From NCBI RefSeq assembly GCF_014696675.1, contig NZ_JACJQN010000016.1:62001-126000 (forward strand): a stretch of DNA of 64,000 nucleotides. The letters run 5' to 3'. Below are positions 1-64,000 of the stretch, piece by piece. Within the stretch, counting starts at the first letter, position 1. The number at the start of each line of letters is the position of its first letter. A model generated the notes under the pieces. That model ran no database searches and was not told the DNA's origin. It was given only the letters and a program-made list of their open reading frames with translations. Origin of the DNA: Phormidium tenue FACHB-1052. Its GTDB lineage: Bacteria; Cyanobacteriota; Cyanobacteriia; Phormidesmidales; Phormidesmidaceae. The position numbers and the translations under genes are program-made.

Positions 1-2
1 GG

Positions 3-413
3 CAGCGAGTTACCGTGGCTCTCGAACGGGTGGATATGCTGCATTTGTGCGATCGCCCCATCGGCCAACTCTCTGGCGGCCAACAGCAGCGCGTGTTTTT
101 GGCCCGCGCCCTGGCTCAAAATGCCGACCTGCTGCTGCTCGACGAACCTTTCACCGGCATCGACAAAAAGACCGAAGCTCTGATGCTGGCGATCTTTGCC
201 GAACTCCAGGCCGAGGGCAAAACTCTAGTGGTATGCAGCCACGAGTGGGGCGACGCTCTGCACCGCTACGATCGCCTACTGCTGCTCAATCGGCAGCTAC
301 TAGCCGATGACACCCCCCAGGCGGTGATGACCTTCGACAATATTCAGCGGGCCTACGGTCAGGGGCCAGAACCCAGCGGGGCGATCGCCTCCTACGCCGA
401 TTTCTTCTGCTGA
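3..413 (+). CDS. ABC transporter ATP-binding protein, metal-uptake type (3' part only)
   Basis: The window opens inside this gene: the frame is open from base 3 (QRVTVALERV...) and no start is in view, so only the last 136 residues are seen. GTG at 15 is an internal valine. What remains holds the ABC signature LSGGQQQR, Walker B LLLLDEP and an H-loop-like CSHEW. The sequence after Walker B (FTGID), the LLLLNRQLLA stretch and the ending with IQRAYG resemble ATPases of Mn/Zn/Fe chelate-family importers (MntA/ZnuC type). It would power uptake through a membrane permease with a periplasmic binding protein; those genes must lie to the left, outside the window. The metal assignment is inference from the tail; ATPase identity is firm. 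Confidence 0.85.
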   Translation, partial: QRVTVALERVDMLHLCDRPIGQLSGGQQQRVFLARALAQNADLLLLDEPFTGIDKKTEALMLAIFAELQAEGKTLVVCSHEWGDALHRYDRLLLLNRQLLADDTPQAVMTFDNIQRAYGQGPEPSGAIASYADFFC

Positions 414-535
414 TGCGGCAGGGGGGTACGCGTCATCGGTGCCCTGATAGATGCCTTGAGTTAAGGCTCAACCTCCCCGATTCCCCCTGATTTCCTAGCT
501 ATAAACGGAACGGGCAAGCGTTGAACCGGGTAAAT

Positions 536-677
536 CTAGCGGTAAAGCAGCACCGGAATTTGGCTACTGCGGAGCATCTGTACCCTGGTGCTACCGATCA
601 TCAGGTAGCGAATGCGGCGATGGCCGTAGGCTCCCATCAGCAGTGGAGCCGTCCGTGCAAAGTAAAATTCGTTTCAT
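536..677 (-). pseudogene. Universal stress protein (UspA family) remnant with large internal deletion
   Basis: Starts 7 bases after the sulP stop on the same strand. ATG at 677 opens MKRILLCTDGST, the typical Usp N-terminus with its first beta strand and nucleotide-binding Asp. About 36 bases in, the frame shifts and the other end of the family appears: LLMGAYGHRRIRYLMIGST, then VQMLRSSQIPVLLYR and a TAG stop (536-538). GAYGHxxI and the GST...P(V)LL ending are the ATP-binding loop and last strand of Usp proteins. Only about 47 codons remain, against about 140 (one domain) or about 280 (two domains). The length (142 bases) is not a multiple of three, so the N-terminal frame runs only 28 codons. 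A 6-base inverted repeat (GGCTCC/GGAGCC, 629-650) sits at the join. SulP genes are often followed by a Usp gene, which fits a lost partner. It could be a natural deletion or an assembly error. Confidence 0.75.
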
Positions 678-684
678 GGGGTGG

Positions 685-2184
685 CTATTCCTGTAGGGCA
701 GATGGCTGACTGTGGACGGCCAACTTGTTCACCAAAGTGGCGCTGGCCTCGTTGAGGCCTACCACCTCTACCTCAGCCCCGGTGCGGCGAAACTTGCTGA
801 CCACCTTATCGAGGGCGGCGACGGCCCCTTGATCCCACAGGTGAGCGTGGGTGAGGTCGATGGTGATGCGATCGATAAACTCTTCGAAGTCAAAGGCGTC
901 GAGAAATTCTTCAATCGAAACGAAGAAAATTTGCCCCGACACGCTGTAGACACGGTGCTTGCCGTCGTCTTTCAGCACCTTATCGACAAACACCAACCGG
1001 GCAATCTTGCGGCTGAAAAACACCGTGCTCATGACGATGCCCATGGCCACCCCCAGGGCAAAGTTGCGGGTGAAGATGGTCACCAGCATGGTGGTCAGCA
1101 TGACCGCCGTCTCGGTGCGGGGAATTTTGGCCATGTCGCGAAATGACGCCCAGCGAAAGGTGCCAATAGAAACCATGATCATCACCGCCACCAGGGCCGC
1201 CATGGGCATCTGCTGCACCCAGCGGCTCAGTACCAAGATGGCAAACAGCAGAAATATGCCAGCACACAGGGTCGAGAGTCGTCCTCGCCCGCCCGACTGC
1301 ACGTTGATCACCGACTGCCCAATCATGCCGCAACCCGCCATGCCGCCAAAAAAGCTGGTGATGATATTGGCGATGCCCTGCCCTTTGGCCTCGCGGTTTT
1401 TGTCGCTAGGCGTGTCGGTCAACTCGTCCACTAGCGAAGCGGTCAGAAATGAGGCCAGCAGCCCCACTACGGCCATCGTCAACGACGTTGGCAGCACAAT
1501 CCTCAGGGTTTCGAGACTCCAGGGCACCTGGGGTAGGGCAAAGATAGGCAGGGTGGTGGGCAGCTCGCCCATGTCACCGACGGTGGGCACGTCAAGGCCG
1601 AGGGCGATCGCCGCCACTGTCATCACAAACAACGCTACTAGGGGCGAAGGCACCGCCTTGGTGAAGCGCGGCAGGATGTAGATGATCGCTAGAGACAGCG
1701 CCGTCATCACGTAAACGGCAAAGGGCACGTTGGTTAGCTGGGGCAGCTGCGCTAAGAAAATCAGCACCGCCAGGGCATTGATATAGCCCACCATCACGGC
1801 GCGGGGCACGTAGCGCATCTGGCGAGCCAGCCGCAGCAGCCCAAAGATCACCTGAAACACACCGCACAGCAGGGTAGCCACCAGCAGATACTCCAGCCCG
1901 TAGTCGCGCACCAGGTCGATCATCAGCAGGGCCATGGCCCCGGTGGCGGCGGAAATCGAAGCGGGTCGCCCGCCCAAAAAGGCGGTGACCACAGCAATGA
2001 TGAAGGAGGTGTAGAGGCCCACCTTGGGGTCAACCCCGGCAATGATCGAAAACGCGATCGCCTCTGGAATCAGGGCCAGCCCCACCACCGCCCCAGCCAG
2101 CAGGTCAGCCCTGGGGTTAGACCACCAATCTCGTTTCAGGGCGCGCAAATTTAGAGATCGAAGATTGACAGTAGAGTTGTTCAA
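685..2184 (-). CDS. SulP family inorganic anion transporter with STAS domain
   Basis: 499 residues, a usual length for bacterial SulP carriers. The N-terminal part has the family signature around [19 protein letters not shown] and GLYTSF, then about a dozen hydrophobic segments; a cytoplasmic STAS domain follows from about residue 408 to 490 ([22 protein letters not shown]). SulP proteins carry sulfate, bicarbonate or other anions in the inner membrane; cyanobacterial BicA is a bicarbonate member, but this protein is shorter and I cannot assign the anion. ATG start at 2184. The Usp remnant follows directly and was probably co-transcribed with it. Gene identity is firm, substrate unknown. Confidence 0.93.
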
Positions 2185-2737
2185 GGGGTCACCTAAGCCT
2201 GGAAGACTAAACCTGGTTGGGCCAGGCAGAGCACTGGTTGCCTAACTCTCTTAGCCCTCGCCCCGATCGCTGTAGATGAGATCTCAGACCGATGGGGGTT
2301 AGGGTTGGTGGCAATGCGCTGAGATGGCCGCGCGATGGTCAAAGACCGCTCCTTAGAAACCATTGCAGCCTGCTGTCTCAATTGCTGAATGAAGCTACTC
2401 TTGGGCTGGCAAGAGCCAATCCGTCACCTTTGGTCATAAAAGGCTGTTGAGGGTTCAAGACAGCAGTTTCCTCAATTTATGGGGACTGCCTGCTTGTCGA
2501 TTGCCTTGGGGCTGACCGAAAAAGAGCGACATAGCTCGTGAGTAGATCTGCTTGGTACTCATTGGTTTAAGTCTATCTAACGGCAAATCTACAGCCGTGC
2601 CCAGGGTGAAATTAAAAAGAAATGGAGAAGAAGATGGCTGTTCTCTAAATTTCTCAAAGTCGAGGACAGTTCATCGATCGCTTTATCGATCGCCACGAAA
2701 GCGCTTAGCCATTCTCATTGTGAATATCGCATGCAGG
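2185..2737. other. Non-coding stretch upstream of sulP
   Basis: 553 bases between the start of sulP and the end of the EEP gene, both on the minus strand. I see no convincing gene: the short open frames here have no recognisable sequence. It must hold the sulP promoter. Around 2672-2692 ATCGATCGC occurs twice in close succession, a HIP1-like cluster. No tRNA or clear terminator is visible. Confidence 0.5.
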
Positions 2738-3748
2738 TTAGGACTTTAGCGGTCTCAGGGTAGTCACCACAGGGTAGTGGTCAGACCCAGCGCGATCGCC
2801 GACTCTGGCGCTCACCGATCGCAGGTCGGCGGTGTGCCACACATAGTCAACGCGCTGAAGAGGCCAGGGGACGCTCCCTACCCGCAGGGTATGGCCCCAC
2901 CCCCATCCCGCCTGCTGAAAGCTATCGGTCAGCACCGAGCGCAGCTCGGCGTGGGTTTGGGAGGTGTCGGTCATGTTGCAGTCACAGAGGATCACCGTGG
3001 GGCGATCGCGGGTTTGCACGGCCTGCTTTAGCAGGTCTACCTCAGCAGCCCGGCGGGTGTAACGCTCTTGGGTCTGCCTGACAAATTCACCCAGCGGGAA
3101 CAGCGGCATATTGTTGGGGGCCAGGTGGGCCACAATGACAGTTAGGGGTGTTCCCTCTAGATCAATAACGCTTTGCAAACCGCGCTTAAACGGTGGATCG
3201 GGGAACTGCTTAGAGGCAACGATGGGCAACCGACTCACCAGGCCAACGGTATGGTAGTGGTCTGACTGATGAAAAACGCTGTATGGGTAGTCTGGCAAAG
3301 CCGCTGTCAACGCCGCAATGTTTGGTGGACGTACTTCTTGAAAACCGACAATATCGGGGGCAGCCGCTCGAATGGACTGGGCGATCTGGTCATAGTTCTC
3401 ATTGCTCCACAACAGGTTGAAGCTCATCACCTTAAAGCTAGGCTGGAGGGCAGAAGCGGGCGCGGCCCCAGACGGCAAAAACAGCGGGCCGAATAGCCCC
3501 ACAAAAATGGCGATGGGAAGGGCTAGCCCCAGCAGTAACCCGCGCCGCCGCAGCCCAATACCCAGGGGTAGCAACAGCACAACGGGCACAAATAAGTAGA
3601 ATGCGATCGTATTTAGCAGCGCCAGCCACCAAAATTGATCGAAGAAGACCAACCGCAGCCCAAACCAAAGGGCGATCGCACCGATATAAATCCAGCCTAA
3701 ACGCTGGGTTAGATCTTGCAAGTTGGCCTGAAAGTGATGGCGCGGCAT
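2738..3748 (-). CDS. Membrane-anchored endonuclease/exonuclease/phosphatase (EEP) family protein
   Basis: 336 residues from ATG 3748. The first about 100 residues contain three hydrophobic segments (around IYIGAIALWFGL, LLNTIAFYLFVPVVLL and LLLGLALPIAIFVGLF), then an EEP domain: SFNLLW (Asn), GFQEVRP (metal-binding Glu), CDCNMTD in place of the usual GDxN, and a C-terminal SDHYPV with the catalytic Asp-His. EEP enzymes are Mg-dependent phosphodiesterases or nucleases acting on DNA, RNA, inositol phosphates or sphingomyelin. With this topology the catalytic domain could face the periplasm, as in other bacterial EEP proteins with three N-terminal helices. The substrate cannot be told from sequence. 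Confidence 0.85.
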   Translation of the reverse strand: MPRHHFQANLQDLTQRLGWIYIGAIALWFGLRLVFFDQFWWLALLNTIAFYLFVPVVLLLPLGIGLRRRGLLLGLALPIAIFVGLFGPLFLPSGAAPASALQPSFKVMSFNLLWSNENYDQIAQSIRAAAPDIVGFQEVRPPNIAALTAALPDYPYSVFHQSDHYHTVGLVSRLPIVASKQFPDPPFKRGLQSVIDLEGTPLTVIVAHLAPNNMPLFPLGEFVRQTQERYTRRAAEVDLLKQAVQTRDRPTVILCDCNMTDTSQTHAELRSVLTDSFQQAGWGWGHTLRVGSVPWPLQRVDYVWHTADLRSVSARVGDRAGSDHYPVVTTLRPLKS

Positions 3749-3998
3749 GTCGTGGTTTTACCGGAGATTGAACTTCGACAATAGTGGCTTCAAGAATAGT
3801 GGCCTAATTGCCGTGAAGGACAGCTTTTGAATGAGCACAATGCCTACTCGGCCCAATACGCCTGCGCTGTGGTGGGCCGCGCCACTGCAAACGATGGATC
3901 TAGGGACGGATCGAGCCTTGGTGATACCGGCATGAAACAAAATCTCGCGGTAGGTTGAAGAAGCCGCTTGTGGCACTGATACTTATTTGCTAACTGAG

Positions 3999-4625
3999 AT
4001 GACACAATATACGCTCTACGGGCCAGCCCTCAGCACCTACGTGCGCACTGTCCGCATGATTTTGGCGGAGACCAACACGCCCTACGATCTCAAAGCGGTC
4101 GATATCTTTAGCGATCGCGATCCCGCCTACCTGGCCAAGCACCCCTTTGGCAAGGTGCCTACCCTAGAGGTCGATGGGGAAACGCTCTACGAAACCTGCG
4201 CCATTGTCGAATATCTCGATACGGTGGTGGGAAACCGCGCCTTCACCCCCGCCGACCCCATGGGCCAGGCCCGCATGCGCCAAATCATGGCGATCGTCGA
4301 TAGCTATCTCTACGCTCCGGCTATCAGCACAATCACCATTCAGCGGTTGATTGTGCCGAGTAAAGGGGGCCAGCCCGATGAGGATGCCGTCGCCGCCGCG
4401 ATCCCAAAGGCGAAGACCGCCCTGGAGGCAATTGAGGCGATCGCCTCCTGTAGCCCCTATCTGCTCGGCCCCACCATTACCCTGGCCGACTTCTATCTCA
4501 TGCCGGTGATGCTCTATCTGTCGAAGACGCCAGAATTTGCCGCCGTCACTAGCGAAATTCCCCAGCTCAACGCCTGGTGGGCTGAGGTCAGTCATCGGCC
4601 CAGCTTCCTAGAGGTGATTTCCTAA
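3999..4625 (+). CDS. Glutathione S-transferase family protein
   Basis: 208 residues from ATG 3999 (MTQYTLYGPALSTYVRTV); a TTG at 3987 in the same frame is a weaker start. The N-terminal thioredoxin-like half has the glutathione-binding pattern KVPTLEVDG ... YETCAIVEYLD (cis-Pro and the Glu/Ser-like gamma-glutamyl contact region), and the helical C-terminal half has TLADFYLMPVMLYL, the GST N-capping box region. It joins reduced glutathione to electrophiles or acts in redox defence in the cytosol. The catalytic residue is likely Ser in ALSTYVRTV (phi/theta-like), which is inference. It stands alone, followed by a palindromic repeat that can end transcription from both sides. Confidence 0.9.
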   Translation: MTQYTLYGPALSTYVRTVRMILAETNTPYDLKAVDIFSDRDPAYLAKHPFGKVPTLEVDGETLYETCAIVEYLDTVVGNRAFTPADPMGQARMRQIMAIVDSYLYAPAISTITIQRLIVPSKGGQPDEDAVAAAIPKAKTALEAIEAIASCSPYLLGPTITLADFYLMPVMLYLSKTPEFAAVTSEIPQLNAWWAEVSHRPSFLEVIS

Positions 4626-4660
4626 GGCGGCATGCCTTTAGAAAATGCAGAAAATGTGGG

Positions 4661-4686
4661 TAGGGGCGCAGCATGCTGCGCCCCTA
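4661..4686. repeat. Perfect 26-base palindrome between convergent genes (terminator-like interspersed repeat)
   Basis: TAGGGGCGCAGCA followed at once by its exact reverse complement. It lies between the 3' ends of the GST gene (+) and argB (-). It can fold in RNA from either strand, though there is no long T run. Palindromes of the form GTAGGGGCGCA...TGCGCCCCTAC recur in many bacterial genomes as small interspersed repeats, so this is probably one copy; only one full copy was noticed in this window. Confidence 0.65.
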
Positions 4687-4702
4687 TAGGGTTCCTTGGG
4701 GC

Positions 4703-5608
4703 TTACCCCCGAAACTCGGAAGCCACAATCATCGAGCCAATGCCCAGATCGCTAAAGATTTCGAGCAGCAGGGCGTGGGGCACGCGGCCATCGAGAATGT
4801 GGGCGGCACCAACTCCCTGGGCGAGCGATCGCACGCAGCAGTTCACCTTGGGAATCATGCCTCCAGACACCACGCCGCTCTCAATTAGCTGCCGCGCCTG
4901 CTGAATATCGAGCTTGGGCAGCAGGGTAGAGGGGTCGTGGTAGTCTTCCAAAATGCCCTTGGTGTCGGTGAGCAAAATCAGCTTTTCGGCCCCCAGGGCG
5001 GCGGCAATTTCCCCCGCCACGGTGTCGGCATTGATGTTGTAGGCCTGGCCGGTTTCGTCGCTGGCCACGCTCGACACAATCGGAATGTAGCCCGCTTCGA
5101 CCAGGGTTTTGATAATGCCCGAATTAATGCCGCTCACTTCCCCTACAAAGCCCACATCGGCTGCGCCCTGGGGCCGAGCAGTGATCAGGTTGCCGTCTTT
5201 GCCGCAGAGGCCCACGGCCTTGCCCCCCTCCTGGTTAATCAGCGACACCAGTTCCTTGTTGACCCGCCCCACCAGCACCATTTCCACCACATCCATGGTG
5301 GGGGCATCGGTGACCCGCAGGCCATCTTTGAACTGGGGCTCAATGCCCAGCTTGCCCAGCCAAATGTTGATTTCAGGGCCGCCGCCGTGCACCACCACCG
5401 GACGAATGCCGACGCAGGCCATAAACACAATGTCGCGGATCACGCCCGCTTTTAGGCTGCCGTCCTTCATCGCCGCGCCGCCGTACTTCACCACCACCGT
5501 GCGGCCCCGAAACTGCTGAATGTAGGGCAACGCCTCGCTGAGAATGCGAACTCGGGCGGCCTCGGCCTCGTGGATGCTGTCCGTTTGCGAAGAAGGAGAC
5601 TGAACCAT
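4703..5608 (-). CDS. argB: Acetylglutamate kinase
   Basis: Phosphorylates N-acetyl-L-glutamate, the second and controlled step of arginine synthesis in the cytosol. 301 residues from ATG 5608 ([11 protein letters not shown]); an upstream in-frame ATG at 5656 would add 16 unusual residues and almost reach aroK. Amino acid kinase fold: [10 protein letters not shown] near residue 40, [11 protein letters not shown], and the nucleotide-binding [11 protein letters not shown] and [11 protein letters not shown] regions. In cyanobacteria this enzyme is relieved from arginine inhibition by the PII protein. It lies 44 bases behind aroK on the same strand, so the two are probably co-transcribed. Confidence 0.97.
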
Positions 5609-5652
5609 GGCGCTACCGATAGGGTTGGCGAAATCAAGCTGCCAGTAGTGTA

Positions 5653-6228
5653 TCAATTGAGCACGGCAGAATCAGTCTCAGAATTAGCCTCAGAGCTAAT
5701 TCTTTCGGCTACCAGGTCTAGGATGCGGGCGGCGATCGCCTCCACTGCGTCCCCCGCGCCCACCGTCACCCGCACATCGGCCTGGGCGTAGAGGTGCTGC
5801 CGCTGCGCCAAAAGAGTTGTCAGCTTAGTGTCCCAATCCTGCCCCTGTAACAGCGGACGACCCGCTTCCCCCGCCAGTCGCCCTTGCAGCACCGCAGTCG
5901 GCACATCCAGCCACACCACAATGCCGTGGTGCAGATAGCTCCAGTTTTGCTGCTGGGTGACGATGCCACCGCCCGTGGCGATCACCAGGCGACGGTAGGC
6001 CGCCAGCTCCGCCAGCACCTCGGTTTCGAGCTGGCGAAAGGCGGTTTCTCCCTGGCTGGCAAAGATGTCAGGGATGGACTGCCTGGCGGCGGCTTCTACC
6101 ACGGCATCGGTATCAAAGAACTGGTAGCCGAGCATCTGGGCTAGGGCTGCGCCCGTGCTGCTTTTGCCAGCGCCCATCATGCCGATGAGGTAGAGGTTGA
6201 TGCCGTTGAGGCGATCGGTCAGAGCCAT
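5653..6228 (-). CDS. aroK: Shikimate kinase
   Basis: Phosphorylates shikimate with ATP in the chorismate pathway. 191 residues from ATG 6228 ([24 protein letters not shown]); the frame is open further up but codes a Pro-rich non-protein-like stretch across a G-tract, so the internal ATG is chosen. P-loop GMMGAGKSS, shikimate-binding DTDAVVE, ETEVL and ATGGGIV, and the lid around RPLL. Usual length. It precedes argB, and aroH lies 9 kb away, so this is not a classical aro operon. Confidence 0.96.
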
Positions 6229-6242
6229 AGAGGGAAGAGAGT

Positions 6243-6268
6243 GGGGGGTGGGGGGTGGGGGGTAGGGG
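6243..6268 (+). repeat. G-quadruplex-type G-tract in front of aroK
   Basis: Three runs of six G separated by single T, then TA and four G (6243-6248, 6250-6255, 6257-6262, 6265-6268). It fits the four-run G4 rule with very short loops. Both neighbouring genes are on the minus strand, so the G-rich strand is the template and the transcript is C-rich. It lies 15-40 bases upstream of the aroK start codon, in the leader or lapA-aroK gap. Confidence 0.7.
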
Positions 6269-6295
6269 AGATGAGTGGATTGGGGAAGGTGGGGG

Positions 6296-7516
6296 TTAGG
6301 GGGTGAGGGCGTCGTCGGCGTCGTCCCATTCGTCGCTGGGGGGGCGGGTTGGGGCAGGTTCGCTGCGATTCCGGGACGGATCGCTTCGCGAATTGCTCCA
6401 GGTTTCGACGGCGGCGGCTTCGGCGGCGGCGGTGTAGGGGGGCACAATCACTCGATAGTCGGCATCGACGACGCCATCTTCGGCGATTTCGGGTTCGCCC
6501 AAATCATTGCCATCGTCGTCCTCGTCCCGATCTCGGCTGTAGGCACTGTCGTCAGCGGCGTAGACTGGGCCTCTGGCGTAGGCGGTGTCGGCATACCGAG
6601 GGTCGGGGTCATTGCCGTAGATGACGTCATCTGGGGGCGCGTATATATTGTCAACCTGGCCGCTCTGGGGTGTCGGATCGCCTTCATCGCGGTAGCTGTA
6701 GGAGTATAGCGAACCGTCTCGATACATTCGGCGCGGCGCTTGGGAGGCTTCAAAGTCGCGGCTGGGGTTGCGATCGGGGCCACTGTCCTGTTCCCAGCCC
6801 TGGGTGATGTCATCCAGGTGGTCTTCCACGGGGCTGACTCCGGGGGCGCGGTAGGGTCGATTTTCTAGCCCATCCCAGTCGGTGTCGAGTTCGCGCAGCG
6901 ACTCGTTGACCCGCTGCTGCTGCTTGGCCTGCTGCTTGCTGCTGCTAAACCAGGTGGTGACGCTATCGACAATTCCCGACGCTGAGGATGATAACGAGGC
7001 TGAGGATGACGGGGTGGTTTCGGGTTTCGGGGCCTGGCTGAGCGATTCCCAGTCGTTCCACTGGGCGGGCGATTTCAAATTTGTCCAGGCTCGCCAACTG
7101 GGGTCATCATCAGCGGGATGATCTCGGCTGGTGCTGGGAGAGGCCGCCTGTCGCCCTGCGCCGCCACTTCTCGAACCGGGGGCGGTGTAGGGCGGTGGTG
7201 CGTTGCGCCCGGCCTGTCCAGCCGTCGAGGTCGTCCCAGCAGATGAACCGGTGGGTTCGTAGAAGGACTGAGGCCGATATTTGTAGGCCTTGGAGCGATC
7301 GCCGCCGCTAGGGCCAATCGCTCCCAGTAGAGCCGTGAGTACCAGCGTTGTTAGCGCCCCCAGACCCACCGCCCCCGTCAGCCATATGCCAAGCGGCAAC
7401 GCCTGGGTGGTGCCGCCAAAAAAGACCAGGGGCAGGGTCGGGGCTAAGTTTTGCACCCCCAGCAGCAGCACTGCCCCCAACACCAGCAAGACCACAATTA
7501 GACGTAAGGTAGCCAT
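6296..7516 (-). CDS. LapA-domain (DUF1049-like) membrane protein with long disordered tail
   Basis: 406 residues from ATG 7516. Two N-terminal hydrophobic helices (LRLIVVLLVLGAVLLLGVQN and the stretch around GIWLTGAVGLGALTTLVLTALLG) with the spacing and VQN ... LPLVFFGG character of LapA/DUF1049 proteins. The remaining about 330 residues are low complexity, rich in Ser, Asp, Pro, Tyr and Arg, and look disordered and cytoplasmic. LapA proteins act in envelope assembly in other bacteria; the role here is unknown. It sits between ubiX and aroK on the same strand. The call rests on the N-terminal 70 residues. Confidence 0.7.
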   Translation of the reverse strand: MATLRLIVVLLVLGAVLLLGVQNLAPTLPLVFFGGTTQALPLGIWLTGAVGLGALTTLVLTALLGAIGPSGGDRSKAYKYRPQSFYEPTGSSAGTTSTAGQAGRNAPPPYTAPGSRSGGAGRQAASPSTSRDHPADDDPSWRAWTNLKSPAQWNDWESLSQAPKPETTPSSSASLSSSASGIVDSVTTWFSSSKQQAKQQQRVNESLRELDTDWDGLENRPYRAPGVSPVEDHLDDITQGWEQDSGPDRNPSRDFEASQAPRRMYRDGSLYSYSYRDEGDPTPQSGQVDNIYAPPDDVIYGNDPDPRYADTAYARGPVYAADDSAYSRDRDEDDDGNDLGEPEIAEDGVVDADYRVIVPPYTAAAEAAAVETWSNSRSDPSRNRSEPAPTRPPSDEWDDADDALTP

Positions 7517-7566
7517 GGTTAGCCCTATAGCGTCGTCCTGCCCATCCTATCGTGACTCGCGGAGGG

Positions 7567-8211
7567 TTAGACATTAGATAGGTGCCCCTGCCAGCGGTTG
7601 AGAGGCACACAGTCGATGTCGAGCTGATCGAGGGCGCGGGCCACCACAAAATCTACCAGGTCGTCGATGGTCTGGGGCTGGTGGTACCAAGCTGGAATCG
7701 CGGGCACGATTCTGGCACCAGCCTCGGCCAGGGTGGTCAGATTGCGCAGGTGAATCAGGCTAAAGGGCGTCTCGCGCGGCACCACCACCAGCTTGCGCCC
7801 TTCCTTGAGCTGTACATCGGCGGCGCGCTCCAGCAGGTCAGAACTCAGGCCTGCCGCCAGGCGTCCTACCGTGCTCATGCTGCACGGTATCACCACCATC
7901 CCCGCTGTGCGGTACGAGCCGCTGGCAATGGTCGCCCCCACATCGCCCCAAGGATGGCAGCGCAGCTTGCCTGCGGTGGGCACCTCCGCCTGGTCGCGCC
8001 AAAACTGCTCCTGCTTCTCAGGGTCGAGGGGCATGTGGATGCCTGATTCGGCCTGCCACACCATTTGCGAGGCCTTAGACGCAACCAAATCCACCACGCC
8101 GTCAGCGTTGAGCACGTGTCGCAGCGTGCGTACGGCGTAAATCAAGCCCGATGCGCCGGTAACTCCCACAATGAGAGGACGGGCGGAGAGGGGAGTTTCG
8201 GCAGTTGGCAT
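7567..8211 (-). CDS. ubiX: Flavin prenyltransferase UbiX
   Basis: Joins dimethylallyl phosphate to reduced FMN to make the prenyl-FMN cofactor of UbiD-type decarboxylases (quinone synthesis). 214 residues. Motifs: VGVTGASGLIYAVR at the N-terminus, the FMN-binding GSYRTAGMVVIPCSMSTV stretch near residue 100, and VVVPRETPFSLIHLRN for the phosphate site. Length and order match the family. It follows rnr by 167 bases on the same strand. Confidence 0.95.
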   Translation of the reverse strand: MPTAETPLSARPLIVGVTGASGLIYAVRTLRHVLNADGVVDLVASKASQMVWQAESGIHMPLDPEKQEQFWRDQAEVPTAGKLRCHPWGDVGATIASGSYRTAGMVVIPCSMSTVGRLAAGLSSDLLERAADVQLKEGRKLVVVPRETPFSLIHLRNLTTLAEAGARIVPAIPAWYHQPQTIDDLVDFVVARALDQLDIDCVPLNRWQGHLSNV

Positions 8212-8378
8212 TGTGTATGGGGGTAGAGACTATGGGGGTGGGCGGGGGAGGCTCCTGACCAGTGCAGATATTCAGGGTCGCCCGCTGATCTGTCCTAATC
8301 CTAACGAGCTTAAGTTTTTAGGGCTAATGTCACTGAACTAGCCCGCTATCTCAGGCACTTCCTTACTCCCCTGCCCCC

Positions 8379-10787
8379 TTACTCACCCTCATCGCGCCCA
8401 TCGTCTTGGCCGTCATCGCGCCCATCATCTCGACTATTAATGGGGTCGCCGTTGTCGTCTTCGCTGTAGTTGTTGTCTTCGTCTTCGGGAGCCTGGCTGC
8501 CGCCGCCGACGGCGACGAGATCGATCTGCTGGCGGTAGTAGTCAACGCTCTTGACCTGCACGTCAACTTTGTCACCGAGACGGTATTGCTGGCGGTTTTT
8601 GCGGCCCACGAGCTTCTGCTGGCGGGCGCGGTACTCGTACCAGTCGTCTTTGAGCGAGCTGACGTGGACAAGCCCTTCCACCAGCAGTTCTTCGATTTCG
8701 ACAAAGAAGCCGTAGGACTGCACGCCGGTAATCAGGCCGTGAAAGACCTCGCCCGTGTGCGATCGCATAAACTCCGCTTTCTTCAGCCCCTCCAGGTCTG
8801 ATTCGGCCTCTTGGGCCAGGCGCTCGCGCTCGGTGAGGTGAATGGCGATGCGGGGCAGATCGTCCTCTAGCTCGTGCTGAATTTCGGGGGGCAGCACGTT
8901 CCAGTTGACCTGGCCGTGGCAGGAGCTGTGGCGCAGGTTGGCCGGGTCTTTGGAGCGGGTAGAGCGGCGATCGCGGCCCGACTCAAACACCGCGTGGAGA
9001 ATGCGGTGCACCAGCAAATCCGCGTAGCGGCGGGAGGGCGAGGTGAAGTGGGTGTAGCCCTCGGTGAGGGCCAGCCCAAAGTGCAGGTCGGCGTGGGTGC
9101 TGTAAAAAGCGGGCTGAATGGTCTCTAGCAGCAGGTAGGTGAGAATTTTCTCAGCCCCCGAGGCGGCAAACTGCTCCACAAACCGCTGGTAGTCTTTCGG
9201 CTGGGGGGCGGCTTCGTCATCGAGGGTGAGCTGAATCTCCATGTTTTCAGCTAGCTTGACCAGCTCCTGCACATCACTGGCGTCGGGGGCGCGGTGCAGG
9301 CGGTAAATAGCGGGCACCCCCAGCGCCTTGAGCTGCTGGGCGATGAGTTGGTTGCCCAGCAGCATGCACTCGGTCACAATCTGGCGAGAGGGCAGGCTGG
9401 TGGCCGTCACCATCACCCCCAGCAGCCCTTCATCGTCGTACTGAAACTTGGGCGATCGGTAGTGGGCGAGTGGCTCACCCGCGTCGGCAGGGAAGTCGTA
9501 CTCTGGCAGGTTTAGCTCAAAGGATCCCCGGTGGAGGCGCTGCCGCTTGATCGCCTGGCTCAGGTAGAGCAGGTTATCCATCAGGTCGTAGACCGGCTCT
9601 AGGGCCTTGAGGGCCTTCGGCTTGATGCCGAGACTCTTGAGCACATCGGAGTTGTCGCGCTCCAGTATCCCCTGGGCTTCTTGGTAGGAAATTTGGTGGT
9701 CTACGGTCACTACCGTAGGCTGCACCTCGTACTCCTTCACCGCTCCGGTGTCGTCGAGGGTGACCAGCACCGAGATCGCCAGCCGGTCTTTGCCCGCCAG
9801 CAGCGACCCCAGGGGGCCAGACAGGGGCGGCGGCAGCATAGGGATGACTTCGTCACCCAGATAGACCGAGGTGCCGCGCTTGCAGGCCTCTTGGTCAATG
9901 GGGGAATGGGCCGGAACGTAGTGGGAAATATCGGCAATGTGAATGCCCAGTCGCCACTGGCCAGCGGCGGTGCGCTCCAGGCTGAGGGCGTCGTCAATCA
10001 CTTGGGCATTGGGGCCGTCGATGGCGACGGTAAGCGCCTCCCGTAGGTCAAGGCGGTCTTTGATATCGGCCTTGAGCACGCGGGTAGGTAGATCCTGGGC
10101 GGCGCTCAGCACGGCGTCAGAAAACTTGCGGGGCAGGTCGTGTTTGCAGTAAACAATGTCGATGTCGGCAGCGGCTTCGGCGTCGCTGCCGAGAATTTGG
10201 GCGACTCGGCCCTGGGGCGGGTGCTGCCCCAGGGGATAGCGCACAATTTCGACATGGGCCAGCTGATCGACGGCGTCGGCCAGGTCGCCGCCGTTGGCTA
10301 CTAAGGCCAGCTCAAACAGCAGGCGATCGTCGAGGGGCACGGCGCGGTAGTCGTCAGCCTCTTGCTTGACGCGGGCTAGCACTGAGGCATTGGCCCGCTC
10401 CAGAATAAGCTGCACTTCGCCTTCGGGACTGCGGCGGCGGCTGCCCTCCTTGGTGACTTTGACCAGCACGCGATCGCCGTTCCAGGCCGTATTCAGCTGG
10501 CTCTCGCGCACGTAGATATCGTCGGCCCCCTCTTCGTCCTGAATGGCAAAGCAAAACCCTTTGCTGGAGCAGCGCAGCTTGCCCTCAATCACATTCTCTT
10601 CCAGCTCGCGGCGGTACTTGCCTCTCTCTTTGACCAGCACCCCAATGCGCTCTAGGGCGTCAACGGCGATCTGCAAGTCGCGCTGGCTGGCATCGTCGTT
10701 GCAGTGCAGCTTTTTTTCTAGGCCCTTGAGGGTGTGGGTTTTATCTTTGGCGAAGCTTGCCAGTAAGGCCGCGATCGAGAGTTCCAT
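8379..10787 (-). CDS. rnr: Ribonuclease R / RNase II family 3'-5' exoribonuclease
   Basis: 802 residues. An N-terminal helical region (1-70) and cold-shock-like domains are followed by the RNB catalytic domain (about 245-590; IHIADISHYV, RGTSVYL, VIPMLP, SPSRRYADLLVHRIL) and a C-terminal S1 domain (about 675-765; GEVFHGLITGVQSYGFFVEI). It ends in a low-complexity Asp/Gly/Arg tail. It degrades RNA processively from the 3' end in the cytosol. Odd point: the metal-binding Asp cluster reads D257-x5-V263-x-D265-D266, where most RNB enzymes have Asp at the third-last place (the E. coli RNase R D278 position). ATG at 10787; 529 non-coding bases lie upstream. Confidence 0.93.
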   Translation of the reverse strand: MELSIAALLASFAKDKTHTLKGLEKKLHCNDDASQRDLQIAVDALERIGVLVKERGKYRRELEENVIEGKLRCSSKGFCFAIQDEEGADDIYVRESQLNTAWNGDRVLVKVTKEGSRRRSPEGEVQLILERANASVLARVKQEADDYRAVPLDDRLLFELALVANGGDLADAVDQLAHVEIVRYPLGQHPPQGRVAQILGSDAEAAADIDIVYCKHDLPRKFSDAVLSAAQDLPTRVLKADIKDRLDLREALTVAIDGPNAQVIDDALSLERTAAGQWRLGIHIADISHYVPAHSPIDQEACKRGTSVYLGDEVIPMLPPPLSGPLGSLLAGKDRLAISVLVTLDDTGAVKEYEVQPTVVTVDHQISYQEAQGILERDNSDVLKSLGIKPKALKALEPVYDLMDNLLYLSQAIKRQRLHRGSFELNLPEYDFPADAGEPLAHYRSPKFQYDDEGLLGVMVTATSLPSRQIVTECMLLGNQLIAQQLKALGVPAIYRLHRAPDASDVQELVKLAENMEIQLTLDDEAAPQPKDYQRFVEQFAASGAEKILTYLLLETIQPAFYSTHADLHFGLALTEGYTHFTSPSRRYADLLVHRILHAVFESGRDRRSTRSKDPANLRHSSCHGQVNWNVLPPEIQHELEDDLPRIAIHLTERERLAQEAESDLEGLKKAEFMRSHTGEVFHGLITGVQSYGFFVEIEELLVEGLVHVSSLKDDWYEYRARQQKLVGRKNRQQYRLGDKVDVQVKSVDYYRQQIDLVAVGGGSQAPEDEDNNYSEDDNGDPINSRDDGRDDGQDDGRDEGE

Positions 10788-11316
10788 GTAGCGACTGATT
10801 CCTAAAACTATTCATGACTGGGGTGTCCCGGGCTACAACAGGTCATCAACCCGTAGGAACAACCGGGATGCGGTCTCAGTACGCTGCCTGTGGCAACGAG
10901 GCGACGCCGAAACCAGGGCTGGGGGTGAAGCTGTAGCGGCAACCGGCCTCGATTCGTCTTCCTCAAGACAAGGTTGCAGACAAGCGCTCTGGCTCCCTCC
11001 TCTAGCTATGGCCGAGAGGACAACCGACAGACTGGGGTAGCCAACGCCCAAGTGTAACTGCTACAGCCGCAGATGAACCCGGCTGGAGAAAGTAACCCTC
11101 ACCTCAGGCCCAGCCCCTCAGGGAGGCTAAACCCCTCAAACGATGGGGAGCTGGTTACACCCTACAGTTTCTCAGGAAATGGACCGCTGTCAAATCTTTT
11201 TGTCAATGGAAGACAACGTTTTGTAAAGCAGGCGCAAGGCTCAAGGTGTCGGGTGCAAGGGCGTGAGCCACCCCTAATACCTAACACCCTAAACCTGACA
11301 CCCTTCCTTCAATTCA
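10788..11316. other. Non-coding stretch upstream of rnr
   Basis: 529 bases between rnr and phoU, both on the minus strand. Two short open frames (10833-11051 minus, 11073-11336 plus) show no protein-like composition and I do not call them. A small perfect hairpin, GTCTT-CCTC-AAGAC, lies at 10956-10969. I checked by eye for RNase P RNA, tmRNA and SRP RNA motifs and saw none. The stretch probably holds the rnr promoter and perhaps a long leader. Confidence 0.45.
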
Positions 11317-11976
11317 TCACTTCCGCTCGCCCGTGACGATGTAGGCCACCCGCTTGCCAATGTTGGTAGCGTGGTCGGCAATCCGCTCCATGTAGCGAAT
11401 GGCTAGCACCAGCAGTACCGTCGGCTCGACCGAGCCGATCAGGTTAGTTTGATGGGCCAGCAGGGCGTACAGCTCATCGTAGTCGGCGTCGATGGCATCG
11501 TCTTTTTGCTTAATCTCTAGGCCGCTCTTGGCATCGAGGTCAGAGAGGGCCAGCAGGCACATGGCAACCATTGATCGGCAGCGATCGAGCATGGTCTGCA
11601 CCCGCCCCATCACCGGGTGTACGGGGTAAGGAAAAAGTTTGATCGCCACTTCGCCCAGATCTTCGGCATAGTCGCCAATGCGCTCTAGGTCGCGCACCAG
11701 TTGCATAAAGGCTCCAATGCGTCGCAGATCTTCGGCCTCAGGCTGAGCCTGGAGCGTAAACAGATGCATGCAGTCCATCTCGATCTGGCGGTAGAACTTG
11801 TCGATCTGCTTATCGTGACGGTGAAGCCGCTGGGCGGCATCAAGATTGCGATCGCACAGGGCCTCCCGAGCCAGCACGCAGGAGTTTTCAACTAACGCCC
11901 CCATGCGCAGCAGATCGCGCTGCACCCGCAGCAGCTGCCGATCAAAGTCACCACGCACGGGTTGAGTTGTATCCAT
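11317..11976 (-). CDS. phoU: Phosphate signalling complex protein PhoU
   Basis: Links the Pst phosphate importer to its sensor kinase and represses the Pho response when phosphate is ample. 219 residues from ATG 11976 (MDTTQPVRGDFDRQL); ATGs at 11985 and 11997 are alternatives. Two three-helix repeats, each with the metal-binding pattern: VRDLERIGDYAEDLGEVAI (first) and RYMERIADHATNIGKRVAY (second). Typical length. No pst or pho genes are next to it. Confidence 0.95.
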   Translation of the reverse strand: MDTTQPVRGDFDRQLLRVQRDLLRMGALVENSCVLAREALCDRNLDAAQRLHRHDKQIDKFYRQIEMDCMHLFTLQAQPEAEDLRRIGAFMQLVRDLERIGDYAEDLGEVAIKLFPYPVHPVMGRVQTMLDRCRSMVAMCLLALSDLDAKSGLEIKQKDDAIDADYDELYALLAHQTNLIGSVEPTVLLVLAIRYMERIADHATNIGKRVAYIVTGERK

Positions 11977-12215
11977 ATCAAGCATCGCGAAGCACACCGA
12001 ATAAAAAGAAGACCGCAGCGATCGGGGCTCTTCAGCCTAGCAGCCCCCCAGGGCTAACCCCAACCAGAAACCCCAGCGCTGCCTAGGGGGTTCCCGTTAA
12101 GCTCTGTAACAGTTAGGCTGGCCGGCCCTGCGAAAGCTCCCATCTTAGTTAACAATCGGTCTAGACCAAGCGTCTTTGCTTAAGCGTTATTCACTCAGCT
12201 TGAGGAGTATTTTTT

Positions 12216-12311
12216 ATGCCCCTTTCCGATACCCAAGTTTTTATTGCCCTAGCCGTAGCTCTATTGCCTGGTATTCTGGCATTCCGCCTGTCCACTGAGC
12301 TTTATAAGTAG
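12216..12311 (+). CDS. psaM: Photosystem I reaction centre subunit XII (PsaM)
   Basis: A 31-residue single-helix protein: [18 protein letters not shown] ... [14 protein letters not shown] stop at 12309-12311. The one transmembrane helix (about 7-25), the LPGILAFRL turn and the TELY(K) ending are those of PsaM, which stabilises the photosystem I trimer in the thylakoid. GAGGAG at 12202-12207 is a good ribosome binding site 8 bases before the ATG. A strong hairpin 50 bases downstream ends the transcript, so it is probably a single-gene unit. The leader holds a GGTCTAGACC palindrome (12158-12167) of unknown meaning. Confidence 0.95.
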
Positions 12312-12360
12312 GTTAAGCCGGGGCATTATTTTAACGTCCCAAAGGCATAGTTCACTAAAC

Positions 12361-12394
12361 AAAAGACTCCGGCATCTAGATGCCGGAGTCTTTT
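12361..12394. terminator. Bidirectional terminator between psaM and pyruvate kinase
   Basis: A perfect 34-base palindrome: AAAAGACTCCGGCATCT followed by its exact reverse complement, giving an A-run on one side and TTTT on the other. It lies between the convergent psaM (+) and pyk (-) genes and can act as an intrinsic terminator for both. Confidence 0.92.
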
Positions 12395-12431
12395 GTTATA
12401 ACCGAATGACCGTCGGGCTGACCAAAACCCG

Positions 12432-14222
12432 CTAAAAGCTCATGGCGGGCTCATTTTTAACTGGCCCCAAGGCCCCAGAGTAAATCAGCCCCCGCCGAGT
12501 ATCGAGGGTCAAAATGCTGCCATCGCGGATGATTTCGGTGGCGTTTTTAACCCCCACGATCACCGGCACCCCCAGCCGCAGGCCAATGACCGCTGCGTGG
12601 CTGGTGGGGCTATCATCTTCGGTGACAATACCGCCCGCCCGACGAATGGCTTCGACAAAGTCAGCGCTGGTGTGGGGCACCACCAAAATTTCGCCGTCGT
12701 TAAAGTCGTTGACCTCTAGGCTGTTGTGGGCAACTCGGGCTCGCCCGCTCACCGAGGCTTCGCCAATGCCCACGCCGCGCCCTAGCACCGCTGTCACCAC
12801 GTCTACCTTGATCAAATCGGTAGAACCCGATATCCCTTGTAGGGTGCCCGCCGTTAGCACCACCAGGTCGCCATCGTTGAGCAGGGTCTTTTCTTGAGCA
12901 ACGCTCATGGCCGCCTGAAAAGTCTGGGTGCTAGAAGGCAGATCAAGCACCAGCAGCGGACGCACTCCCCATACCAGTTGGAGCTGTCGCGCTACATGGA
13001 CATGGGGGGTCACCGCCAGAATTGGCGTTTGGGGACGATACTTTGAGACGTTGCGGGCAGTAGCCCCGGATTTGGTCAGGGTCATGATGGCCGCCGCGTT
13101 GAGCTGCGACGCAATGCGGCCCACTGCCTGACTGATGGCGTTGGGAATCGAGCGGGCACCGCCACCGTCATTGCGATCGCCCAGAGATAGCCCCTCCTGT
13201 TCGGTGCATACGGCCACCTTCGCCATCGTCGCCACCGCTTCCACCGGAAACTTGCCCACGGCGGTTTCGTTGGAGAGCATGACCGCATCGGTGCCGTCGA
13301 GAATGGCATTGGCAATATCAGACACCTCGGCTCGGGTAGGGCGAGGGTTCGACACCATGCTGTCGAGCATCTGGGTGGCTGTAATCACCGGAATGCCCAA
13401 GGCATTGGACATGGCAATCAGCCGCTTTTGCAGGATCGGCACCTCCTCGGCGGGTAGCTCTACCCCCAGATCGCCTCGGGCCACCATCACCCCGTCTGAG
13501 AGGGAGAGAATGGCCTCCATCTGCTCGATCGCCTCGTGCTTTTCGATCTTGACGATCACCGGCACATTCTTCCCGGCGGCATGGATGATTTCCTTAATTT
13601 CCAGCACGTCCTGGGGGTTGCGCACAAAGCTGAGGGCCACCCAGTCAACGCCCTGATTGAGGCCAAACATCAGGTCTTCGCGGTCTTTGTCGGTGAGCGC
13701 CTTGACCGAGAGATACACCCCCGGGAAGTTGACCCCTTTATTGTTTGACAGGGTGCCGCCCACGACCACCCGGCAGTGTAGCTCCTGGGCCACCAGATCG
13801 ACCGACTCCACCTGCATTTCGACCTTGCCGTCGTCCAGCAAAATCGTCGAGCCGGGAGGCACTTCCTGGGCCAGCTTGTCGTAGGTGACGCAGGCCCGCT
13901 CCTGGGTGCCCGGAATAATCTCGCTGGTGAGCACAAAGCGATCGCCCTTGGCTAGCTGGATAGAGCCGTGCTCAAACTTGCCCAGGCGAATTTTTGGCCC
14001 CTGGAGGTCTTGCAGGATGCCCACCGGCTGGTTGAGCTCGAAGGAGATCTGCCGAATCAGGCGAATGCTGCGCTGGTGGTCGTCGTGGCTGCCGTGGGAG
14101 AAGTTGAGCCGCAGGGTGGTAGCCCCAGCCTCGATCAGTTCCCGCAGCACATCGGCATTTTGGGTGGCAGGGCCGATAGTGGCAACAATTTTGGTGCGGC
14201 GGACAGAGTTGCGCAGGGGCAT
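12432..14222 (-). CDS. pyk: Pyruvate kinase with C-terminal PEP-utilizing domain
   Basis: Converts phosphoenolpyruvate and ADP to pyruvate and ATP. 596 residues. Catalytic barrel motifs: KIVATIGPA, NFSHGSHDDH, VIVKIEKHEA (catalytic Lys) and MVARGDLGVELP. After the usual pyruvate kinase body (about 1-480) comes an extra domain, about 485-590, with the PEP-synthase/EI-type phosphohistidine motif DSPTSHAAV. This extra domain is found in Bacillus and many cyanobacterial pyruvate kinases and is not the catalytic part. Start MPLRNSVRRTK at ATG 14222. It shares a terminator with psaM. Confidence 0.97.
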   Translation of the reverse strand: MPLRNSVRRTKIVATIGPATQNADVLRELIEAGATTLRLNFSHGSHDDHQRSIRLIRQISFELNQPVGILQDLQGPKIRLGKFEHGSIQLAKGDRFVLTSEIIPGTQERACVTYDKLAQEVPPGSTILLDDGKVEMQVESVDLVAQELHCRVVVGGTLSNNKGVNFPGVYLSVKALTDKDREDLMFGLNQGVDWVALSFVRNPQDVLEIKEIIHAAGKNVPVIVKIEKHEAIEQMEAILSLSDGVMVARGDLGVELPAEEVPILQKRLIAMSNALGIPVITATQMLDSMVSNPRPTRAEVSDIANAILDGTDAVMLSNETAVGKFPVEAVATMAKVAVCTEQEGLSLGDRNDGGGARSIPNAISQAVGRIASQLNAAAIMTLTKSGATARNVSKYRPQTPILAVTPHVHVARQLQLVWGVRPLLVLDLPSSTQTFQAAMSVAQEKTLLNDGDLVVLTAGTLQGISGSTDLIKVDVVTAVLGRGVGIGEASVSGRARVAHNSLEVNDFNDGEILVVPHTSADFVEAIRRAGGIVTEDDSPTSHAAVIGLRLGVPVIVGVKNATEIIRDGSILTLDTRRGLIYSGALGPVKNEPAMSF

Positions 14223-14547
14223 AAACGACCTCTACTGAGAATAAAACGCTACCGCGTAGGACCTTAAATAAGGTCGTAGACTAGCAGCCATAAAGCACAG
14301 GGATAGTAGCACGAATGCCGATGGGCTTTACGCGTTACCCCAAAACCGGCAGGAATTTCAGCGTTTTCACCGATGATGAGCAGGGAGAAGGGGCTGAGGC
14401 GGGTGACGCTTGTCCGACCCTTGCTAGGGCGTGCTATCGACGGTGAGCTGCCTGAGCAGCGTGTATCTTGAGGCTGTGTCACAAAACTTTATTAATAAAG
14501 CATCGTAACGTATACTACCGAAGACACTGGTGTAGGAGCGATGCGTC
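14223..14547. promoter_or_regulatory. Divergent promoter region of pyk and crtR
   Basis: 325 bases between the start codons of two divergent genes. TATACT at 14511-14516 is a good -10 box for crtR, 32 bases before the ATG; the matching -35 (TTTATT, 14488-14493) is weak. The stretch 14478-14516 is AT-rich compared with its surroundings. No gene is seen. Confidence 0.4.
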
Positions 14548-15435
14548 ATGTCGGTGGCAGTTGAAGCCCTGACGGTTAGAAAAACGGTTCCCCCTGAGTT
14601 ACTCAAAACCGAAGGTGGGTTGAGCCTCAATTCTCTCATGTTTATAGCTTCCGTTGGGCTGATCAGTCTGTCTACGGTGGGCTATTTCTGCTGGCACTGG
14701 GCTGGCTGGTGTGTGTTTTTAATGAATGTGCTGTCCCTACACCTGTCGGGGACGGTGATCCATGACGCTAGCCACAACTCAGCTCACCGCAACCGCGTGG
14801 TGAATGCCCTGCTGGGCCACGGCAGCGCCCTGATCCTGGGGTTCTCGTTCCCTGTGTTTACGCGGGTGCATTTGCAGCATCACGCCCACGTCAACGACCC
14901 TGAGAATGACCCCGACCATTTTGTCTCGACGGGGGGGCCGCTGTGGCTGATTGCGGCGCGCTTTTTTTACCACGAGATCTATTTCTTTAAGCGTCGCCTC
15001 TGGCGCAATTGGGAGCTGCTGGAGTGGTTTTTAGGGCGCTTTGTGGTGGGGCTGCTGGTGTTTATCGCCTGGCGGTTCGACTTTTTGGGCTATATCTTTA
15101 ACTACTGGTTTTCGCCTGCGCTGGTAGTGGGCATTGCCCTGGGCCTGTTTTTTGACTATCTGCCCCATCGCCCGTTTGAAGACCGCGATCGCTGGAAAAA
15201 CGCTAGGGTCTACCCCAGCCCAATTCTAAACCTGCTGATCATGGGTCAGAACTATCACCTCGTACACCACCTCTGGCCCTCGGTGCCTTGGTATAAGTAC
15301 AAGCCCACCTACGAGGTGATGCAGCCCTTGCTCGATGAAAAAGGGTCGCCCCAGTCCCTTGGGCTGCTGCAAATGAAAGATTTCTTTGGCTTTCTGTATG
15401 ACCTATTTTTAGGCATTCGCCTGAAGCGCCATTGA
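14548..15435 (+). CDS. crtR: Beta-carotene hydroxylase, desaturase type (CrtR)
   Basis: Adds 3-hydroxyl groups to beta-carotene (and related carotenoids) to give zeaxanthin, in the membrane. 295 residues with four or more hydrophobic helices and the histidine boxes of the fatty-acid-desaturase superfamily, which hold two irons: HDASHNSAH (72-80), HLQHHAHVN (108-116) and HLVHHLWP near the C-terminus. This form (CrtR), unlike CrtZ, is typical of cyanobacteria. ATG at 14548. A strong terminator follows. Confidence 0.95.
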   Translation: MSVAVEALTVRKTVPPELLKTEGGLSLNSLMFIASVGLISLSTVGYFCWHWAGWCVFLMNVLSLHLSGTVIHDASHNSAHRNRVVNALLGHGSALILGFSFPVFTRVHLQHHAHVNDPENDPDHFVSTGGPLWLIAARFFYHEIYFFKRRLWRNWELLEWFLGRFVVGLLVFIAWRFDFLGYIFNYWFSPALVVGIALGLFFDYLPHRPFEDRDRWKNARVYPSPILNLLIMGQNYHLVHHLWPSVPWYKYKPTYEVMQPLLDEKGSPQSLGLLQMKDFFGFLYDLFLGIRLKRH

Positions 15436-15456
15436 AGCAATATCAAATTCACGTAT

Positions 15457-15507
15457 AAAAATGACCCCCAGTTCTGGCTTAGTTGGCCAGAATTGGGGGT
15501 CATTTTT
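15457..15507. terminator. Bidirectional terminator between crtR and aroH
   Basis: Two 22-base arms (15457-15478 and 15486-15507) with one G-U type mismatch and a 7-base loop. The arms begin with AAAAATGACCCCC and end with GGGGGTCATTTTT. It lies between two converging genes, so it can end both transcripts. Confidence 0.92.
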
Positions 15508-15536
15508 ACGGTTTAGAATCCGTCAATATCTACTTT

Positions 15537-15914
15537 CTAGTTCGTAACTACTAGATCGGGGCGCAGGTCGCGGGCTCCGCGCAGATAGACGTGCTGAACT
15601 TTACCGTGAGAAACGGGAAGCTGCACGTGCATCAGAATGCGGATACAGCAGGGCAGGCTGCCTTCGACATGCATATGCTGCACATCGAGGAAGGCAACGT
15701 TGTCCCATTGGGGGCGCTGGCGGGCAATCGCCGCCGGAAACACCGCATCTAAGTCGCGGGTGACCGAGAAGGTGGCACTAATAATGCAGGTCGGGTCGAG
15801 GTGGTTGCGCTCTTCGAGGGCATCCATCAGCTCTGTGACGGCCTCCCGAATTGCCCCCTCCGTATTTTCTGGTACCGTTACCGCTCCCCGAATTGCCCAC
15901 ACTCGCCAGTCCAC
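15537..15914 (-). CDS. aroH: Chorismate mutase, AroH class
   Basis: Converts chorismate to prephenate for Phe and Tyr. 125 residues, the size of the monofunctional trimeric AroH enzyme of Bacillus. Motifs: WAIRGAVTVPENT (active-site Arg), ELMDALEERN, IISATFSVTRDLD and HVYLRGARDLRPDL (second Arg). GTG start at 15914. It lies 131 bases behind sppA on the same strand. Confidence 0.95.
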   Translation of the reverse strand: MDWRVWAIRGAVTVPENTEGAIREAVTELMDALEERNHLDPTCIISATFSVTRDLDAVFPAAIARQRPQWDNVAFLDVQHMHVEGSLPCCIRILMHVQLPVSHGKVQHVYLRGARDLRPDLVVTN

Positions 15915-16045
15915 GCGTTAGCCTCCAAAGGTCATTCTTCAAAGCCCCAATGGCACCAACGGCTACAATTGGGGCAGAGAATTGACTGCATTTTACTGCT
16001 TTAATCCTACCAGGGCACTGATCTGTGCTGGCCCTTAAGGACGCC

Positions 16046-16900
16046 CTAGGGACGATAAAGCCACAGGGGCATGCCGCTGGTAGAGCGTTCAAACTCTAGC
16101 CACTCTAGGGTGGCATTGAGGGCTGGTACCGCCAGGGCGGGATAGGCCAGGCCCGAGACAGCGACATGGCTATTGCCGGGCACCAGTCGTCGCAAGAAAG
16201 GCTTTTTCTCATCAAAGGTGATGCACTCGGCCTTGTCAGGGTCGAGATCGGCCAGTTCGGCGGCCCAGCGGCGGGCGTCTTCCTCGCTGCCGAGGCGGTC
16301 GACAACGCCAAGTTGGAGAGCCTGTTCGCCGGTAAAAATGCGTCCGTCGGCAAAGCTGCGCACGGTCTCTTCGCTCAGGTGGCGAGCCTCGGCAACGGTT
16401 TTGACAAACTGGCCATAGCTAACGTCGATCAGCTCTTGCAGAATGCCCTTTTCGGGCTCGGTGAGTTCGCGATCGAAGGCGAGAATGTCTTTGTAAGGGC
16501 CAGACTTAATCACCTTGAACGACACGCCCACCTTATCGAGCAGACGCTCCAGGTTATTGCCCCGTAGGATGACGCCAATGCTGCCGGTGATCGTGCCAGG
16601 GTTGGCCACAATGTGGTTGGCCCCCATGCCAATGTAAACCCCGCCCGAAGCGGAGATATTGCCAAAGCTGGCCACAATTTTGAGCTTGTCTTTGAGCCGT
16701 TTGAGGGCGGCGTAGATTTCTTGGGAGTCGCCCACGGTGCCGCCTGGGCTATCGATGCGCAGCAGCAGCGCCGGAAAGCGCCTTTCCTCAATTTCTTTGA
16801 GGGCCTCTAGCATGCGCTTGCGGGTGGCGGCCCCGATCACGCCGGTCACGTCAATGCGGGCAATGGACTTGCGAGAACGGCGAGAAAACGGCCAAACCAT
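16046..16900 (-). CDS. sppA: Signal peptide peptidase SppA, short form (S49 serine protease)
   Basis: 284 residues from ATG 16900 (MVWPFSRRSRKSIARIDVTG); the open frame goes 61 residues further up but without protein-like sequence. S49 core: RIDSPGGTVGDSQEIY, NISASGGVYIGMGAN with nucleophile Ser85, GTITGSIGV, and SGPYKD with the general base Lys137. It has no signal peptide or clear membrane helix, so this is a soluble or peripheral form of the SppA family. It cleaves peptides left in membranes after signal peptidase action. Followed by aroH. Confidence 0.93.
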   Translation of the reverse strand: MVWPFSRRSRKSIARIDVTGVIGAATRKRMLEALKEIEERRFPALLLRIDSPGGTVGDSQEIYAALKRLKDKLKIVASFGNISASGGVYIGMGANHIVANPGTITGSIGVILRGNNLERLLDKVGVSFKVIKSGPYKDILAFDRELTEPEKGILQELIDVSYGQFVKTVAEARHLSEETVRSFADGRIFTGEQALQLGVVDRLGSEEDARRWAAELADLDPDKAECITFDEKKPFLRRLVPGNSHVAVSGLAYPALAVPALNATLEWLEFERSTSGMPLWLYRP

Positions 16901-17152
16901 AGGGTTATCAACAACTGTAGGCGGACAAGGGTGAACAGCAGATGCCCCGGCAGTGAATGGGCTAGGGCCAGGGTCTATTGTAGCCAAAACGACACTGTGC
17001 GAGGCGTAGCGCCGCCGGGGGTAGAGGTTGAGTGATTTTAGGGAGGACAGCACCCTACCCCGAACTGCGTTAACATTCCTCAAAGAAAGCCTTTTTGGCC
17101 GCTGCGATCGCCCTTGGGCGGGTTTCTAACCATTCCCCTTCATTTCCCCACT

Positions 17153-18172
17153 ATGGATTCAGTTTCCGTTCCCCAGTCGGTTACTCGCAACCCCATTGTG
17201 CTGATTGCGCCTTTCTTTTTGTGGGGCACAGCCATGGTGGCGATGAAGGGAGCCATGCCCCACACCACGCCGTTCTTTATGGCGGGTGTACGGCTGGTGC
17301 CTGCGGGTCTGCTCGTACTGTTGGTGGGGTTGTTTTTGGGCCGTTCCCAGACCATTAGCCGTCAGGGCTGGCTGTGGATAGCGCTCTTTGCCCTGGTGGA
17401 TGGCACACTGTTCCAAGGATTTTTGGCGGCGGGTCTGCAGCGGACTGGGGCCGGCCTGGGCTCGGTGATGATTGACTCTCAACCCCTAGCGGTGGCGGTC
17501 ATGGCGCGAGGTCTTTTTGGCGAGTACATCGGTGCCCTCGGCTGGATTGGTCTGATGTGGGGCATTGCGGGTATTAGCCTGCTAGGCCTGCCCGACGAAT
17601 GGATTTTTTCGCTCTTCCATGGCGACACGGCCTGGCTGACCGAGGGCACCGCCCTAACAACCCTCTCGCAAGGCGGCGAATGGCTGATGCTGCTGGCGGC
17701 CCTGTCAATGGCCACTGGCACAATTTTAATTCGCTACGTCTGCCGCCATGTGGACCCGGTTGTGGCCACAGGCTGGCACATGGTGCTAGGAGGTATTCCT
17801 CTATTTGTGCTGTCGTCCCTGGAGGAAGTGCAGCCTTGGCAGGGGTTGACGGGCCTAGACTGGGGGGCGATCGCCTACTCGACCATCTTCGGCAGTGCCC
17901 TGGCCTACGGCATTTTCTTCTTTCTAGCGGCCCAGGGCAACCTCACCAGCCTCAGCGCCCTGACCTTTTTGACCCCAGTATTTGCCCTGCTGTTTGGCAA
18001 CCTGTTTTTGGGCGAAACCCTGAGTTCATTGCAGTGGTTGGGGGTCAGCTTTACCTTGGTCAGCATTTACTTGATTAACCAGCGCGATGCCCTAACCCAG
18101 AAGCTACGCCAGTTGACCCTGGCCTACGAGACGGCAACCTCGACAGACAGTACCCCAGTGGAACCGGACTAG
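17153..18172 (+). CDS. EamA/DMT family transporter
   Basis: 339 residues from ATG 17153 (MDSVSVPQSVTRNPIVL); a TTG at 17114 is less likely. About ten hydrophobic helices in two EamA halves: the first begins IVLIAPFFLWGTAMVAMKGAM, the second around EWLMLLAALSMATGTILIRYV and ends with LTFLTPVFALLFGNLFLGE, the classic EamA ending, then LQWLGVSFTLVSIYLINQ. Drug/metabolite exporters of this superfamily move amino acids, nucleotides or other small molecules; the substrate is unknown. Divergent from sppA. Confidence 0.88.
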   Translation: MDSVSVPQSVTRNPIVLIAPFFLWGTAMVAMKGAMPHTTPFFMAGVRLVPAGLLVLLVGLFLGRSQTISRQGWLWIALFALVDGTLFQGFLAAGLQRTGAGLGSVMIDSQPLAVAVMARGLFGEYIGALGWIGLMWGIAGISLLGLPDEWIFSLFHGDTAWLTEGTALTTLSQGGEWLMLLAALSMATGTILIRYVCRHVDPVVATGWHMVLGGIPLFVLSSLEEVQPWQGLTGLDWGAIAYSTIFGSALAYGIFFFLAAQGNLTSLSALTFLTPVFALLFGNLFLGETLSSLQWLGVSFTLVSIYLINQRDALTQKLRQLTLAYETATSTDSTPVEPD

Positions 18173-18279
18173 GTGAGGGAGTAGATGGGTGGGGCAGCAT
18201 CCTGAGTTGACCGCTGGCAGGTTAAGTTACCTTAGGGGCATCCACACTGGGCAACCGTTGCCGCCAGCTATGGGCTGAT

Positions 18280-19335
18280 ATGAGATTTAGAATGCTAACG
18301 CCAGGGAGAGGTCTGGTCTGCCGCAGTGCTTCTGGGGCGGGGTTTGCTGTTGTGACCCTGGCTGTGGGTTTATCGATGATGGGTCTGTCGGGGTTAGAGT
18401 CTGCGATCGCCCAAGCCTCTACCGACCCATCTGACCAGCTCGATACCCAGCCGATCGCCCAGACAGCCGATCCTGCGCCTGACTTGATCGAACCCTCTGA
18501 CGCCGAACCTGCTGCACCGACTGAGCTCCCTGCGGACGCAGACCAGGCGGTGCAGCAGGCTGAGTCTGGCCGCCGCTGGCTGTGGCTAGGGTTGGGGGGG
18601 CTGGCGCTGGCGGGCTGCTTGGGGGGCTGGCGGTTTTTAGGCCAGGGGCGATCGGCAAAACGTTCAACCGCTAACGGGGGACAAGCACCCAGTGCTGACT
18701 CCCAGACTAGGAGCTTGGCCGAGCCTGCCCTGGCCCCAGATGATTCCACTGCTCCTCCAAGTGCAGCGGGGCATACAGAGACTCTAGAGTCCCCGGCCCT
18801 GGATCTGGCAACCCCGGCGGCGGCCACTGACCTGACCCTAGACGCCACCACCCGTCTGACCTCGGGGGATATCGTAGATTCGTTGATCCATGAGCTCGCT
18901 AACCGCGATGGTGCGATACGCCGCCACGCCATTTGGGAGCTGGGTCAGCGGGGGCATTCTGACGCCATTCAGCCTTTGATCAACGGCCTGCTCGATGCCG
19001 ATTCCCAAGAAAAAAGCCTGATTTTGGCCGCCCTGGCCGAGATTAGCAGCCGTAGCCTAAAGCCCATGCACCGGGCCTTGGCTTTAGGCCTGCAAGACCC
19101 TAGCCCCGAGGTGCGCAAAAACGCCATTCGCGACCTGAGCCGGATTTACGACACGGTGGTGCAGCTCAGCCACATGCTGGCCCACGCCACCCAAGACCCC
19201 GATGTCGGCGTGCAGGAAACCGCCCAGTGGGCGCTTAGCCAGCTCAACCGCATTCCGGCGGCGACCTATCCAACGCTGTCCCCCGAGGCCAACTTCCGAG
19301 ATGGCCCCTACGACAGCCTCCCCCCAGCCAGCTAA
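18280..19335 (+). CDS. HEAT-repeat protein with signal peptide and membrane segment
   Basis: 351 residues. An N-terminal hydrophobic stretch ending ...SAIAQA looks like a signal peptide (about 1-45). Next comes an acidic Pro/Ala-rich linker, a second membrane helix (around WLWLGLGGLALAGCLGGW, about 99-118), another disordered linker, and at about 200-310 several HEAT/PBS-lyase-like repeats (AIRRHAIWELGQRG, KSLILAALAEI, EVRKNAIRDLSRI, VQETAQWALSQL). HEAT repeats bind proteins. The function is unknown; orientation would put the HEAT part in the cytoplasm if the signal is cleaved. An ATG at 18292 is an alternative start. The next gene starts 48 bases downstream. Confidence 0.8.
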   Translation: MRFRMLTPGRGLVCRSASGAGFAVVTLAVGLSMMGLSGLESAIAQASTDPSDQLDTQPIAQTADPAPDLIEPSDAEPAAPTELPADADQAVQQAESGRRWLWLGLGGLALAGCLGGWRFLGQGRSAKRSTANGGQAPSADSQTRSLAEPALAPDDSTAPPSAAGHTETLESPALDLATPAAATDLTLDATTRLTSGDIVDSLIHELANRDGAIRRHAIWELGQRGHSDAIQPLINGLLDADSQEKSLILAALAEISSRSLKPMHRALALGLQDPSPEVRKNAIRDLSRIYDTVVQLSHMLAHATQDPDVGVQETAQWALSQLNRIPAATYPTLSPEANFRDGPYDSLPPAS

Positions 19336-19383
19336 TTTTTGGCCCCTCTGCCGCCTCACTCCATTACTCCCTCACCCTCTCCC

Positions 19384-20457
19384 ATGTCCATCCCTCGCCG
19401 CCTGCTGTTTGTGTCAACTCCTGTCGGGCCGCTGGGGTCGGGGCTGGGGGGCGGGGTAGAGCTTACCCTGCTTAACCTGGCTCGGGGAATGCGCGATCGC
19501 GGCCATCAGATCACCGTGCTCGCTCCCGATGGGTCGAGCCTGGGTGATGTTGCCATTGTGACGGTGCCGGGGCAGCTACAGCCCACGGCCCATACTCAGG
19601 GCCGCTGTGCGCCGGTCGTGCTCCCCGTAGACAGTGCGTTGGGCGCGATGTGGCGCTATGCTCGACAGCACCAGGATCAATTTGACCTAATTATCAACCT
19701 AGCCTATGACTGGTTGCCCTTTTACCTAACGGAGTTTTTTGTGACCCCGGTGGCTCACTTTGTCACCATGGGCTCCCTCAGCGATGCGATGGATGAAGCT
19801 ATCTGCCAGGTAGCTCAGCAGTTTCCCCGTTACCTGGGAGCCTACACGCGCACCCAGGCCGAAACGTTTGGGGTGGCTGATGCCTTTGAGCTGCTCAGCA
19901 GCGCCATCGATCTAGATCGATACGAGTTTTGCTCTACCCCCGGTGATGCCCTGGCCTGGCTGGGGCGCATTTCTCCCGAAAAGGGGCTAGAGGATGCCCT
20001 AGAGGCCGCCGAAATTGCTCAGGCTCCGCTGAAGATTTTGGGCAAGCTGGAGGACGCCGCCTACTGGGAGGCGCTGTGCGATCGCTTTCCCCGAGCCTCT
20101 GACTGCTACCTTGGGTTCTTGCCCACCGCCGAACTCCAGCAGGTGCTGCGCCAGTGCCGCGCTCTGGTGATGACCCCGCGCTGGGTCGAAGCCTTTGGCA
20201 ATGTGGCCATTGAAGCTCTGGCTTGCGGCGTGCCGGTGATTGCCTATGCCCGAGGCGGCCCGGCTGAAATTGTGCAGCCAGGTAAAACGGGCTGGCTGGT
20301 GCTGCCGGATGATGTGCAGGGGTTGGTGGATGCGATCGCCAAAATCGACCAGCTCGATCGCTACGCCTGCCGTCGCCAGGCCGAAACCGAGTATTCCCTC
20401 AGTGCCCTAGCCGTTCGCTTTGAGCAATGGTTCGAAACTATAATCGCGAACCGGTAG
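19384..20457 (+). CDS. Family 4 glycosyltransferase (GT-B fold)
   Basis: 357 residues from ATG 19384 (MSIPRRLLFVSTPVGPLGSGLGGGVE). The N-terminal domain has the Gly-rich donor loop GLGGGVELTLLNLARGM. The C-terminal domain has WLGRISPEKG and the E-x7-E-type motif EAFGNVAIEALACGVPVIAY, followed by GGPAEIV and GKTGWLV, as in group 1 glycosyltransferases. It moves a sugar from a nucleotide-sugar to an unknown acceptor; conserved cyanobacterial genes of this type often act on glycolipids or exopolysaccharide. It ends 24 bases before the end of the opposing J-protein gene. Confidence 0.9.
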   Translation: MSIPRRLLFVSTPVGPLGSGLGGGVELTLLNLARGMRDRGHQITVLAPDGSSLGDVAIVTVPGQLQPTAHTQGRCAPVVLPVDSALGAMWRYARQHQDQFDLIINLAYDWLPFYLTEFFVTPVAHFVTMGSLSDAMDEAICQVAQQFPRYLGAYTRTQAETFGVADAFELLSSAIDLDRYEFCSTPGDALAWLGRISPEKGLEDALEAAEIAQAPLKILGKLEDAAYWEALCDRFPRASDCYLGFLPTAELQQVLRQCRALVMTPRWVEAFGNVAIEALACGVPVIAYARGGPAEIVQPGKTGWLVLPDDVQGLVDAIAKIDQLDRYACRRQAETEYSLSALAVRFEQWFETIIANR

Positions 20458-20481
20458 AGGGTTTTACACAAACTTTGGCCA

Positions 20482-21153
20482 CTACTGGGCTTGGGCTACG
20501 GGATGCTGCCGCAGCTGCTCTAGCCGCTGAAAGTCGTGGTGCAAGGCTTGGCGCAAAGAGCGATTCTGAGGATCGACCCGGCGGGCCTTTTTCAGGCAGG
20601 CTTCCGCTTTTTGGAGGTTGCCGTGATTGAGCAAGTCGTGCCCCCAACGATAATAGGTGATGGCGTGCCACTGGCGAATCTCTGGGTCTTCTGGGAAGCG
20701 CTGCACCAGCCCTTCTACCAGAGCTACCGCCCGGGGAAACCGCTGTCCCTTAAATAGCTCTCGCAACTGCTTAAAGCTGTTTACCTTAAGCTGTTGATCG
20801 GCTGCTGATCCCCCAGGGGTGGGGCTAACGGTGAATTCGACCTCTTTGGCGGGTGGCGGAGTGGCGGGTACTGAAGGGCGGGAGGCAGCAGCGGAAGGTG
20901 TTGTTTGAGCAGGTGCCTTGGTGGCTTGGCTGGGAGTGGCTTTGCGCTGAGCCGCTACGGCTTCCACGGGCAGCGCATTCACCAAAGCCTGATAGGCCTG
21001 GGTCACCTGAATAAATTTTTCTTTGGCTAACTGATCACCGGGGTTGATGTCGGGGTGATATAGCCGAGCTAGATTGCGATAGGCCAGCTTGACATCGCCA
21101 AAGCTGGCCCCGGTTCTAAGCCCCAATATGCGGTAGTAATGCGCCAGCGCCAT
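20482..21153 (-). CDS. J-domain protein with C-terminal TPR-like region
   Basis: 223 residues. The N-terminal J domain (about 5-70: HYYRILGLRTGAS, AYRNLARLYHPDINPGD) has an intact HPD at 33-35, so it can stimulate a DnaK ATPase. A Ala/Pro/Thr-rich linker (about 75-115) leads to a helical TPR-like region (about 125-215: FPRAVALVEGLVQRFPEDPEIRQWHAI, then GNLQKAEACLKKARRVDPQN). There is no G/F or zinc region, so it is a type III J protein. It lies 76 bases behind the clpP gene on the same strand, linking chaperone and protease functions by position. Confidence 0.9.
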   Translation of the reverse strand: MALAHYYRILGLRTGASFGDVKLAYRNLARLYHPDINPGDQLAKEKFIQVTQAYQALVNALPVEAVAAQRKATPSQATKAPAQTTPSAAASRPSVPATPPPAKEVEFTVSPTPGGSAADQQLKVNSFKQLRELFKGQRFPRAVALVEGLVQRFPEDPEIRQWHAITYYRWGHDLLNHGNLQKAEACLKKARRVDPQNRSLRQALHHDFQRLEQLRQHPVAQAQ

Positions 21154-21229
21154 AGTTCGCTAACTCAAGAGAATGAGGTACGTGTGCTGGCCCTATTCTG
21201 CCAACGGTCAGCAGAAATGGCGCAGTTAA

Positions 21230-21865
21230 TTACACCGCAGCGGTTGCAGGAGAAACAAGTTCCTGAGTGCGGTCTTCAATCACTCGGTCGATCAGGCCGT
21301 AGGCGACAGCCTCCTCTGCCGACATGAAGTAGTCGCGATCGGTGTCCTTTTGAATTTGCTCAATGGAGCGACCGGTGTGGCGGGCCATCATTTCGTTGAG
21401 TTCTTGGCGAACCCGCAGAATTTCCTTGGCCTCAATGGCAATGTCGCTGGCTTGGAGGCGCTGTCGCCCGGTGCCGCCCATGGGTTGGTGAATCATGATG
21501 CGCGAGTGGGGCAGGGCAACTCGCTTGCCGTGGCTGCCCGCCGCCAGCAAAAACGCTCCCATGGAAGCGGCCAGACCCAGACAGATAGTGACCACGTCAG
21601 ACTTGATGTACTGCATGGTGTCGTAGATCGCCATGCCCGCCGTCACTGACCCGCCGGGGGAGTTGATGTAGAGGTAGATGGGCTTGGTGTTGTCGTCGGA
21701 GTCGAGGTACAGCATGGCGGCCACGATGGAATTGGCCAGCGTGTCGGTGACCTCTTGACCGAGAAAAATAATCCGCTCCTGGTTTAGGCGGGTGTAGATG
21801 TCGACCCACTGGGAGTACTGGCTACCGGGCAAACGATAGGGAACTTTGGGAGTGCCGATGGGCAT
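21230..21865 (-). CDS. clpP3: ATP-dependent Clp protease proteolytic subunit (ClpP3-like)
   Basis: 211 residues. The full catalytic triad is present: Ser101 in [14 protein letters not shown], His126 in IMIHQP and Asp178 in TDRDYF. The pairing with clpR just upstream is that of the cyanobacterial ClpP3/R core, which forms a mixed ring and works with ClpC in the cytosol or stroma. ATG at 21865. The gap to clpR is 118 bases, so they are probably one operon. The number 3 is inferred from this pairing. Confidence 0.95.
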
Positions 21866-21983
21866 AGTGCTCTTTCAACCTAAAAATAAAACAACGGACG
21901 TGGGATGGTTAAAGACCGGTTTTTGAGGGACGATTCTCCTCCGGGGAGGCTGTGCCATCGCCCCTCAAACCTGATACCTGGGC

Positions 21984-22667
21984 CTAAAGCCCTGCCCCAG
22001 CGGGCACCGGCAGCTCTTTGCGGCTAGACAGCACCCGGTCGATGATGCCGTATTCTTTGGCTTCTTCTGGGTTCATGTAGAACATGCGATCAGAATCGTG
22101 CAGCACCTGCTCCAAGGTTTTGCCAGTGCTCTTAGCCAGAATGCTCATCATGGAGCGCTTGTTGTCGAGCACTTCTTTAGCCCGAATTTCGATATCGGTG
22201 GCCTGACCCTGGGCACCGCTGCGGGGCTGGTTGAGCACAATGCGAGCGTGGGGCAGACTAGCCCGATAGCCCTTGGTGCCCGCCGCCAAAATTACCGCCG
22301 CCGACCCCATCGCCTGACCAATGCAGATGGTGTGCACTGGGGGCTTGATATAGTTCATGGTGTCGCAGATGGCAAAGGCTTCGGTGTCGTAGCCAACCAT
22401 GCTGCCATCGTGCCAGGAGGTGCCAGTGGAGTTGATATAGAAAAAGATCGGCTTATCGGGGTCATCAAACTGCAAGAAGAGCAGCTGAGCAATAATCAGC
22501 TCGGTAACGTCAATACCCACCTGCTGTTTAACGTCATCCCCTGAGAACAGGGGTAGGCCCAGATATACAATCCGCTCCTTGAGCAGCAAGGAGGGCAGAT
22601 CTGGGGGCGGCGTACGGTACGTCGCATCGCCATACGGTGCCTGCACGGCTTTAATCTCTAAACTCAT
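21984..22667 (-). CDS. clpR: ClpR, inactive Clp protease subunit
   Basis: 227 residues, a ClpP paralogue with all triad places changed: CIGQAMGSAAV has Gly121 for Ser, ARIVLNQP has Asn146 for His, and SDRMFYM has Met for Asp. A short insertion STGTSWHDGSMVGYDTEAFA (about 81-99) after the first strand motif is typical of ClpR. It gives structure to the ClpP3/R ring without cutting. First gene of the minus-strand clpR-clpP group. Confidence 0.95.
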   Translation of the reverse strand: MSLEIKAVQAPYGDATYRTPPPDLPSLLLKERIVYLGLPLFSGDDVKQQVGIDVTELIIAQLLFLQFDDPDKPIFFYINSTGTSWHDGSMVGYDTEAFAICDTMNYIKPPVHTICIGQAMGSAAVILAAGTKGYRASLPHARIVLNQPRSGAQGQATDIEIRAKEVLDNKRSMMSILAKSTGKTLEQVLHDSDRMFYMNPEEAKEYGIIDRVLSSRKELPVPAGAGL

Positions 22668-22861
22668 AGACCGAAGACGCCCAAATACGCGTTTTTAACA
22701 GTGTAACGCGGGATTGAGCTGGGTTCTATGCCGCCCCCAAGACGGATATCCCCACCTGAGTCTCTGTCGAAATGTAGAGCCCGGTTGCTCCTTTCTGGGG
22801 ATGTATATCATTGGGCTTAACTCTAAAGTGGGGGAAGATTTTCGTTAAGGAATTTACACCC

Positions 22862-23044
22862 ATGTCCATTGAAGATCGTGTCAAGGCGACCGCTCAAAAT
22901 ATCGAGGGCAAGGTGCAGGCTGCTGCGGGTGAAATTACAGGCGACACCAGGAGTAAAGCCGAGGGGCATGCTAAGCAGGCCGAAGCCCAGGCCACCCACG
23001 CTAAAGAAGATGTGAAGGATGCGCTGAAAAAAGCCATCGACTAA
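22862..23044 (+). CDS. CsbD family stress protein
   Basis: 60 residues from ATG 22862 (MSIEDRVKATAQNIEGKVQAAAGEITGD). Lys/Ala/Glu-rich and very hydrophilic, with the CsbD pattern: DRVKATAQNIEGKVQ, GEITGD, then KAEGHAKQAEAQ. CsbD-like proteins are small general-stress proteins of unknown mechanism. The frame opens 51 bases earlier but the chosen ATG matches family starts. A clear terminator follows, so it is a single-gene unit. Confidence 0.92.
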   Translation: MSIEDRVKATAQNIEGKVQAAAGEITGDTRSKAEGHAKQAEAQATHAKEDVKDALKKAID

Positions 23045-23084
23045 GCGCTACAGCCTACTGTTTGAACCCTATTAGTGACCCGTT

Positions 23085-23110
23085 GGGGCAGCCACTGGCT
23101 GCCCCTTTTT
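23085..23110 (+). terminator. Intrinsic terminator of the CsbD gene
   Basis: GGGGCAGCC, a 3-base loop (ACT) and GGCTGCCCC, followed by TTTTT at 23106-23110. Perfect 9-base stem, 40 bases after the stop codon. Confidence 0.92.
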
Positions 23111-23256
23111 ATTTGATATTTGAATGACGAGGGAGTAAAGCTGTCGCCCAACTGTGGCTAGCAGCACAATTGCTGAGTAAATTTCAGTTTGGGAGCCGAA
23201 ATGGGTTCTCTAAACCAGAGAGGATTTCCTGTCTAACGTTGGGGCGTGCCGCGACT

Positions 23257-24171
23257 ATGTTCTCGATTTTTATATTGACCCACAATGAGGAGCGGGATAT
23301 TGCCGCTTGTATTGAGTCGGCCCTGCTGTCTGACGATGTGATTGTGGTGGACTCGTGCAGCAGCGATCGCACCCAAGCGATCGCCACCCAATACCCCGTC
23401 TGTTTCATCGAGCATCCCTTCACCAGTCACGGCCAGCAGCGCACCTGGATGCTAGAGCATGTGCCCTACCGCTACGACTGGGCCTACATTCTCGAAGCCG
23501 ACGAGCGCATGACGCCAGAGCTGTTTGCCGAATGTTTGGCTGTAATTGCCAACGGCGACAAAGTGGGCTACTACGTGGCCGAGCGGGTCATGTTCATGGG
23601 CCGCTGGATTCGCCGCAGCACTCAGTTTCCTCGCTACCAACTGCGATTGCTGCGGCGGGGCAAAGTCTGGTTTGACGACTACGGTCACACCGAGCGCGAA
23701 ATCGTCGACGGCCCCACCGGATTTTTGCAGGAGACCTATCCCCACTACACCTGTAGCAAAGGGCTGAGCCGGTGGATCGACAAGCACAACCGCTACTCCA
23801 CCGATGAGGCCGCCGAAACCCTGCGGCAGTTGCAAAGCGGAACCGTGGACTGGCAAGCGCTCCTTTGGGGCAAATCTGAAGTGGAGCGACGGCGAGCATT
23901 GAAAGATCTCTCGCTGCGACTGCCCCTGCGCCCCCTGACCCGGTGGCTCTACATGATGTTCATCCTCGGCGGCTGGCGCGATGGCCGGGCCGGGCTAGCC
24001 TGGTGCACTCTCCAAGCGTTTTATGAATATTTAATTGTGCTCAAGGCGCGGGAATTGATGCATCCCGAATATCTGACGGGAGTACAGCCAAGCGTCGAAA
24101 AAGCTGGTGCTCTCCCCATCTCCAAGGAAATTTCAGCATCGTCAGGCGTTGTGATGCCACCAATGCAGTAA
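23257..24171 (+). CDS. Family 2 glycosyltransferase (WaaE/KdtX-like)
   Basis: 304 residues from ATG 23257 (MFSIFILTHNEERDIAAC); upstream in-frame codons lack family similarity. The GT-A N-terminus is clear: FILTHNEERDI, DDVIVVDSCSSDRT and the DxD-like AYILEADERM near residue 90. After it come LRLLRRGKVWFDDYGHTERE and a C-terminal hydrophobic part (LTRWLYMMFILGGW, LAWCTLQAFYEYLIV) that may sit on the membrane. This layout fits LPS-core or exopolysaccharide glycosyltransferases. Acceptor unknown. Confidence 0.88.
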   Translation: MFSIFILTHNEERDIAACIESALLSDDVIVVDSCSSDRTQAIATQYPVCFIEHPFTSHGQQRTWMLEHVPYRYDWAYILEADERMTPELFAECLAVIANGDKVGYYVAERVMFMGRWIRRSTQFPRYQLRLLRRGKVWFDDYGHTEREIVDGPTGFLQETYPHYTCSKGLSRWIDKHNRYSTDEAAETLRQLQSGTVDWQALLWGKSEVERRRALKDLSLRLPLRPLTRWLYMMFILGGWRDGRAGLAWCTLQAFYEYLIVLKARELMHPEYLTGVQPSVEKAGALPISKEISASSGVVMPPMQ

Positions 24172-24230
24172 GGGACTTGGAGTTTGGATCAAAGTGAGTT
24201 TACCAAACCAAGGCTTTGGTATGGTGCTAC

Positions 24231-24446
24231 TTACGTTGAAGCCAGTTCTGGTATCAAAAGCCCCTTGAGGTCTAAATTCTTCAAGTCCACCTTGGCAGAA
24301 GCTAGGTCAATTTCAAGGCCTACAACGCTGCCAGCCTCATCAAAATCAACCACCACATCAGGGGCAATTTCTTCAGATTCTACGCTAGGAGAATCATTGA
24401 GACGAATCGAGAGGGTGTCGGTGTCTGGGAAATATTGGATTCTCAA
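24231..24446 (-). CDS. DUF2283 protein, likely antitoxin
   Basis: 71 residues. MRIQYFPDTDTLSIRLND and SEEIAPDVVVDFDEAGSVVGLEID are the DUF2283 pattern. Genes of this family often follow a DUF4258-like toxin gene, as here. The start is TTG at 24446 and overlaps the stop of the upstream gene (TTGA, 24443-24446), so the two are translationally coupled. The pair stands alone between plus-strand genes and is visibly less G+C-rich than its surroundings, which suggests acquisition. Confidence 0.8.
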   Translation of the reverse strand: MRIQYFPDTDTLSIRLNDSPSVESEEIAPDVVVDFDEAGSVVGLEIDLASAKVDLKNLDLKGLLIPELAST

Positions 24447-24703
24447 GGTTCTAAGCCCCTTTGTAAGCGAGAGCGAAAGTTGCGGTCAAAGTAAACGTTG
24501 TGCAAAGTTTCACCGTCTTCTAGGACGATAACTCTGAGAACGCGATCGCCATATTCTGGAATGATAGCCCAGGCACTCAATCGTCCATTGGGCTGAACTG
24601 TTGTTTTGATTGGGTTCCTCAGAACTAGCTCGCACCATTCGCGCCGAATTTCAGGTCTTTCCAGCAGCTTTTGCTCAAAATAGGGTGTTGTTTTCAAACT
24701 CAA
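24443..24703 (-). CDS. DUF4258-like protein, likely toxin of a toxin-antitoxin pair
   Basis: 86 residues: MSLKTTPYFEQKLLERPEIRREWCELVLRNP, then RLSAWAIIPEYGDRVLRVIVLEDGETLHNVYFDRNF. The order helix-helix, NP, W..IPE, LRVI..DG..LHN..FDR is that of small cyanobacterial RelE-fold-like proteins found just upstream of DUF2283 genes. Toxicity is not shown by the sequence; the toxin role is inference from the pairing. TTG start at 24703; AGGAGG lies about 26 bases upstream, too far to serve this start well, so the start is not certain. Confidence 0.7.
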   Translation of the reverse strand: MSLKTTPYFEQKLLERPEIRREWCELVLRNPIKTTVQPNGRLSAWAIIPEYGDRVLRVIVLEDGETLHNVYFDRNFRSRLQRGLEP

Positions 24704-24824
24704 ATTTTCAACTTTTCTATCAAGGCGGCCTCCTGCTGGCTTAGGATAACCCGCTAGATATGTGTTGCAGCACAGGGTTTACTTGCCTACCCATCCCTCA
24801 CTCACCAAACGCTATCGTAGAAAA

Positions 24825-26678
24825 ATGAGTGAATACAGGGTAAAACGGGTTGCGGCTCCCCCCAAAAAAGCTTCGTGGCGTAATCTAGGGCAGTCGCTGG
24901 CCATGTATCGCTACGGGCAGCGGGCGATTCAGCTAGTGTGGCAGACCGACTGGCGGCTGACGGTGGTGTTGGGGTTGCTGACATTGGTGGCGGGCTTGCT
25001 ACCGGCGGCGATCGCTTACGTCGGCAAATTAATTGTCGATGGCGTAGTCAAGGCTGCCCAGTCAGGATTAGCGATCGATCGCCAGGCGGCATTAATGTAC
25101 CTGGCGCTGGAAGCCTTGCTGGTAGCAGGGTTAGCCGGAGCGCGGCAGGGGTTAACCCTGTGCCAGTCGCTGCTGCGGGTGCTGCTGGGGCAGCGGGTCA
25201 ACGTGATGATTCTCGAAAAAGCCCAGACCCTGCCGCTGACCTACTTCGAAGATTCTGAGTTTTACGACAAAATGACCCAGGCCCGGCGGGAGGCGTCAGC
25301 GCGGCCCCTGAGCATGGTGAACCGCACCTTTGGCGTGGTGCAGGATGTGCTGTCGCTGCTCACCTTTGGGGGGCTGCTGCTGCAATTTTCGGGCTGGGCG
25401 GTGGCACTGCTGGCCGTGGCCACCCTACCTGCCTTCATCGCTGAAACCCAGTTCGCGGGGGAGGCCTTTCGCCTGTTTAAGTGGCGATCGCCCGAAACCC
25501 GCCAGCAAATTTACCTGGAGGCACTGCTGGCGCGGGAGGACTTTGCCAAGGAGGTCAAGCTGTTTGGCCTTGGGCCGCTGCTGCTCGAGCGCTACCAGGA
25601 TATTTTTCAGCGCCTCTATAAAGAAGACCGCAGCCTGACGGTGCGCCGCAGCGGCTGGAGCTACGGGCTGGGGCTGCTGAGCACCGTGTCGTTTTACCTG
25701 GCCTACTGCTGGATTGTGCTGGAGGCGATCGCAGGCCGCATTTCCCTGGGTGAGTTGACTATGTATCTGACGGTGTTTCGCCAGGGGCAGACTACCTTTG
25801 CCAGCACCCTGACAGCAATCGGCGGCATGTATGAGGACGGGCTCTACCTGGCTAACCTCTACGAATTTCTCGAACAGCCTGTGCCGGAGGATATGGGCAC
25901 TGCCGATCGCGGTATCGATCCGATCGACGGGCTGCGGTTTGAGAACGTGTCGTTTACCTATCCGGGCAGCGATCGGCTGGCCTTAGAGAACGTCTCCTTT
26001 CACCTGAAGCCGGGGGAAAAGATGGCGATCGTGGGCGAAAACGGCTCGGGCAAAACCACCCTGATCAAGCTGTTGACCCGGCTTTACACGCCTTCTCAAG
26101 GCCGCATTCTGCTCGATGGCCGCGACCTGCAAGAGTGGGACGCTGACGTGGTGCAGCAGCGCATCGGCGTAATTTTTCAAGACTTTGTGCGCTACCAGTT
26201 CAAGGTGGGCGAAAACATTGGCGTCGGCGATGTCACCGACTTCGAAGATGCCCAGCGCTGGCAGGTTGCTGCCGCCAAGGGCACCGCTACAGAATTTATT
26301 GAGGATTTGCCTGAGGGATTCAACACCCAGCTTGGCAAATGGTTCTTTGGCGGGCAAGAGTTGTCGGGCGGGCAGTGGCAAAAAATCGCCCTCTCCCGCG
26401 CTTTTATGCGCACCGACGCCGATATTCTGGTGCTGGATGAGCCGACGTCAGCTATGGATGCCGAGGCCGAAACCCTTTTGTTTGAGCAGTTTCGCGAAGC
26501 TACCCAAAACCAGATGGCGATTTTGATTTCCCACCGCTTTTCGACGGTGCGGCGGGCCGACAACATCATTGTGCTGGCCCAGGGCAAGCTGATCGAGCAG
26601 GGTAGCCACGAAGAGCTGTTGCGCCAGGATGGCCGCTACGCTCGTCTGTTTACGATGCAGGCAGCGGGATATCTGTAG
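24825..26678 (+). CDS. ABC transporter fused permease/ATPase (type IV exporter half-transporter)
   Basis: 617 residues from ATG 24825 (MSEYRVKRVAAPPKK). The N-terminal membrane domain (about 40-335) has six hydrophobic segments (LTVVLGLLTLVAGLLPAAIAYVG and others); the ATPase domain (about 365-617) has Walker A GENGSGKTT, signature LSGGQWQKIALSRAF, Walker B ILVLDEP and SHRFST. It works as a homo- or heterodimer in the inner membrane. The Trp in SGGQWQ is usual in one subgroup of bacterial exporters of unknown cargo, some linked to peptide or lantibiotic gene clusters; no such cluster is seen here. Confidence 0.92.
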   Translation: MSEYRVKRVAAPPKKASWRNLGQSLAMYRYGQRAIQLVWQTDWRLTVVLGLLTLVAGLLPAAIAYVGKLIVDGVVKAAQSGLAIDRQAALMYLALEALLVAGLAGARQGLTLCQSLLRVLLGQRVNVMILEKAQTLPLTYFEDSEFYDKMTQARREASARPLSMVNRTFGVVQDVLSLLTFGGLLLQFSGWAVALLAVATLPAFIAETQFAGEAFRLFKWRSPETRQQIYLEALLAREDFAKEVKLFGLGPLLLERYQDIFQRLYKEDRSLTVRRSGWSYGLGLLSTVSFYLAYCWIVLEAIAGRISLGELTMYLTVFRQGQTTFASTLTAIGGMYEDGLYLANLYEFLEQPVPEDMGTADRGIDPIDGLRFENVSFTYPGSDRLALENVSFHLKPGEKMAIVGENGSGKTTLIKLLTRLYTPSQGRILLDGRDLQEWDADVVQQRIGVIFQDFVRYQFKVGENIGVGDVTDFEDAQRWQVAAAKGTATEFIEDLPEGFNTQLGKWFFGGQELSGGQWQKIALSRAFMRTDADILVLDEPTSAMDAEAETLLFEQFREATQNQMAILISHRFSTVRRADNIIVLAQGKLIEQGSHEELLRQDGRYARLFTMQAAGYL

Positions 26679-27030
26679 GGCATGGCGCTAGCCAAAGCGC
26701 CCTAGGGCAATGGCATGACCTAATTGATGCGATCGCAGATTGAGCCGCTGCAATGGCATTGTCTGCTCGCATTGCTTTACCACCCTCTGCATTGACAAGT
26801 CATGCCCTCGCATTGGCATCACCAGCGGTGGTTTTAAGTTATCCATCGGGTGCATGGCGACTGGCCGTGGGGGAGGGTGCGATCGCCGCCACAAACTACC
26901 CTAGCCAACCATAATCCACCGCGCTGCCTAGCGCCAAAACCCTGCGATCGAGCCTTCCTTTGCCGCAAAGCGAATTTCGGCGTTGCTGAATTGAGGAATG
27001 AATCTGCAAAAGCAACGGTTACTGCATCGG
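26679..27030. other. Non-coding stretch after the ABC exporter
   Basis: 352 bases. I see no gene. GCATTG-type words recur between 26750 and 26820, with no clear period. Minus-strand frames run through here but are built largely of the palindromic element next to it and are not called. Confidence 0.45.
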
Positions 27031-27101
27031 CCCCCCAACCCCCCAATTTTGGGGGACTTTGAAGTCGTCCGGTTCCCCCCAGAATTGGGGGGTTAGGGGG
27101 G
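27031..27101. repeat. MITE-like double palindrome of C/G tracts
   Basis: The left arm (27031-27056) is CCCCCCAACCCCCCAATTTT and then GGGGGA; the right arm (27074-27101) is TCCCCCCAGAATTGGGGGG then TTAGGGGGG. The arms are imperfect reverse complements, and each is itself a palindrome around AATT. Elements of this form (CCCCCTAACCCCC...GGGGGTTAGGGGG) are scattered in many cyanobacterial genomes and are thought to be non-autonomous mobile repeats. One copy was seen here. There is no transposase in the window. Confidence 0.65.
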
Positions 27102-27207
27102 CAAATCATACTACTGATCAGCAACGCCCGAATTTCTTCTCTACGCTGTTAAAGGCCAACGTTGTTGGCTGAGGAACCTGGTTTCTAGCTTCTTCACTTT
27201 GGGCACT

Positions 27208-27375
27208 CTAAAGACTTATCAAGGCTTCATCCAGAAACCTTTTCCCTTCAGAAATAGAGTGATATAAACAAAAGTAATAGACCCAATCATCGATATTCCG
27301 ACCGGAAAACCGTAGATTGAGTTCGTAGTCCTTGTCTATTGCAGGGTTCTGCTTTTGGCATAGCCTTGCCTCCAT
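27208..27375 (-). CDS. Small hypothetical protein or gene remnant, 55 residues
   Basis: Not recognised. ATG at 27375 (CAT 27373-27375), TAG at 27208-27210. The sequence MEARLCQKQNPAIDKDYELN continues with LRFSGRNIDDWVYYFCLYHS and ends ISEGKRFLDEALISL. From about residue 15 it looks protein-like (aromatics, charged residues, amphipathic end) and unlike the G+C-rich shadow frames of the region; the DNA is locally AT-richer. It overlaps only the leader of the GGCT-like gene on the other strand. It could be the 3' end of a decayed gene next to the MITE-like element, because the first 14 residues look less natural. No ribosome binding site is obvious. Confidence 0.35.
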   Translation of the reverse strand: MEARLCQKQNPAIDKDYELNLRFSGRNIDDWVYYFCLYHSISEGKRFLDEALISL

Positions 27376-27439
27376 CCCCTCTTGGGAGGGGCTAGGAGCA
27401 ATACCGTTACTCTCAACCCTCCGCTCTCAACGACCGCCC

Positions 27440-27964
27440 ATGACGAGTGTCATCCCCCTCTACAACCCAGACGATCGCTTCTACTACTTTGCCTACGGCT
27501 CCTGCATGTGCCCAGTCGATTTGAAACGCTCCTTGGGCGAAAGCACCCACGCCTACGTGGTGGGGCCAGCGACGCTCGCTGGGTATCGGCTGGGGTTTTT
27601 TCGGCGATCGCGCCTGCGCAACTGTGGTGTTCTCGATGTTGTCCCTGACCAAAATTACACCGTGCAGGGTGTGCTCTATCACCTGCCCTGGCGGCTCAGC
27701 CCAGCCCTCGACTTGCGCGAAGAAGGCTACTGCCATGAAACAGTGACGGTAAACTGCAACGGACGAGCCTACGCCGAAACCCGCACCTACTCGGTGATCA
27801 GCAAAACCCACGAAGAAATTGCCCCCAATGAGTGGTATTCCAGCGTGGTCATGCGCGGTGCCGCCACCTGCGGACTACCAGAGCAATACTGCTGGGAACT
27901 GTTCCACCACATTCATTCTCTCCAGCGGCGGCAGGCTCCAGAGCCCCTGCGCCGGACTGCTTAG
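27440..27964 (+). CDS. Gamma-glutamylcyclotransferase-like protein
   Basis: 174 residues from ATG 27440 (MTSVIPLYNPDDRFYYFAYGSCM). YYFAYGSCM is the substrate-loop motif (YFAYGSN-like) of the GGCT fold, followed by LAGYRLGFFRRS and VQGVLYHLP, and DLREEGY carries the likely catalytic Glu. Members release 5-oxoproline from gamma-glutamyl compounds or glutathione, or cleave gamma-glutamylamines. Cys replaces the usual Asn in the YGSN loop. It may share a transcript with trpB, but a good -10 box lies between them. Confidence 0.82.
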   Translation: MTSVIPLYNPDDRFYYFAYGSCMCPVDLKRSLGESTHAYVVGPATLAGYRLGFFRRSRLRNCGVLDVVPDQNYTVQGVLYHLPWRLSPALDLREEGYCHETVTVNCNGRAYAETRTYSVISKTHEEIAPNEWYSSVVMRGAATCGLPEQYCWELFHHIHSLQRRQAPEPLRRTA

Positions 27965-28000
27965 CTGCCGCACTGTCTAGCAACGGGTCAGGGCATTCCT

Positions 28001-28006
28001 TATAAT
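28001..28006 (+). promoter_or_regulatory. Possible -10 box for trpB
   Basis: A perfect TATAAT 35 bases before the GTG start of trpB. The place of the -35 box (about 27978-27983, TAGCAA) is a poor match, so this is only a candidate. Confidence 0.35.
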
Positions 28007-28041
28007 AAGGGCTACCTATAACCCTTCACCCCGCCGCCACC

Positions 28042-29286
28042 GTGACCCAAACGCCGCTCTCGCCTCGCCCCGCCGTCACCGATGCTCGCCCCGATGCCCT
28101 GGGCCGCTTTGGTCAGTTTGGCGGCAAGTACGTGCCCGAAACCCTCATGCCCGCCCTCTTTGAGCTAGAGCAGGCGTTTTATCAATACCGCGACGAGGCC
28201 GACTTTAAGGCCGAGCTAGATGGCCTGCTCAAAGATTACGTCGGTCGGGCTACCCCCCTCTACTTTGCTGAGCGGCTTACCGCCCACTACCGCCACCCCG
28301 ACGGCAGCGGCCCCGATATCTACCTCAAGCGCGAAGACCTCAACCACACCGGGGCGCACAAGATCAACAACGCCCTGGGCCAGGTGCTTTTGGCCAAGCG
28401 CATGGGCAAGCAGCGCATCATTGCCGAAACCGGAGCCGGTCAGCACGGGGTCGCTACTGCCACAGTGTGCGCCCGCTTTGGCCTCCAGTGCGTCATTTAT
28501 ATGGGCGTGCAGGATATGGAGCGCCAGTCGCTAAACGTGTTTCGCATGCGGCTGATGGGGGCCGAGGTGCGCGGTGTGACGGCGGGCACGGGTACCCTCA
28601 AAGACGCTACTTCTGAGGCGATTCGCGATTGGGTGACGAACGTTGAAAATACCCACTACATCCTGGGTTCTGTGGCGGGGCCACACCCCTACCCGATGAT
28701 GGTGCGCGATTTCCACGCCATCATTGGCGAAGAGACTCGCGCCCAGTCCCTAGAAAAGTTTGGCGGTTTGCCCGATATTCTGATGGCCTGTGTCGGTGGC
28801 GGCTCTAACGCTATGGGTCTGTTCCACGAGTTTGTCAATGAGCCCACGGTGCGGATGATCGGCATTGAGGCAGCGGGCAGCGGTGTGGCTAGCGGTAAGC
28901 ATGCGGCTACCCTGACGGAGGGCAGAGTAGGCGTGCTCCACGGAGCGATGAGCTACCTGCTGCAAGACAGTGAAGGCCAGGTGATCGAAGCTCACTCCAT
29001 CAGTGCCGGTCTGGATTATCCTGGCGTTGGCCCTGAGCACAGCTTCTTAAAGGATGCGGGCCGGGCCGAATACTACAGCGTCACCGACCAGGAGGCGCTA
29101 GACGCCTTTCAGCGGGTGTCGCGCCTGGAGGGAATTATTCCTGCGTTGGAGACGGCCCATGCCTTTGCCTACCTCGAAACGCTGTGCCCTCAACTGACCG
29201 GCAACCCCCGGATTGTGATCAATTCCTCAGGCCGAGGCGACAAGGATGTGAACACCGTAGCCAAGGCCCTGGGTGGGCTAGAGTAA
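28042..29286 (+). CDS. trpB: Tryptophan synthase beta chain
   Basis: Joins indole and serine to tryptophan with PLP. 414 residues, full length. Motifs: [19 protein letters not shown] at the N-terminus, the PLP-Lys loop [27 protein letters not shown], the Gly-rich phosphate loop [10 protein letters not shown] and the C-terminal SGRGDKD. GTG start at 28042. trpA is not next to it, as is common in cyanobacteria. Confidence 0.98.
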
Positions 29287-29342
29287 GTTACCAAATCGAT
29301 TGGATTGTCCCAGCAACGGATTTGATCAGCGAAGGGTTGCAG

Positions 29343-29831
29343 ATGAGTACAGAAATCGACGTCAAGCCAAAATCGTTGTACGACATCGATTACCAACTCT
29401 GGTTGGACGAGACAGTTGCTCAACTGCAATCCCAAAACTTTAGCGCCCTTGATTTGGAAAACTTGATTGAGGAAATTGAGAGCTTGGGCAGAAGTGATCA
29501 GCGATCGCTGAAAAGCTATTTGCGACAATTGTGTGAGCATTTCCTCAAGCTGCGATACTGGGAGGCGGATCGGGAAAGGTGCTTTCGAGGTTGGAATTTA
29601 GAAATTGCCAACTTGCGCTTAGAGATTCAATCCATTTTAGAAGACAGCCCTAGCCTAAGAAATGTCCTCAAAGAGCGGTTTGGCTTGGAGCATGGTAAAG
29701 CCAGAAAAACGTTTTTGAAGGCCAGTAGCTTAAAGCCTGACCTTATTCCTGAAGAACCAGATTTCACCCTTGAGCAGGTGCTGGACGAAGATTGGTTGCC
29801 GTGGCAGCCCGACCCATCTGACAACAATTAG
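29343..29831 (+). CDS. DUF29 family protein
   Basis: 162 residues from ATG 29343 (MSTEIDVKPKSLYDIDYQLWLDETVAQL). The DUF29 pattern is clear: LYDIDYQLWLDETVAQLQ, LDLENLIEEIESLGRSDQ, LKSYLRQLCEHFLKLRYW, and at the end ILEDSPSLRN. All-helical; function unknown. The family is widely expanded in cyanobacteria. The gene is AT-richer than trpB and the exonuclease gene beside it, which suggests separate ancestry. It ends 7 bases before the next ATG. Confidence 0.9.
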   Translation: MSTEIDVKPKSLYDIDYQLWLDETVAQLQSQNFSALDLENLIEEIESLGRSDQRSLKSYLRQLCEHFLKLRYWEADRERCFRGWNLEIANLRLEIQSILEDSPSLRNVLKERFGLEHGKARKTFLKASSLKPDLIPEEPDFTLEQVLDEDWLPWQPDPSDNN

Positions 29832-29838
29832 GAGCACC

Positions 29839-30465
29839 ATGGCCGACGGTTTTGAAATCTGCGATCGCGATCTCACCCCGGAGCTACTCGCCCGCTACCG
29901 GCAGGCCAGCGTCATGGCCATCGACACCGAAACCATGGGGCTGCTGCCGCTGCGCGATCGCCTCTGCCTGGTACAGCTCTCCGACGCCGACGGCTATGTG
30001 TCGGTCGTGCGCATCGAGCTAGGCCAAACCGAAGCGCCTCTGCTCAAAGAACTATTCGAAGACTCAAACATTCTCAAGCTGTTTCATTTTGCTCGGTTCG
30101 ATTTGGCCACGCTCAAGCACAACTTGGGCATTACCGTAGCTCCCGTGTTTTGCAGCAAAATTGCCAGCAAGCTCAGCCGCACCTACAGTCCTCGCCACGG
30201 CCTTAAAGAGTTGGTTCGAGAGCTAGAGGGCATTGAACTCGACAAAACCGCCCAAAGCTCAGACTGGGGCAACGCCATGCACCTGTCTGAGGAGCAGCTT
30301 CGCTACGCGGCCAACGACGTGCGCTACCTGCACAGCATTCACCAAACCCTGACCGCTATGCTCAAGCGCGAGGGCCGATGGGAGCTAGCGCAGGATTGTT
30401 TTGACTGTTTGCCCACCTTCGTCGCCCTAGACTTGCTTCAGTACGTAGGGGTGTTCGAGCACTGA
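29839..30465 (+). CDS. Ribonuclease D-like 3'-5' exonuclease
   Basis: 208 residues from ATG 29839, with GGAG at 29831-29834 as ribosome binding site. DEDD exonuclease motifs: MAIDTETMGL (Exo I), LFHFARFDLATL (Exo II), and YAANDVRYL (Exo III, DEDDy Tyr). TYSPRHGLKELV is the usual linker. It lacks the HRDC domains of full RNase D and is the short form frequent in cyanobacteria and alpha-proteobacteria. It trims RNA 3' ends, possibly tRNA precursors. Confidence 0.9.
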   Translation: MADGFEICDRDLTPELLARYRQASVMAIDTETMGLLPLRDRLCLVQLSDADGYVSVVRIELGQTEAPLLKELFEDSNILKLFHFARFDLATLKHNLGITVAPVFCSKIASKLSRTYSPRHGLKELVRELEGIELDKTAQSSDWGNAMHLSEEQLRYAANDVRYLHSIHQTLTAMLKREGRWELAQDCFDCLPTFVALDLLQYVGVFEH

Positions 30466-30540
30466 GCCATCATTCCTTTTCACCCCTGGGAAAGTGTGTC
30501 AATGGCTCTGTTTAGGGAACGACTGCTGCGATCGCAAGAC

Positions 30541-30563
30541 AGGTAAGATAGGCCTATCCACCT
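30541..30563. promoter_or_regulatory. Near-palindrome upstream of the CP12-like gene
   Basis: A perfect 12-base palindrome GATAGGCCTATC (30547-30558) is flanked by AGGT and ACCT, giving a 23-base near-palindrome, 28-50 bases before the ATG. It could be an operator or overlap the promoter; no known regulator site was recognised. Confidence 0.35.
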
Positions 30564-30590
30564 TGAAGATGATCTACGAGGAGAACAACC

Positions 30591-30824
30591 ATGAGCGTTG
30601 ACAGCAAGGATTTTCAAGACGAACTGCAAAAGGCGATCGACTACGCCCACCAAATCACTGCCGAAAAGGGTGAAACCTCTACTGAAGCTGCTGCCGCCTG
30701 GGATGTCGTGGAAGAGATGCGCGCCGAGGTGTCGCACCAGCACCAGATCCCTAAGAAAACTGGTTTTGACCAGTATCTAGAAGACAATCCCGAAGCGCCT
30801 GAAGGATTAATGTACGACACTTAA
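30591..30824 (+). CDS. CP12-like protein without cysteines
   Basis: 77 residues; GAGGAG at 30581 gives a good ribosome binding site. The CP12 core AAAAWDVVEEMRAE is at about 33-46, and the C-terminal frame FDQYLEDNPEAPEGLMYD keeps the Y..(D)NP.A.E...YD spacing of CP12, but both C-terminal cysteines are changed (Leu63 and Gly72), and there is no N-terminal pair either: the protein has no cysteine at all. CP12 clamps GAPDH and phosphoribulokinase in the dark through disulfides; this variant cannot be redox-switched that way. Cys-poor CP12 variants are known in cyanobacteria. Role unknown. Confidence 0.8.
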   Translation: MSVDSKDFQDELQKAIDYAHQITAEKGETSTEAAAAWDVVEEMRAEVSHQHQIPKKTGFDQYLEDNPEAPEGLMYDT

Positions 30825-30945
30825 AGGCAACTCCTGAGCGGTGATTTGACCCCTCCCAGGGGCAGATTTGGAGTGCTAAAATTGCCTTAGTTAGTTTTCG
30901 GTAGATTTCGCTTGTTTCATTTCATTTTGATTTCCGATACAGCTT

Positions 30946-30986
30946 TGTCTCCGTTTACTCACTGCACGTTGTACAGTACGGAGACA
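30946..30986 (+). promoter_or_regulatory. Leader hairpin that covers the ribosome binding site of the RRM gene
   Basis: TGTCTCCGT (30946-30954) is the exact reverse complement of ACGGAGACA (30978-30986). ACTG (30961-30964) and CAGT (30974-30977) can extend the stem inside, with a 6-base bulge on the left. GGAG at 30980-30983, 8 bases before the ATG at 30992, is the only good ribosome binding site, and it is paired with CTCC in the left arm. This looks like a translational switch; temperature is a natural guess because RRM proteins of this kind are cold-induced, but that is inference. Confidence 0.6.
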
Positions 30987-30991
30987 ATCCT

Positions 30992-31300
30992 ATGTCACTC
31001 TACGTTGGTAACTTGTCCTACGATGTCACTCGCGAAGATCTAGAGCGAGTGTTTGCAGAATACGGCGATGTGAAGCGGGTTAGCCTGCCCACCGATCGCG
31101 AAACGGGTAAGCCTCGGGGCTTTGCCTTTGTCGATATGGCTGCTGAAGCTCAAGAAGACGCCATCATCGAATCCCTCGATGGGGCTGAGTGGATGGGTCG
31201 CGAAATGCGGGTCAACAAGGCTCGCCCCCGCGACGATGCCCGCAGTGGTGCTAACGCAGGTAGCAGCAATGGTGGCAACTACCGCCGCACCGGCTTCTAG
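30992..31300 (+). CDS. rbp: Cyanobacterial RRM-type RNA-binding protein (Rbp)
   Basis: 102 residues: one RNA recognition motif (about 2-80) with RNP2 LYVGNL at the start and RNP1 KPRGFAFV near residue 45, then a short Gly/Asn/Ser-rich tail ending YRRTGF. Such proteins bind RNA in the cytosol; several are induced by cold or help localise photosynthesis mRNAs. A structured leader precedes it and a terminator follows, so it is a single-gene unit. Confidence 0.95.
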   Translation: MSLYVGNLSYDVTREDLERVFAEYGDVKRVSLPTDRETGKPRGFAFVDMAAEAQEDAIIESLDGAEWMGREMRVNKARPRDDARSGANAGSSNGGNYRRTGF

Positions 31301-31338
31301 GCTCCCTTAACGAGCTAAACCGAGCCAAATATTCAGTA

Positions 31339-31367
31339 GGGTAGGTCACAGTGGCCTACCCTTTTTT
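31339..31367 (+). terminator. Intrinsic terminator of the RRM gene
   Basis: GGGTAGGTCA, loop CAG, TGGCCTACCC (one G-U pair), then TTTTTT at 31362-31367. It may also help end the opposing gene, which stops at 31383. Confidence 0.9.
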
Positions 31368-31382
31368 GCGGGCAATCTACCC

Positions 31383-32303
31383 CTAAAACTGCTCGCGCTC
31401 GGCTACGACCGGAGAGCGATCGACGGTGGGTTGGGGTCTGCCGCTGGCATCGAGATAGCCCAGATCCTGCAAAAAGGCGTAGAGGGCGGTGGGAAAGTCG
31501 GCGTAGGCCTGGGTGGCTTCGCCGTCGTCGCCGTAGGTATTGAGGCCCCAGTCAGCGGTGCGATCGTAGTGGGCCAGCATGAATAGCCAGGCTTCTCGGT
31601 AGCGTCCCAGGCGAATATTTTGGGCTACGTAACCGGCTAGCACGCCGTTTTTGTCGCTGCGATCGGCAAATTCAGGGTCTTCTACGGTGAAGCGCATCCC
31701 GGCTGCCGTGTCATCGAGGTAGTTGGTGAACTGGGTGGTAGTATCGCGATACAGGCCATTCTCGTAAGTGAGAATGACGCTGGGCGGGTATGACCCGGCG
31801 TAGGAGCTAAAGCTGTAGAGAAAGGCATTGTCGAAGGTGACAAATTCCATCAGCCCATCGCCGTTGAGGTCTTTGAATTCGCCACCGCCGCCGTCGAGGT
31901 AGCCAAAGTAGACGGGGTTAAATTGCTCGTCTTGCCAGGTGTAGGTGGTCGTGGCCAGGCAGCAGTGGGCTCCGCCGGTAAAGGTTTGCACTACCACCTC
32001 TGAGGTGCCGTCGCTGTCGAGATCGATCAGCTCAATGCCCGCAAACATAGCGGCGGTGTCGGTGGTAGAGAGTTTCAGTTCGTCGTTATAAAACAGCTGA
32101 ATGGTTAGGTTATTGCCGATTTCGTCGGCGTCGTAATCGAGTGGAGTGTAGCTGGCAACGACGCGAATAGGGCCTTGAGCAATCGCGCGATCGGTAAGCG
32201 CTTCGGTATCGTAATCAATTTCGATGCGAGGGTTCTCGGCTAGGGCGGGCAGTCCGAGGGTCAGCAGGCTACCGACGAGCAGGCTTGTGAGGATGGCTTT
32301 CAT
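31383..32303 (-). CDS. Secreted protein with FG-GAP/VCBS-like calcium loops
   Basis: 306 residues from ATG 32303; a TTG one codon earlier is possible. Signal peptide MKAILTSLLVGSLLTLGLPALA, cut before ENP. Two Asp-rich loops, DLDSDGTSEVVV (about 94-105) and DLNGDGLMEFV (about 145-155), resemble Ca-binding repeats of FG-GAP/VCBS proteins, with FTGGAHCCLATT between them. The C-terminal third is helical and ends with a flexible tail. Probably periplasmic or extracellular. I do not recognise a named family or function. Confidence 0.7.
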   Translation of the reverse strand: MKAILTSLLVGSLLTLGLPALAENPRIEIDYDTEALTDRAIAQGPIRVVASYTPLDYDADEIGNNLTIQLFYNDELKLSTTDTAAMFAGIELIDLDSDGTSEVVVQTFTGGAHCCLATTTYTWQDEQFNPVYFGYLDGGGGEFKDLNGDGLMEFVTFDNAFLYSFSSYAGSYPPSVILTYENGLYRDTTTQFTNYLDDTAAGMRFTVEDPEFADRSDKNGVLAGYVAQNIRLGRYREAWLFMLAHYDRTADWGLNTYGDDGEATQAYADFPTALYAFLQDLGYLDASGRPQPTVDRSPVVAEREQF

Positions 32304-32370
32304 CAACGGTTCTCTGGCTCAATGACATTGTTTACACAGTGGGCTCAGCTTGCCCCGGTTGATTCTGCGG

Positions 32371-32790
32371 CTACCAGCGTCGCCAGTGGCGTTTGCCCAC
32401 CACAAAGATGCCCAACAGCACCCCGACCAGCAGCGGGTAAGACATGGCCACCAGCGCGGTAGGAATGGGCAAAAACCCTTTGACAAACAGCACCAGAGCA
32501 ATGCAGGGCACCAGCGCCCACAGCACGCCGGTATCGATATACACCTGGCTAAATAACCGTTCCAAAATGGTGAGGCCCAGGGCACCAATGCCAAACCCGG
32601 CGGCAATGGGTAGGGCCATGAATATCAGCTGTAGAAGCGGTAACAGACCGCTCTCAGCGTTAGCTAGCAGTAAGGCTAACCCCTGGGCTAGCAGTAGGTC
32701 GGCGGCGGTAGCGATCGCCACCGCCACCAAAGCCACCTGAAACAAAATTGCCCAGGGCAAAGACTTGAGCCGCCAAAAGGGATTACGCAT
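32371..32790 (-). CDS. Hypothetical four-helix membrane protein
   Basis: 139 residues. Four hydrophobic segments are seen: PWAILFQVALVAVAIATAAD, LLQLIFMALPIAAGFGIGAL, GVLWALVPCIALVLFVKGF and the stretch around TALVAMSYPLLVGVLLGIFV, closed by a basic GKRHWRRW tail that should lie in the cytoplasm. No catalytic or transport motif is recognised. The gene lies 67 bases before the end of the window's secreted-protein start region and is on the same strand, so they may be co-transcribed. Confidence 0.65.
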   Translation of the reverse strand: MRNPFWRLKSLPWAILFQVALVAVAIATAADLLLAQGLALLLANAESGLLPLLQLIFMALPIAAGFGIGALGLTILERLFSQVYIDTGVLWALVPCIALVLFVKGFLPIPTALVAMSYPLLVGVLLGIFVVGKRHWRRW

Positions 32791-33018
32791 AGCCGCAGCA
32801 ATAGGAAGTCAAGCCCATTATTGCGCTGAATTCTCAATCTGGCTGTGAGAAGGGTGTCTATTGTGAGGCTGGGCGGGTGTCCTACTCCCCCTCAAAAGCA
32901 GGGATGATTGCTGTGATAAGTAAATCTTTGCGGTGCTGATGCCTTAGATATGGGATAACAATAGATGCGGGTTCGGGCGATCGCCTGGGCTTGGTCAGCC
33001 CTAAATTCTCTGTGATCT

Positions 33019-33840
33019 ATGGAAAAGCTGCTGCGTGGTCTGCAAGACTTTCAGGAAAACTATATTCCCGACCGCCAAGAGCTGATCCAGAAGTTGGCCA
33101 AGGGGCAGAGCCCCAGGGTGTTGTTCATCGGCTGCTCTGACTCGCGGGTAGACCCTACGATCATTACCCAATCGGAGATTGGCGACCTGTTTGTCATTCG
33201 CAACGCGGGCAATATTATCCCCCCCTATGAGGCCACCAACGGTGGTGAAGGGGCCACCATTGAGTACGCCCTAGAAGCCCTGGATATTGAGCAGGTGATT
33301 GTCTGCGGCCACAGCCAGTGCGGAGCCATGAAGGGGCTTTTGCAGATTGGCGATTTAGAAGAAAAAATGCCCCTGGTCTATCACTGGCTGCACCACACCG
33401 AGGCCACCCGCAAGCTGGTGGAAGACAACTACGGCCACCTAGAGAAAAAAGAAAAGCTCAACCTCATGGTGGCCCAGAACGTGTTGACCCAAATCGATAA
33501 CCTACAGACCTACCCCTCGGTGCGATCGCGGCTTCACATGGGCAACCTATCCATCCACGGCTGGATCTACGAACTCGAAACCGCCCAAATTCTTGCCTAC
33601 GACGAGGACAGCAAAGCTTTTTTGCCTCCCCACAGCAAAATCGTTACCGACGGGCAAGGAGCGAAGGCGCTTAAGCCCGGCGGGCTGTCTCTAGAGTTTA
33701 ACGACGCAGTGCGGCCCGGTGCCGGTGCCCCATCGGTGGCCCGGCCAGATTTTTCGGAACCGGTGCAGCCCTACTGGCCGGGGGCCAACCGCCTCAGCCC
33801 CGATCAGGCCGCCCGCATTTACCGGGGCGCTGGGGTGTAG
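33019..33840 (+). CDS. ccaA: Beta-carbonic anhydrase, carboxysome type (CcaA/IcfA-like)
   Basis: Interconverts CO2 and bicarbonate. 273 residues. Zinc ligands and active site: GCSDSRVD (Cys39, Asp41, Arg43) and VCGHSQCGAM (His98, Cys101). The body ends near residue 205, and a about 70-residue C-terminal extension follows, ending PVQPYWPGANRLSPDQAARIYRG. This tail is typical of CcaA of beta-carboxysomes and has been tied to packing in the shell through CcmM. ATG at 33019. It stands apart from any ccm operon. Confidence 0.92.
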   Translation: MEKLLRGLQDFQENYIPDRQELIQKLAKGQSPRVLFIGCSDSRVDPTIITQSEIGDLFVIRNAGNIIPPYEATNGGEGATIEYALEALDIEQVIVCGHSQCGAMKGLLQIGDLEEKMPLVYHWLHHTEATRKLVEDNYGHLEKKEKLNLMVAQNVLTQIDNLQTYPSVRSRLHMGNLSIHGWIYELETAQILAYDEDSKAFLPPHSKIVTDGQGAKALKPGGLSLEFNDAVRPGAGAPSVARPDFSEPVQPYWPGANRLSPDQAARIYRGAGV

Positions 33841-33842
33841 AT

Positions 33843-34400
33843 CTATCGATCAAAACTCGCAATTCGCCGGGCCGCGCCAATGCTCTGCTCGCCAGGGCCA
33901 AAGGTAACTTCTAAAGCTTGCTGGTCGGCAAAGGCGCTAGAGGCTTCGCGGTAGACAGTGCGAGTGGTGGGCAGGGTGCGCCGCTGGCCGTTGTAGTCAA
34001 AGGTGATGGCGTACTCGACATCCTTGAGCAGCATTGGGTCGGTGCGCTGCTCGATGGGTTCGCGTTTGCGGGCCTCAAGCTCATCGGCGGTGGGGCGAGG
34101 GGGCAGGGAGGGCCAGTAGAGCCCGTTGTCGTCGGGGCCGGTGGCAGCGCCCTCGGGGCGCACGCCATTGCGGTTAACGAGGGAGTTTGACTCGAAGGTT
34201 TCTTGGTGGATGGTCTGGCGGCGATCGAAGCTGCGGGCGTAGTCAACTTGCCAGGTTTGGGTAACGGTGGCTGTGGCTTCGTAGGTGCCAGTGGTGACGG
34301 TGTCGCCCGTGGCGGGATAATTTTCGCACCCAGCTATAAAACCGAGACTGAGGGCTAGGGTACCAGCCTGGAGCCAGCGGGATACGGAGAGCTGAGACAT
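33843..34400 (-). CDS. Hypothetical lipoprotein
   Basis: 185 residues from ATG 34400 (MSQLSVSRWLQ); ATGs at 34412 and 34430 are alternatives. A lipoprotein signal peptide ends in the lipobox LGFIAGC. The mature part is hydrophilic: TYEATATVTQTWQVDYARSFDRRQTIHQETF, a Pro-rich middle, then DVEYAITFDYNGQRRTLPTTRTVYREAS and EVTFGPGEQSIGAARRIASF. No family recognised. It converges with ccaA with only 2 bases between stops, and no terminator separates them. Confidence 0.65.
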   Translation of the reverse strand: MSQLSVSRWLQAGTLALSLGFIAGCENYPATGDTVTTGTYEATATVTQTWQVDYARSFDRRQTIHQETFESNSLVNRNGVRPEGAATGPDDNGLYWPSLPPRPTADELEARKREPIEQRTDPMLLKDVEYAITFDYNGQRRTLPTTRTVYREASSAFADQQALEVTFGPGEQSIGAARRIASFDR

Positions 34401-34810
34401 CAACGTAGGCATAGCAACTGTTGAACTCATCCAATCGGTGGTCTGTTTATAGAGGCTACCAGCGCTTCATAGAGAACGGGTCTGCCAGGCAGCAGGGGAT
34501 GAAAGTGGCACAGGAGCAGGGGCAACCGGGGGAGCTGTTCCTGACGGCTGTGCGATCGGAGGCTAGTGATAAAACTTGGTTAAGTTAACCTGAAGTTACT
34601 TTTTTGAGAACCCCTCACGGCATAGCATGTGGCAAACCACCGCTGAACTGAGAGACAGAACTTAAATTACGTTGTGTATCGATTTAGTGTATCTGCCGAT
34701 CGCTCACGGGGTGTGTTGATTAACCCTGGTGAATACTACGCTCTTGCTTTAGCACATTAGATTTGCTAGACCTTCCCGGCTGCCCCACCGCCTGTTCATA
34801 ACCCCTGGCT
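34401..34810. other. Divergent leader region of the lipoprotein and the secretion ABC gene
   Basis: About 400 bases without a gene. It holds a perfect 13-base palindrome GGTTAAGTTAACC (34578-34590), 220 bases before the ABC transporter start, and is AT-richer from 34560 to 34770. It must contain both promoters; I could not place them with confidence. Confidence 0.4.
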
Positions 34811-37795
34811 ATGACCCAAACGTCGCTCTCGATTCAGCAAACCTTCCACTCTCTGGAACCGTTTGATCGGCTGCCTGCCGAGGCGTTACAGCAGCTCTTG
34901 CAAACCGCCCAGCCCCTCAGGTACCGCGTTGGTCAGCCGTTGCTGCGGCGGGAGGTATTGACCCAGCAGGTGATTGTGCTGCTAGAGGGGCAGGCCCGGC
35001 TGCTGGGTTACGACCCGCGCAGCCAGCAGCCGGTGACCCTAGGGCGCTTTAGCCGGGGCGAAATGCTGGGGGTGATCAGCTTAATTCGCGGGGTGCCCTG
35101 CGAAACGGTAATCGCCTCCAGCGAGGTGCTGGCCCTCACCCTGCCGTCGTACACATTTTTGAGTTTGCTCAACGAGTATCCAGAGTTTGGTGGGGAGGTG
35201 CGCGATCGCGTCTATGCGATCGAGGCCTTTGACCTAGTGGCCGAGCATGCCAAAACCCATGCCCTCGATGTGGGCGATCTCAGGGCCAAGGCCCAGACCG
35301 TCTGTGACGAATCGGCGATCGTCACCCTGCCCACCGGTACCAACAACCTGGCCCAGCTCGATCGCGCCCTGATCTGGGTGCTCAGCGGTGGCACGGTGCT
35401 CAACCTGCCCGTGGGCTCAACCCTGGCGCTCGATCGCCCCGTGGAGATCCTCAGCCCCCAAGGGGCGCGGGTGCTGGGTATGACCCCGGCGGTGCTGGCC
35501 GAAACCCTGCCTGAACCTTCTGCGCTGGAGCCAGAGGCCGTTGCTCGATCGGTAGAGGTGCTGGATGTCAACAACATTCCCTACGCCACCGAGGCTGATC
35601 TAGTGCCCCGCGCCCAGCCGTCATCGACTCTAGAAAAATCGCCCAGTCGCAGCTACCCCTTCGCGCGGGGTCGGGGCGAGGTCGACGGGGCGCTGGCCTG
35701 CTTCGACATGCTCAGCCAGCAGTTCTCTATGCCCTTTCGCAAGGACGTGATTCGCCGCATTTTGGCCAACCAGCACGAGCGTATGGGCCAGCTGTCGCTG
35801 CCGATCTGCGGCTCGGTGAGCGAGATGATGGGCCTTAAAACCCAGCTGGTGCGGGTGCCCGTCGGGGCCTTTGGTCGGCTCAACACCCCCTGCCTGATCC
35901 GCTGGCAGGAGAGCTTTGCGGTGCTCTACGAAACCAGCGAAAAAGCCTACATTTTGGGCGACCCTGAGGTGGGCGTGATTCGCCGCACCCCCGAGAGCTT
36001 TGCCGAGGCTTGGGGCGAGGGCGGCGAAGTGCTGTTGTTAGAACCCACCCGCGAAACTCCCCAGCAAAAGTTTGGCCTTCAGTGGTTTTGGCCCTCAATT
36101 CAAAAGTACCGCTGGGTGCTGATTGAGGTGTTTGTGGCCTCGTTCTTTGTGCAGCTGTTTGGCCTGGCCAACCCGCTGATGGTGCAGATCATCATTGACC
36201 GGGTGATTGTGCAAAACAGCGTCGATACCCTGCAAGTGCTGGGCGTTTTCCTGGTGGTGGTGGCCATTTTTGAGGCCCTGCTCACCAGTTTGCGCACCTA
36301 TCTGTTCGTCGATACTACCAACCGCATCGACATGGCCCTGGGGTCGGAGATTATCGACCACCTGTTTCGCCTGCCCCTGCGCTACTTTGACAAACGCCCT
36401 GTAGGCGAACTCTCCAGCCGCATTAACGAGCTTGAAAACATTCGCCAGTTTCTCACCGGCACGGCGCTGACGGTGGTGCTCGACGCGGTGTTCTCGGTGT
36501 TGTACATCGTGGTGATGTTCATCTACAGTTGGGTGCTGACCCTGGTCGCCCTGGCAACGATTCCGCTGTTTGTGCTGGTGACGGCGCTGTCTGCACCCAT
36601 TGTGCGCAGGCAGCTGCGCATCAAGGCCGAGCGTAACGCCTCTACCCAGTCACTGCTTGTCGAGTCGCTGTCAGGTATTCAGACCGTCAAAGCGCAGAAT
36701 ATTGAGCTGCGCACCCGCTGGAAATGGCAGGAGCGCTACGCCGAGTACGTTAGCGCTGGGTTTAACACAGTGCTCACCTCCACCACTGCCAACTCGGCCA
36801 GTAACTTTCTCAACAAGCTCTCGGCCCTGCTGGTGCTGTGGGTGGGGGCCTACCTAGTGCTGGAGGGGCAGCTCACCTTAGGTCAGCTGATCGCCTTTCG
36901 CATCATCTCGGGCTACGTGACTGCGCCGATTTTGCGCTTGGCCCAGCTGTGGCAAAACTTTCAGGAAACAGCCCTGTCCCTGGAGCGACTGTCTGACATC
37001 ATCGACCATCCCCAGGAGACCGAGGCCGACGAGGCCAACCAGATCCCGATGCCTGAGATTGCCGGGCAGGTCACCTTCGAGAATGTGGCCTTTCGCTTTG
37101 CGCCCTCGGGGCCGCTGCAATTGGCCAGTGTCAGCCTGGAGTTTCCAGCAGGAATTTTCATCGGTGTGGTGGGCCAGAGTGGCTCGGGTAAGAGCACCCT
37201 GATGAAGCTGCTGCCGCGCCTCTACGAGCTAGAGTCGGGCCGCATTCTGATCGACCACTACGACATCAGCAAAGTCGAGCTGCACTCCCTACGGCGGCAG
37301 ATCGGCATTGTGCCGCAAGACAGTCTGCTGTTTGAGGGCACCATTCAAGAGAACATCTCACTCACCAACCCCGACGCCGAGCCCAGCGTGATTATTGAAG
37401 CGGCAAAAATTGCCTGCTGCCACGACTTCATTATGGATTTGCCCCTGGGCTACAACACCCGCGTCGGCGAGCGGGGCTCGACCCTCTCGGGAGGGCAGCG
37501 GCAAAGAATTGCGATCGCCCGCACCATCCTCCAAAACCCCCGCCTGCTGATTCTCGACGAAGCCACCAGCGCCCTCGACTACGACACCGAGCACCAAGTC
37601 TCAATGAACCTCAAAGGCTGGGCCGAAGGCCGCACGGTGTTCTTCATCACCCACCGGCTCAACACCATTCAGCAGGCCGATCAGATCTTGGTAATGGAGC
37701 AGGGCTCAGCGGTCGAGTTAGGTACCCACGCCGAACTGATGGAACTCCAGGGCCGCTATTTCACCCTCTACCAGCAGCAGCTCAGCGGCGTTTAA
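34811..37795 (+). CDS. Type I secretion ABC transporter with cyclic-nucleotide-binding and degenerate C39 domains (HetC/HlyB-like)
   Basis: 994 residues. Order: a cyclic-nucleotide-binding-like domain (about 15-140; LLEGQARLLGYDP, SRGEMLGVISLIRG), a linker, a C39 peptidase-like domain (about 283-415), six membrane helices (about 425-720) and an ATPase (about 750-990; GQSGSGKST, LSGGQRQRIAIAR, LLILDEATSALD, ITHRLNT). In the C39 domain the catalytic Cys place is Gly293 (VDGALACF) and the His place is Ser368 (ESFAVLY), while Asp384 stays, so it should bind but not cut substrates, like HlyB. The periplasmic adaptor gene follows. It should export a protein or peptide without a cleaved double-Gly leader. 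Cargo unknown. Confidence 0.9.
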   Translation: MTQTSLSIQQTFHSLEPFDRLPAEALQQLLQTAQPLRYRVGQPLLRREVLTQQVIVLLEGQARLLGYDPRSQQPVTLGRFSRGEMLGVISLIRGVPCETVIASSEVLALTLPSYTFLSLLNEYPEFGGEVRDRVYAIEAFDLVAEHAKTHALDVGDLRAKAQTVCDESAIVTLPTGTNNLAQLDRALIWVLSGGTVLNLPVGSTLALDRPVEILSPQGARVLGMTPAVLAETLPEPSALEPEAVARSVEVLDVNNIPYATEADLVPRAQPSSTLEKSPSRSYPFARGRGEVDGALACFDMLSQQFSMPFRKDVIRRILANQHERMGQLSLPICGSVSEMMGLKTQLVRVPVGAFGRLNTPCLIRWQESFAVLYETSEKAYILGDPEVGVIRRTPESFAEAWGEGGEVLLLEPTRETPQQKFGLQWFWPSIQKYRWVLIEVFVASFFVQLFGLANPLMVQIIIDRVIVQNSVDTLQVLGVFLVVVAIFEALLTSLRTYLFVDTTNRIDMALGSEIIDHLFRLPLRYFDKRPVGELSSRINELENIRQFLTGTALTVVLDAVFSVLYIVVMFIYSWVLTLVALATIPLFVLVTALSAPIVRRQLRIKAERNASTQSLLVESLSGIQTVKAQNIELRTRWKWQERYAEYVSAGFNTVLTSTTANSASNFLNKLSALLVLWVGAYLVLEGQLTLGQLIAFRIISGYVTAPILRLAQLWQNFQETALSLERLSDIIDHPQETEADEANQIPMPEIAGQVTFENVAFRFAPSGPLQLASVSLEFPAGIFIGVVGQSGSGKSTLMKLLPRLYELESGRILIDHYDISKVELHSLRRQIGIVPQDSLLFEGTIQENISLTNPDAEPSVIIEAAKIACCHDFIMDLPLGYNTRVGERGSTLSGGQRQRIAIARTILQNPRLLILDEATSALDYDTEHQVSMNLKGWAEGRTVFFITHRLNTIQQADQILVMEQGSAVELGTHAELMELQGRYFTLYQQQLSGV

Positions 37796-37922
37796 GCCAT
37801 AAATTTTGAATGTTTAGTTTTTAGTTTTGAGTTAATCTCCGTTCTCTCAATTCAAAATTCAAAATTCAAACCTCAAAATTCAAAACTCTCCATCTCCCCT
37901 CACCCCCTACTCCCCCACTCCC
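37796..37922. repeat. AT-rich spacer with short direct repeats of ATTCAAA
   Basis: Between the ABC transporter and HlyD genes the words TCAATTCAAAATTC, AAAATTCAAA and CAAAATTCAAAAC follow each other (37848-37887), and TTTAGTTTTTAGTTTTGAG stands in the opposite sense just before (37813-37831), so the two parts can pair loosely. Such AATTCAAAATTC tracts are common spacer repeats in cyanobacteria. They do not prevent co-transcription of the two genes. Confidence 0.55.
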
Positions 37923-39440
37923 ATGGTTCGCATCAACAGCATCCCCCCCACCCCCGGCCCCGACCCCAACGGCGATGCCGTGCTGGCCAACCAGCCCTCG
38001 CGGCAAAAGGTACAGTTCGACAAGCCGGTGATTTTGCGGCAGTCGCCTCGCTGGTCGCGAGCGGTGGTGTGGAGCCTGGTGGGGGTGACGACCTTTACTC
38101 TGGCCTGGGCCTGTTTGGCCAAGTTTGAGGAGGCCATACCGGCTCAGGGCAAGCTGGAGCCCAAGGGCATGGTGCAGCCGGTGCAGGCTCCGGTGGGCGG
38201 TGTGGTGCAGGAGGTGCTGGTCAGCGAGGGGCAAGCCGTGGAGGCCGGTGACCCCCTGCTGCGGTTTGACCCTGAAACCACCCAGGCCCAGCTCACCTCG
38301 TTGGAAACCATTCGCACCAAACTGCGAGAAGAGAACGCCTACTACAAATCGCAGCTAGCCGATGATCTCGATGCCAGCGCTCCGGTGGATATTGCCCCTG
38401 GCCTGGTGCAGCTGACCAGTAACCGCGCCGCCCTGGTGGCCGAAAACGCCCTCTACCGCGCCCAGCTAGCGGGGGACGTGACCGGGGAAAGCTTGCCTAT
38501 CGCCCAGCGCGATCGCCTGCGGGCCGCCACCGCCGAACTCAACTCGCGCCTTAGCATTGCCAACCTGGAGGTGGATCAGCTGCGTCGCCAGCTCACCCAG
38601 ACCGAGGCCCAGCTGACTAATGCCCGCGATGCCCTGCGGGTCAACCAAAATATTCTCGATCGCATTCGACCGCTGTATGAGGCGGGGGGCTTGGGCGAAA
38701 TTCAATACCTTCAGCAGGAACAGGAGGTGAACAACCGCCAGACCGAGGTCAACCGCCTGGTAGAAGAGGCCCAGCGGCTAGAGCTGGCGATCGCCCAGGC
38801 CCAGGAGCAGTTTCGCAACACCACCATCGCCTCCCAGGATGAGTTGCAGCAGCGCATCGCCGCCAACGACAACCAGATTGCCACCATCGACAGCCAGCTA
38901 ACCAAAACCATTCTCGAAAACGACAATCGCCTGCAAGAGCTTGACAGCCAGATTGCCCAGCTCCAGCAAACCCTCACCTACCAAGAGCTGCGCGCCCCGG
39001 TGAGCGGCACCGTGTTTAACCTCAAGGCCAACCAGGCGGGCTACGTGGCCAACTCCACCGAGCCGATTCTCGAAATTGTGCCCAGCGATGCCCTGGTGGC
39101 GCGGGTGTTTATCACCAACCGCGACATTGGCTTTGTGCGCGAGGGCATGGAGGTCGATGTGCGCATTGACTCGTTCCCCTACAGCGAGTTTGGCGATGTG
39201 AAGGGCACTCTGACCCAAATTGGCTCTGACGCGCTGCCCCCCGACCAGATCAACCCCAACTTTCGCTTTCCGGCAGAAATTACCCTGGGCGATCAGGTGA
39301 TTGCGATCGACGGGCAACCCGTGAAGCTGCAATCGGGCATGTCGCTGAGCGCCAACATTAAGACCCGGCCCCGGCGGGTGATCACCATCTTCTCTGACCT
39401 GTTTGTGCGCAAAATCGACACGATGAAGACGGGCGGCTAG
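37923..39440 (+). CDS. HlyD family periplasmic adaptor of a type I secretion system
   Basis: 505 residues. A short cytoplasmic N-terminus, one membrane helix (WSRAVVWSLVGVTTFTLAWAC, about 43-63), a lipoyl/barrel half (IPAQGKLEPKG, GGVVQEVLVSEGQAVEAGD), a long coiled coil (about 120-350, Gln/Glu/Ala-rich, with EANxx-like YEAGGLGEIQYLQQEQEV), then the second barrel half (LRAPVSGTVFNLKANQAGYV) and the closing strand SGMSLSANIKTRPRRVI. It bridges the ABC transporter to an outer membrane TolC channel, which is not in the window. Directly behind the transporter, same operon in all likelihood. Confidence 0.95.
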   Translation: MVRINSIPPTPGPDPNGDAVLANQPSRQKVQFDKPVILRQSPRWSRAVVWSLVGVTTFTLAWACLAKFEEAIPAQGKLEPKGMVQPVQAPVGGVVQEVLVSEGQAVEAGDPLLRFDPETTQAQLTSLETIRTKLREENAYYKSQLADDLDASAPVDIAPGLVQLTSNRAALVAENALYRAQLAGDVTGESLPIAQRDRLRAATAELNSRLSIANLEVDQLRRQLTQTEAQLTNARDALRVNQNILDRIRPLYEAGGLGEIQYLQQEQEVNNRQTEVNRLVEEAQRLELAIAQAQEQFRNTTIASQDELQQRIAANDNQIATIDSQLTKTILENDNRLQELDSQIAQLQQTLTYQELRAPVSGTVFNLKANQAGYVANSTEPILEIVPSDALVARVFITNRDIGFVREGMEVDVRIDSFPYSEFGDVKGTLTQIGSDALPPDQINPNFRFPAEITLGDQVIAIDGQPVKLQSGMSLSANIKTRPRRVITIFSDLFVRKIDTMKTGG

Positions 39441-39630
39441 CAGCCAAGACAGGCTCACAGCTTTGAAAACTGCGGTGTGAGGTGTGGGGGGTGTGCTGCC
39501 CCCCTGCTTCTGCACTTTGAATCCTCCGTTCAGCCTAGCTTCCAACGGTCAATTCTCCCCTCGACTGATGCATTCATAGAAAAAGCAGACTAAGTCATCC
39601 CGATTTGATAGAATAGCGTCTATGTAAAAA

Positions 39631-40635
39631 GTGCCGTTGCTTGATTGGGGAGGTTGTTCGTTGATTCATGCCACGCTGCACCAGCTTAAGGTTTTTGAAG
39701 CAACTGCCCGCCACGGCAGCTTTACCCGGGCCGCTGAAGAGCTCTACCTGACCCAACCCACGGTGTCGATTCAGGTGAAGCAGCTAACCAAGGCGGTGGG
39801 GCTACCGCTGTTTGAGCAGATCGGCAAGCGCCTCTACCTCACCCAGGCAGGGCAAAAGCTGCTAGACACCTGCCAGGAAATTTTTGACGGCCTCGACCAG
39901 TTTGAGATGGCGGTGTCTGATCTAAAGGGGCTTAAGCAGGGTCAGCTGCGCCTGGCGGTGATCACCACGGCCAAATATTTTGTGCCTCGGCTGCTGGGGC
40001 CGTTTTGCCAGCGGTTCCCCGGCATTGATATCTCGCTAAAGGTGACGAACCACCAGCAGCTTCAAGAGCGCATGGCCACTAACGACGACGATCTCTACAT
40101 CATCAGCACGCCGCCCGAGCAGCCTGACCTCAAGATCTACCCCTTTCTCGAAAACCCCTTGGTGGTGCTGGGGCCACAGGATCATCCGCTGGTGGGCAAG
40201 GCGCGATCGCCCATCAGCGTCCTCGATGGCGAGCAGTTCATCATGCGCGAGCCGGGGTCGGGTACCCGCCACGCGGTGCAAAAGCTGTTTGCCGAGCACG
40301 ACGTGAATGTGAAGGTGCGCCTGGAGCTGGGCAGCAATGAGGCGATCAAGCAGGCGATCGCAGGGGGCTTGGGCATCTCGGTGCTGTCGCTGCACACCAT
40401 TATTTCTGAGGGCACCCGGGGCGAGTTTGCCATCCTCGACGTTGACCACTTCCCCATCGATCGCCACTGGTATGTGGCTCACCTGGCGGGTAAGCAGCTC
40501 TCGGTAGTCTCCCAGGCGTTTCTAAACTATCTGCTAGAAGAAAGCCACACCCTAGTAGAACATCTGCTGCCGGGAATTAACCGGGCACCCGCTGCGATCG
40601 ACCCCAAGGGCGCAGAGCTACTGACCAAGGTCTAG
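39631..40635 (+). CDS. LysR family transcription regulator, CmpR/CbbR-like
   Basis: 334 residues from GTG 39631; TTG at 39661 (11 residues before LHQLKVF) is an alternative. The helix-turn-helix ATARHGSFTRAAEELYLTQPTVSIQVKQL and the effector domain (VITTAKYFVPRLLGPFCQRFPGID, FIMREPGSGTRHAVQ, LGSNEAIKQAIAGGLGISVLS) match CmpR/RbcR regulators of cyanobacteria, which turn on CO2-concentrating or Calvin-cycle genes when carbon is low and bind RuBP or 2-phosphoglycolate. No cmp or rbc genes are next to it. The divergent-neighbour rule for LysR targets does not help, as hlyD is upstream on the same strand. Confidence 0.88.
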   Translation: MPLLDWGGCSLIHATLHQLKVFEATARHGSFTRAAEELYLTQPTVSIQVKQLTKAVGLPLFEQIGKRLYLTQAGQKLLDTCQEIFDGLDQFEMAVSDLKGLKQGQLRLAVITTAKYFVPRLLGPFCQRFPGIDISLKVTNHQQLQERMATNDDDLYIISTPPEQPDLKIYPFLENPLVVLGPQDHPLVGKARSPISVLDGEQFIMREPGSGTRHAVQKLFAEHDVNVKVRLELGSNEAIKQAIAGGLGISVLSLHTIISEGTRGEFAILDVDHFPIDRHWYVAHLAGKQLSVVSQAFLNYLLEESHTLVEHLLPGINRAPAAIDPKGAELLTKV

Positions 40636-40879
40636 CCAGAACAGGTGAGGCAACTTAAACCTCCTTCAAAAATAGATCTCGATCTTGGCTAACCAATAGA
40701 CCCATTATCCTTTGTTGGGGATCTCCACTTTTCTATATTTCACCCTGAGTAGGGCTGGAATGTTTAATTGGCTAGTTGGCGCTCTACAGGCCACAAATAT
40801 CCCGCTGATTCAGCCTTACAAAAGCTTTGGATGGGTTATGCGAGATTGCGCTAGGTTGTGAACAACCCAGGAGTAAGCA

Positions 40880-41326
40880 ATGACAGACAAGACTTCTCCC
40901 AATCGAGGGCGTTGTAGATGTGGGCAGGTTCAATTTGAAGTAGATTCAGAGCCGCTGATCACGATGGCCTGCCACTGCACTGGCTGTCAGCAAATGACAT
41001 CTAGCGCCTTTTCGCTGAGCGCTCTTTACCCCAGCGAAAGCTTCAACATTACATCGGGTAGCCCGGTGATTGGCGGTCTGCACGGGGCTACCCGCCATTA
41101 TTTCTGTGGCCACTGCATGAGCTGGCTGTTTACCCGGCCCGAAGGTCTAGATGACTTCGTTAATATCCGCGCTAGCCTTATGGAAGATGCTCAATCGTTC
41201 AGCCCGTTCATTGAAACCTATACTGACGAGAAACTACCCTGGGCGACAACACCTGCCACCTATAGCTTCAGCAAATTTCCGCCACCAGAACAGTTTCCAG
41301 CGCTATTGGCAGAGTTTGCAAAGTGA
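40880..41326 (+). CDS. GFA family protein (Mss4-like, zinc-binding)
   Basis: 148 residues; AGGAG 9 bases before the ATG. Seven family cysteines: CRCG near residue 14, CHCTGC near 31 (AxCHCTGCQ), and FCGHC near 76, in the order of glutathione-dependent formaldehyde-activating-like proteins. ITSGSP..GG and the CG.CGS..F pattern (here CGHCMSWLF) are family marks. Fold and zinc binding are well supported; formaldehyde activity is not, since most members have unknown substrates. Confidence 0.88.
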
Positions 41327-41367
41327 TGGGGCCGCCAAAAGCGAATCTTGTGCTTCGAAGGTAGGGG

Positions 41368-42168
41368 TTAGCTCGGTAGGCGCAGCGCTACCGTGTAGGA
41401 CGGGCGCTGAGATTTTTCTCGCTGGGTTTTGACTAGGCGAAAATCTTGATCAATATACAAATTGTCTAGCTGAGGTCGAGCCTTAGAAATCTGTTGGTAC
41501 TGCTTGGCGGTAACGCGGGTAGTGCTCCGGCTGGGTATCGAAGTTTGTCGCTGAGATTCGGGCTGCTTTTGATATTTGTCTACCGCTTGCTCAAACCAGT
41601 TTTGAGCGGTTTCAGCACTGAAGGAACGGGAGCCAATGCGCAAAACCTGCTGAATGCAGACATTCTGGATTTCCCAATATTGATCACCCGATCGCCCTGG
41701 CATTAACGGCTGATTGGGTTTGGCTGGGGTTTGAGATTGGACAGCATAGCTCTGCATAATCATCAAATCGTAGCTGAGTAACCAGCGCGAAACCCAGCTC
41801 AAAATTGGGGCTTTGCGGCCTGGTTTGTAGCGGGCTAAGTTGGCATAAAAGCCGTGATCACTAAAGATTTGGTAAGACTCATGGAGCACGCGCCCTGGCA
41901 AAATATCTTGAAAGGGATTAGTAGACCAAACTGAATGCCAAACCCCTTTGAGCAGCGGAATTTGTTGATGCAAATCAGGGGTGGGATTTCGCTTTTCTAA
42001 CTCGTTGAAGAGGGGCATGAGAGTCTGGTTGGCAAACCGAACTTTTTTAGCCATTGGCTCTGCCTCACGCTCGTCTACCTGTTTGATTAGGCTGGTTTTT
42101 AGGGTGGCGGTGCTGGCTTTGGCTAGGGCAGCGGGCTCGAATGGGGTATCTAATACAACAGAGTCCAT
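41368..42168 (-). CDS. Plastid-lipid-associated protein / fibrillin-like protein
   Basis: 266 residues from ATG 42168 (MDSVVLDTPFEP); a TTG at 42216 would add 16 residues. The PAP/fibrillin mark lies at about 55-95: LMPLFNELEKRNPTP, then PLLKGVWHSVWSTNPF (usual form ...LEAxNPTPxP...LLxGxWxLxYTT). YIDQDFRLVKTQ near the C-terminus is the other conserved part. These lipocalin-like proteins bind lipophilic molecules at thylakoids or plastoglobules. A Pro/Gln/Ser-rich insert separates the two parts. Ends just after the GFA gene. Confidence 0.75.
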   Translation of the reverse strand: MDSVVLDTPFEPAALAKASTATLKTSLIKQVDEREAEPMAKKVRFANQTLMPLFNELEKRNPTPDLHQQIPLLKGVWHSVWSTNPFQDILPGRVLHESYQIFSDHGFYANLARYKPGRKAPILSWVSRWLLSYDLMIMQSYAVQSQTPAKPNQPLMPGRSGDQYWEIQNVCIQQVLRIGSRSFSAETAQNWFEQAVDKYQKQPESQRQTSIPSRSTTRVTAKQYQQISKARPQLDNLYIDQDFRLVKTQREKSQRPSYTVALRLPS

Positions 42169-42244
42169 ATCCAATTCGGTTTCCAAACAGTGAGTGTTAG
42201 GTATGGCGATCGCCAATCAAGGCCGATCCTTCACCACTTCATTG

Positions 42245-43018
42245 CTAAGCAAAGGCTGAATCGCCCAGGGAGGGGGGCACATCCTGCCACCGACCGTTGC
42301 CTACCGCCCGCACCGCTTCTTTGAGGCTGACATCTCCTGTGTAGAGGGCGCGGCCCACAATGACGCCGGTGACTCCCTGACTCTCTAGGGCCAGCAGACT
42401 GAGCAGATCGCGCAGGGCACCGACGCCGCCAGAGGCGATCACCGGCATGGACACGGCCTCGGCCATGGCCCGCATGGCGGCAATATTTGGCCCTTGCAGG
42501 GTGCCGTCGCGCTGGATATCGGTATAGATCACCGCCGCTGCGCCGCGCTGCTCCATTTGCTGGGCGAGGGCGATCGCCTCAACCTCCGACGTTTCGAGCC
42601 AGCCGCGCGTCGCCACTTTGCCGTCGCGGGCGTCGATGCCAACGATGATCTGGCCAGGGAATTCGCTGGCTAGATCGCTGACCAGCTCAGGGTTCTCGAT
42701 CGCAGCCGTCCCCAAAATGGCGTAGCGCACCCCCAGAGAGAAGAGATCGGTGACGCGGGCGCGATCGCGCAGTCCGCCCCCCACTTCGATGGGAATATCT
42801 ACCGCTTTGGCAATGGCCGCGATCGCCAGCCAGTTCTCGGGTTTACCTGATTTAGCCCCATCGAGATCCACCAAGTGTAGCCGCGTGGCCCCTTGATCTA
42901 CCCACTGCCGCGCTACCTCCACCGGGTTGTCGTTAAACACCTCGGTTTGGGCGTAGTCGCCCTGGTACAGCCGCACACAGCGACCGTCAATCAAATCAAT
43001 AGCGGGAATAACTTCCAT
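42245..43018 (-). CDS. hisA: Phosphoribosylformimino-5-aminoimidazole carboxamide ribotide isomerase
   Basis: Fourth step of histidine synthesis. 257 residues, a (beta/alpha)8 barrel: [20 protein letters not shown] with catalytic Asp8, [36 protein letters not shown] with the second Asp, [12 protein letters not shown], and VIASGGVG. All active-site parts are present. The start MEVIPAID is at ATG 43018. hisZ lies 20 kb away, so the his genes are dispersed. Confidence 0.97.
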
Positions 43019-43145
43019 GGGTAGCGGAGACGTAAACGTTCAGCAGAATAGCCTATTCATTCTATCGGGCTATACCCTATTCACCGGCCCCAAATTCCCG
43101 TAGACTCCTAAATGCGAATCACCACCGCCCAAACGTAACGACACC

Positions 43146-43922
43146 ATGCTAGACCTGACTGGTAAAAACGCCCTGGTAACGGGCATTGCCAACAATAAAT
43201 CGATTGCCTGGGGCATTGCCCAACAGCTGCACAAAGCCGGGGCCAACCTGGGCATCACCTACCTGCCCGACGAAAGAGGCCGGATGGAAGGTAAGGTCAA
43301 AGACCTGGTTGACCCCCTCAATCCCAGTCTGTTTTTGCCCTGCAACGTGCAGGATGAAGCCCAGGTCGAGCAGGTCTTCAGCACCATTGGCGAAAAGTGG
43401 GGCAAGCTCGATATTCTGATTCACTGCCTAGCTTTCGCCAACCGCGATGACCTGACGGGTGACTTCAGCAACACGTCTAAAGCAGGCTTTCAGCTAGCGC
43501 TGGATGTCAGCGCCTACTCGTTAATTACCCTGGCGCGCGGGGCTAAAGCGCTCATGACCGATGGTGGCAGCATCGTCACCCTCACCTACCTGGGCGGCGC
43601 GCGGGTGGTGCCCAACTACAACGTGATGGGTATTGCGAAAGCGGCGCTAGAAATGAACGTGCGCTACTTAGCCTCTGAGCTTGGCCCCAACAATATTCGC
43701 GTCAACGGCATTTCCGCTGGCCCCATTCGCACCCTGGCGTCGTCAGCGGTGGGCGGCATTCTCGATATGATTCACCACGTCGAAGAAATTGCTCCCCTGC
43801 GCCGCACCGTGACGCAGACCGAAGTAGGTAACACAGCGGCATTTCTGTGCAGCGACCTATCGACGGGCATGACTGGGCAAATTCTTTATGTCGATTCTGG
43901 CTACTGCATCATGGGCATGTAG
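43146..43922 (+). CDS. fabI: Enoyl-[acyl-carrier-protein] reductase (NADH), FabI
   Basis: Last reduction of each fatty-acid elongation round. 258 residues, an SDR fold: NALVTGIANNKSIAWGIA for NADH binding, LIHCLAFANRDDL, and the FabI-type active site with Tyr and Lys in YNVMGIAKAALE. SAGPIRTLASSAV forms the substrate loop and QILYVDSGYCIMGM closes the protein. Divergent from hisA. Confidence 0.97.
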   Translation: MLDLTGKNALVTGIANNKSIAWGIAQQLHKAGANLGITYLPDERGRMEGKVKDLVDPLNPSLFLPCNVQDEAQVEQVFSTIGEKWGKLDILIHCLAFANRDDLTGDFSNTSKAGFQLALDVSAYSLITLARGAKALMTDGGSIVTLTYLGGARVVPNYNVMGIAKAALEMNVRYLASELGPNNIRVNGISAGPIRTLASSAVGGILDMIHHVEEIAPLRRTVTQTEVGNTAAFLCSDLSTGMTGQILYVDSGYCIMGM

Positions 43923-43931
43923 GGGTAAGCG

Positions 43932-43992
43932 CAGATCCCAGGGTTGCATGACAGGTAGACCCTGGATAAGGCCAAAAGAACCCTGGGATCTG
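43932..43992. repeat. Large inverted repeat after fabI
   Basis: CAGATCCCAGGGTT (43932-43945) and its exact reverse complement AACCCTGGGATCTG (43979-43992), with a 33-base loop that itself has ACCCTGG at 43958-43964, a third copy of the arm core. It starts 10 bases after the fabI stop. No T run follows, so it may protect the mRNA end or be a mobile-element scar rather than a simple terminator. Confidence 0.7.
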
Positions 43993-44064
43993 GCTGCTGA
44001 AGATGGCTGAGTCCAAGCTAGCTAGAATAGAGCCTGGAATTGCAGGAAATAACTCGACGGCAGT

Positions 44065-45231
44065 ATGACGAGAGCTTTCCTTGGGCCTAGGCTGTGGACG
44101 GTGGTGGGTCTGGTGGCCGTAGGTGGACTGCTGCGTGTTTCGGTCGATTGGCGACTGCTGGGGCGATCGCTTACCTACCCCGACACCCCCATCACCTCAG
44201 CGGCCTGGTATCGGCCTCAGCAGCTCGTTCCCGGCGTTGGCCCCCAAGCCCCATCGCTGGCGCAGGTCGAGACAACCGAGATTTCTCCCAGAGCCCTGCA
44301 AAGGGCCTTGGACTTTGCCGAGGAGCAGAATTCGGTGGCGCTGCTGGTGATGCACCGCGATCGCCTAGTGGTCGAGCAATACTGGCAGGGCCACCAGGCC
44401 AGCGACCCCGTTAACTCCATGTCGATGGTCAAAACCCTGCTGGCGCTGCTGATTGGCGTGGCGATCGATGAGGGGCACATCGGTTCCATTCAAGACCCTG
44501 TCGGCACTTATATTTCAGAATGGGCCGACGACCCCAGAGGCGCTATCACCCTGGCCGATCTGCTCTACATGCAGTCGGGCCTGCGCAACGACAACCGCAT
44601 CGACACGCTGCGATCTGACCTGGTGCAGCTCTATGGCGGCTCAAATACCCAAAAACTTGTGCTGGATATTCCTTTAGAAAGCGCTCCTGGCCAGGCGTTT
44701 GACTACAGCAACTTCAACTCACAACTGCTCAGTCTAGTGCTAGAGCGAGCCACAGGAGAATCCTTTGGCGATTACCTGAGCAGCCGCCTCTGGCAGCCGC
44801 TGGGCGCGGGGGATGGCTTTCTCTGGCTCGATCGCCCTGGAGGAAGCGCCAAACCCTTTTGCTGCTTTTTTGCCACTGCCCCAGACTGGGTGAGGCTGGG
44901 GCAAATGCTGCTGCACCAGGGCAAAGTGGGCGATCGCCAAATCATCCCCGCCGATTGGCTAGCGCAAATGCTAGAAGCGTCGCCCCTGGAGCCGACCTTT
45001 GGCCTGCACATCTGGCTCAAGGCCCGCACCGCCGACTACCCCCAGGTCAACCGAGCTTCGTCAGCTCCCTTTGCTGCCGCCGACACGTTTTACCTCGACG
45101 GTCGCCACCACCAGCGGGTGTACGTGATTCCATCAGAAGAGCTAGTGATCGTGCGACTGGGCGAAGAGCCTCCCGCCTGGAACGATGCGGTGATCGTGAA
45201 TGCGATCGTGGAGGGGCTGCGGCGGCCATGA
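44065..45231 (+). CDS. Beta-lactamase-fold serine hydrolase
   Basis: 388 residues. An N-terminal membrane anchor or signal (about 9-25) leads to a class C beta-lactamase/esterase-like domain: S120-x-x-K123 in NSMSMVKTLL, Y214-S-N216 in FDYSNFN, and IQDPVGTYI and ITLADLLYMQSGL. The third motif (H/KxG) is not obvious; HHQRVYVIPSEELVIVRLG takes its usual place. Such proteins act as esterases, peptidases or lipid hydrolases at the envelope, rarely as true beta-lactamases. Its stop overlaps the start of the next gene (ATGA). Confidence 0.88.
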   Translation: MTRAFLGPRLWTVVGLVAVGGLLRVSVDWRLLGRSLTYPDTPITSAAWYRPQQLVPGVGPQAPSLAQVETTEISPRALQRALDFAEEQNSVALLVMHRDRLVVEQYWQGHQASDPVNSMSMVKTLLALLIGVAIDEGHIGSIQDPVGTYISEWADDPRGAITLADLLYMQSGLRNDNRIDTLRSDLVQLYGGSNTQKLVLDIPLESAPGQAFDYSNFNSQLLSLVLERATGESFGDYLSSRLWQPLGAGDGFLWLDRPGGSAKPFCCFFATAPDWVRLGQMLLHQGKVGDRQIIPADWLAQMLEASPLEPTFGLHIWLKARTADYPQVNRASSAPFAAADTFYLDGRHHQRVYVIPSEELVIVRLGEEPPAWNDAVIVNAIVEGLRRP

Positions 45232-45863
45232 GGGGGGGCGCAATGTCCTGTTTTAGTTTCACCCTGCTGTTTGGCGGCATTCCTGCCCTGGAGCGAGGGG
45301 CTCAGCGTTTGGCCGATGCCTCTGCCACCGGGCTGAGCTGGCCTCTGGGTCTGCTGGGCCTGGGAGCGATCGCCCTTTATGGCCTGATAGCCCTACCCTT
45401 TGGGCTGAAGAATGGGTTTTTGGTGCGACAAAATGCCGCTGCTACCCCGCTCGGTCTGGGGCTAGATGCGCTGCGCCGTTTCATTGCCCCCGCCCTGCTC
45501 GAAGAAACGATCTTTCGCGTCATGCTGCTGCCCCACCCGGTAGAAGGAGTGCCCGGCGATCGCTGGCTGCTGTGGGGCATTGTCAGTTTTGTGGCGTTTG
45601 TTCTGTACCACGTTTTGCTGGATAGAACCCTGTACCGAGGAACTGGAGCTGGCCTCTCTGACCCTCGCTTTTTGGTGCTAGCAGGCTGGTTGGGGCTAAT
45701 ACTGATCGGCGCGTACTGGATTACGGGATCGCTTTGGGTGGTGGTGCTGATGCACTGGGTGGTGGTGCTGGTGTGGGTTTATCGCTTTGGCGGCTGGGCG
45801 CGGCTGAGTGGTGTGAGGGCGGTTCGGGGCAGAGAACGCAAGCCGATCGCGCCGTTTCGGTAG
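45228..45863 (+). CDS. CPBP family intramembrane glutamic protease-like protein
   Basis: 211 residues from ATG 45228, overlapping the stop of the serine hydrolase by 4 bases (ATGA); an ATG at 45243 is an alternative. Several hydrophobic helices. The CPBP/Abi motifs are in order: EETIFR (family EExxxR), FVLYH (FxxxH) and HWVVVLVW near the end. Members cut CaaX-type or membrane proteins or give bacteriocin immunity. Coupled translation suggests it works with the serine hydrolase. Confidence 0.82.
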   Translation: MRGGAMSCFSFTLLFGGIPALERGAQRLADASATGLSWPLGLLGLGAIALYGLIALPFGLKNGFLVRQNAAATPLGLGLDALRRFIAPALLEETIFRVMLLPHPVEGVPGDRWLLWGIVSFVAFVLYHVLLDRTLYRGTGAGLSDPRFLVLAGWLGLILIGAYWITGSLWVVVLMHWVVVLVWVYRFGGWARLSGVRAVRGRERKPIAPFR

Positions 45864-46051
45864 TGAGCGGCCTGCGGTGGTAAGGCTAGGGGAATATGCA
45901 GGAATGACGATGCGATCGCCCAAAACTTTACCTAGGCACTCTTAAATTCCTGTGGCACAATACCCAGCGGAGCATTGCAGACCAGTGGGTGGCCCTAGCG
46001 CCGCCTGCGACAGGTTATCTGTCGCTGATGTTTATCTAAAGGAAAGCAAGG

Positions 46052-47194
46052 GTGTTCCCTATGTCTTTGACTGATACTGATTTGTCGCCTAACCAAGATT
46101 TTTTCAACGAAGAAGAAGCCATCGTTGAATTTACCCCCAACGAAGCCTTCTTCAGCAGCACCAGTGTGCTAACTCTGCTGGCGGCTTTCGACCCTGGCTT
46201 TGCTGACCTGGTGTCCGACTTCGCCAGCGCCCTACCCGATGCTACCGGCCAAATTTCTGTGGAGGATGGTCTGTTTGACGCCAACCTGCTGCTGGCCGAT
46301 GGCACGGCCCTAACGGGCACTTTTGATGCCCCGACAACGCTGCGAGGCTTTGCCGATCTGGCCGCTGTCTCAGATGGCACCTTCACCCTAGATGGGGGAA
46401 TTTTAGAGGCGGCGATCGCCACGGACGACCAAACAGCCACCGTGCTCGGGTTTGACCTATCTGCCGCCGCTGGCACCTTCGTGCTGGATGCCATCAACGC
46501 CATTGATGACACCGTGCCCTTTGCCAACGGTGCGTTTACCCTAGACTCGGCCACGGCCCTCGGCCCGATTAGTGGCACCGTCGATGTGGCCGGAGGCGAT
46601 CTCAACCTCGATTTGGCCACGCCCTTTGGCCAGCTAGTGGCCGACATCGACTTTCAAGATGACGCGGTTGTCCCCTTCGCTGCGGCGCTGCCGCTGGTGG
46701 GCGACATCAACGGTGCCGTTGACCTCAACAGCGGCAATATTGTGGCATCCCTAGGTGCCTTTGGCGATCTGTCGGTGCCCCTCTCGGCGGTGACTGGGTC
46801 GTTGACGCTGGCTGACGGGCTGGCTAGTTTGGATGCTTCAGTGCCCATCGGCTCTGGCCTGAGCCTGCCGGTAGCGACCGATTTCGCTATTGGGCCTTTG
46901 GCCAGCGAATATGTGGCTGAGTTTGTTCAAGATCTAAATGGCACCGGCACGCTCACCGATGGCGTGCTCGATGCTGCGATCGAAGGCCCCCTGGGCCTGT
47001 TTGAGACCACCTTTGACGTAGTGGCCTTCACCAATCAGGGAGCCGACTTCTTTGCCGGTATCGATGGCGTGATTGATGTCAGTGGTGGCATTGCTACGAC
47101 TTCTTTGATTACGCCCCTCGGCGACATCAACGACAGCCTTGACCTAGCGACCATAGCACCAGCGTTGGAAGCTTCTGCTGCTGCGCCGATCTAG
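46052..47194 (+). CDS. Acidic repeat protein without Lys, His, Cys or Trp; function unknown
   Basis: 380 residues from GTG 46052, whose distance from AAAGGA (46038-46043) suits it; ATG 46061 (MSLTDTDL) is the other choice. Not recognised. The composition is extreme: no Lys, His, Cys or Trp, one Arg, one Tyr, many Asp, Ala, Gly, Leu and Thr. After an acidic helix-like start (about 1-60) come about seven imperfect beta-type units with the theme G-x-hydrophobic-x-D/G-x-hydrophobic-x-A...PxG, such as GTFTLDGGILEAA, GSLTLADGLASLDAS, GTGTLTDGVLDAAIEGPLG. No signal peptide, no membrane helix, no RTX nonapeptides. It looks like an extracellular or cell-surface protein that leaves by a non-Sec route. 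Its own terminator follows. Confidence 0.75.
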   Translation: MFPMSLTDTDLSPNQDFFNEEEAIVEFTPNEAFFSSTSVLTLLAAFDPGFADLVSDFASALPDATGQISVEDGLFDANLLLADGTALTGTFDAPTTLRGFADLAAVSDGTFTLDGGILEAAIATDDQTATVLGFDLSAAAGTFVLDAINAIDDTVPFANGAFTLDSATALGPISGTVDVAGGDLNLDLATPFGQLVADIDFQDDAVVPFAAALPLVGDINGAVDLNSGNIVASLGAFGDLSVPLSAVTGSLTLADGLASLDASVPIGSGLSLPVATDFAIGPLASEYVAEFVQDLNGTGTLTDGVLDAAIEGPLGLFETTFDVVAFTNQGADFFAGIDGVIDVSGGIATTSLITPLGDINDSLDLATIAPALEASAAAPI

Positions 47195-47226
47195 GCGATC
47201 GCAAATCCTCTCGGACAAAGCTATAG

Positions 47227-47278
47227 GAGGGTGCATGATCCTTTCAGGATCGGATTTTGACCATTGCACCCTCTTTTT
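47227..47278 (+). terminator. Terminator of the acidic repeat protein gene
   Basis: GAGGGTGCA (47227-47235) pairs with TGCACCCTC (47265-47273), followed by TTTTT. Inside, GATCCT-TTC-AGGATC makes a second small stem. Confidence 0.85.
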
Positions 47279-47362
47279 GTTGCTTAGACTAGCCTGGCCT
47301 ATACCTTGGGTTAACCATTGCTGCGTTGTGCGTCTGCATCACCCTGAAAGCCCAACGCGCCC

Positions 47363-48094
47363 CTAGGCTCCCTGAGGTGTTTCTTGCCAGAGCTGGGTGG
47401 TTTGGCGCAGGCTGCGGAAGTCACCGTTGCCAATAATTAAATGGTCGAGCACCGGCACAGCGAGAATCTGCGCCCCCTGAAGGAGCTGACGGGTGAGCGA
47501 GAGGTCGTCGGGGGAAGGTTCGAGGTTGCCTGAAGGATGGTTGTGCGCCACGATGCAGCGCACCGCACCGTGGCGAATCACGGTTTTGAAAATTTCTCTT
47601 GGGTGAGCCAGGGTTTCGGTGGCGGTGCCGATGGTGATCACCTTGGTGCCCATCAGCCGGTGGCGCACATCAAGCAGTACCACAGCAAAGCGCTCCTGGG
47701 CCTGCCACATCAATTCGTGGCTGAGAGCGGCGGCGGCAATGGCGGGGTCGTCCACGACGGTTTTTTCGGGCGGAATCGCTTGCAGCACCCGTTTCCCCAG
47801 CTCAATGGCGGCTAATATGGTGGTGGCTTTAGCCGGGCCAACGCCTGAAATTTGCTCCAGATCGTGGGCCGATACATCCCTTAGCGAGGTGAGCGGATCG
47901 CGCTGATTTTGCCCCATTTCTTGCAGAATAAGCTGGCCAAGCCCCACTGCTGACAGCTTACCTGGCCCCTGGCCTGTACCCAGCAAAATGGCCAGTAGCT
48001 CTGCAGCCGAGAGGCTTTTAGCTCCGTAAGATAGCAGCCGTTCTCGCGGGCGATCGCTCGACGGCATGTCTAACATGCGGACATGGTAGGTCAT
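47363..48094 (-). CDS. radC: RadC family JAB-domain protein
   Basis: 243 residues. An N-terminal UPF0758 helical part with a helix-hairpin-helix ([22 protein letters not shown], about 80-101), then the JAMM/MPN+ metal site: E in the domain core and [14 protein letters not shown], with HxHx7-10SxxD spacing. Once called a DNA repair protein; its real role is unsettled. ATG at 48094. Divergent from the DUF1824 gene. Confidence 0.93.
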
Positions 48095-48190
48095 GGTGGC
48101 ACCTCTGGTAGCTGGGCCAGAGGCCCATTGCTAGTAAGCCCAACCGCTGTGGGATAATTCACCCCCGAAACAGACAACAGAGAACTCCCT

Positions 48191-48625
48191 ATGACCACTT
48201 CGTCCTTTCCCTCCGCTGCTGCGATCGCCGCCATTCGCCAGCGGCTGGGCCAGTTTAGCTGCCTGACTACGCCACCGACCCTCAGCGATGCCGAAGCTGC
48301 CCAGGTGCGGGCTGACCTGAGCGACTTTAACGACTGGTCTGATTATCAAACTCTGGGCATTTGTGCCGATACCTTGGCTGAGGGGCAGCAAGCCCTGGAG
48401 TCATTTTTGAAAGCCCTTAGGGTTACCGTCAGCCTAGACCTGCCTGCCCGTGAGGGAGCGATTTATCTCAAGTTCAACACCCTCAAAGGCGCGTGGTATT
48501 TGGATGATTACAGCGGCCCATCGCGTGGGGTGCTCATTACCTTTCACACCTCTGACCCCGAGGTAACTGAATTGTCGGGCACCTACGGCCCGTTTCCGTT
48601 CGACCTGTTCCCAGCGCAGCCCTAG
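48191..48625 (+). CDS. DUF1824 family protein
   Basis: 144 residues. The C-terminal half SGPSRGVLITFHTSDPEV, NGTYGPFP-like LSGTYGPFPFDLF and the middle YLKFNTLKGAWYLDDY are those of DUF1824, a family nearly limited to cyanobacteria and plastids, with unknown function. ATG 48191 follows a short leader. A 24-base-arm terminator follows. Confidence 0.9.
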   Translation: MTTSSFPSAAAIAAIRQRLGQFSCLTTPPTLSDAEAAQVRADLSDFNDWSDYQTLGICADTLAEGQQALESFLKALRVTVSLDLPAREGAIYLKFNTLKGAWYLDDYSGPSRGVLITFHTSDPEVTELSGTYGPFPFDLFPAQP

Positions 48626-48644
48626 TTGATTGGGGTTAAGGGCG

Positions 48645-48701
48645 CAGCAGAAAGGCTTCAGGTAGAAGTGTGTTCCTCTTCTACCTGAAGCCTTTCTGCT
48701 G
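48645..48701. terminator. Long bidirectional terminator between DUF1824 and the AMIN gene
   Basis: Perfect 24-base arms (48645-48668 and 48678-48701) with a 9-base loop; the arms begin CAGCAGAAAGGCTTCAGG. It lies between converging genes. There is no T run longer than three, so it may act as an mRNA end stabiliser as well. Confidence 0.85.
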
Positions 48702-48727
48702 ACATGTTCTGCTTGGCCAGTGCTGAT

Positions 48728-50851
48728 TTACCAGCCGCCGCTGCCCCACTCGCGGCTGGTTTCTGGGGCGGCTGCGATGGGGATAGCACGGGGAATATCC
48801 TGCATCACCTGCACCTGAATCACCTGGTTCGGCTCAATGACAACGTACTGGGGAGAGGTGCCCACCACGGTTGTGGCCCCGACCAGAGCGCCGCCGATTA
48901 GACCGATGCCGCTAAATCCGGTCAACAGCAGCAGAGCTAGGGCCCCTAATCCCGCCCCAGCGGCCAGGCGTGGGCTGCTCACCTCGGTGTTACCCACCAT
49001 GTATTCAGTAGTGCTGGCAAAATCGACCTGCTGCCCGGTGGGGGCAATCAGCATTTTGCTCACCCAGCGCTGGCCCTGGGGGGTTGGTTCAAACTGGCCA
49101 ATGAGCTGACTGCCCGCCGGGGCGACAACGCCGTTGGTGATGGGGTCACGAATGTCGTGGGCCAGCAGCAGTACCTGGTTTTGGCTGGAGCTGGCGTTGA
49201 GATCGAGGGGCTGATCGCCGACGTAGCGCAGCTCTAGCACCGTGCCCGCTGCTACCAGCGTGTCGGGGGAAAGGGGGCGATCGCTAGAAGCCGGGTTAAT
49301 AGCGCTGGGTAGGGCTGCCTGGTCGCTACTACCGGGCAGGGGGCTGCCAAATAGAACGGTTTCTCTAGCTGCGGCCAACATCACCGGACTCGATGGGGGA
49401 ACTACAGTACCCTGGCTGGTGGTAGTTGGAGCAGTGGGTACGGTCAGAAGATTGGGGTCGGTGCCAGCTAACTCAACGGGAACCGTGGCCAGCGGGGGTG
49501 GCTCTTGGCTAATCGCGTCGGGCTGAACGGCGATCGCCCCAGCAGGTTGGGTTTCAACCATTGCCGTCTCTGCGGGCAGTTCTGGTAGGGGCGGTGGGTC
49601 GGCAGCAATTACCGGAGTCTGGCTGCTGGCTTCATCCGCCGGGGCTGTGGTTGGAGCTGCTGCGATCGCCTCTGCGGGCGGTTCTGGTAAGGCTGGGGGG
49701 TCGGCGGCAATGACCGGAGTCGGGCTGCTGGCTTCGACAGGAGGGGCAGGGGTTGGAGCCGCCGCGATCGCCTCCGATTCGGTCGCCTCAGGCTCTACCG
49801 CTGGTTGCCCAGGGGTTGGCAGCTCAGGTGGAGTGACCGCAATGGGCACACCGCTGGTCTCGGTATCGATCGCGGGCGCAGCCGGAGAGACAGGGGAACT
49901 GGCTGGCTGGGTTGCCACTGCTTCGGGGCTAGGGGTAGGAGCTGCGGCAACCGGTAGCTGGGCGGTGGGGACAGCGCCCTCGGCCAGCGACGGTGGCTCA
50001 AAGGTCAGCACCGAGCCGGTACTGGCGGGAGGCTGTACGGCGGGCAGGGGGGCGATCGCTGTCTCAGGCTGTGCTGCCCCAGCGATCGGCGGTTCGGTCG
50101 AGGCTAAGCTTGGCCCTTGGGGCGCAGTGGCCACTGGGCCGATCACCGCGTCAAGTTCAGCCAGGCTGGGCACCGATATCTGCTCTCCGGGTTGCCCGAG
50201 GTTGAAGGGGTCTACGGGCAGAGTTTCAGGCAGGTTGGTCAGGCTGGCAATATCGCTGGGCAGCATCAGGTTGGCCGCTGAGGTGCTCAGCCGTCCAGTA
50301 CCCGCCTCCGGAAAGCCTAGTTGTGGGTCATTTCCTGGAATCACCGGCAGTTCCACAATCATGGAGTTACTGTCTGGTGCAGGGGCGCTGCTGGGCACAG
50401 ACGCCGTAGGGGCAGTGGCTGAGGCGGTGAGCACCCAGCGGGTTTGATCACCTGCGGCGATAGAAATCAGGCTGATTCCCTCTGCGGCTAGCTCGGCATC
50501 GGCGACCAGGTCGAGCACCACCACGGTGGCATCGTTCACCTGGCTGAGGCTCACTTGACTCACAGCCCCGCTGTAGGTTTGCTGGGTGGTTGCCGTTCCC
50601 AACTGGGTTTCGGGCAAGGTCACCACAATCTGGGAAGCGTCCGCTGCGACGGCGTACTGCGGCGTGATGCCGCTGGGCAGGGTAAAGGTTAACTGCTGGG
50701 TTGCTGGGTCAAACTGCCAGGCGGCCAGGGTTTCGGCCTGGGCGGCGGGGCTGATAATTAGCAGGGTAGACACCATCAGACCAGCGCCTGCCCAGCCACC
50801 CAGACGGTAGCCGGTACGTGATGTAGGAGAATGGTGGGTTGGGTATGCCAT
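48728..50851 (-). CDS. AMIN-domain envelope protein with Pro/Ala-rich middle and TrbI-like C-terminus
   Basis: 707 residues. A signal peptide ends at ...SPAAQAE (about 40). An AMIN-type domain (about 42-150; LAAWQFDPATQQLTFTLPSG, QIVVTLPETQLG, VSLSQVNDATVVVLDL) may bind peptidoglycan. Residues about 160-510 are Pro/Ala/Glu-rich, with two 34-residue tandem copies. The C-terminal part (about 535-690; LELRYVGDQPLDLN, VVAPAGSQLIGQFEP, QQVDFASTTEYM, then a Gly-rich hydrophobic AGAGLGALALLLLTGF and VIEPNQVIQVQVMQDI) resembles the VirB10/TrbI barrel. Likely spans the periplasm. No secretion genes are near. It is convergent with DUF1824. Confidence 0.75.
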   Translation of the reverse strand: MAYPTHHSPTSRTGYRLGGWAGAGLMVSTLLIISPAAQAETLAAWQFDPATQQLTFTLPSGITPQYAVAADASQIVVTLPETQLGTATTQQTYSGAVSQVSLSQVNDATVVVLDLVADAELAAEGISLISIAAGDQTRWVLTASATAPTASVPSSAPAPDSNSMIVELPVIPGNDPQLGFPEAGTGRLSTSAANLMLPSDIASLTNLPETLPVDPFNLGQPGEQISVPSLAELDAVIGPVATAPQGPSLASTEPPIAGAAQPETAIAPLPAVQPPASTGSVLTFEPPSLAEGAVPTAQLPVAAAPTPSPEAVATQPASSPVSPAAPAIDTETSGVPIAVTPPELPTPGQPAVEPEATESEAIAAAPTPAPPVEASSPTPVIAADPPALPEPPAEAIAAAPTTAPADEASSQTPVIAADPPPLPELPAETAMVETQPAGAIAVQPDAISQEPPPLATVPVELAGTDPNLLTVPTAPTTTSQGTVVPPSSPVMLAAARETVLFGSPLPGSSDQAALPSAINPASSDRPLSPDTLVAAGTVLELRYVGDQPLDLNASSSQNQVLLLAHDIRDPITNGVVAPAGSQLIGQFEPTPQGQRWVSKMLIAPTGQQVDFASTTEYMVGNTEVSSPRLAAGAGLGALALLLLTGFSGIGLIGGALVGATTVVGTSPQYVVIEPNQVIQVQVMQDIPRAIPIAAAPETSREWGSGGW
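49572..49775 (-). repeat. Two tandem 102-bp copies inside the AMIN gene
   Basis: Units 49572-49673 and 49674-49775 are similar along their whole length and code on the minus strand for 34 residues of the type AIAAAPTxAPxxEASS, then TPVIAADPPxLPExPAE. The period keeps the frame. Copies differ at many third positions, so the duplication is not recent. Confidence 0.8.
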
Positions 50852-51223
50852 GGGTTATGTCTCCCTCTAGGGCGGTGTGAGTGTGGAGTGAACGCAGTTG
50901 CCAATGATTTCCTTGGCAAACGCTAGATGCAGCGTCAAACCTAGGTTTGCCTAGCCTAAATACAGCGTGAGCCCAAAGCCTAACTAAGGATACGCACAAT
51001 CTCGAGAATTGCAAGGGGTAGAGGAAAGTTTAAGCAGGTAAAGCTCAGAGAGCTGAGGCGATAGGCAGTGGGGGGAACTTGTGGGGCAGCGATCGCGTCG
51101 CGCACAACAGGGAATTGCTTTTGGGGTTAAGCAATCTTGCGGGCTGGTCTGAATTTCAGCCGCCGGGGCACCCTGAGCAAAGATGTACTCACACGCAAAA
51201 TCGACTTCTGGAGGCAGCACACC
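50852..51223. promoter_or_regulatory. Divergent promoter region of the AMIN and COP23 genes
   Basis: 372 bases between two start codons facing apart. No gene is seen. CTAGGTTTGCCTAG (50941-50954) is an interrupted palindrome. Promoter boxes could not be placed with confidence. Confidence 0.35.
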
Positions 51224-51937
51224 ATGGTTCGTTCTACGACTAGCTCGTTCACTAAAGTACTCATGGGTGGGCTAGCCACCGCCCTACTGACCGGGCCGTT
51301 TGGGGCCGTCGGCCAAGCCCAAACCCAAACTCCAGAAAGCACCCCTGAAACGACTCCGGCAGAGTCCGCTGAGGCGGATACCGCACCGCGCTTCACCTGT
51401 CAGATGCAGGATGGGCAATACACCGTAATGTATTCCCCCACTAGTCAGCCGGGGCAAGCCTACCCCTGGGCAGTACCCCAAGATATGGGCAGTGCCTGGC
51501 CTGCCGAACGCCGCTGTGCTACCATTAGCGCCCGTCTGGAAGAGTACCGTCCTGACGGTCTGATGGCGCTTGAAACCTCGGTAGAAAATGGTTACAACAC
51601 CGTCTGCGTCACGACTGAAAACACTCCTGGCTGCCGTATCGTATTCACCGTGCCCCCGGGGCAAGATGCGACCGCAACCCGCGATCTCGTGTTTGACAAC
51701 CTGGCGATCGCCGACCGAGGCGACCAAACCGACGGGGTCACCACCTTTGCGGGCGGCAACAGCGACGTGCTAGGGCAAATTGGCAATATTTTGGGTCTGC
51801 CCAGTTCCGCCAGCAGCCCGCGCAGCAGCGGCATTAACCTTAAGCCCTTTCTCGACCCCACCGATGGCGGCACCGGCGCTCGTCTGAGCGGCGGCAGCCC
51901 TGCCGGTCGGTCTCTTAACCCCGATGCGTTTCGCTAG
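51224..51937 (+). CDS. COP23-domain secreted protein
   Basis: 237 residues from ATG 51224 (MVRSTTSSFTKVLMGG); upstream in-frame sequence is not protein-like. Signal peptide ends near GAVGQAQ. After a Thr/Pro/Glu linker comes the COP23 domain (about 60-170): FTCQMQDGQYTVMYSP, AYPWAVPQDMGSAWPAERRCATISARLEEYR, GYNTVCVTTENTPGCRIVFTVPPG with the four Cys that may form disulfides. COP23 was named for a circadian-oscillating membrane-associated protein of cyanobacteria; molecular role unknown. The Ser/Gly-rich tail looks disordered. Confidence 0.88.
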   Translation: MVRSTTSSFTKVLMGGLATALLTGPFGAVGQAQTQTPESTPETTPAESAEADTAPRFTCQMQDGQYTVMYSPTSQPGQAYPWAVPQDMGSAWPAERRCATISARLEEYRPDGLMALETSVENGYNTVCVTTENTPGCRIVFTVPPGQDATATRDLVFDNLAIADRGDQTDGVTTFAGGNSDVLGQIGNILGLPSSASSPRSSGINLKPFLDPTDGGTGARLSGGSPAGRSLNPDAFR

Positions 51938-52214
51938 AAGCGCTAATTCGGTTCGGGTGGAATGACTAATGACTCAACTTTGATGACTCAATAGCCCACC
52001 ATACATATCGCAGGGTGATAGAAATTGCCCTCACCCTTGCGACGATAGCGCTGACTCAGGTACCTGAGCCAGCGCTGCTGCTGTCTATAGCCAAAACCAG
52101 CATCATGCCGTCAAAGAATCCCCAGCAGGATTGGGGATGACACCATCGCCCCCAAGGCCAGTGGGCAAGGGGCAAGGCTTCGTGGTAATCAGAAGGCAGT
52201 AACGGCGTGGTTTT

Positions 52215-53102
52215 ATGTTTATCCCTCCCGGTTTTATCCAGCGATCGGTGGCCCTGAGTTTGGGCACCGTAGCCTACACCGAAGCCGACCCCAACTTTTG
52301 GCTTGCCCCCCCAACCTCGTCCGTACCCCTGCTGTTTATCCACGGCTTTGGCGGTGGGTCGTCGAGCTACGAGTGGTCTAAGGTATATCCAGCCTTTGCC
52401 GCAGAGCACCCGGTACTGGCCCCCGATTTGATTGGCTGGGGGAACTCCGACCATCCCGATCGCCCCTTGACCACCGCCGACTACCTGAGCCTGCTGAGTG
52501 AATTGATCGAACTCTGCCCGGCTCCACCCGTTGTCATGTCTTCATCCCTTAGCGGGGCCATGCTGGTGAGGGTTGCCATCGATCACCCCGATCGCCTGCG
52601 AGGATTGTTTTTGGTGGCCCCGGCGGGGCTAGCCGACTTTGGCCAAGACCCCAATGATTCGGTGATCAACCAGATTGTGAAGCTACCGGTGATTGATCAG
52701 GTGCTCTATTGGAGGGCGATCGCCACCGCCGACGGCATCAAGCTGTTCTTGACCCAGCGCCAGTTTGCCGATGCCAGCAAAATTTCTGACGACATCGTAG
52801 CGGCCTACCTGATGTCGGCCCAGCAGCCCAATGCCGATGTCGCTGCCCTCGCCTTTGTGCGAGGCGACCTGAGCTTTGATCTGGCTACCTACCTGCCCCA
52901 GCTCACTACCCCTACCGCCCTGCTCTGGGGCAAAGTAGCCCAACTCACTGACGTGTCGATCGGTCGCCGGTTCGCAGCCCTTAACCCCGCTGCCATCCGC
53001 CGCTTTGAGGTGCTGCCAGGGGTGGGGCTGACCCCCCAGCTAGAGCAGCCTGGGGTCACTATTGGGCTGATTCAGCAATTTTTGGCCGATTTGGCCGAGT
53101 AG
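52215..53102 (+). CDS. Alpha/beta-hydrolase fold protein lacking the usual Asp and His
   Basis: 295 residues. LLFIHGFGGGSSSYEW (oxyanion loop) and PDLIGWGNSDHP are typical. The nucleophile elbow reads MSSSLSGA, with Ser111 in place but both flanking Gly changed to Ser. In the C-terminal part LLWGKVAQLTD has Ala242 where the acid Asp is expected (WGxxD), and LPGVGLTPQLEQP has Leu272 for the catalytic His (GH.PHLEQP). So two of three triad members are missing. It may be a binding protein or chaperone-like pseudo-enzyme. Its stop lies 2 bases from the end of the opposing WG-repeat gene. Confidence 0.85.
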   Translation: MFIPPGFIQRSVALSLGTVAYTEADPNFWLAPPTSSVPLLFIHGFGGGSSSYEWSKVYPAFAAEHPVLAPDLIGWGNSDHPDRPLTTADYLSLLSELIELCPAPPVVMSSSLSGAMLVRVAIDHPDRLRGLFLVAPAGLADFGQDPNDSVINQIVKLPVIDQVLYWRAIATADGIKLFLTQRQFADASKISDDIVAAYLMSAQQPNADVAALAFVRGDLSFDLATYLPQLTTPTALLWGKVAQLTDVSIGRRFAALNPAAIRRFEVLPGVGLTPQLEQPGVTIGLIQQFLADLAE

Positions 53103-53104
53103 AG

Positions 53105-54238
53105 TTACTCCAACCCTTTGAAGCCAACTCCAGTGAGCACCTTACCCTCAGTGTCAATAAAGCCCCAGCGGTTGTCGATTTGCACCCGCGCGTGCCCTTC
53201 CGAAAACCGCCCGGCATTGGTGTACTGAGGTTCTACGACCCAAGCTCCCTTAGGGTCAATATAGCCATAGAGCCCATCTTTCTGAACGGCAGCCAATCCC
53301 TCGGAAAAATCGGCGGCGTAGGCGAAGCTGGGGGCAATGGCGACCTGGCCGGTGCGGTCGATGTAACCCCACTGGCCCTCGATCAGCACTGCCGCCAGCC
53401 CCTCCGAAAAGTCTGAAGCAAAGGGTAGGGTGGCCTCGACCACCGTCGCCCCAGAGATATCGATGAAGCCAAAGTTAGAGCCTCGGCGTACCCGGGCTAG
53501 ACCCTCAGAGAAACTAAAAGCTCCGTCGTAGCTGGGGGCGATCGCCATCGTGCCGCTAGGGTCAATGTAGCCGTAGAGCCGATCGACCCGCGCCACCGCC
53601 AGCGATTCAGAAAAACTCCAGGCATCCTTCAGCTCTAGGGGAATGGTGGTGCGGCCTTCGGGGTCGACGTAGCCGTAGGTTTCCCCCAGCTTCACCAGGG
53701 CGCGATCGCCCACAAACCCTTCCGCCAAGTCAAACTGGGGCTCAATCACCCACTCACCCTGGAGATTGATATAGCCATACTTGGTGCCCCCCTGCACCGC
53801 TGCCAGCCCTTCAGAAAACGACTTGGCCTTGCGAAACTGCACCGGTATGGCCCACTGACCCTGGCGATCGAGGTAGCCAAAGTAGGCTCCGGCTTGGGCA
53901 ACCGCCAGCCCCTCGGCGTAGTCGGCGGCCATAGTAATATTTTCGTCGCCAACCCTAACGCTCAGGTTGCCCTCGCGATCGATATAGCCCAGGCTCGTGT
54001 TGAGGCGTACCAGGGCCACCCCTTCGGCAAAGTCTGAGACGGTATCGAACAGCAGGGGGCTAGTCATCGCGCTGGCCAGAGCAATGGGTTGAGGGTTTAT
54101 GAACTCTAGCATTGTGGTGGTCGGCTGCGGCGTGCCGCCCAAGGCAGCCGGGGGCGGCCCACAGGCCACCAAGGTCGGCAGTGCCAGGGCTACTCCGCCC
54201 CAGCCCCACGTCCGCCGTTGTCCGGGCGATCGCGCCAT
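53105..54238 (-). CDS. WG-repeat lipoprotein
   Basis: 377 residues. Signal peptide with lipobox LPTLVAC near residue 26. The rest is about nine WG/KWG-type repeats of about 33 residues, each of the form (F)SEGLAxVxxxxxxGYIDxxGxxxIxPxFxxA; for example FSEGLAAVQGGTKYGYINLQGEWVIEP and the last RWGFIDTEGKVLTG. The fold is a beta-propeller-like or solenoid array, probably on the periplasmic side of a membrane. WG repeats bind proteins; partner unknown. The first 60 residues of the mature part are linker. Confidence 0.9.
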   Translation of the reverse strand: MARSPGQRRTWGWGGVALALPTLVACGPPPAALGGTPQPTTTMLEFINPQPIALASAMTSPLLFDTVSDFAEGVALVRLNTSLGYIDREGNLSVRVGDENITMAADYAEGLAVAQAGAYFGYLDRQGQWAIPVQFRKAKSFSEGLAAVQGGTKYGYINLQGEWVIEPQFDLAEGFVGDRALVKLGETYGYVDPEGRTTIPLELKDAWSFSESLAVARVDRLYGYIDPSGTMAIAPSYDGAFSFSEGLARVRRGSNFGFIDISGATVVEATLPFASDFSEGLAAVLIEGQWGYIDRTGQVAIAPSFAYAADFSEGLAAVQKDGLYGYIDPKGAWVVEPQYTNAGRFSEGHARVQIDNRWGFIDTEGKVLTGVGFKGLE

Positions 54239-54389
54239 AAAATTCTCCTGGCCTCAGCCCCAGTCCTGCAATAGCAACTTCTCTACCCCCTACCCCTGTA
54301 ACCATGACGAATTTTTCCCCGGCTGTGGGAAAACCTTTAAGAAAATCCAGGTTTAGGACGCAGTCGGCAACAAGCGCTGGTGACGCCCT

Positions 54390-55226
54390 TTAACCTCCCG
54401 CCTCGCCCAGATTGGATGTCAGCTGCTCTGGGTAAAGCTCGCGGTAGAGGGTTTCCAGGTCGCCCCGGCGATACATGTGGCGGTTGCCCCGCCGTGAGGT
54501 GCGACGTTCACAGCCACGGGCATCGAGCTGTCGTTGCAGGTCAACCCGGGGGCAGTCAAACACCTTGACGGCATCCCTCAGGGGCACCCACTGCTCAGCA
54601 AACTGCTGCCGCAGGGCATCGTCAGAGGTGTTAGCCAAGCGCTCCAGCAGCAGGTTGGCCAGTAGCCAGCAGGCCTTGGTATCGGCTAGGGCGCGGTGCG
54701 ATCGCCCCACGTCAAAGCCAAAATGTCGCACCAGCTGCGGCAAACTGCGGGAGGGCAGATCGGCCAGCAGCAGCCGCGACAAAATGACGGTGCAAAACTG
54801 CTGGGCTTCAGGGCGCTTAAACCCCTGACCCAGCCGTTGATACTCTGCCTGGATGAAGCTGTAGTCAAAGGCCAGGTTGTGGCCGGTGAGTACCCCCTGG
54901 TCGAGGGGCGATCGCAGCGCCTGCCACACCACATCGGCAGCGGTACCCTGCTCGACCATGGCGGTGGTAATGCCCGTTAGCCGCGTAATAGTATGCGGTA
55001 CGCGCACATTGGCATTGACGACAAAGGATGCCTCGTGGGTAATTCCCTGGTCTAGGGAACCCTGCACCACCGCGATTTCGATCACTCTGGCTTCGGCTGG
55101 GCGAGACCCAGTTGTTTCCACGTCAACCACCGTCAGCAGTCCCTTAGACAGCTGGCGGTAGTAGGCCAACAACTGGTCTGTCAAGAGCGCAGATTGAGCA
55201 ATGCCACCCACCGACACAGGAACCAT
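54390..55226 (-). CDS. DnaQ-like DEDDh 3'-5' exonuclease
   Basis: 278 residues from ATG 55226 (MVPVSVGGIAQSALL); an upstream TTG/ATG region is less likely. Exonuclease motifs: LLTVVDVETTGSRP (Exo I), TGHNLAFDYSF (Exo II) and SHRALADTKACW (Exo III with His). The C-terminal about 90 residues (RLANTSDDALRQQF ... RRTSRRGNRHMYRRGDLETLYRELYP) are basic and may bind nucleic acid. It resembles the DNA polymerase III epsilon fold but is a separate protein; role probably in repair or RNA turnover. Confidence 0.9.
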   Translation of the reverse strand: MVPVSVGGIAQSALLTDQLLAYYRQLSKGLLTVVDVETTGSRPAEARVIEIAVVQGSLDQGITHEASFVVNANVRVPHTITRLTGITTAMVEQGTAADVVWQALRSPLDQGVLTGHNLAFDYSFIQAEYQRLGQGFKRPEAQQFCTVILSRLLLADLPSRSLPQLVRHFGFDVGRSHRALADTKACWLLANLLLERLANTSDDALRQQFAEQWVPLRDAVKVFDCPRVDLQRQLDARGCERRTSRRGNRHMYRRGDLETLYRELYPEQLTSNLGEAGG

Positions 55227-55360
55227 AGGGCAATGACCACGGGGAACCCTCCTAAGGTGCCATATTTTGTCCGATGCCACCGCCCAGACCCTAAAAACTT
55301 ACCCAGGCAACCTAACAGCTACCTGGGCTAAATCAATGGGTCGAGCCTATTCCGGTAAGA

Positions 55361-56404
55361 CTAGCCAACCTTGCGAGACGCGGTTTCATCTACGGTGGGC
55401 TTGCGCCAGAGCCGGGCAAAGCGCTCCTTGATCACCAGCCACAGAAAGGGAAAATCGTCGACTAGGTAACGCTTCCACAGTCGCCCGGGCTCGGTGCTCA
55501 GGCGGTAGAGCCACTCCAGGCCCAGCTTGCTCAACAATTCTGGGGAGCGGGGCTTATTGCCCGCTTCGAAGTCGATGGCGGCCCCTACGGCCAGAAAAAT
55601 ATCAATACTGGGCAGTTGCTCGCAGTACTTGGCGATCCACTTTTCTTGCTTGGGTGCACCAACGCCTACAACCAGCACGTTGGCGGGCGACTGACGAATC
55701 ATCTCTAGAATGCGATCGCACTCTGCCTCGTCCTTTTCAAACCCAAAAGACGGCGAGTGGGCCTGCACAATAATCTGCCGACCAATGCGAGCATTGATGC
55801 GCTCCATTGCCTGAGCCGCAATGCCATCCGCTCCACCCATCAAAAAGATTTTGATGGCCTCGTTATTGCGGTGGTGCTCACAGAACATTGGGAACAGATC
55901 CGACCCCGAAATCTTGGCCTTGAGAGGCGTACCCAAAAATTTAGAAGCAAACATTAGCACCTGGCTATCGCAGACGCGATAGTCGGCCTTGCTATAGGCC
56001 TTAACAAAGTCCATATCCTTTTGGAGCTTCATCAGGTGATCGACGTTGGGGGTAAACACTACGCCCTTCTTCAGCTGGCTTAAAAAGTCATTGACCGAAA
56101 TGTTGTCGATCGGAATGCTGAGAATTTCGACCTGGGTTTGAATGCGCTCATACTGCTGTTTGCGCAGCTCTCGAGCGGTGGATTCTAGGGCGGCCTTACG
56201 AAACTGTCGATACAGCTGTTTGACATTTTCCGCTGGCACCGGCTGCCCATCTTGAACCGCTGCTAGGGAAGTACCCGCCGGGTCAATCAATGACAAATCG
56301 CTGGGCTCTAAGCCCTGCTCCACAACTGGATCAATAACGACTTCGTTGATCACAGCGGCGTCAATAGCTGATGTAACAACCTGTCCAGTAGACTGTGACT
56401 CCAT
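55361..56404 (-). CDS. WecG/TagA/CpsF family glycosyltransferase
   Basis: 347 residues from ATG 56404 (MESQSTGQVV); a TTG at 56422 is an alternative. The first about 90 residues are an acidic/helical extension. GT26 motifs follow: VVFTPNVDHLMKLQKD, YRVCDSQVLMFASKFLG (usually DG), ISGSDLFP, IFLMGGADGIAAQA, VLVVGVGAPKQEKWI and LAVGAAIDFEAGNKPRSP, with a C-terminal amphipathic EWLYRL and basic tail for membrane contact. It adds a (N-acetyl)mannosamine-type sugar to a lipid-linked intermediate in polysaccharide synthesis. Stands alone. Confidence 0.93.
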   Translation of the reverse strand: MESQSTGQVVTSAIDAAVINEVVIDPVVEQGLEPSDLSLIDPAGTSLAAVQDGQPVPAENVKQLYRQFRKAALESTARELRKQQYERIQTQVEILSIPIDNISVNDFLSQLKKGVVFTPNVDHLMKLQKDMDFVKAYSKADYRVCDSQVLMFASKFLGTPLKAKISGSDLFPMFCEHHRNNEAIKIFLMGGADGIAAQAMERINARIGRQIIVQAHSPSFGFEKDEAECDRILEMIRQSPANVLVVGVGAPKQEKWIAKYCEQLPSIDIFLAVGAAIDFEAGNKPRSPELLSKLGLEWLYRLSTEPGRLWKRYLVDDFPFLWLVIKERFARLWRKPTVDETASRKVG

Positions 56405-56934
56405 AAAATTATCCAACTTCAAGAACCAGAGAGATATCGATTAACTAAAGCGCTTAGGTAACTGTTTGCCCGACGCCAAACTATCCCTATCGCTTGCTCA
56501 ACCCTCGATGGCCCGTTGGGCAGATGCGACCGCTGCTATAAACTAGCTTAGTGTTATAGAAATAACTAGTCATCTCAGTATAATCACGGTATTTTATCGG
56601 GGTGCTTGCTGGTTGGGTGGTGGGAAGGGGTGACCCACCTCAACCCAGTGCGCAGATCTTCGCTTATTGTCTCAAGAGACTCACTCAGTCTAGGTCAGGG
56701 TGCGAGAAAGCACGGACAGCATCGACACAGTTCATAAAAGCTGAATACCTCTGTGAAGCTGACTTTGACTTCATAGCGATCGCAGGACGCAGGAACCTGA
56801 GGTAGTAGCGGCTCGGGCTGCTGTTCCCGCTATCCTTTAGAATTGCAGCAGTCTGACTAATGCTTTGGTGGTTCTGTACGGCCTTTCACCGAGTACAGAT
56901 TAACCCCGGGGCGCTTGAAAACTGCCGTTACCTA
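56405..56934. promoter_or_regulatory. Divergent leader region of the glycosyltransferase and flv1 genes
   Basis: 530 bases without a supported gene. TATAAT at 56579-56584 is a good -10 box reading toward flv1, about 350 bases upstream of it, which would give a long leader; its -35 is unclear. ATAACTAGTC around 56561-56571 is AT-rich and partly palindromic. Confidence 0.35.
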
Positions 56935-58653
56935 ATGCCCATGACCTCCCCTCCTCGCGATGTTCAGCTTTACGCTATGGCCGCAGGCACTACCGTACTG
57001 CGCTGCCGCAGTTGGAACCGCCTTCGGTTTGAGATTGAGTACGGGTTAGAGCGTGGCACTACGGCAAACAGCTATCTAATTCAGGCCGATCGCGTCGCCC
57101 TGATTGACCCCCCTGGTGAATCGTTTAGCGACATATTTCTGGCTGCCCTAGAGGGCCACATCGACCTCTCTCAGCTGAATTACATCGTTTTGGGGCATAT
57201 CAACCCCAACCGGGTCGAGACTTTAAAGATTCTGCTGAAGCGGTTGCCAGATATTGCTGTAGTGTGCTCGAACCCTGCTGCCCTGGCTCTCAAAGACTTG
57301 CTACCCGAGGCCTCGCCCCACCTGCGGGTAATTCGCAGCGGTGACGATCGCCTCGATTTGGGCCAGGGCCATCACCTGCAATTTGAGCTGATTCCTACTC
57401 CGCGCTACCCTGGCGGGCTGGCCACCTTTGACCCTTACTCCCAGGTGCTGTATTCCGACAAGTTCTTTGGGGCTCACCGCTGCGACGATGCAGTCTTTGA
57501 CCTCAGCTGGCAAGACCTGCTCGAAGACCGGCGCTACTACTTCGACTGTCTATTTGCGGCCAGTGCTCGCCAGGTGCTGGCCGCCCTGGGTAGGGTGGCC
57601 ACCCTGCCCTTTCAGACCCTGGCCCCTGGCCACGGGCCGGTGGTGCGCTACAGCCCGCGAGAGCTGGTGCAGAGCTACCGCGACTGGGGGCAAGCTCAGA
57701 CCAGTCAAGACCTTTCGGTGGCGCTGATCTATGCTTCAGCCTATGGCAACACGGCCACCATTGCCCAGGCGCTAGCTCGGGGTATCACCAAGGCTGGGGT
57801 GTCGGTGGAGTCAATTAATGCTGAGCAGGCTAGCCCCGATGAAATCAAAACGGCTGTAGAAGGCTCGGCTGGGTTCTTAATGGGGTCGCCTACCCTGGGC
57901 GGACATACCCCCACCCCCATGCAGACGGCCTTGGGTATTGTGCTATCGACCGCCTCCAAGACCCAGCCCGCCGGGGTGTTTGGCTCCTTTGGCTGGAGCG
58001 GGGAGGCAATCGATCTGCTGGAGGGCAAGCTCAAAGACGGCGGCTATAGCCTGGCCTTTGAGCCCATCCGCGTTAAGTTTAAGCCCACCGATGTCACCCT
58101 GAAATATTGTGAAGAGGTGGGTACTGACTTCGCCCAGGGGCTCAAAAAGGCCACGCGGGCAAAGCAGCCTCGCACCCCGGCCTCAGCGGTTGAGCAGGCC
58201 GTGGGCCGGATTGTGGGGTCACTGTGCATTGTGACTGCCCGCCATGGGGAGGTGTCGAGCGCCATGCTGGCCTCCTGGGTGTCTCAGGCTTCCTTTGCGC
58301 CGCCGGGCTTTACGGTGGCGGTGGCCAAAGATCGAGCGATCGAGTCGTTGCTGTACCCCGGCTATGGGTTTGTGCTGAATATTTTGGCAGAAGGGCGGCA
58401 CTTGGGGCCGATGAAGCACTTTCTCAAACCCTTTGCCCCCGGCGAAGATCGCTTTGCCGAAATTGAGACCGAGGTGGCCGAGAATGGCGCACCGATCTTG
58501 ACCGAGGCGATCGCCTACCTAGAGTGCACCGTCGAGCAGCGCATGGAATGCGGCGATCACTGGCTGGTATACGCTACGGTGCAGGCGGGCCGGGTATTGG
58601 ATGGCAATGGTAAAACCGCCATTCACCACCGCAAAACCGGCACCCACTATTAA
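56935..58653 (+). CDS. flv1: Flavodiiron protein, Flv1/Flv2 type (A-type diflavin flavoprotein)
   Basis: 572 residues from ATG 56935 (a second ATG is at 56941). Order: metallo-beta-lactamase-like domain (about 1-255), flavodoxin-like domain (about 262-400; LIYASAYGNTATIAQAL) and a flavin-reductase domain (about 425-570; GRIVGSLCIVTAR). In partner Flv3-type proteins the iron ligands are HTEPDH, HWPD and CDAFG; here they read HINPNR, RYPG and SDKFFG, so most ligands are neutral or basic, as in Flv1/Flv2. It accepts electrons behind photosystem I to reduce O2, working as a heterodimer with Flv3. No flv3 is in view. Choice of Flv1 over Flv2 is inference. Confidence 0.88.
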   Translation: MPMTSPPRDVQLYAMAAGTTVLRCRSWNRLRFEIEYGLERGTTANSYLIQADRVALIDPPGESFSDIFLAALEGHIDLSQLNYIVLGHINPNRVETLKILLKRLPDIAVVCSNPAALALKDLLPEASPHLRVIRSGDDRLDLGQGHHLQFELIPTPRYPGGLATFDPYSQVLYSDKFFGAHRCDDAVFDLSWQDLLEDRRYYFDCLFAASARQVLAALGRVATLPFQTLAPGHGPVVRYSPRELVQSYRDWGQAQTSQDLSVALIYASAYGNTATIAQALARGITKAGVSVESINAEQASPDEIKTAVEGSAGFLMGSPTLGGHTPTPMQTALGIVLSTASKTQPAGVFGSFGWSGEAIDLLEGKLKDGGYSLAFEPIRVKFKPTDVTLKYCEEVGTDFAQGLKKATRAKQPRTPASAVEQAVGRIVGSLCIVTARHGEVSSAMLASWVSQASFAPPGFTVAVAKDRAIESLLYPGYGFVLNILAEGRHLGPMKHFLKPFAPGEDRFAEIETEVAENGAPILTEAIAYLECTVEQRMECGDHWLVYATVQAGRVLDGNGKTAIHHRKTGTHY

Positions 58654-58934
58654 GCTGCGTGAACGACTGGCCCCGAAGTGGTTACGCCATAACCGAATAT
58701 GCTACCAGTAGGGATACTGCCCAAGGGGCTGAGCGGCTTAACTGGAGACTGTTTCAGCTTGCCATGAAACCTAGAGCGTAGGTTCAGCGGGCGGGGCAAA
58801 TTGGGTCAGGGTGCCGGGGTTTGGGTTCAGTGAGCCCAGGGAACCGGGGCGGTTGGGCATCCTATAGCCAACACCGCCAACCGTGACATAGGTTAACCGC
58901 TCACACAGTAAACCGCTTTAAAATCCCAAGGTTT

Positions 58935-60371
58935 ATGCCCGTTGTTTCTCACTGCTCCGATCGCGACCAGACGTTGCAGTCGGCCTACCGGTTTTTAGAT
59001 CGTCGGCTGGGTCAGGCGCGGCAGGTTCATCAGCCCCAGCTGGTGAACCTGAGTTTTGATATCCCTCCGGTTGACCCGCTGGTGGTGTTGGCCCGGCTGG
59101 CTCCCAGCAGCGATCGCCACCTGTACCTTGAAACCCCCGCCGCCCAGCGATCGGTGGTGGGATTTGGGGCTGCGCTGGTTTACGAAACTGCGGGTGCGCG
59201 CCGGTTTGCCCAAGCCCGCCGATTTATTGAGCAGTGGCGCAGCAAAACCCACCGCTACAGCGAAGCAGGGCCAGCTGCGGCCCTCAGTGGGGCCGATGGA
59301 CCCCGATTTTTTTGCGCATTCACCTTTTTTGCCGACTCCCAAGATGGCGAGGCGACCTTTCCAGCGGCGACGGTGGTATTACCTCAGTGGCAGCTAGTGC
59401 GCCAGGGGGAGCAGGGCGTCCTGACGCTGAATTACCTGGTGACGGCAACCTCCGACGTAGAAACCATCATTGATGACCTGGCCAACCAGCTGCGCGCCGT
59501 AGAGCGTCTGGGCACGGCTCCCTGGCGAGATCCGCTGCATCCGGCTCGGCTGCCGGTACAGCCTGTGCCCGAGGCTGGCCAACAGTTTAGGACAGCTGTG
59601 GATCGTGCCCTGGGCTATATGACCCGGCATCCAGTGCAAAAAATTGTGCTAGCCCACGCCCTAGACTGGGTCAGCACTGAGCCGATCCAGCCTCTGGCGG
59701 CTCTAGGGCGTCTGCGGCAGCGCTACCCAGACTGCCACGTGTTTTCGGTGGGCCAGGGCAACGGTAAGACGTTTATGGGAGCCAGTCCAGAACGACTGCT
59801 CAGCCTCACCCAGGGCCAGCTGATCACCGATGCCTTAGCTGGGTCGGCACCTCGGGGGTCGGCACCATTCCAGGATGACTATCTCGCCCAGGGGCTGTTG
59901 CACAACCCCAAAGAACGGGGAGAGCACCGGCTGGTAGTAGAGTTTTTGGCCCGGCAACTGCGGAGCGTAGGGCTATGGCCCCAGTACCAACCTCGGCCTA
60001 AGGTACGGCGGCTGTCCAACATTCAGCATTTGCATACGCCGATGCGGGCCCGCGTGCCCCGCCATATTCACCCGCTGCATATCGTGGAGGCCCTGCACCC
60101 AACTCCCGCGGTGGCCGGGGTACCAACCCGCGAAGCCTGCGACCAGATTCTGCGCTTTGAGGATTTTGATCGAGGGCTCTACGCGGCTCCCTTGGGGTGG
60201 GTGGGAGCGAATGGCGACAGCGAGTTTATTGTGGGCATTCGCTCGGCTTTAGTGGCGGATACTTGGGTGCGGCTGTACGCCGGGGCTGGTATTGTGGCAG
60301 GGTCTAACCCCGATCGCGAGTGGGCAGAAATTAAGCTCAAGCTGCGCGCCCTGGGCGAGTCGCTGGTGTAG
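58935..60371 (+). CDS. menF: Isochorismate synthase MenF
   Basis: First committed step to phylloquinone: chorismate to isochorismate. 478 residues. The C-terminal chorismate-binding domain (about 220-478) has KIVLAHALDW, FMGASPERLLSL, ALAGSAPRG, NPKERGEHRLVVEFL, PTPAVAGVP and the ending YAGAGIVAGSNPDREWAEIKLK. All Mg and substrate residues of the family seem present. ATG 58935. Followed after 17 bases by menD, so one operon. Confidence 0.96.
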   Translation: MPVVSHCSDRDQTLQSAYRFLDRRLGQARQVHQPQLVNLSFDIPPVDPLVVLARLAPSSDRHLYLETPAAQRSVVGFGAALVYETAGARRFAQARRFIEQWRSKTHRYSEAGPAAALSGADGPRFFCAFTFFADSQDGEATFPAATVVLPQWQLVRQGEQGVLTLNYLVTATSDVETIIDDLANQLRAVERLGTAPWRDPLHPARLPVQPVPEAGQQFRTAVDRALGYMTRHPVQKIVLAHALDWVSTEPIQPLAALGRLRQRYPDCHVFSVGQGNGKTFMGASPERLLSLTQGQLITDALAGSAPRGSAPFQDDYLAQGLLHNPKERGEHRLVVEFLARQLRSVGLWPQYQPRPKVRRLSNIQHLHTPMRARVPRHIHPLHIVEALHPTPAVAGVPTREACDQILRFEDFDRGLYAAPLGWVGANGDSEFIVGIRSALVADTWVRLYAGAGIVAGSNPDREWAEIKLKLRALGESLV

Positions 60372-60388
60372 GCCCCTGCTGTTGATCC

Positions 60389-62170
60389 ATGACCTTTGAC
60401 TTTCGCAACACTAACGCCCTCTGGGCCTCGGTGCTAGTGGCCACACTGGCTCGGCTGGGGCTCAAAACCGCTGTAATTTCGCCTGGTTCACGCTCCACGC
60501 CGCTGACTGTAGCTCTGGTTAGCCATCCTGAGATTGAGGCGGTGCCAGTGCTCGATGAGCGATCGGCGGCATTTTTCGCCCTGGGCCTGGCTCGGCGGAC
60601 CGGGCAACCGGTGGCTTTGGTCTGCACCTCCGGCACCGCCGGGGCCAACTACTACCCCGCTGTTATCGAGGCGCGAGAAAGCCGCATTCCTTTGCTGGTG
60701 CTGACGGCCGATCGCCCTCCCGAGCTGCGCGACTGTGCCTCGGGCCAAACTATCGATCAGCAAAGACTGTTTGGCACGTTCCCAAACTGGTATGCGGAGC
60801 TAGCGGTGCCCGTGGCAGAGCTGGGTATGCTGCGCTATCTGCGACAGATCTTAGGGCAGGCCTGGGGGCGATCGCTCTATCCAGTGGCGGGGCCGGTGCA
60901 CCTCAACTGTCCCTTCCGCGACCCCTTAGCCCCCATCGCCGATGGCTCGGTAACGCACTTAAAAGACGAACTCAGCGACGACTTTCTAGCGGCGGTTGGA
61001 GTGCCAGCGCATGAGGAAGTCTCGACGCTAGGGATAGCTCTGCCCTGGCTGGAGACCTGGCGGACATGCGATCGCGGCTTAATCATCGCTGGCCCGGTCC
61101 AGCCCGTCGATCCGTTGGGCTACTGCAAGGCTGTTGCGGCTCTAGCCGACTACCTGGGCTGGCCAGTGCTGGCTGAGGGGCTATCGCCGCTGCGCAATGC
61201 GGCTGGGTTGAATGCTTCTCTGGTCACCACCTACGACCTCGCCTTGAGACAGCCCATCTGGGCGAAAGATCTGGTGCCTGAGCAGGTGATCCAGCTTGGT
61301 CCGCTGCCCACCAGCAAACGACTGCGCCAGTGGCTACAGACAGCCCAGCCTCGCCGCTGGGTCGTTGACCCTGGAAACACCAACCTCGACCCTCTCCACG
61401 GTCCGGTAACGCCCTTGTCCCTCAGCGTTACCACCCTGGCCCAGGTCTTGCCCCCGGTTTCAGAAGCGCGTCTGCCTGGTTGCTACCACGACCAATGGCT
61501 GGTGCTAGAGGCGGGACTGCGCCAACAGCTCGATCGCGCCCTGGCGGATTTGGATCAACTCTTTGAGGGCAAAATACCCTGGCTGCTGGCCCGCTCTTTA
61601 CCGAAGGAAACTGCGGTAGTAATCGCCAACAGTATGTCAATCCGCGATGTGGAATGGTTTTGGCCACCGGGCGATCGCGCCCTGCGCCCCTACTGCAACC
61701 GGGGGGCTAACGGCATTGACGGCACACTGTCGACGGCCCTAGGCATCGCCCACGGTGGCCCGCCTGCGGTGCTGCTGACGGGCGATCTGGCCCTGCTGCA
61801 CGACACCAACGGCTGGCTCAGCGTGCCGCGCCTGCGGGGTCATCTCACTGTGGTAGTCGTGAATAACCAGGGGGGCGGTATCTTTGATCAACTGCCCGTT
61901 GCCACCCTGCCCGTCCCTGGCGAACGCTGGTTTGAAGACTTCTTTACCACGCCCCAAACCGTCGATCTCAACCGCCTCTGCGCCGCCTACGGAGTAAACT
62001 ACGAGCGAGTTGAAACCTGGAGCCAGCTCACGGCCAGCGTCAGCAGTTTACCTACCACCGGAGTCAGGTTACTGGAGGTACGGTGCGATCGCACCCAATC
62101 CCACAACCTTCGCCAGCAGCTCCTCACGCCCCCAGAGGCTCTATCAAACCTTTTGAACCAGAACCCTTAG
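60389..62170 (+). CDS. menD: 2-Succinyl-5-enolpyruvyl-6-hydroxy-3-cyclohexene-1-carboxylate synthase MenD
   Basis: Uses isochorismate from MenF and 2-oxoglutarate with thiamine diphosphate. 593 residues, full length. Motifs: AVISPGSRSTPL, VLDERSAAFFALG with the ThDP-activating Glu, VCTSGTAGANYYPAVIEA, LTADRPPELRDCASGQTIDQ, NRGANGIDGTLSTALG and the ThDP/Mg site GDLALLHDTNGW ... NNQGGGIF. Phylloquinone made this way is the A1 electron carrier of photosystem I. Confidence 0.97.
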   Translation: MTFDFRNTNALWASVLVATLARLGLKTAVISPGSRSTPLTVALVSHPEIEAVPVLDERSAAFFALGLARRTGQPVALVCTSGTAGANYYPAVIEARESRIPLLVLTADRPPELRDCASGQTIDQQRLFGTFPNWYAELAVPVAELGMLRYLRQILGQAWGRSLYPVAGPVHLNCPFRDPLAPIADGSVTHLKDELSDDFLAAVGVPAHEEVSTLGIALPWLETWRTCDRGLIIAGPVQPVDPLGYCKAVAALADYLGWPVLAEGLSPLRNAAGLNASLVTTYDLALRQPIWAKDLVPEQVIQLGPLPTSKRLRQWLQTAQPRRWVVDPGNTNLDPLHGPVTPLSLSVTTLAQVLPPVSEARLPGCYHDQWLVLEAGLRQQLDRALADLDQLFEGKIPWLLARSLPKETAVVIANSMSIRDVEWFWPPGDRALRPYCNRGANGIDGTLSTALGIAHGGPPAVLLTGDLALLHDTNGWLSVPRLRGHLTVVVVNNQGGGIFDQLPVATLPVPGERWFEDFFTTPQTVDLNRLCAAYGVNYERVETWSQLTASVSSLPTTGVRLLEVRCDRTQSHNLRQQLLTPPEALSNLLNQNP

Positions 62171-62185
62171 ACTACAAACCCGACC

Positions 62186-63295
62186 TTACTTGCCCTGATT
62201 TCCCTTCGCCTGGGGCAGCCAAAACGTAAACTCACTGCCCTGGCCCAAGGTGCTTTTGACCTCAATTTTGCCCCCCTGCACCTCCACCAAACGGCGGCAG
62301 ATAGTGAGGCCTAGACCTGTACCCCCAGAATTGCGGTTGCGGGAGCGATCGGCCCGCCAAAATCGCTCAAACACGTAGGGCAAGTCTTCCTCAGCAATCC
62401 CAATGCCGGTGTCAGTCACGCTGACATAGACCCGGCCACCCTGAGCCCAGGCCTTGACTGTAACTGCGCCCTTCTCGGTGTAGCGCAGGGCATTGCCCAG
62501 TAAATTGATCACAATCTGCTCAATGCGGCTGGGGTCGGCGTGCACCAGAGGCAAATCGGACGGACAATGCAATGTAATCGTGACGCGATCGGTGCTGACA
62601 AACTGGTCAGCGAAAGGACGCACCAGCGCAGTCAGCAGTGGGCACAGCGCCACCGTTTGGGCCTGAATGGGTAGATAACCCGCCTCCAGCTTAGACAGCT
62701 CTTGCAGGTCATTGACCAGGCGCTGGAGGCGCGTAGTTTCTACCGCTAGCCGTTGATACAGTTCGGGCTCCGGGGCAACGGTGCCATCTGCCAGCCCTTC
62801 CAGATAGCCGTGGATGATTGTTAGCGGGGTGCGCAGTTCGTGGGTGAGATCGCCAATCAGCTCGCGGCGGTGCTCTTCCACGCCCTCTAGGTCTGCCGCC
62901 ATGCGGTTAAAGCTGCTGGCCAACCGCTGAATTTCCAAAATTTCTGAGGGCGGCACGCGGGCGTTTAATCGGCCAGCAGCAAACGATCGCGTCACCTCCG
63001 TCATCTGATCGAGCGGGCGAATGATGCGCCGAGACACCAAGTAGCTCAAGCCCCCGGCGGTACCCCCACCCACTAAGATTGCCCACAACATGCCTCGGCT
63101 CCAGGCGGCCTCAAACCCCTTGACTAGCTGGGTACGGCGCTGCACGCTCAGCACCCCGTTTTCATAGCGCTCCAGGGAAACCACAAAGAGACGGGGAGTG
63201 TAAAGCCTGCCAAAGATGGCCAGAGCCAAAATGCCAATTCCCATCACCGCTAAGTGAGAGATAAAAAGACGACTACGAAGGCTAATCTTGGCCAT
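62186..63295 (-). CDS. Membrane sensor histidine kinase
   Basis: 369 residues from ATG 63295 (MAKISLRSRLFISHL). Two membrane helices (about 12-30 and 69-86) enclose a short periplasmic loop; then HAMP (about 86-138; SRRIIRPLDQMTEVTRSFAAGRLN), DHp with phospho-acceptor His152 (IGDLTHELRTPLTIIHGY), and the ATPase domain with N box INLLGNALRY, G1 DTGIGI, F VFERFWRADRSRNRNSGGTGLGL. BaeS/ResE-like layout. No response regulator lies next to it. Its 3' end is 15 bases from menD (convergent), and the ferredoxin gene is just upstream on the same strand. Confidence 0.95.
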   Translation of the reverse strand: MAKISLRSRLFISHLAVMGIGILALAIFGRLYTPRLFVVSLERYENGVLSVQRRTQLVKGFEAAWSRGMLWAILVGGGTAGGLSYLVSRRIIRPLDQMTEVTRSFAAGRLNARVPPSEILEIQRLASSFNRMAADLEGVEEHRRELIGDLTHELRTPLTIIHGYLEGLADGTVAPEPELYQRLAVETTRLQRLVNDLQELSKLEAGYLPIQAQTVALCPLLTALVRPFADQFVSTDRVTITLHCPSDLPLVHADPSRIEQIVINLLGNALRYTEKGAVTVKAWAQGGRVYVSVTDTGIGIAEEDLPYVFERFWRADRSRNRNSGGTGLGLTICRRLVEVQGGKIEVKSTLGQGSEFTFWLPQAKGNQGK

Positions 63296-63355
63296 AGTAA
63301 AGGGCAACCTTGGTTTGGCCCAGAGAGGAAACTCAGAACCCTAGGCTAGACCAAA

Positions 63356-63583
63356 CTAGGCCGGAGTGTTTTGTAGGTCGGGCTTTTCTTCGGGCAGAAT
63401 AGCGCCTTCCACAGGGCACACCTGGAGGCAAATCCCGCAGTCAATGCAGGTTGAAAAGTCAATCCAGTACCAGTCGGTGCCCTTGGTATTTTTGCCGGGG
63501 CCCTCGTGGATGCAGGCGACTGGGCAGGCGTCAACGCAGTCGGCGACGCCCTCACAAACGTTAGTCACAATGGTGTGGGCCAC
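63356..63583 (-). CDS. Eight-cysteine ferredoxin (two Fe-S clusters)
   Basis: 75 residues from GTG 63583; GAGGAG 5 bases upstream supports it. Cysteines: C10-x5-C16-x3-C20-x3-C24 (VCEGVADCVDACPVACI) and C45-x2-C48-x2-C51-x3-C55 (CIDCGICLQVCPVEG), so two clusters, with the insert HEGPGKNTKGTDWYWIDF between. The first motif has x5 instead of x2-x2 spacing, so that cluster may be [3Fe-4S] or an unusual [4Fe-4S]. A soluble low-potential electron carrier; partner unknown. Confidence 0.93.
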   Translation of the reverse strand: MAHTIVTNVCEGVADCVDACPVACIHEGPGKNTKGTDWYWIDFSTCIDCGICLQVCPVEGAILPEEKPDLQNTPA

Positions 63584-63713
63584 AATCTCTCCTCACGTAC
63601 ACAAAATAGTATCGGGAACTTGACGTTCCCCTGGGCAGACAGTTGGGGCTAACCCCAACTCTGTAACTCTCTTCCTATCAGAACTTAAGCCAGGGCTGCT
63701 GCCACCACCCACG

Positions 63714-64000
63714 TTAGTTCAGCGCTTCAATCTCTGGCAAGCCGTCAGGGCCGATCCAAGCGATGCGGCTAATGCGGCGCTGCCGGGCTAGAACGCGGGT
63801 AGTCGCAGGCGACTCGCCATCGGCTAGGTGCACCTCGGCCCGCACCAGACTGGCTGACGCTCGCAGGGTTTGGGCGTAAGTAAAGGCTGCTGCTGCTGCC
63901 TGGGGCGCGGTGGGCACCACCAGCCAATCGCTGGGGGGGGTATCTTGGGGCAGATAGCCCGTGGGCAGCAGCGCCTGGTGCAGGGCCTCGATATTTAGCA
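63714..64000 (-). CDS. hisZ: ATP phosphoribosyltransferase regulatory subunit HisZ (3' part only)
   Basis: The frame is open from the window's right edge to TAA/TAG stop at 63714; the start lies outside. The visible about 95 residues (LNIEALHQALLPTGYLP ... SDWLVVPTAPQAAAAAFTYAQTLR, VRAEVHLADG, YARQR-like LARQRRISRIAWIGPDGLPEIE) match the C-terminal end of cyanobacterial HisZ, a HisRS-like protein that activates short HisG in histidine synthesis. The match is from memory of the family's last 90 residues, so moderately sure. Confidence 0.75.
   Translation of the reverse strand, partial: LNIEALHQALLPTGYLPQDTPPSDWLVVPTAPQAAAAAFTYAQTLRASASLVRAEVHLADGESPATTRVLARQRRISRIAWIGPDGLPEIEALN

Follow-up and report, generated by a model that had tools for sequence, protein, structure and literature searches.

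The rbp locus and its leader

The locus lies in a stretch of DNA of 64,000 nucleotides, which was analysed as a whole and is referred to as the window, and it consists of a gene with a CP12 domain, a gene for an RNA-binding protein with an RRM and a terminator-like hairpin, all on the forward strand (Table 1). The protein is matched by Pfam RRM_1 with an E value of 3e-21 and by the NCBIfam family NF058537 (Rbp_regulator) with 106.9 bits (cut-off 100). It holds a single RRM without a C-terminal region of the PDPRWA type, unlike its paralogue at L116, and is a class-I Rbp by the criterion for this class as passages of PMC9333190 describe it; the claim of the first-pass annotation that the hairpin treated below belongs to the leader of an RRM gene was correct. 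Parts of PMC9333190 and PMC10989929 present the RRM proteins of cyanobacteria as RNA-binding proteins that are widely conserved and related to cold, and rbp genes are described as cold-responsive in parts of PMC9333190 and PMC6091082. The terminator-like hairpin, 11 pairs followed by a T-rich tail, is a possible end of the rbp transcript at the level of a scan that gave three such sites against 2.1 expected.

Table 1. Features of the rbp locus, in positions of the window
Feature	Position	Strand	Basis or remark
CP12-domain gene, directly upstream of rbp	30591-30824	+	ORF and domain match
-10-like hexamer TAAAAT, preceded by TGC	30877-30882	+	presumed promoter; consensus-like only
rbp mRNA leader, putative 5'UTR, ~102 nt	30890-30991	+	conservation; match of covariance model R1
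5' conserved box TTTTCGGTAGATTTCGCTTGTTT	30895-30917	+	TCGG core recurs in other cyanobacterial leaders
Anti-SD arm (5' arm of hairpin), TTGTCTCCGT	30945-30954	+	covaries with SD arm
Loop, 23 nt	30955-30977	+	30961-30964 forms four weak pairs with 30974-30977
SD arm, ACGGAGACAA	30978-30987	+	includes GGAG, 30980-30983
Class-I RRM protein (Rbp), 102 aa	30992-31300	+	Pfam RRM_1, NCBIfam NF058537
Terminator-like hairpin and T run, possible end of rbp transcript	31338-31362	+	terminator scan

When 16 leaders of the genus were compared (the window's own and 15 relatives, some of the contigs also appearing under the titles Nodosilinea and Leptolyngbya), with conservation expressed as the mean share of the commonest base, the leader was found to be 95.8% conserved, above the 84.5% of the third positions in codons 1–82, and its first 28 nt (30890–30917) reached 99.6%. 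Further upstream an island at 30870–30882, conserved to 86.5%, is flanked by 30772–30869, which covers the end of the upstream gene (69.8%), and by the spacer after the -10-like sequence, the least conserved of the parts compared (61.6%). The -10-like hexamer, together with conservation that increases abruptly around 30890, suggests a transcription start near 30889–30890, and with a start placed there one downstream of 30954, which had been named in the first-pass annotation as a case against the switch, appears unlikely.

Alignments revealed conserved blocks shared with the rbp leaders of other cyanobacteria. TCGG is present upstream of position -75 in 78 of 97 leaders, and a motif of the loop (CTC..CTRCA-like, sought with a loose regular expression) was found in 75 of 117. 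Within the genome the 5' box is a single copy at up to three mismatches, and a search of both strands at this threshold for further copies, which could have pointed to a regulon or to antisense pairing, gave none; the loop block has one match elsewhere, on the reverse strand with three mismatches. In predicted folds the mean unpaired fraction was 0.54 for the 5' box and 0.48 for the loop, and 0.49 over positions -105 to -63 of 99 leaders, so that roughly half of the 5' boxes is paired in silico and they cannot clearly be taken as open sites for binding.

A hairpin over the ribosome-binding site

The 3' part of the leader can be folded into a hairpin whose arms form a perfect stem of 10 pairs. 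Both arms had been recognised in the first-pass annotation, although with nine pairs instead of ten, and the four further pairs that it placed inside were found as ACTG with CAGT. The GGAG, situated 8 nt 5' of the ATG, lies entirely within the predicted stem and would be buried by it, as had been proposed. The idea that the ribosome-binding site may be hidden in this way is supported by the modelled folds: a 71-nt fold has a predicted energy of -19.3 kcal/mol (z -2.24, with 4 of 200 shuffles equally stable), and a stem of at least 10 Watson-Crick pairs including the GGAG arose in 0.03% of 20,000 dinucleotide shuffles, in which the SD was held fixed and only the part of -60 to -1 upstream of it was shuffled. 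The window contains 11 perfect inverted repeats of 10 bp whose loops measure 3–30 nt, so the repeat alone proves little and it is the comparison with other leaders that decides.

Covariation of the two arms

The strongest support for the predicted hairpin is comparative. A MAFFT alignment was made of 64 leaders, out of 66 non-redundant ones from which L078, with no recognisable leader, and L110, with a GTG start and a divergent leader, had been dropped. For a stem of 12 pairs 80.3% of the cells were paired against 72.7% after shuffling, 55 cells with double changes were found against 23, and the covariation score was 0.204 against 0.115, none of 500 shuffles being as high on any of these three measures, while two of the five covariation measures were weak, being equalled or exceeded in 46 and 49 of the 500 shuffles. 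When the structure was slid along the alignment, pairing fell to 32–60%. The core TCTCC:GGAGA is nearly invariant and most of the change is in the flanking pairs; in the window type the stem extends outward (TTGTCTCC/GGAGACAA, likewise ATATCTCC/GGAGATAT and CCATCTCC/GGAGATGG), and in the Nostoc type it extends inward (TCTCCGAAA/TTTYGGAGA).

An alignment-free test, in which arms were swapped among 117 leaders at most 90% alike, gave -12.8 kcal/mol for own arms and -10.4 kcal/mol for swapped arms (z about -13), and none of 10,000 permutations was as low. The same direction was seen inside four groups defined by sequence motifs (z -5.4, -5.0, -3.4 and -6.3). The co-variation that the first-pass annotation had proposed to look for is present as matched changes in the two arms, in the double changes as in the swaps. 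RNAalifold predicted zero pairs on a mixed alignment of 48 leaders, presumably because register and length of the stem differ between the groups; on 20 closer leaders it recovered the stem, with three pairs carrying two-sided changes and a covariation term of just -0.06.

Distribution among cyanobacteria

To follow the hairpin outside the window, a set of 110 loci holding rbp relatives was compiled, some of them the same contig from two collections. A canonical SD was present in 89 of 95 distinct leaders and absent from six. In the predicted folds this SD was paired to an upstream partner with a probability above 0.5 in 88 of the 89, against 40 of 66 controls, and above 0.9 in 81 of the 89, against 5 of 66, where the leaders counted are not phylogenetically independent and the controls are ORFs with an SD taken mechanically from the same loci after removal of six rbp starts. 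The GGAG is replaced by AGAG in one leader of the same genus (L005).

A covariance model, R1, was built from 48 leaders and used to search 146 genomes drawn from the phylum, with E at most 0.001 and stricter filters. It matched at 113 places, counted as rows, in 52 of the 146 genomes. Of these, 111 were read, at 80 and 31 loci: with the starts of RRM genes judged by an N-terminal motif, and one locus (L122) placed by its coordinates, 109 stop where an RRM gene begins and two at broken RRM genes. The remaining two, both in one genome (G047), abut RRM matches. Among the 94 genomes without a match 15 were hand-picked and searched for the protein, which was found in 14, and in five leaders of genomes without a match (L228, L229, L231, L243 and L245) the boxes are kept when judged by eye. 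By eye, no such leader element was seen in a family of five small genomes (f2, 1.7–2.6 Mb; probably picocyanobacteria), and the leader of one genome outside the class (G059) is without the boxes. From the predicted pairing in these relatives, an architecture that would hide the SD precedes class-I rbp genes widely in the Cyanobacteriia.

A search of Rfam gave no match at gathering score in the window or in five related loci, and a lax search gave two matches at chance level (E 0.56 and 1.5); Rfam has no such leader family. The leader could be proposed to it as one, and could serve as a marker for class-I rbp genes.

Paralogous rbp genes in the same genome

The genome holds six RRM genes. When their leaders were inspected by eye, an SD-hiding hairpin was recognised in four of them, the window's own and those at L111, L112 and L114, each with different arms that match each other (in L112, for instance, TACATCTCC/GGAGATGTA). 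In a 4 x 4 table of swapped arms the own pairing ranked first in its row in three cases, and in the fourth it fell short of the best by no more than 0.1 kcal/mol. The other two genes, L115 with a GTG start and L116 of the PDPRWA type, are by eye without such a hairpin. Searched with model R1, the genome gave two places, the window and L114, both rbp leaders.

Published rbp leaders and related systems

Passages of PMC9333190 attribute to Maruyama 1999 and Hamano 2004 a 5'UTR of class-I rbp genes with "conserved boxes for cold response". The title of Hayashi 2017, as listed in PMC13197396, states that the rbp1 5'UTR is required for translation at low temperature, and the titles of Sato & Nakamura 1998 and Ehira 2005 link the rbpA1 5'UTR to cold-regulated expression and to accumulation of the transcript. 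With these class-I leaders (Anabaena rbpA1, Synechococcus rbp1), as far as the passages and titles describe them, the leader in the window shares the gene family, the place, the presence of conserved boxes and the cold context; covariation, comparison of paralogues and specificity of the model are measured here. Among the papers listed in literature searches, none mentions an SD hairpin in rbp leaders in its title or the opening part of its abstract, which leaves absence unproven. The leader belongs to a known kind of structured leaders and is itself partly known.

A resemblance to the thermometer of Synechocystis hsp17 lies in the single hairpin that hides the ribosome-binding site; according to passages of PMC4477652 the hsp17 leader, which is regulated by temperature, has a second stem that takes up the start codon as well. 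The rbp stem, unlike that of hsp17, is predicted to be closed at all temperatures tested, and the gene is of a cold type.

Leaders of the cspA type, in which the leader of a gene for a cold-induced RNA-binding protein controls translation, are a further parallel. The likeness is in the cold-type RNA-binding-protein gene behind the leader and in the putative control of translation, and the difference is that here the alternative pairing, 5' box against anti-SD arm, does not covary. Autoregulatory leaders exist for other bacterial RNA-binding proteins, for example ribosomal proteins, and like them the rbp leader is tied to one family of RNA-binding proteins and covers the SD of its own gene in the predicted fold; binding of Rbp to the leader is hypothetical.

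Possible action of the hairpin

The predicted fold, its conservation, the covariation of the arms and the confinement of the leader matches read to rbp genes or their remnants were computed here. Building on these, we consider it likely that the hairpin, as one part of a conserved class-I rbp leader, controls translation, with translation off by default and the hairpin opened or locked in trans, and that it is not a self-sufficient thermometer. By default the anti-SD arm with its TCTCC core would pair with the GGAG so that ribosomes could not start, and this pairing would repress translation in vivo. A trans-acting factor, working through the conserved 5' boxes and the loop, may then open or lock the hairpin, and the outcome would be a synthesis of Rbp that depends on cold and stress. 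Candidates for such a factor are Rbp itself, a cold-induced DEAD-box helicase and ribosomal protein S1.

A version controlled by a protein, and by Rbp in particular, had been put forward in the first-pass annotation and is plausible, and the association of the leader with rbp genes is compatible with it. In its widest form, an autoregulatory RNA switch throughout the cyanobacteria, Rbp would bind the boxes and the loop of its own mRNA and of those of its paralogues and thereby set the SD hairpin open or closed; we regard this as possible but on balance doubtful. Autoregulation of the eukaryotic glycine-rich RRM proteins offers a parallel, and if the switch did exist in this form one shared leader would wire a cross-regulated family of cold-stress RNA-binding proteins.

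The thermometer that was also suggested in the first-pass annotation, where warming alone would melt the hairpin and expose the SD, has in its favour an SD-hiding hairpin beside a temperature-related gene and the existence of a simple hairpin thermometer in cyanobacteria, hsp17 (described in passages of PMC4477652). However, ViennaRNA predicts the SD of the window to stay paired from 5 to 50°C, and the same holds from 10 to 65°C for 108–110 of 111 leaders, and since rbp genes are described as cold-responsive (parts of PMC9333190 and PMC6091082) a hairpin opened by heat would act in the wrong direction. A heat-melting thermometer was rejected on predicted stability and direction, and we consider it very improbable. 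A two-state cold sensor of the cspA kind, in which the 5' box would capture the anti-SD arm in the cold and so free the SD, is attractive by eye, as many leaders allow a pairing between TTCGG of the 5' box and CCGAA of the anti-SD arm, and the window one between CGG(T)AGA and TCTCCG; moreover, the upstream part folds differently at 30°C and below than at 37°C and above (ViennaRNA). Against it, a swap test, which covered only the 5' box with the anti-SD arm, showed no matching of the two (z 0.3, 97 leaders), and the SD is still paired in the predicted folds in the cold, with no open state at 5–20°C. An antisequestor in which TTCGG or CGGTAGA would bind the anti-SD arm was discarded on the swap test, and a sensor of the cspA kind seems unlikely.

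Other pairings were examined in the same way. RNAalifold proposed, on alignment A2, that an upstream ACA-containing box pairs with the start codon, in nearly invariant columns, and the swap test for it was weak (z -2.9, 7 of 5000). Loop and SD gave z -2.3 (43 of 5000), possibly through overlap with the main stem. Pairings of the SD with -100 to -73 (z -0.2) and with -80 to -57 (z +3.1, own arms pairing worse) were rejected.

Two further explanations place the main role of the hairpin or the boxes outside translation control. The boxes could be a DNA operator or a downstream promoter element, leaving a role at the RNA level to the SD hairpin only; they begin at the putative transcription start, and neither the 5'-most part with the anti-SD arm nor -100 to -73 with the SD shows matching. 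The conserved block does continue into the hairpin, and in the model matches read it is confined to rbp genes or remnants of them, two points that speak for an RNA element but are compatible with a role of the DNA too, and we judge an operator to be rather improbable. Alternatively the hairpin might chiefly protect the rbp mRNA or time its decay through the access of RNase E/J, with control of translation secondary. RNase E of Synechocystis is reported, in passages of PMC10989929, to bind short hairpins and to cut an AU-rich stretch just 3' of them, but the most conserved paired core of the rbp leader is the SD with its complement, and translation is the subject named in the title of Hayashi 2017, so decay as the chief function is an unlikely reading.

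On the preferred reading, a default-off hairpin governed in trans, translation of rbp genes probably requires that the hairpin be opened by something. The published passages and titles on rbp leaders cited here give boxes and a need for the leader in translation in the cold and no mechanism, and an SD-hiding hairpin with covarying arms turns this into a testable question, namely what opens it.

Variant leaders, remnants and direct repeats

In two leaders from records titled Cyanothece and Crocosphaera (L051 and L076) both TCTCC and GGAG are lost and there is no canonical SD; by eye, a shifted stem of a GAGTGA-like with a TCACTT-like sequence may persist. The two broken genes behind a match of R1 differ in kind. 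At L159:1-518 (genome G099) the rbp gene is frameshifted behind its leader and lies ~32 kb from an open copy (L157) on the same contig. At L187:1-515 (genome G134) the leader match is followed by only the first four rbp codons and then by unrelated sequence, which is either a beheaded rbp gene or an insertion.

Just 5' of the SD hairpin, leaders of the Nostoc type carry an imperfect direct repeat of ~15–23 nt, TATTGACAGGCTT-like, which was located at L064:2416-2454 and L097:2403-2448 and further in L062, L069, L081, L082, L083, L096, L099, L100 and L220. A direct repeat with at least 12 of 15 matches is present in 10 of 82 leaders, nine of these with a spacing of 24 nt, and in 24 of the 82 at most one of 20 shuffles gave an equally good repeat. 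The repeats of the Nostoc type are possibly paired protein-binding sites.
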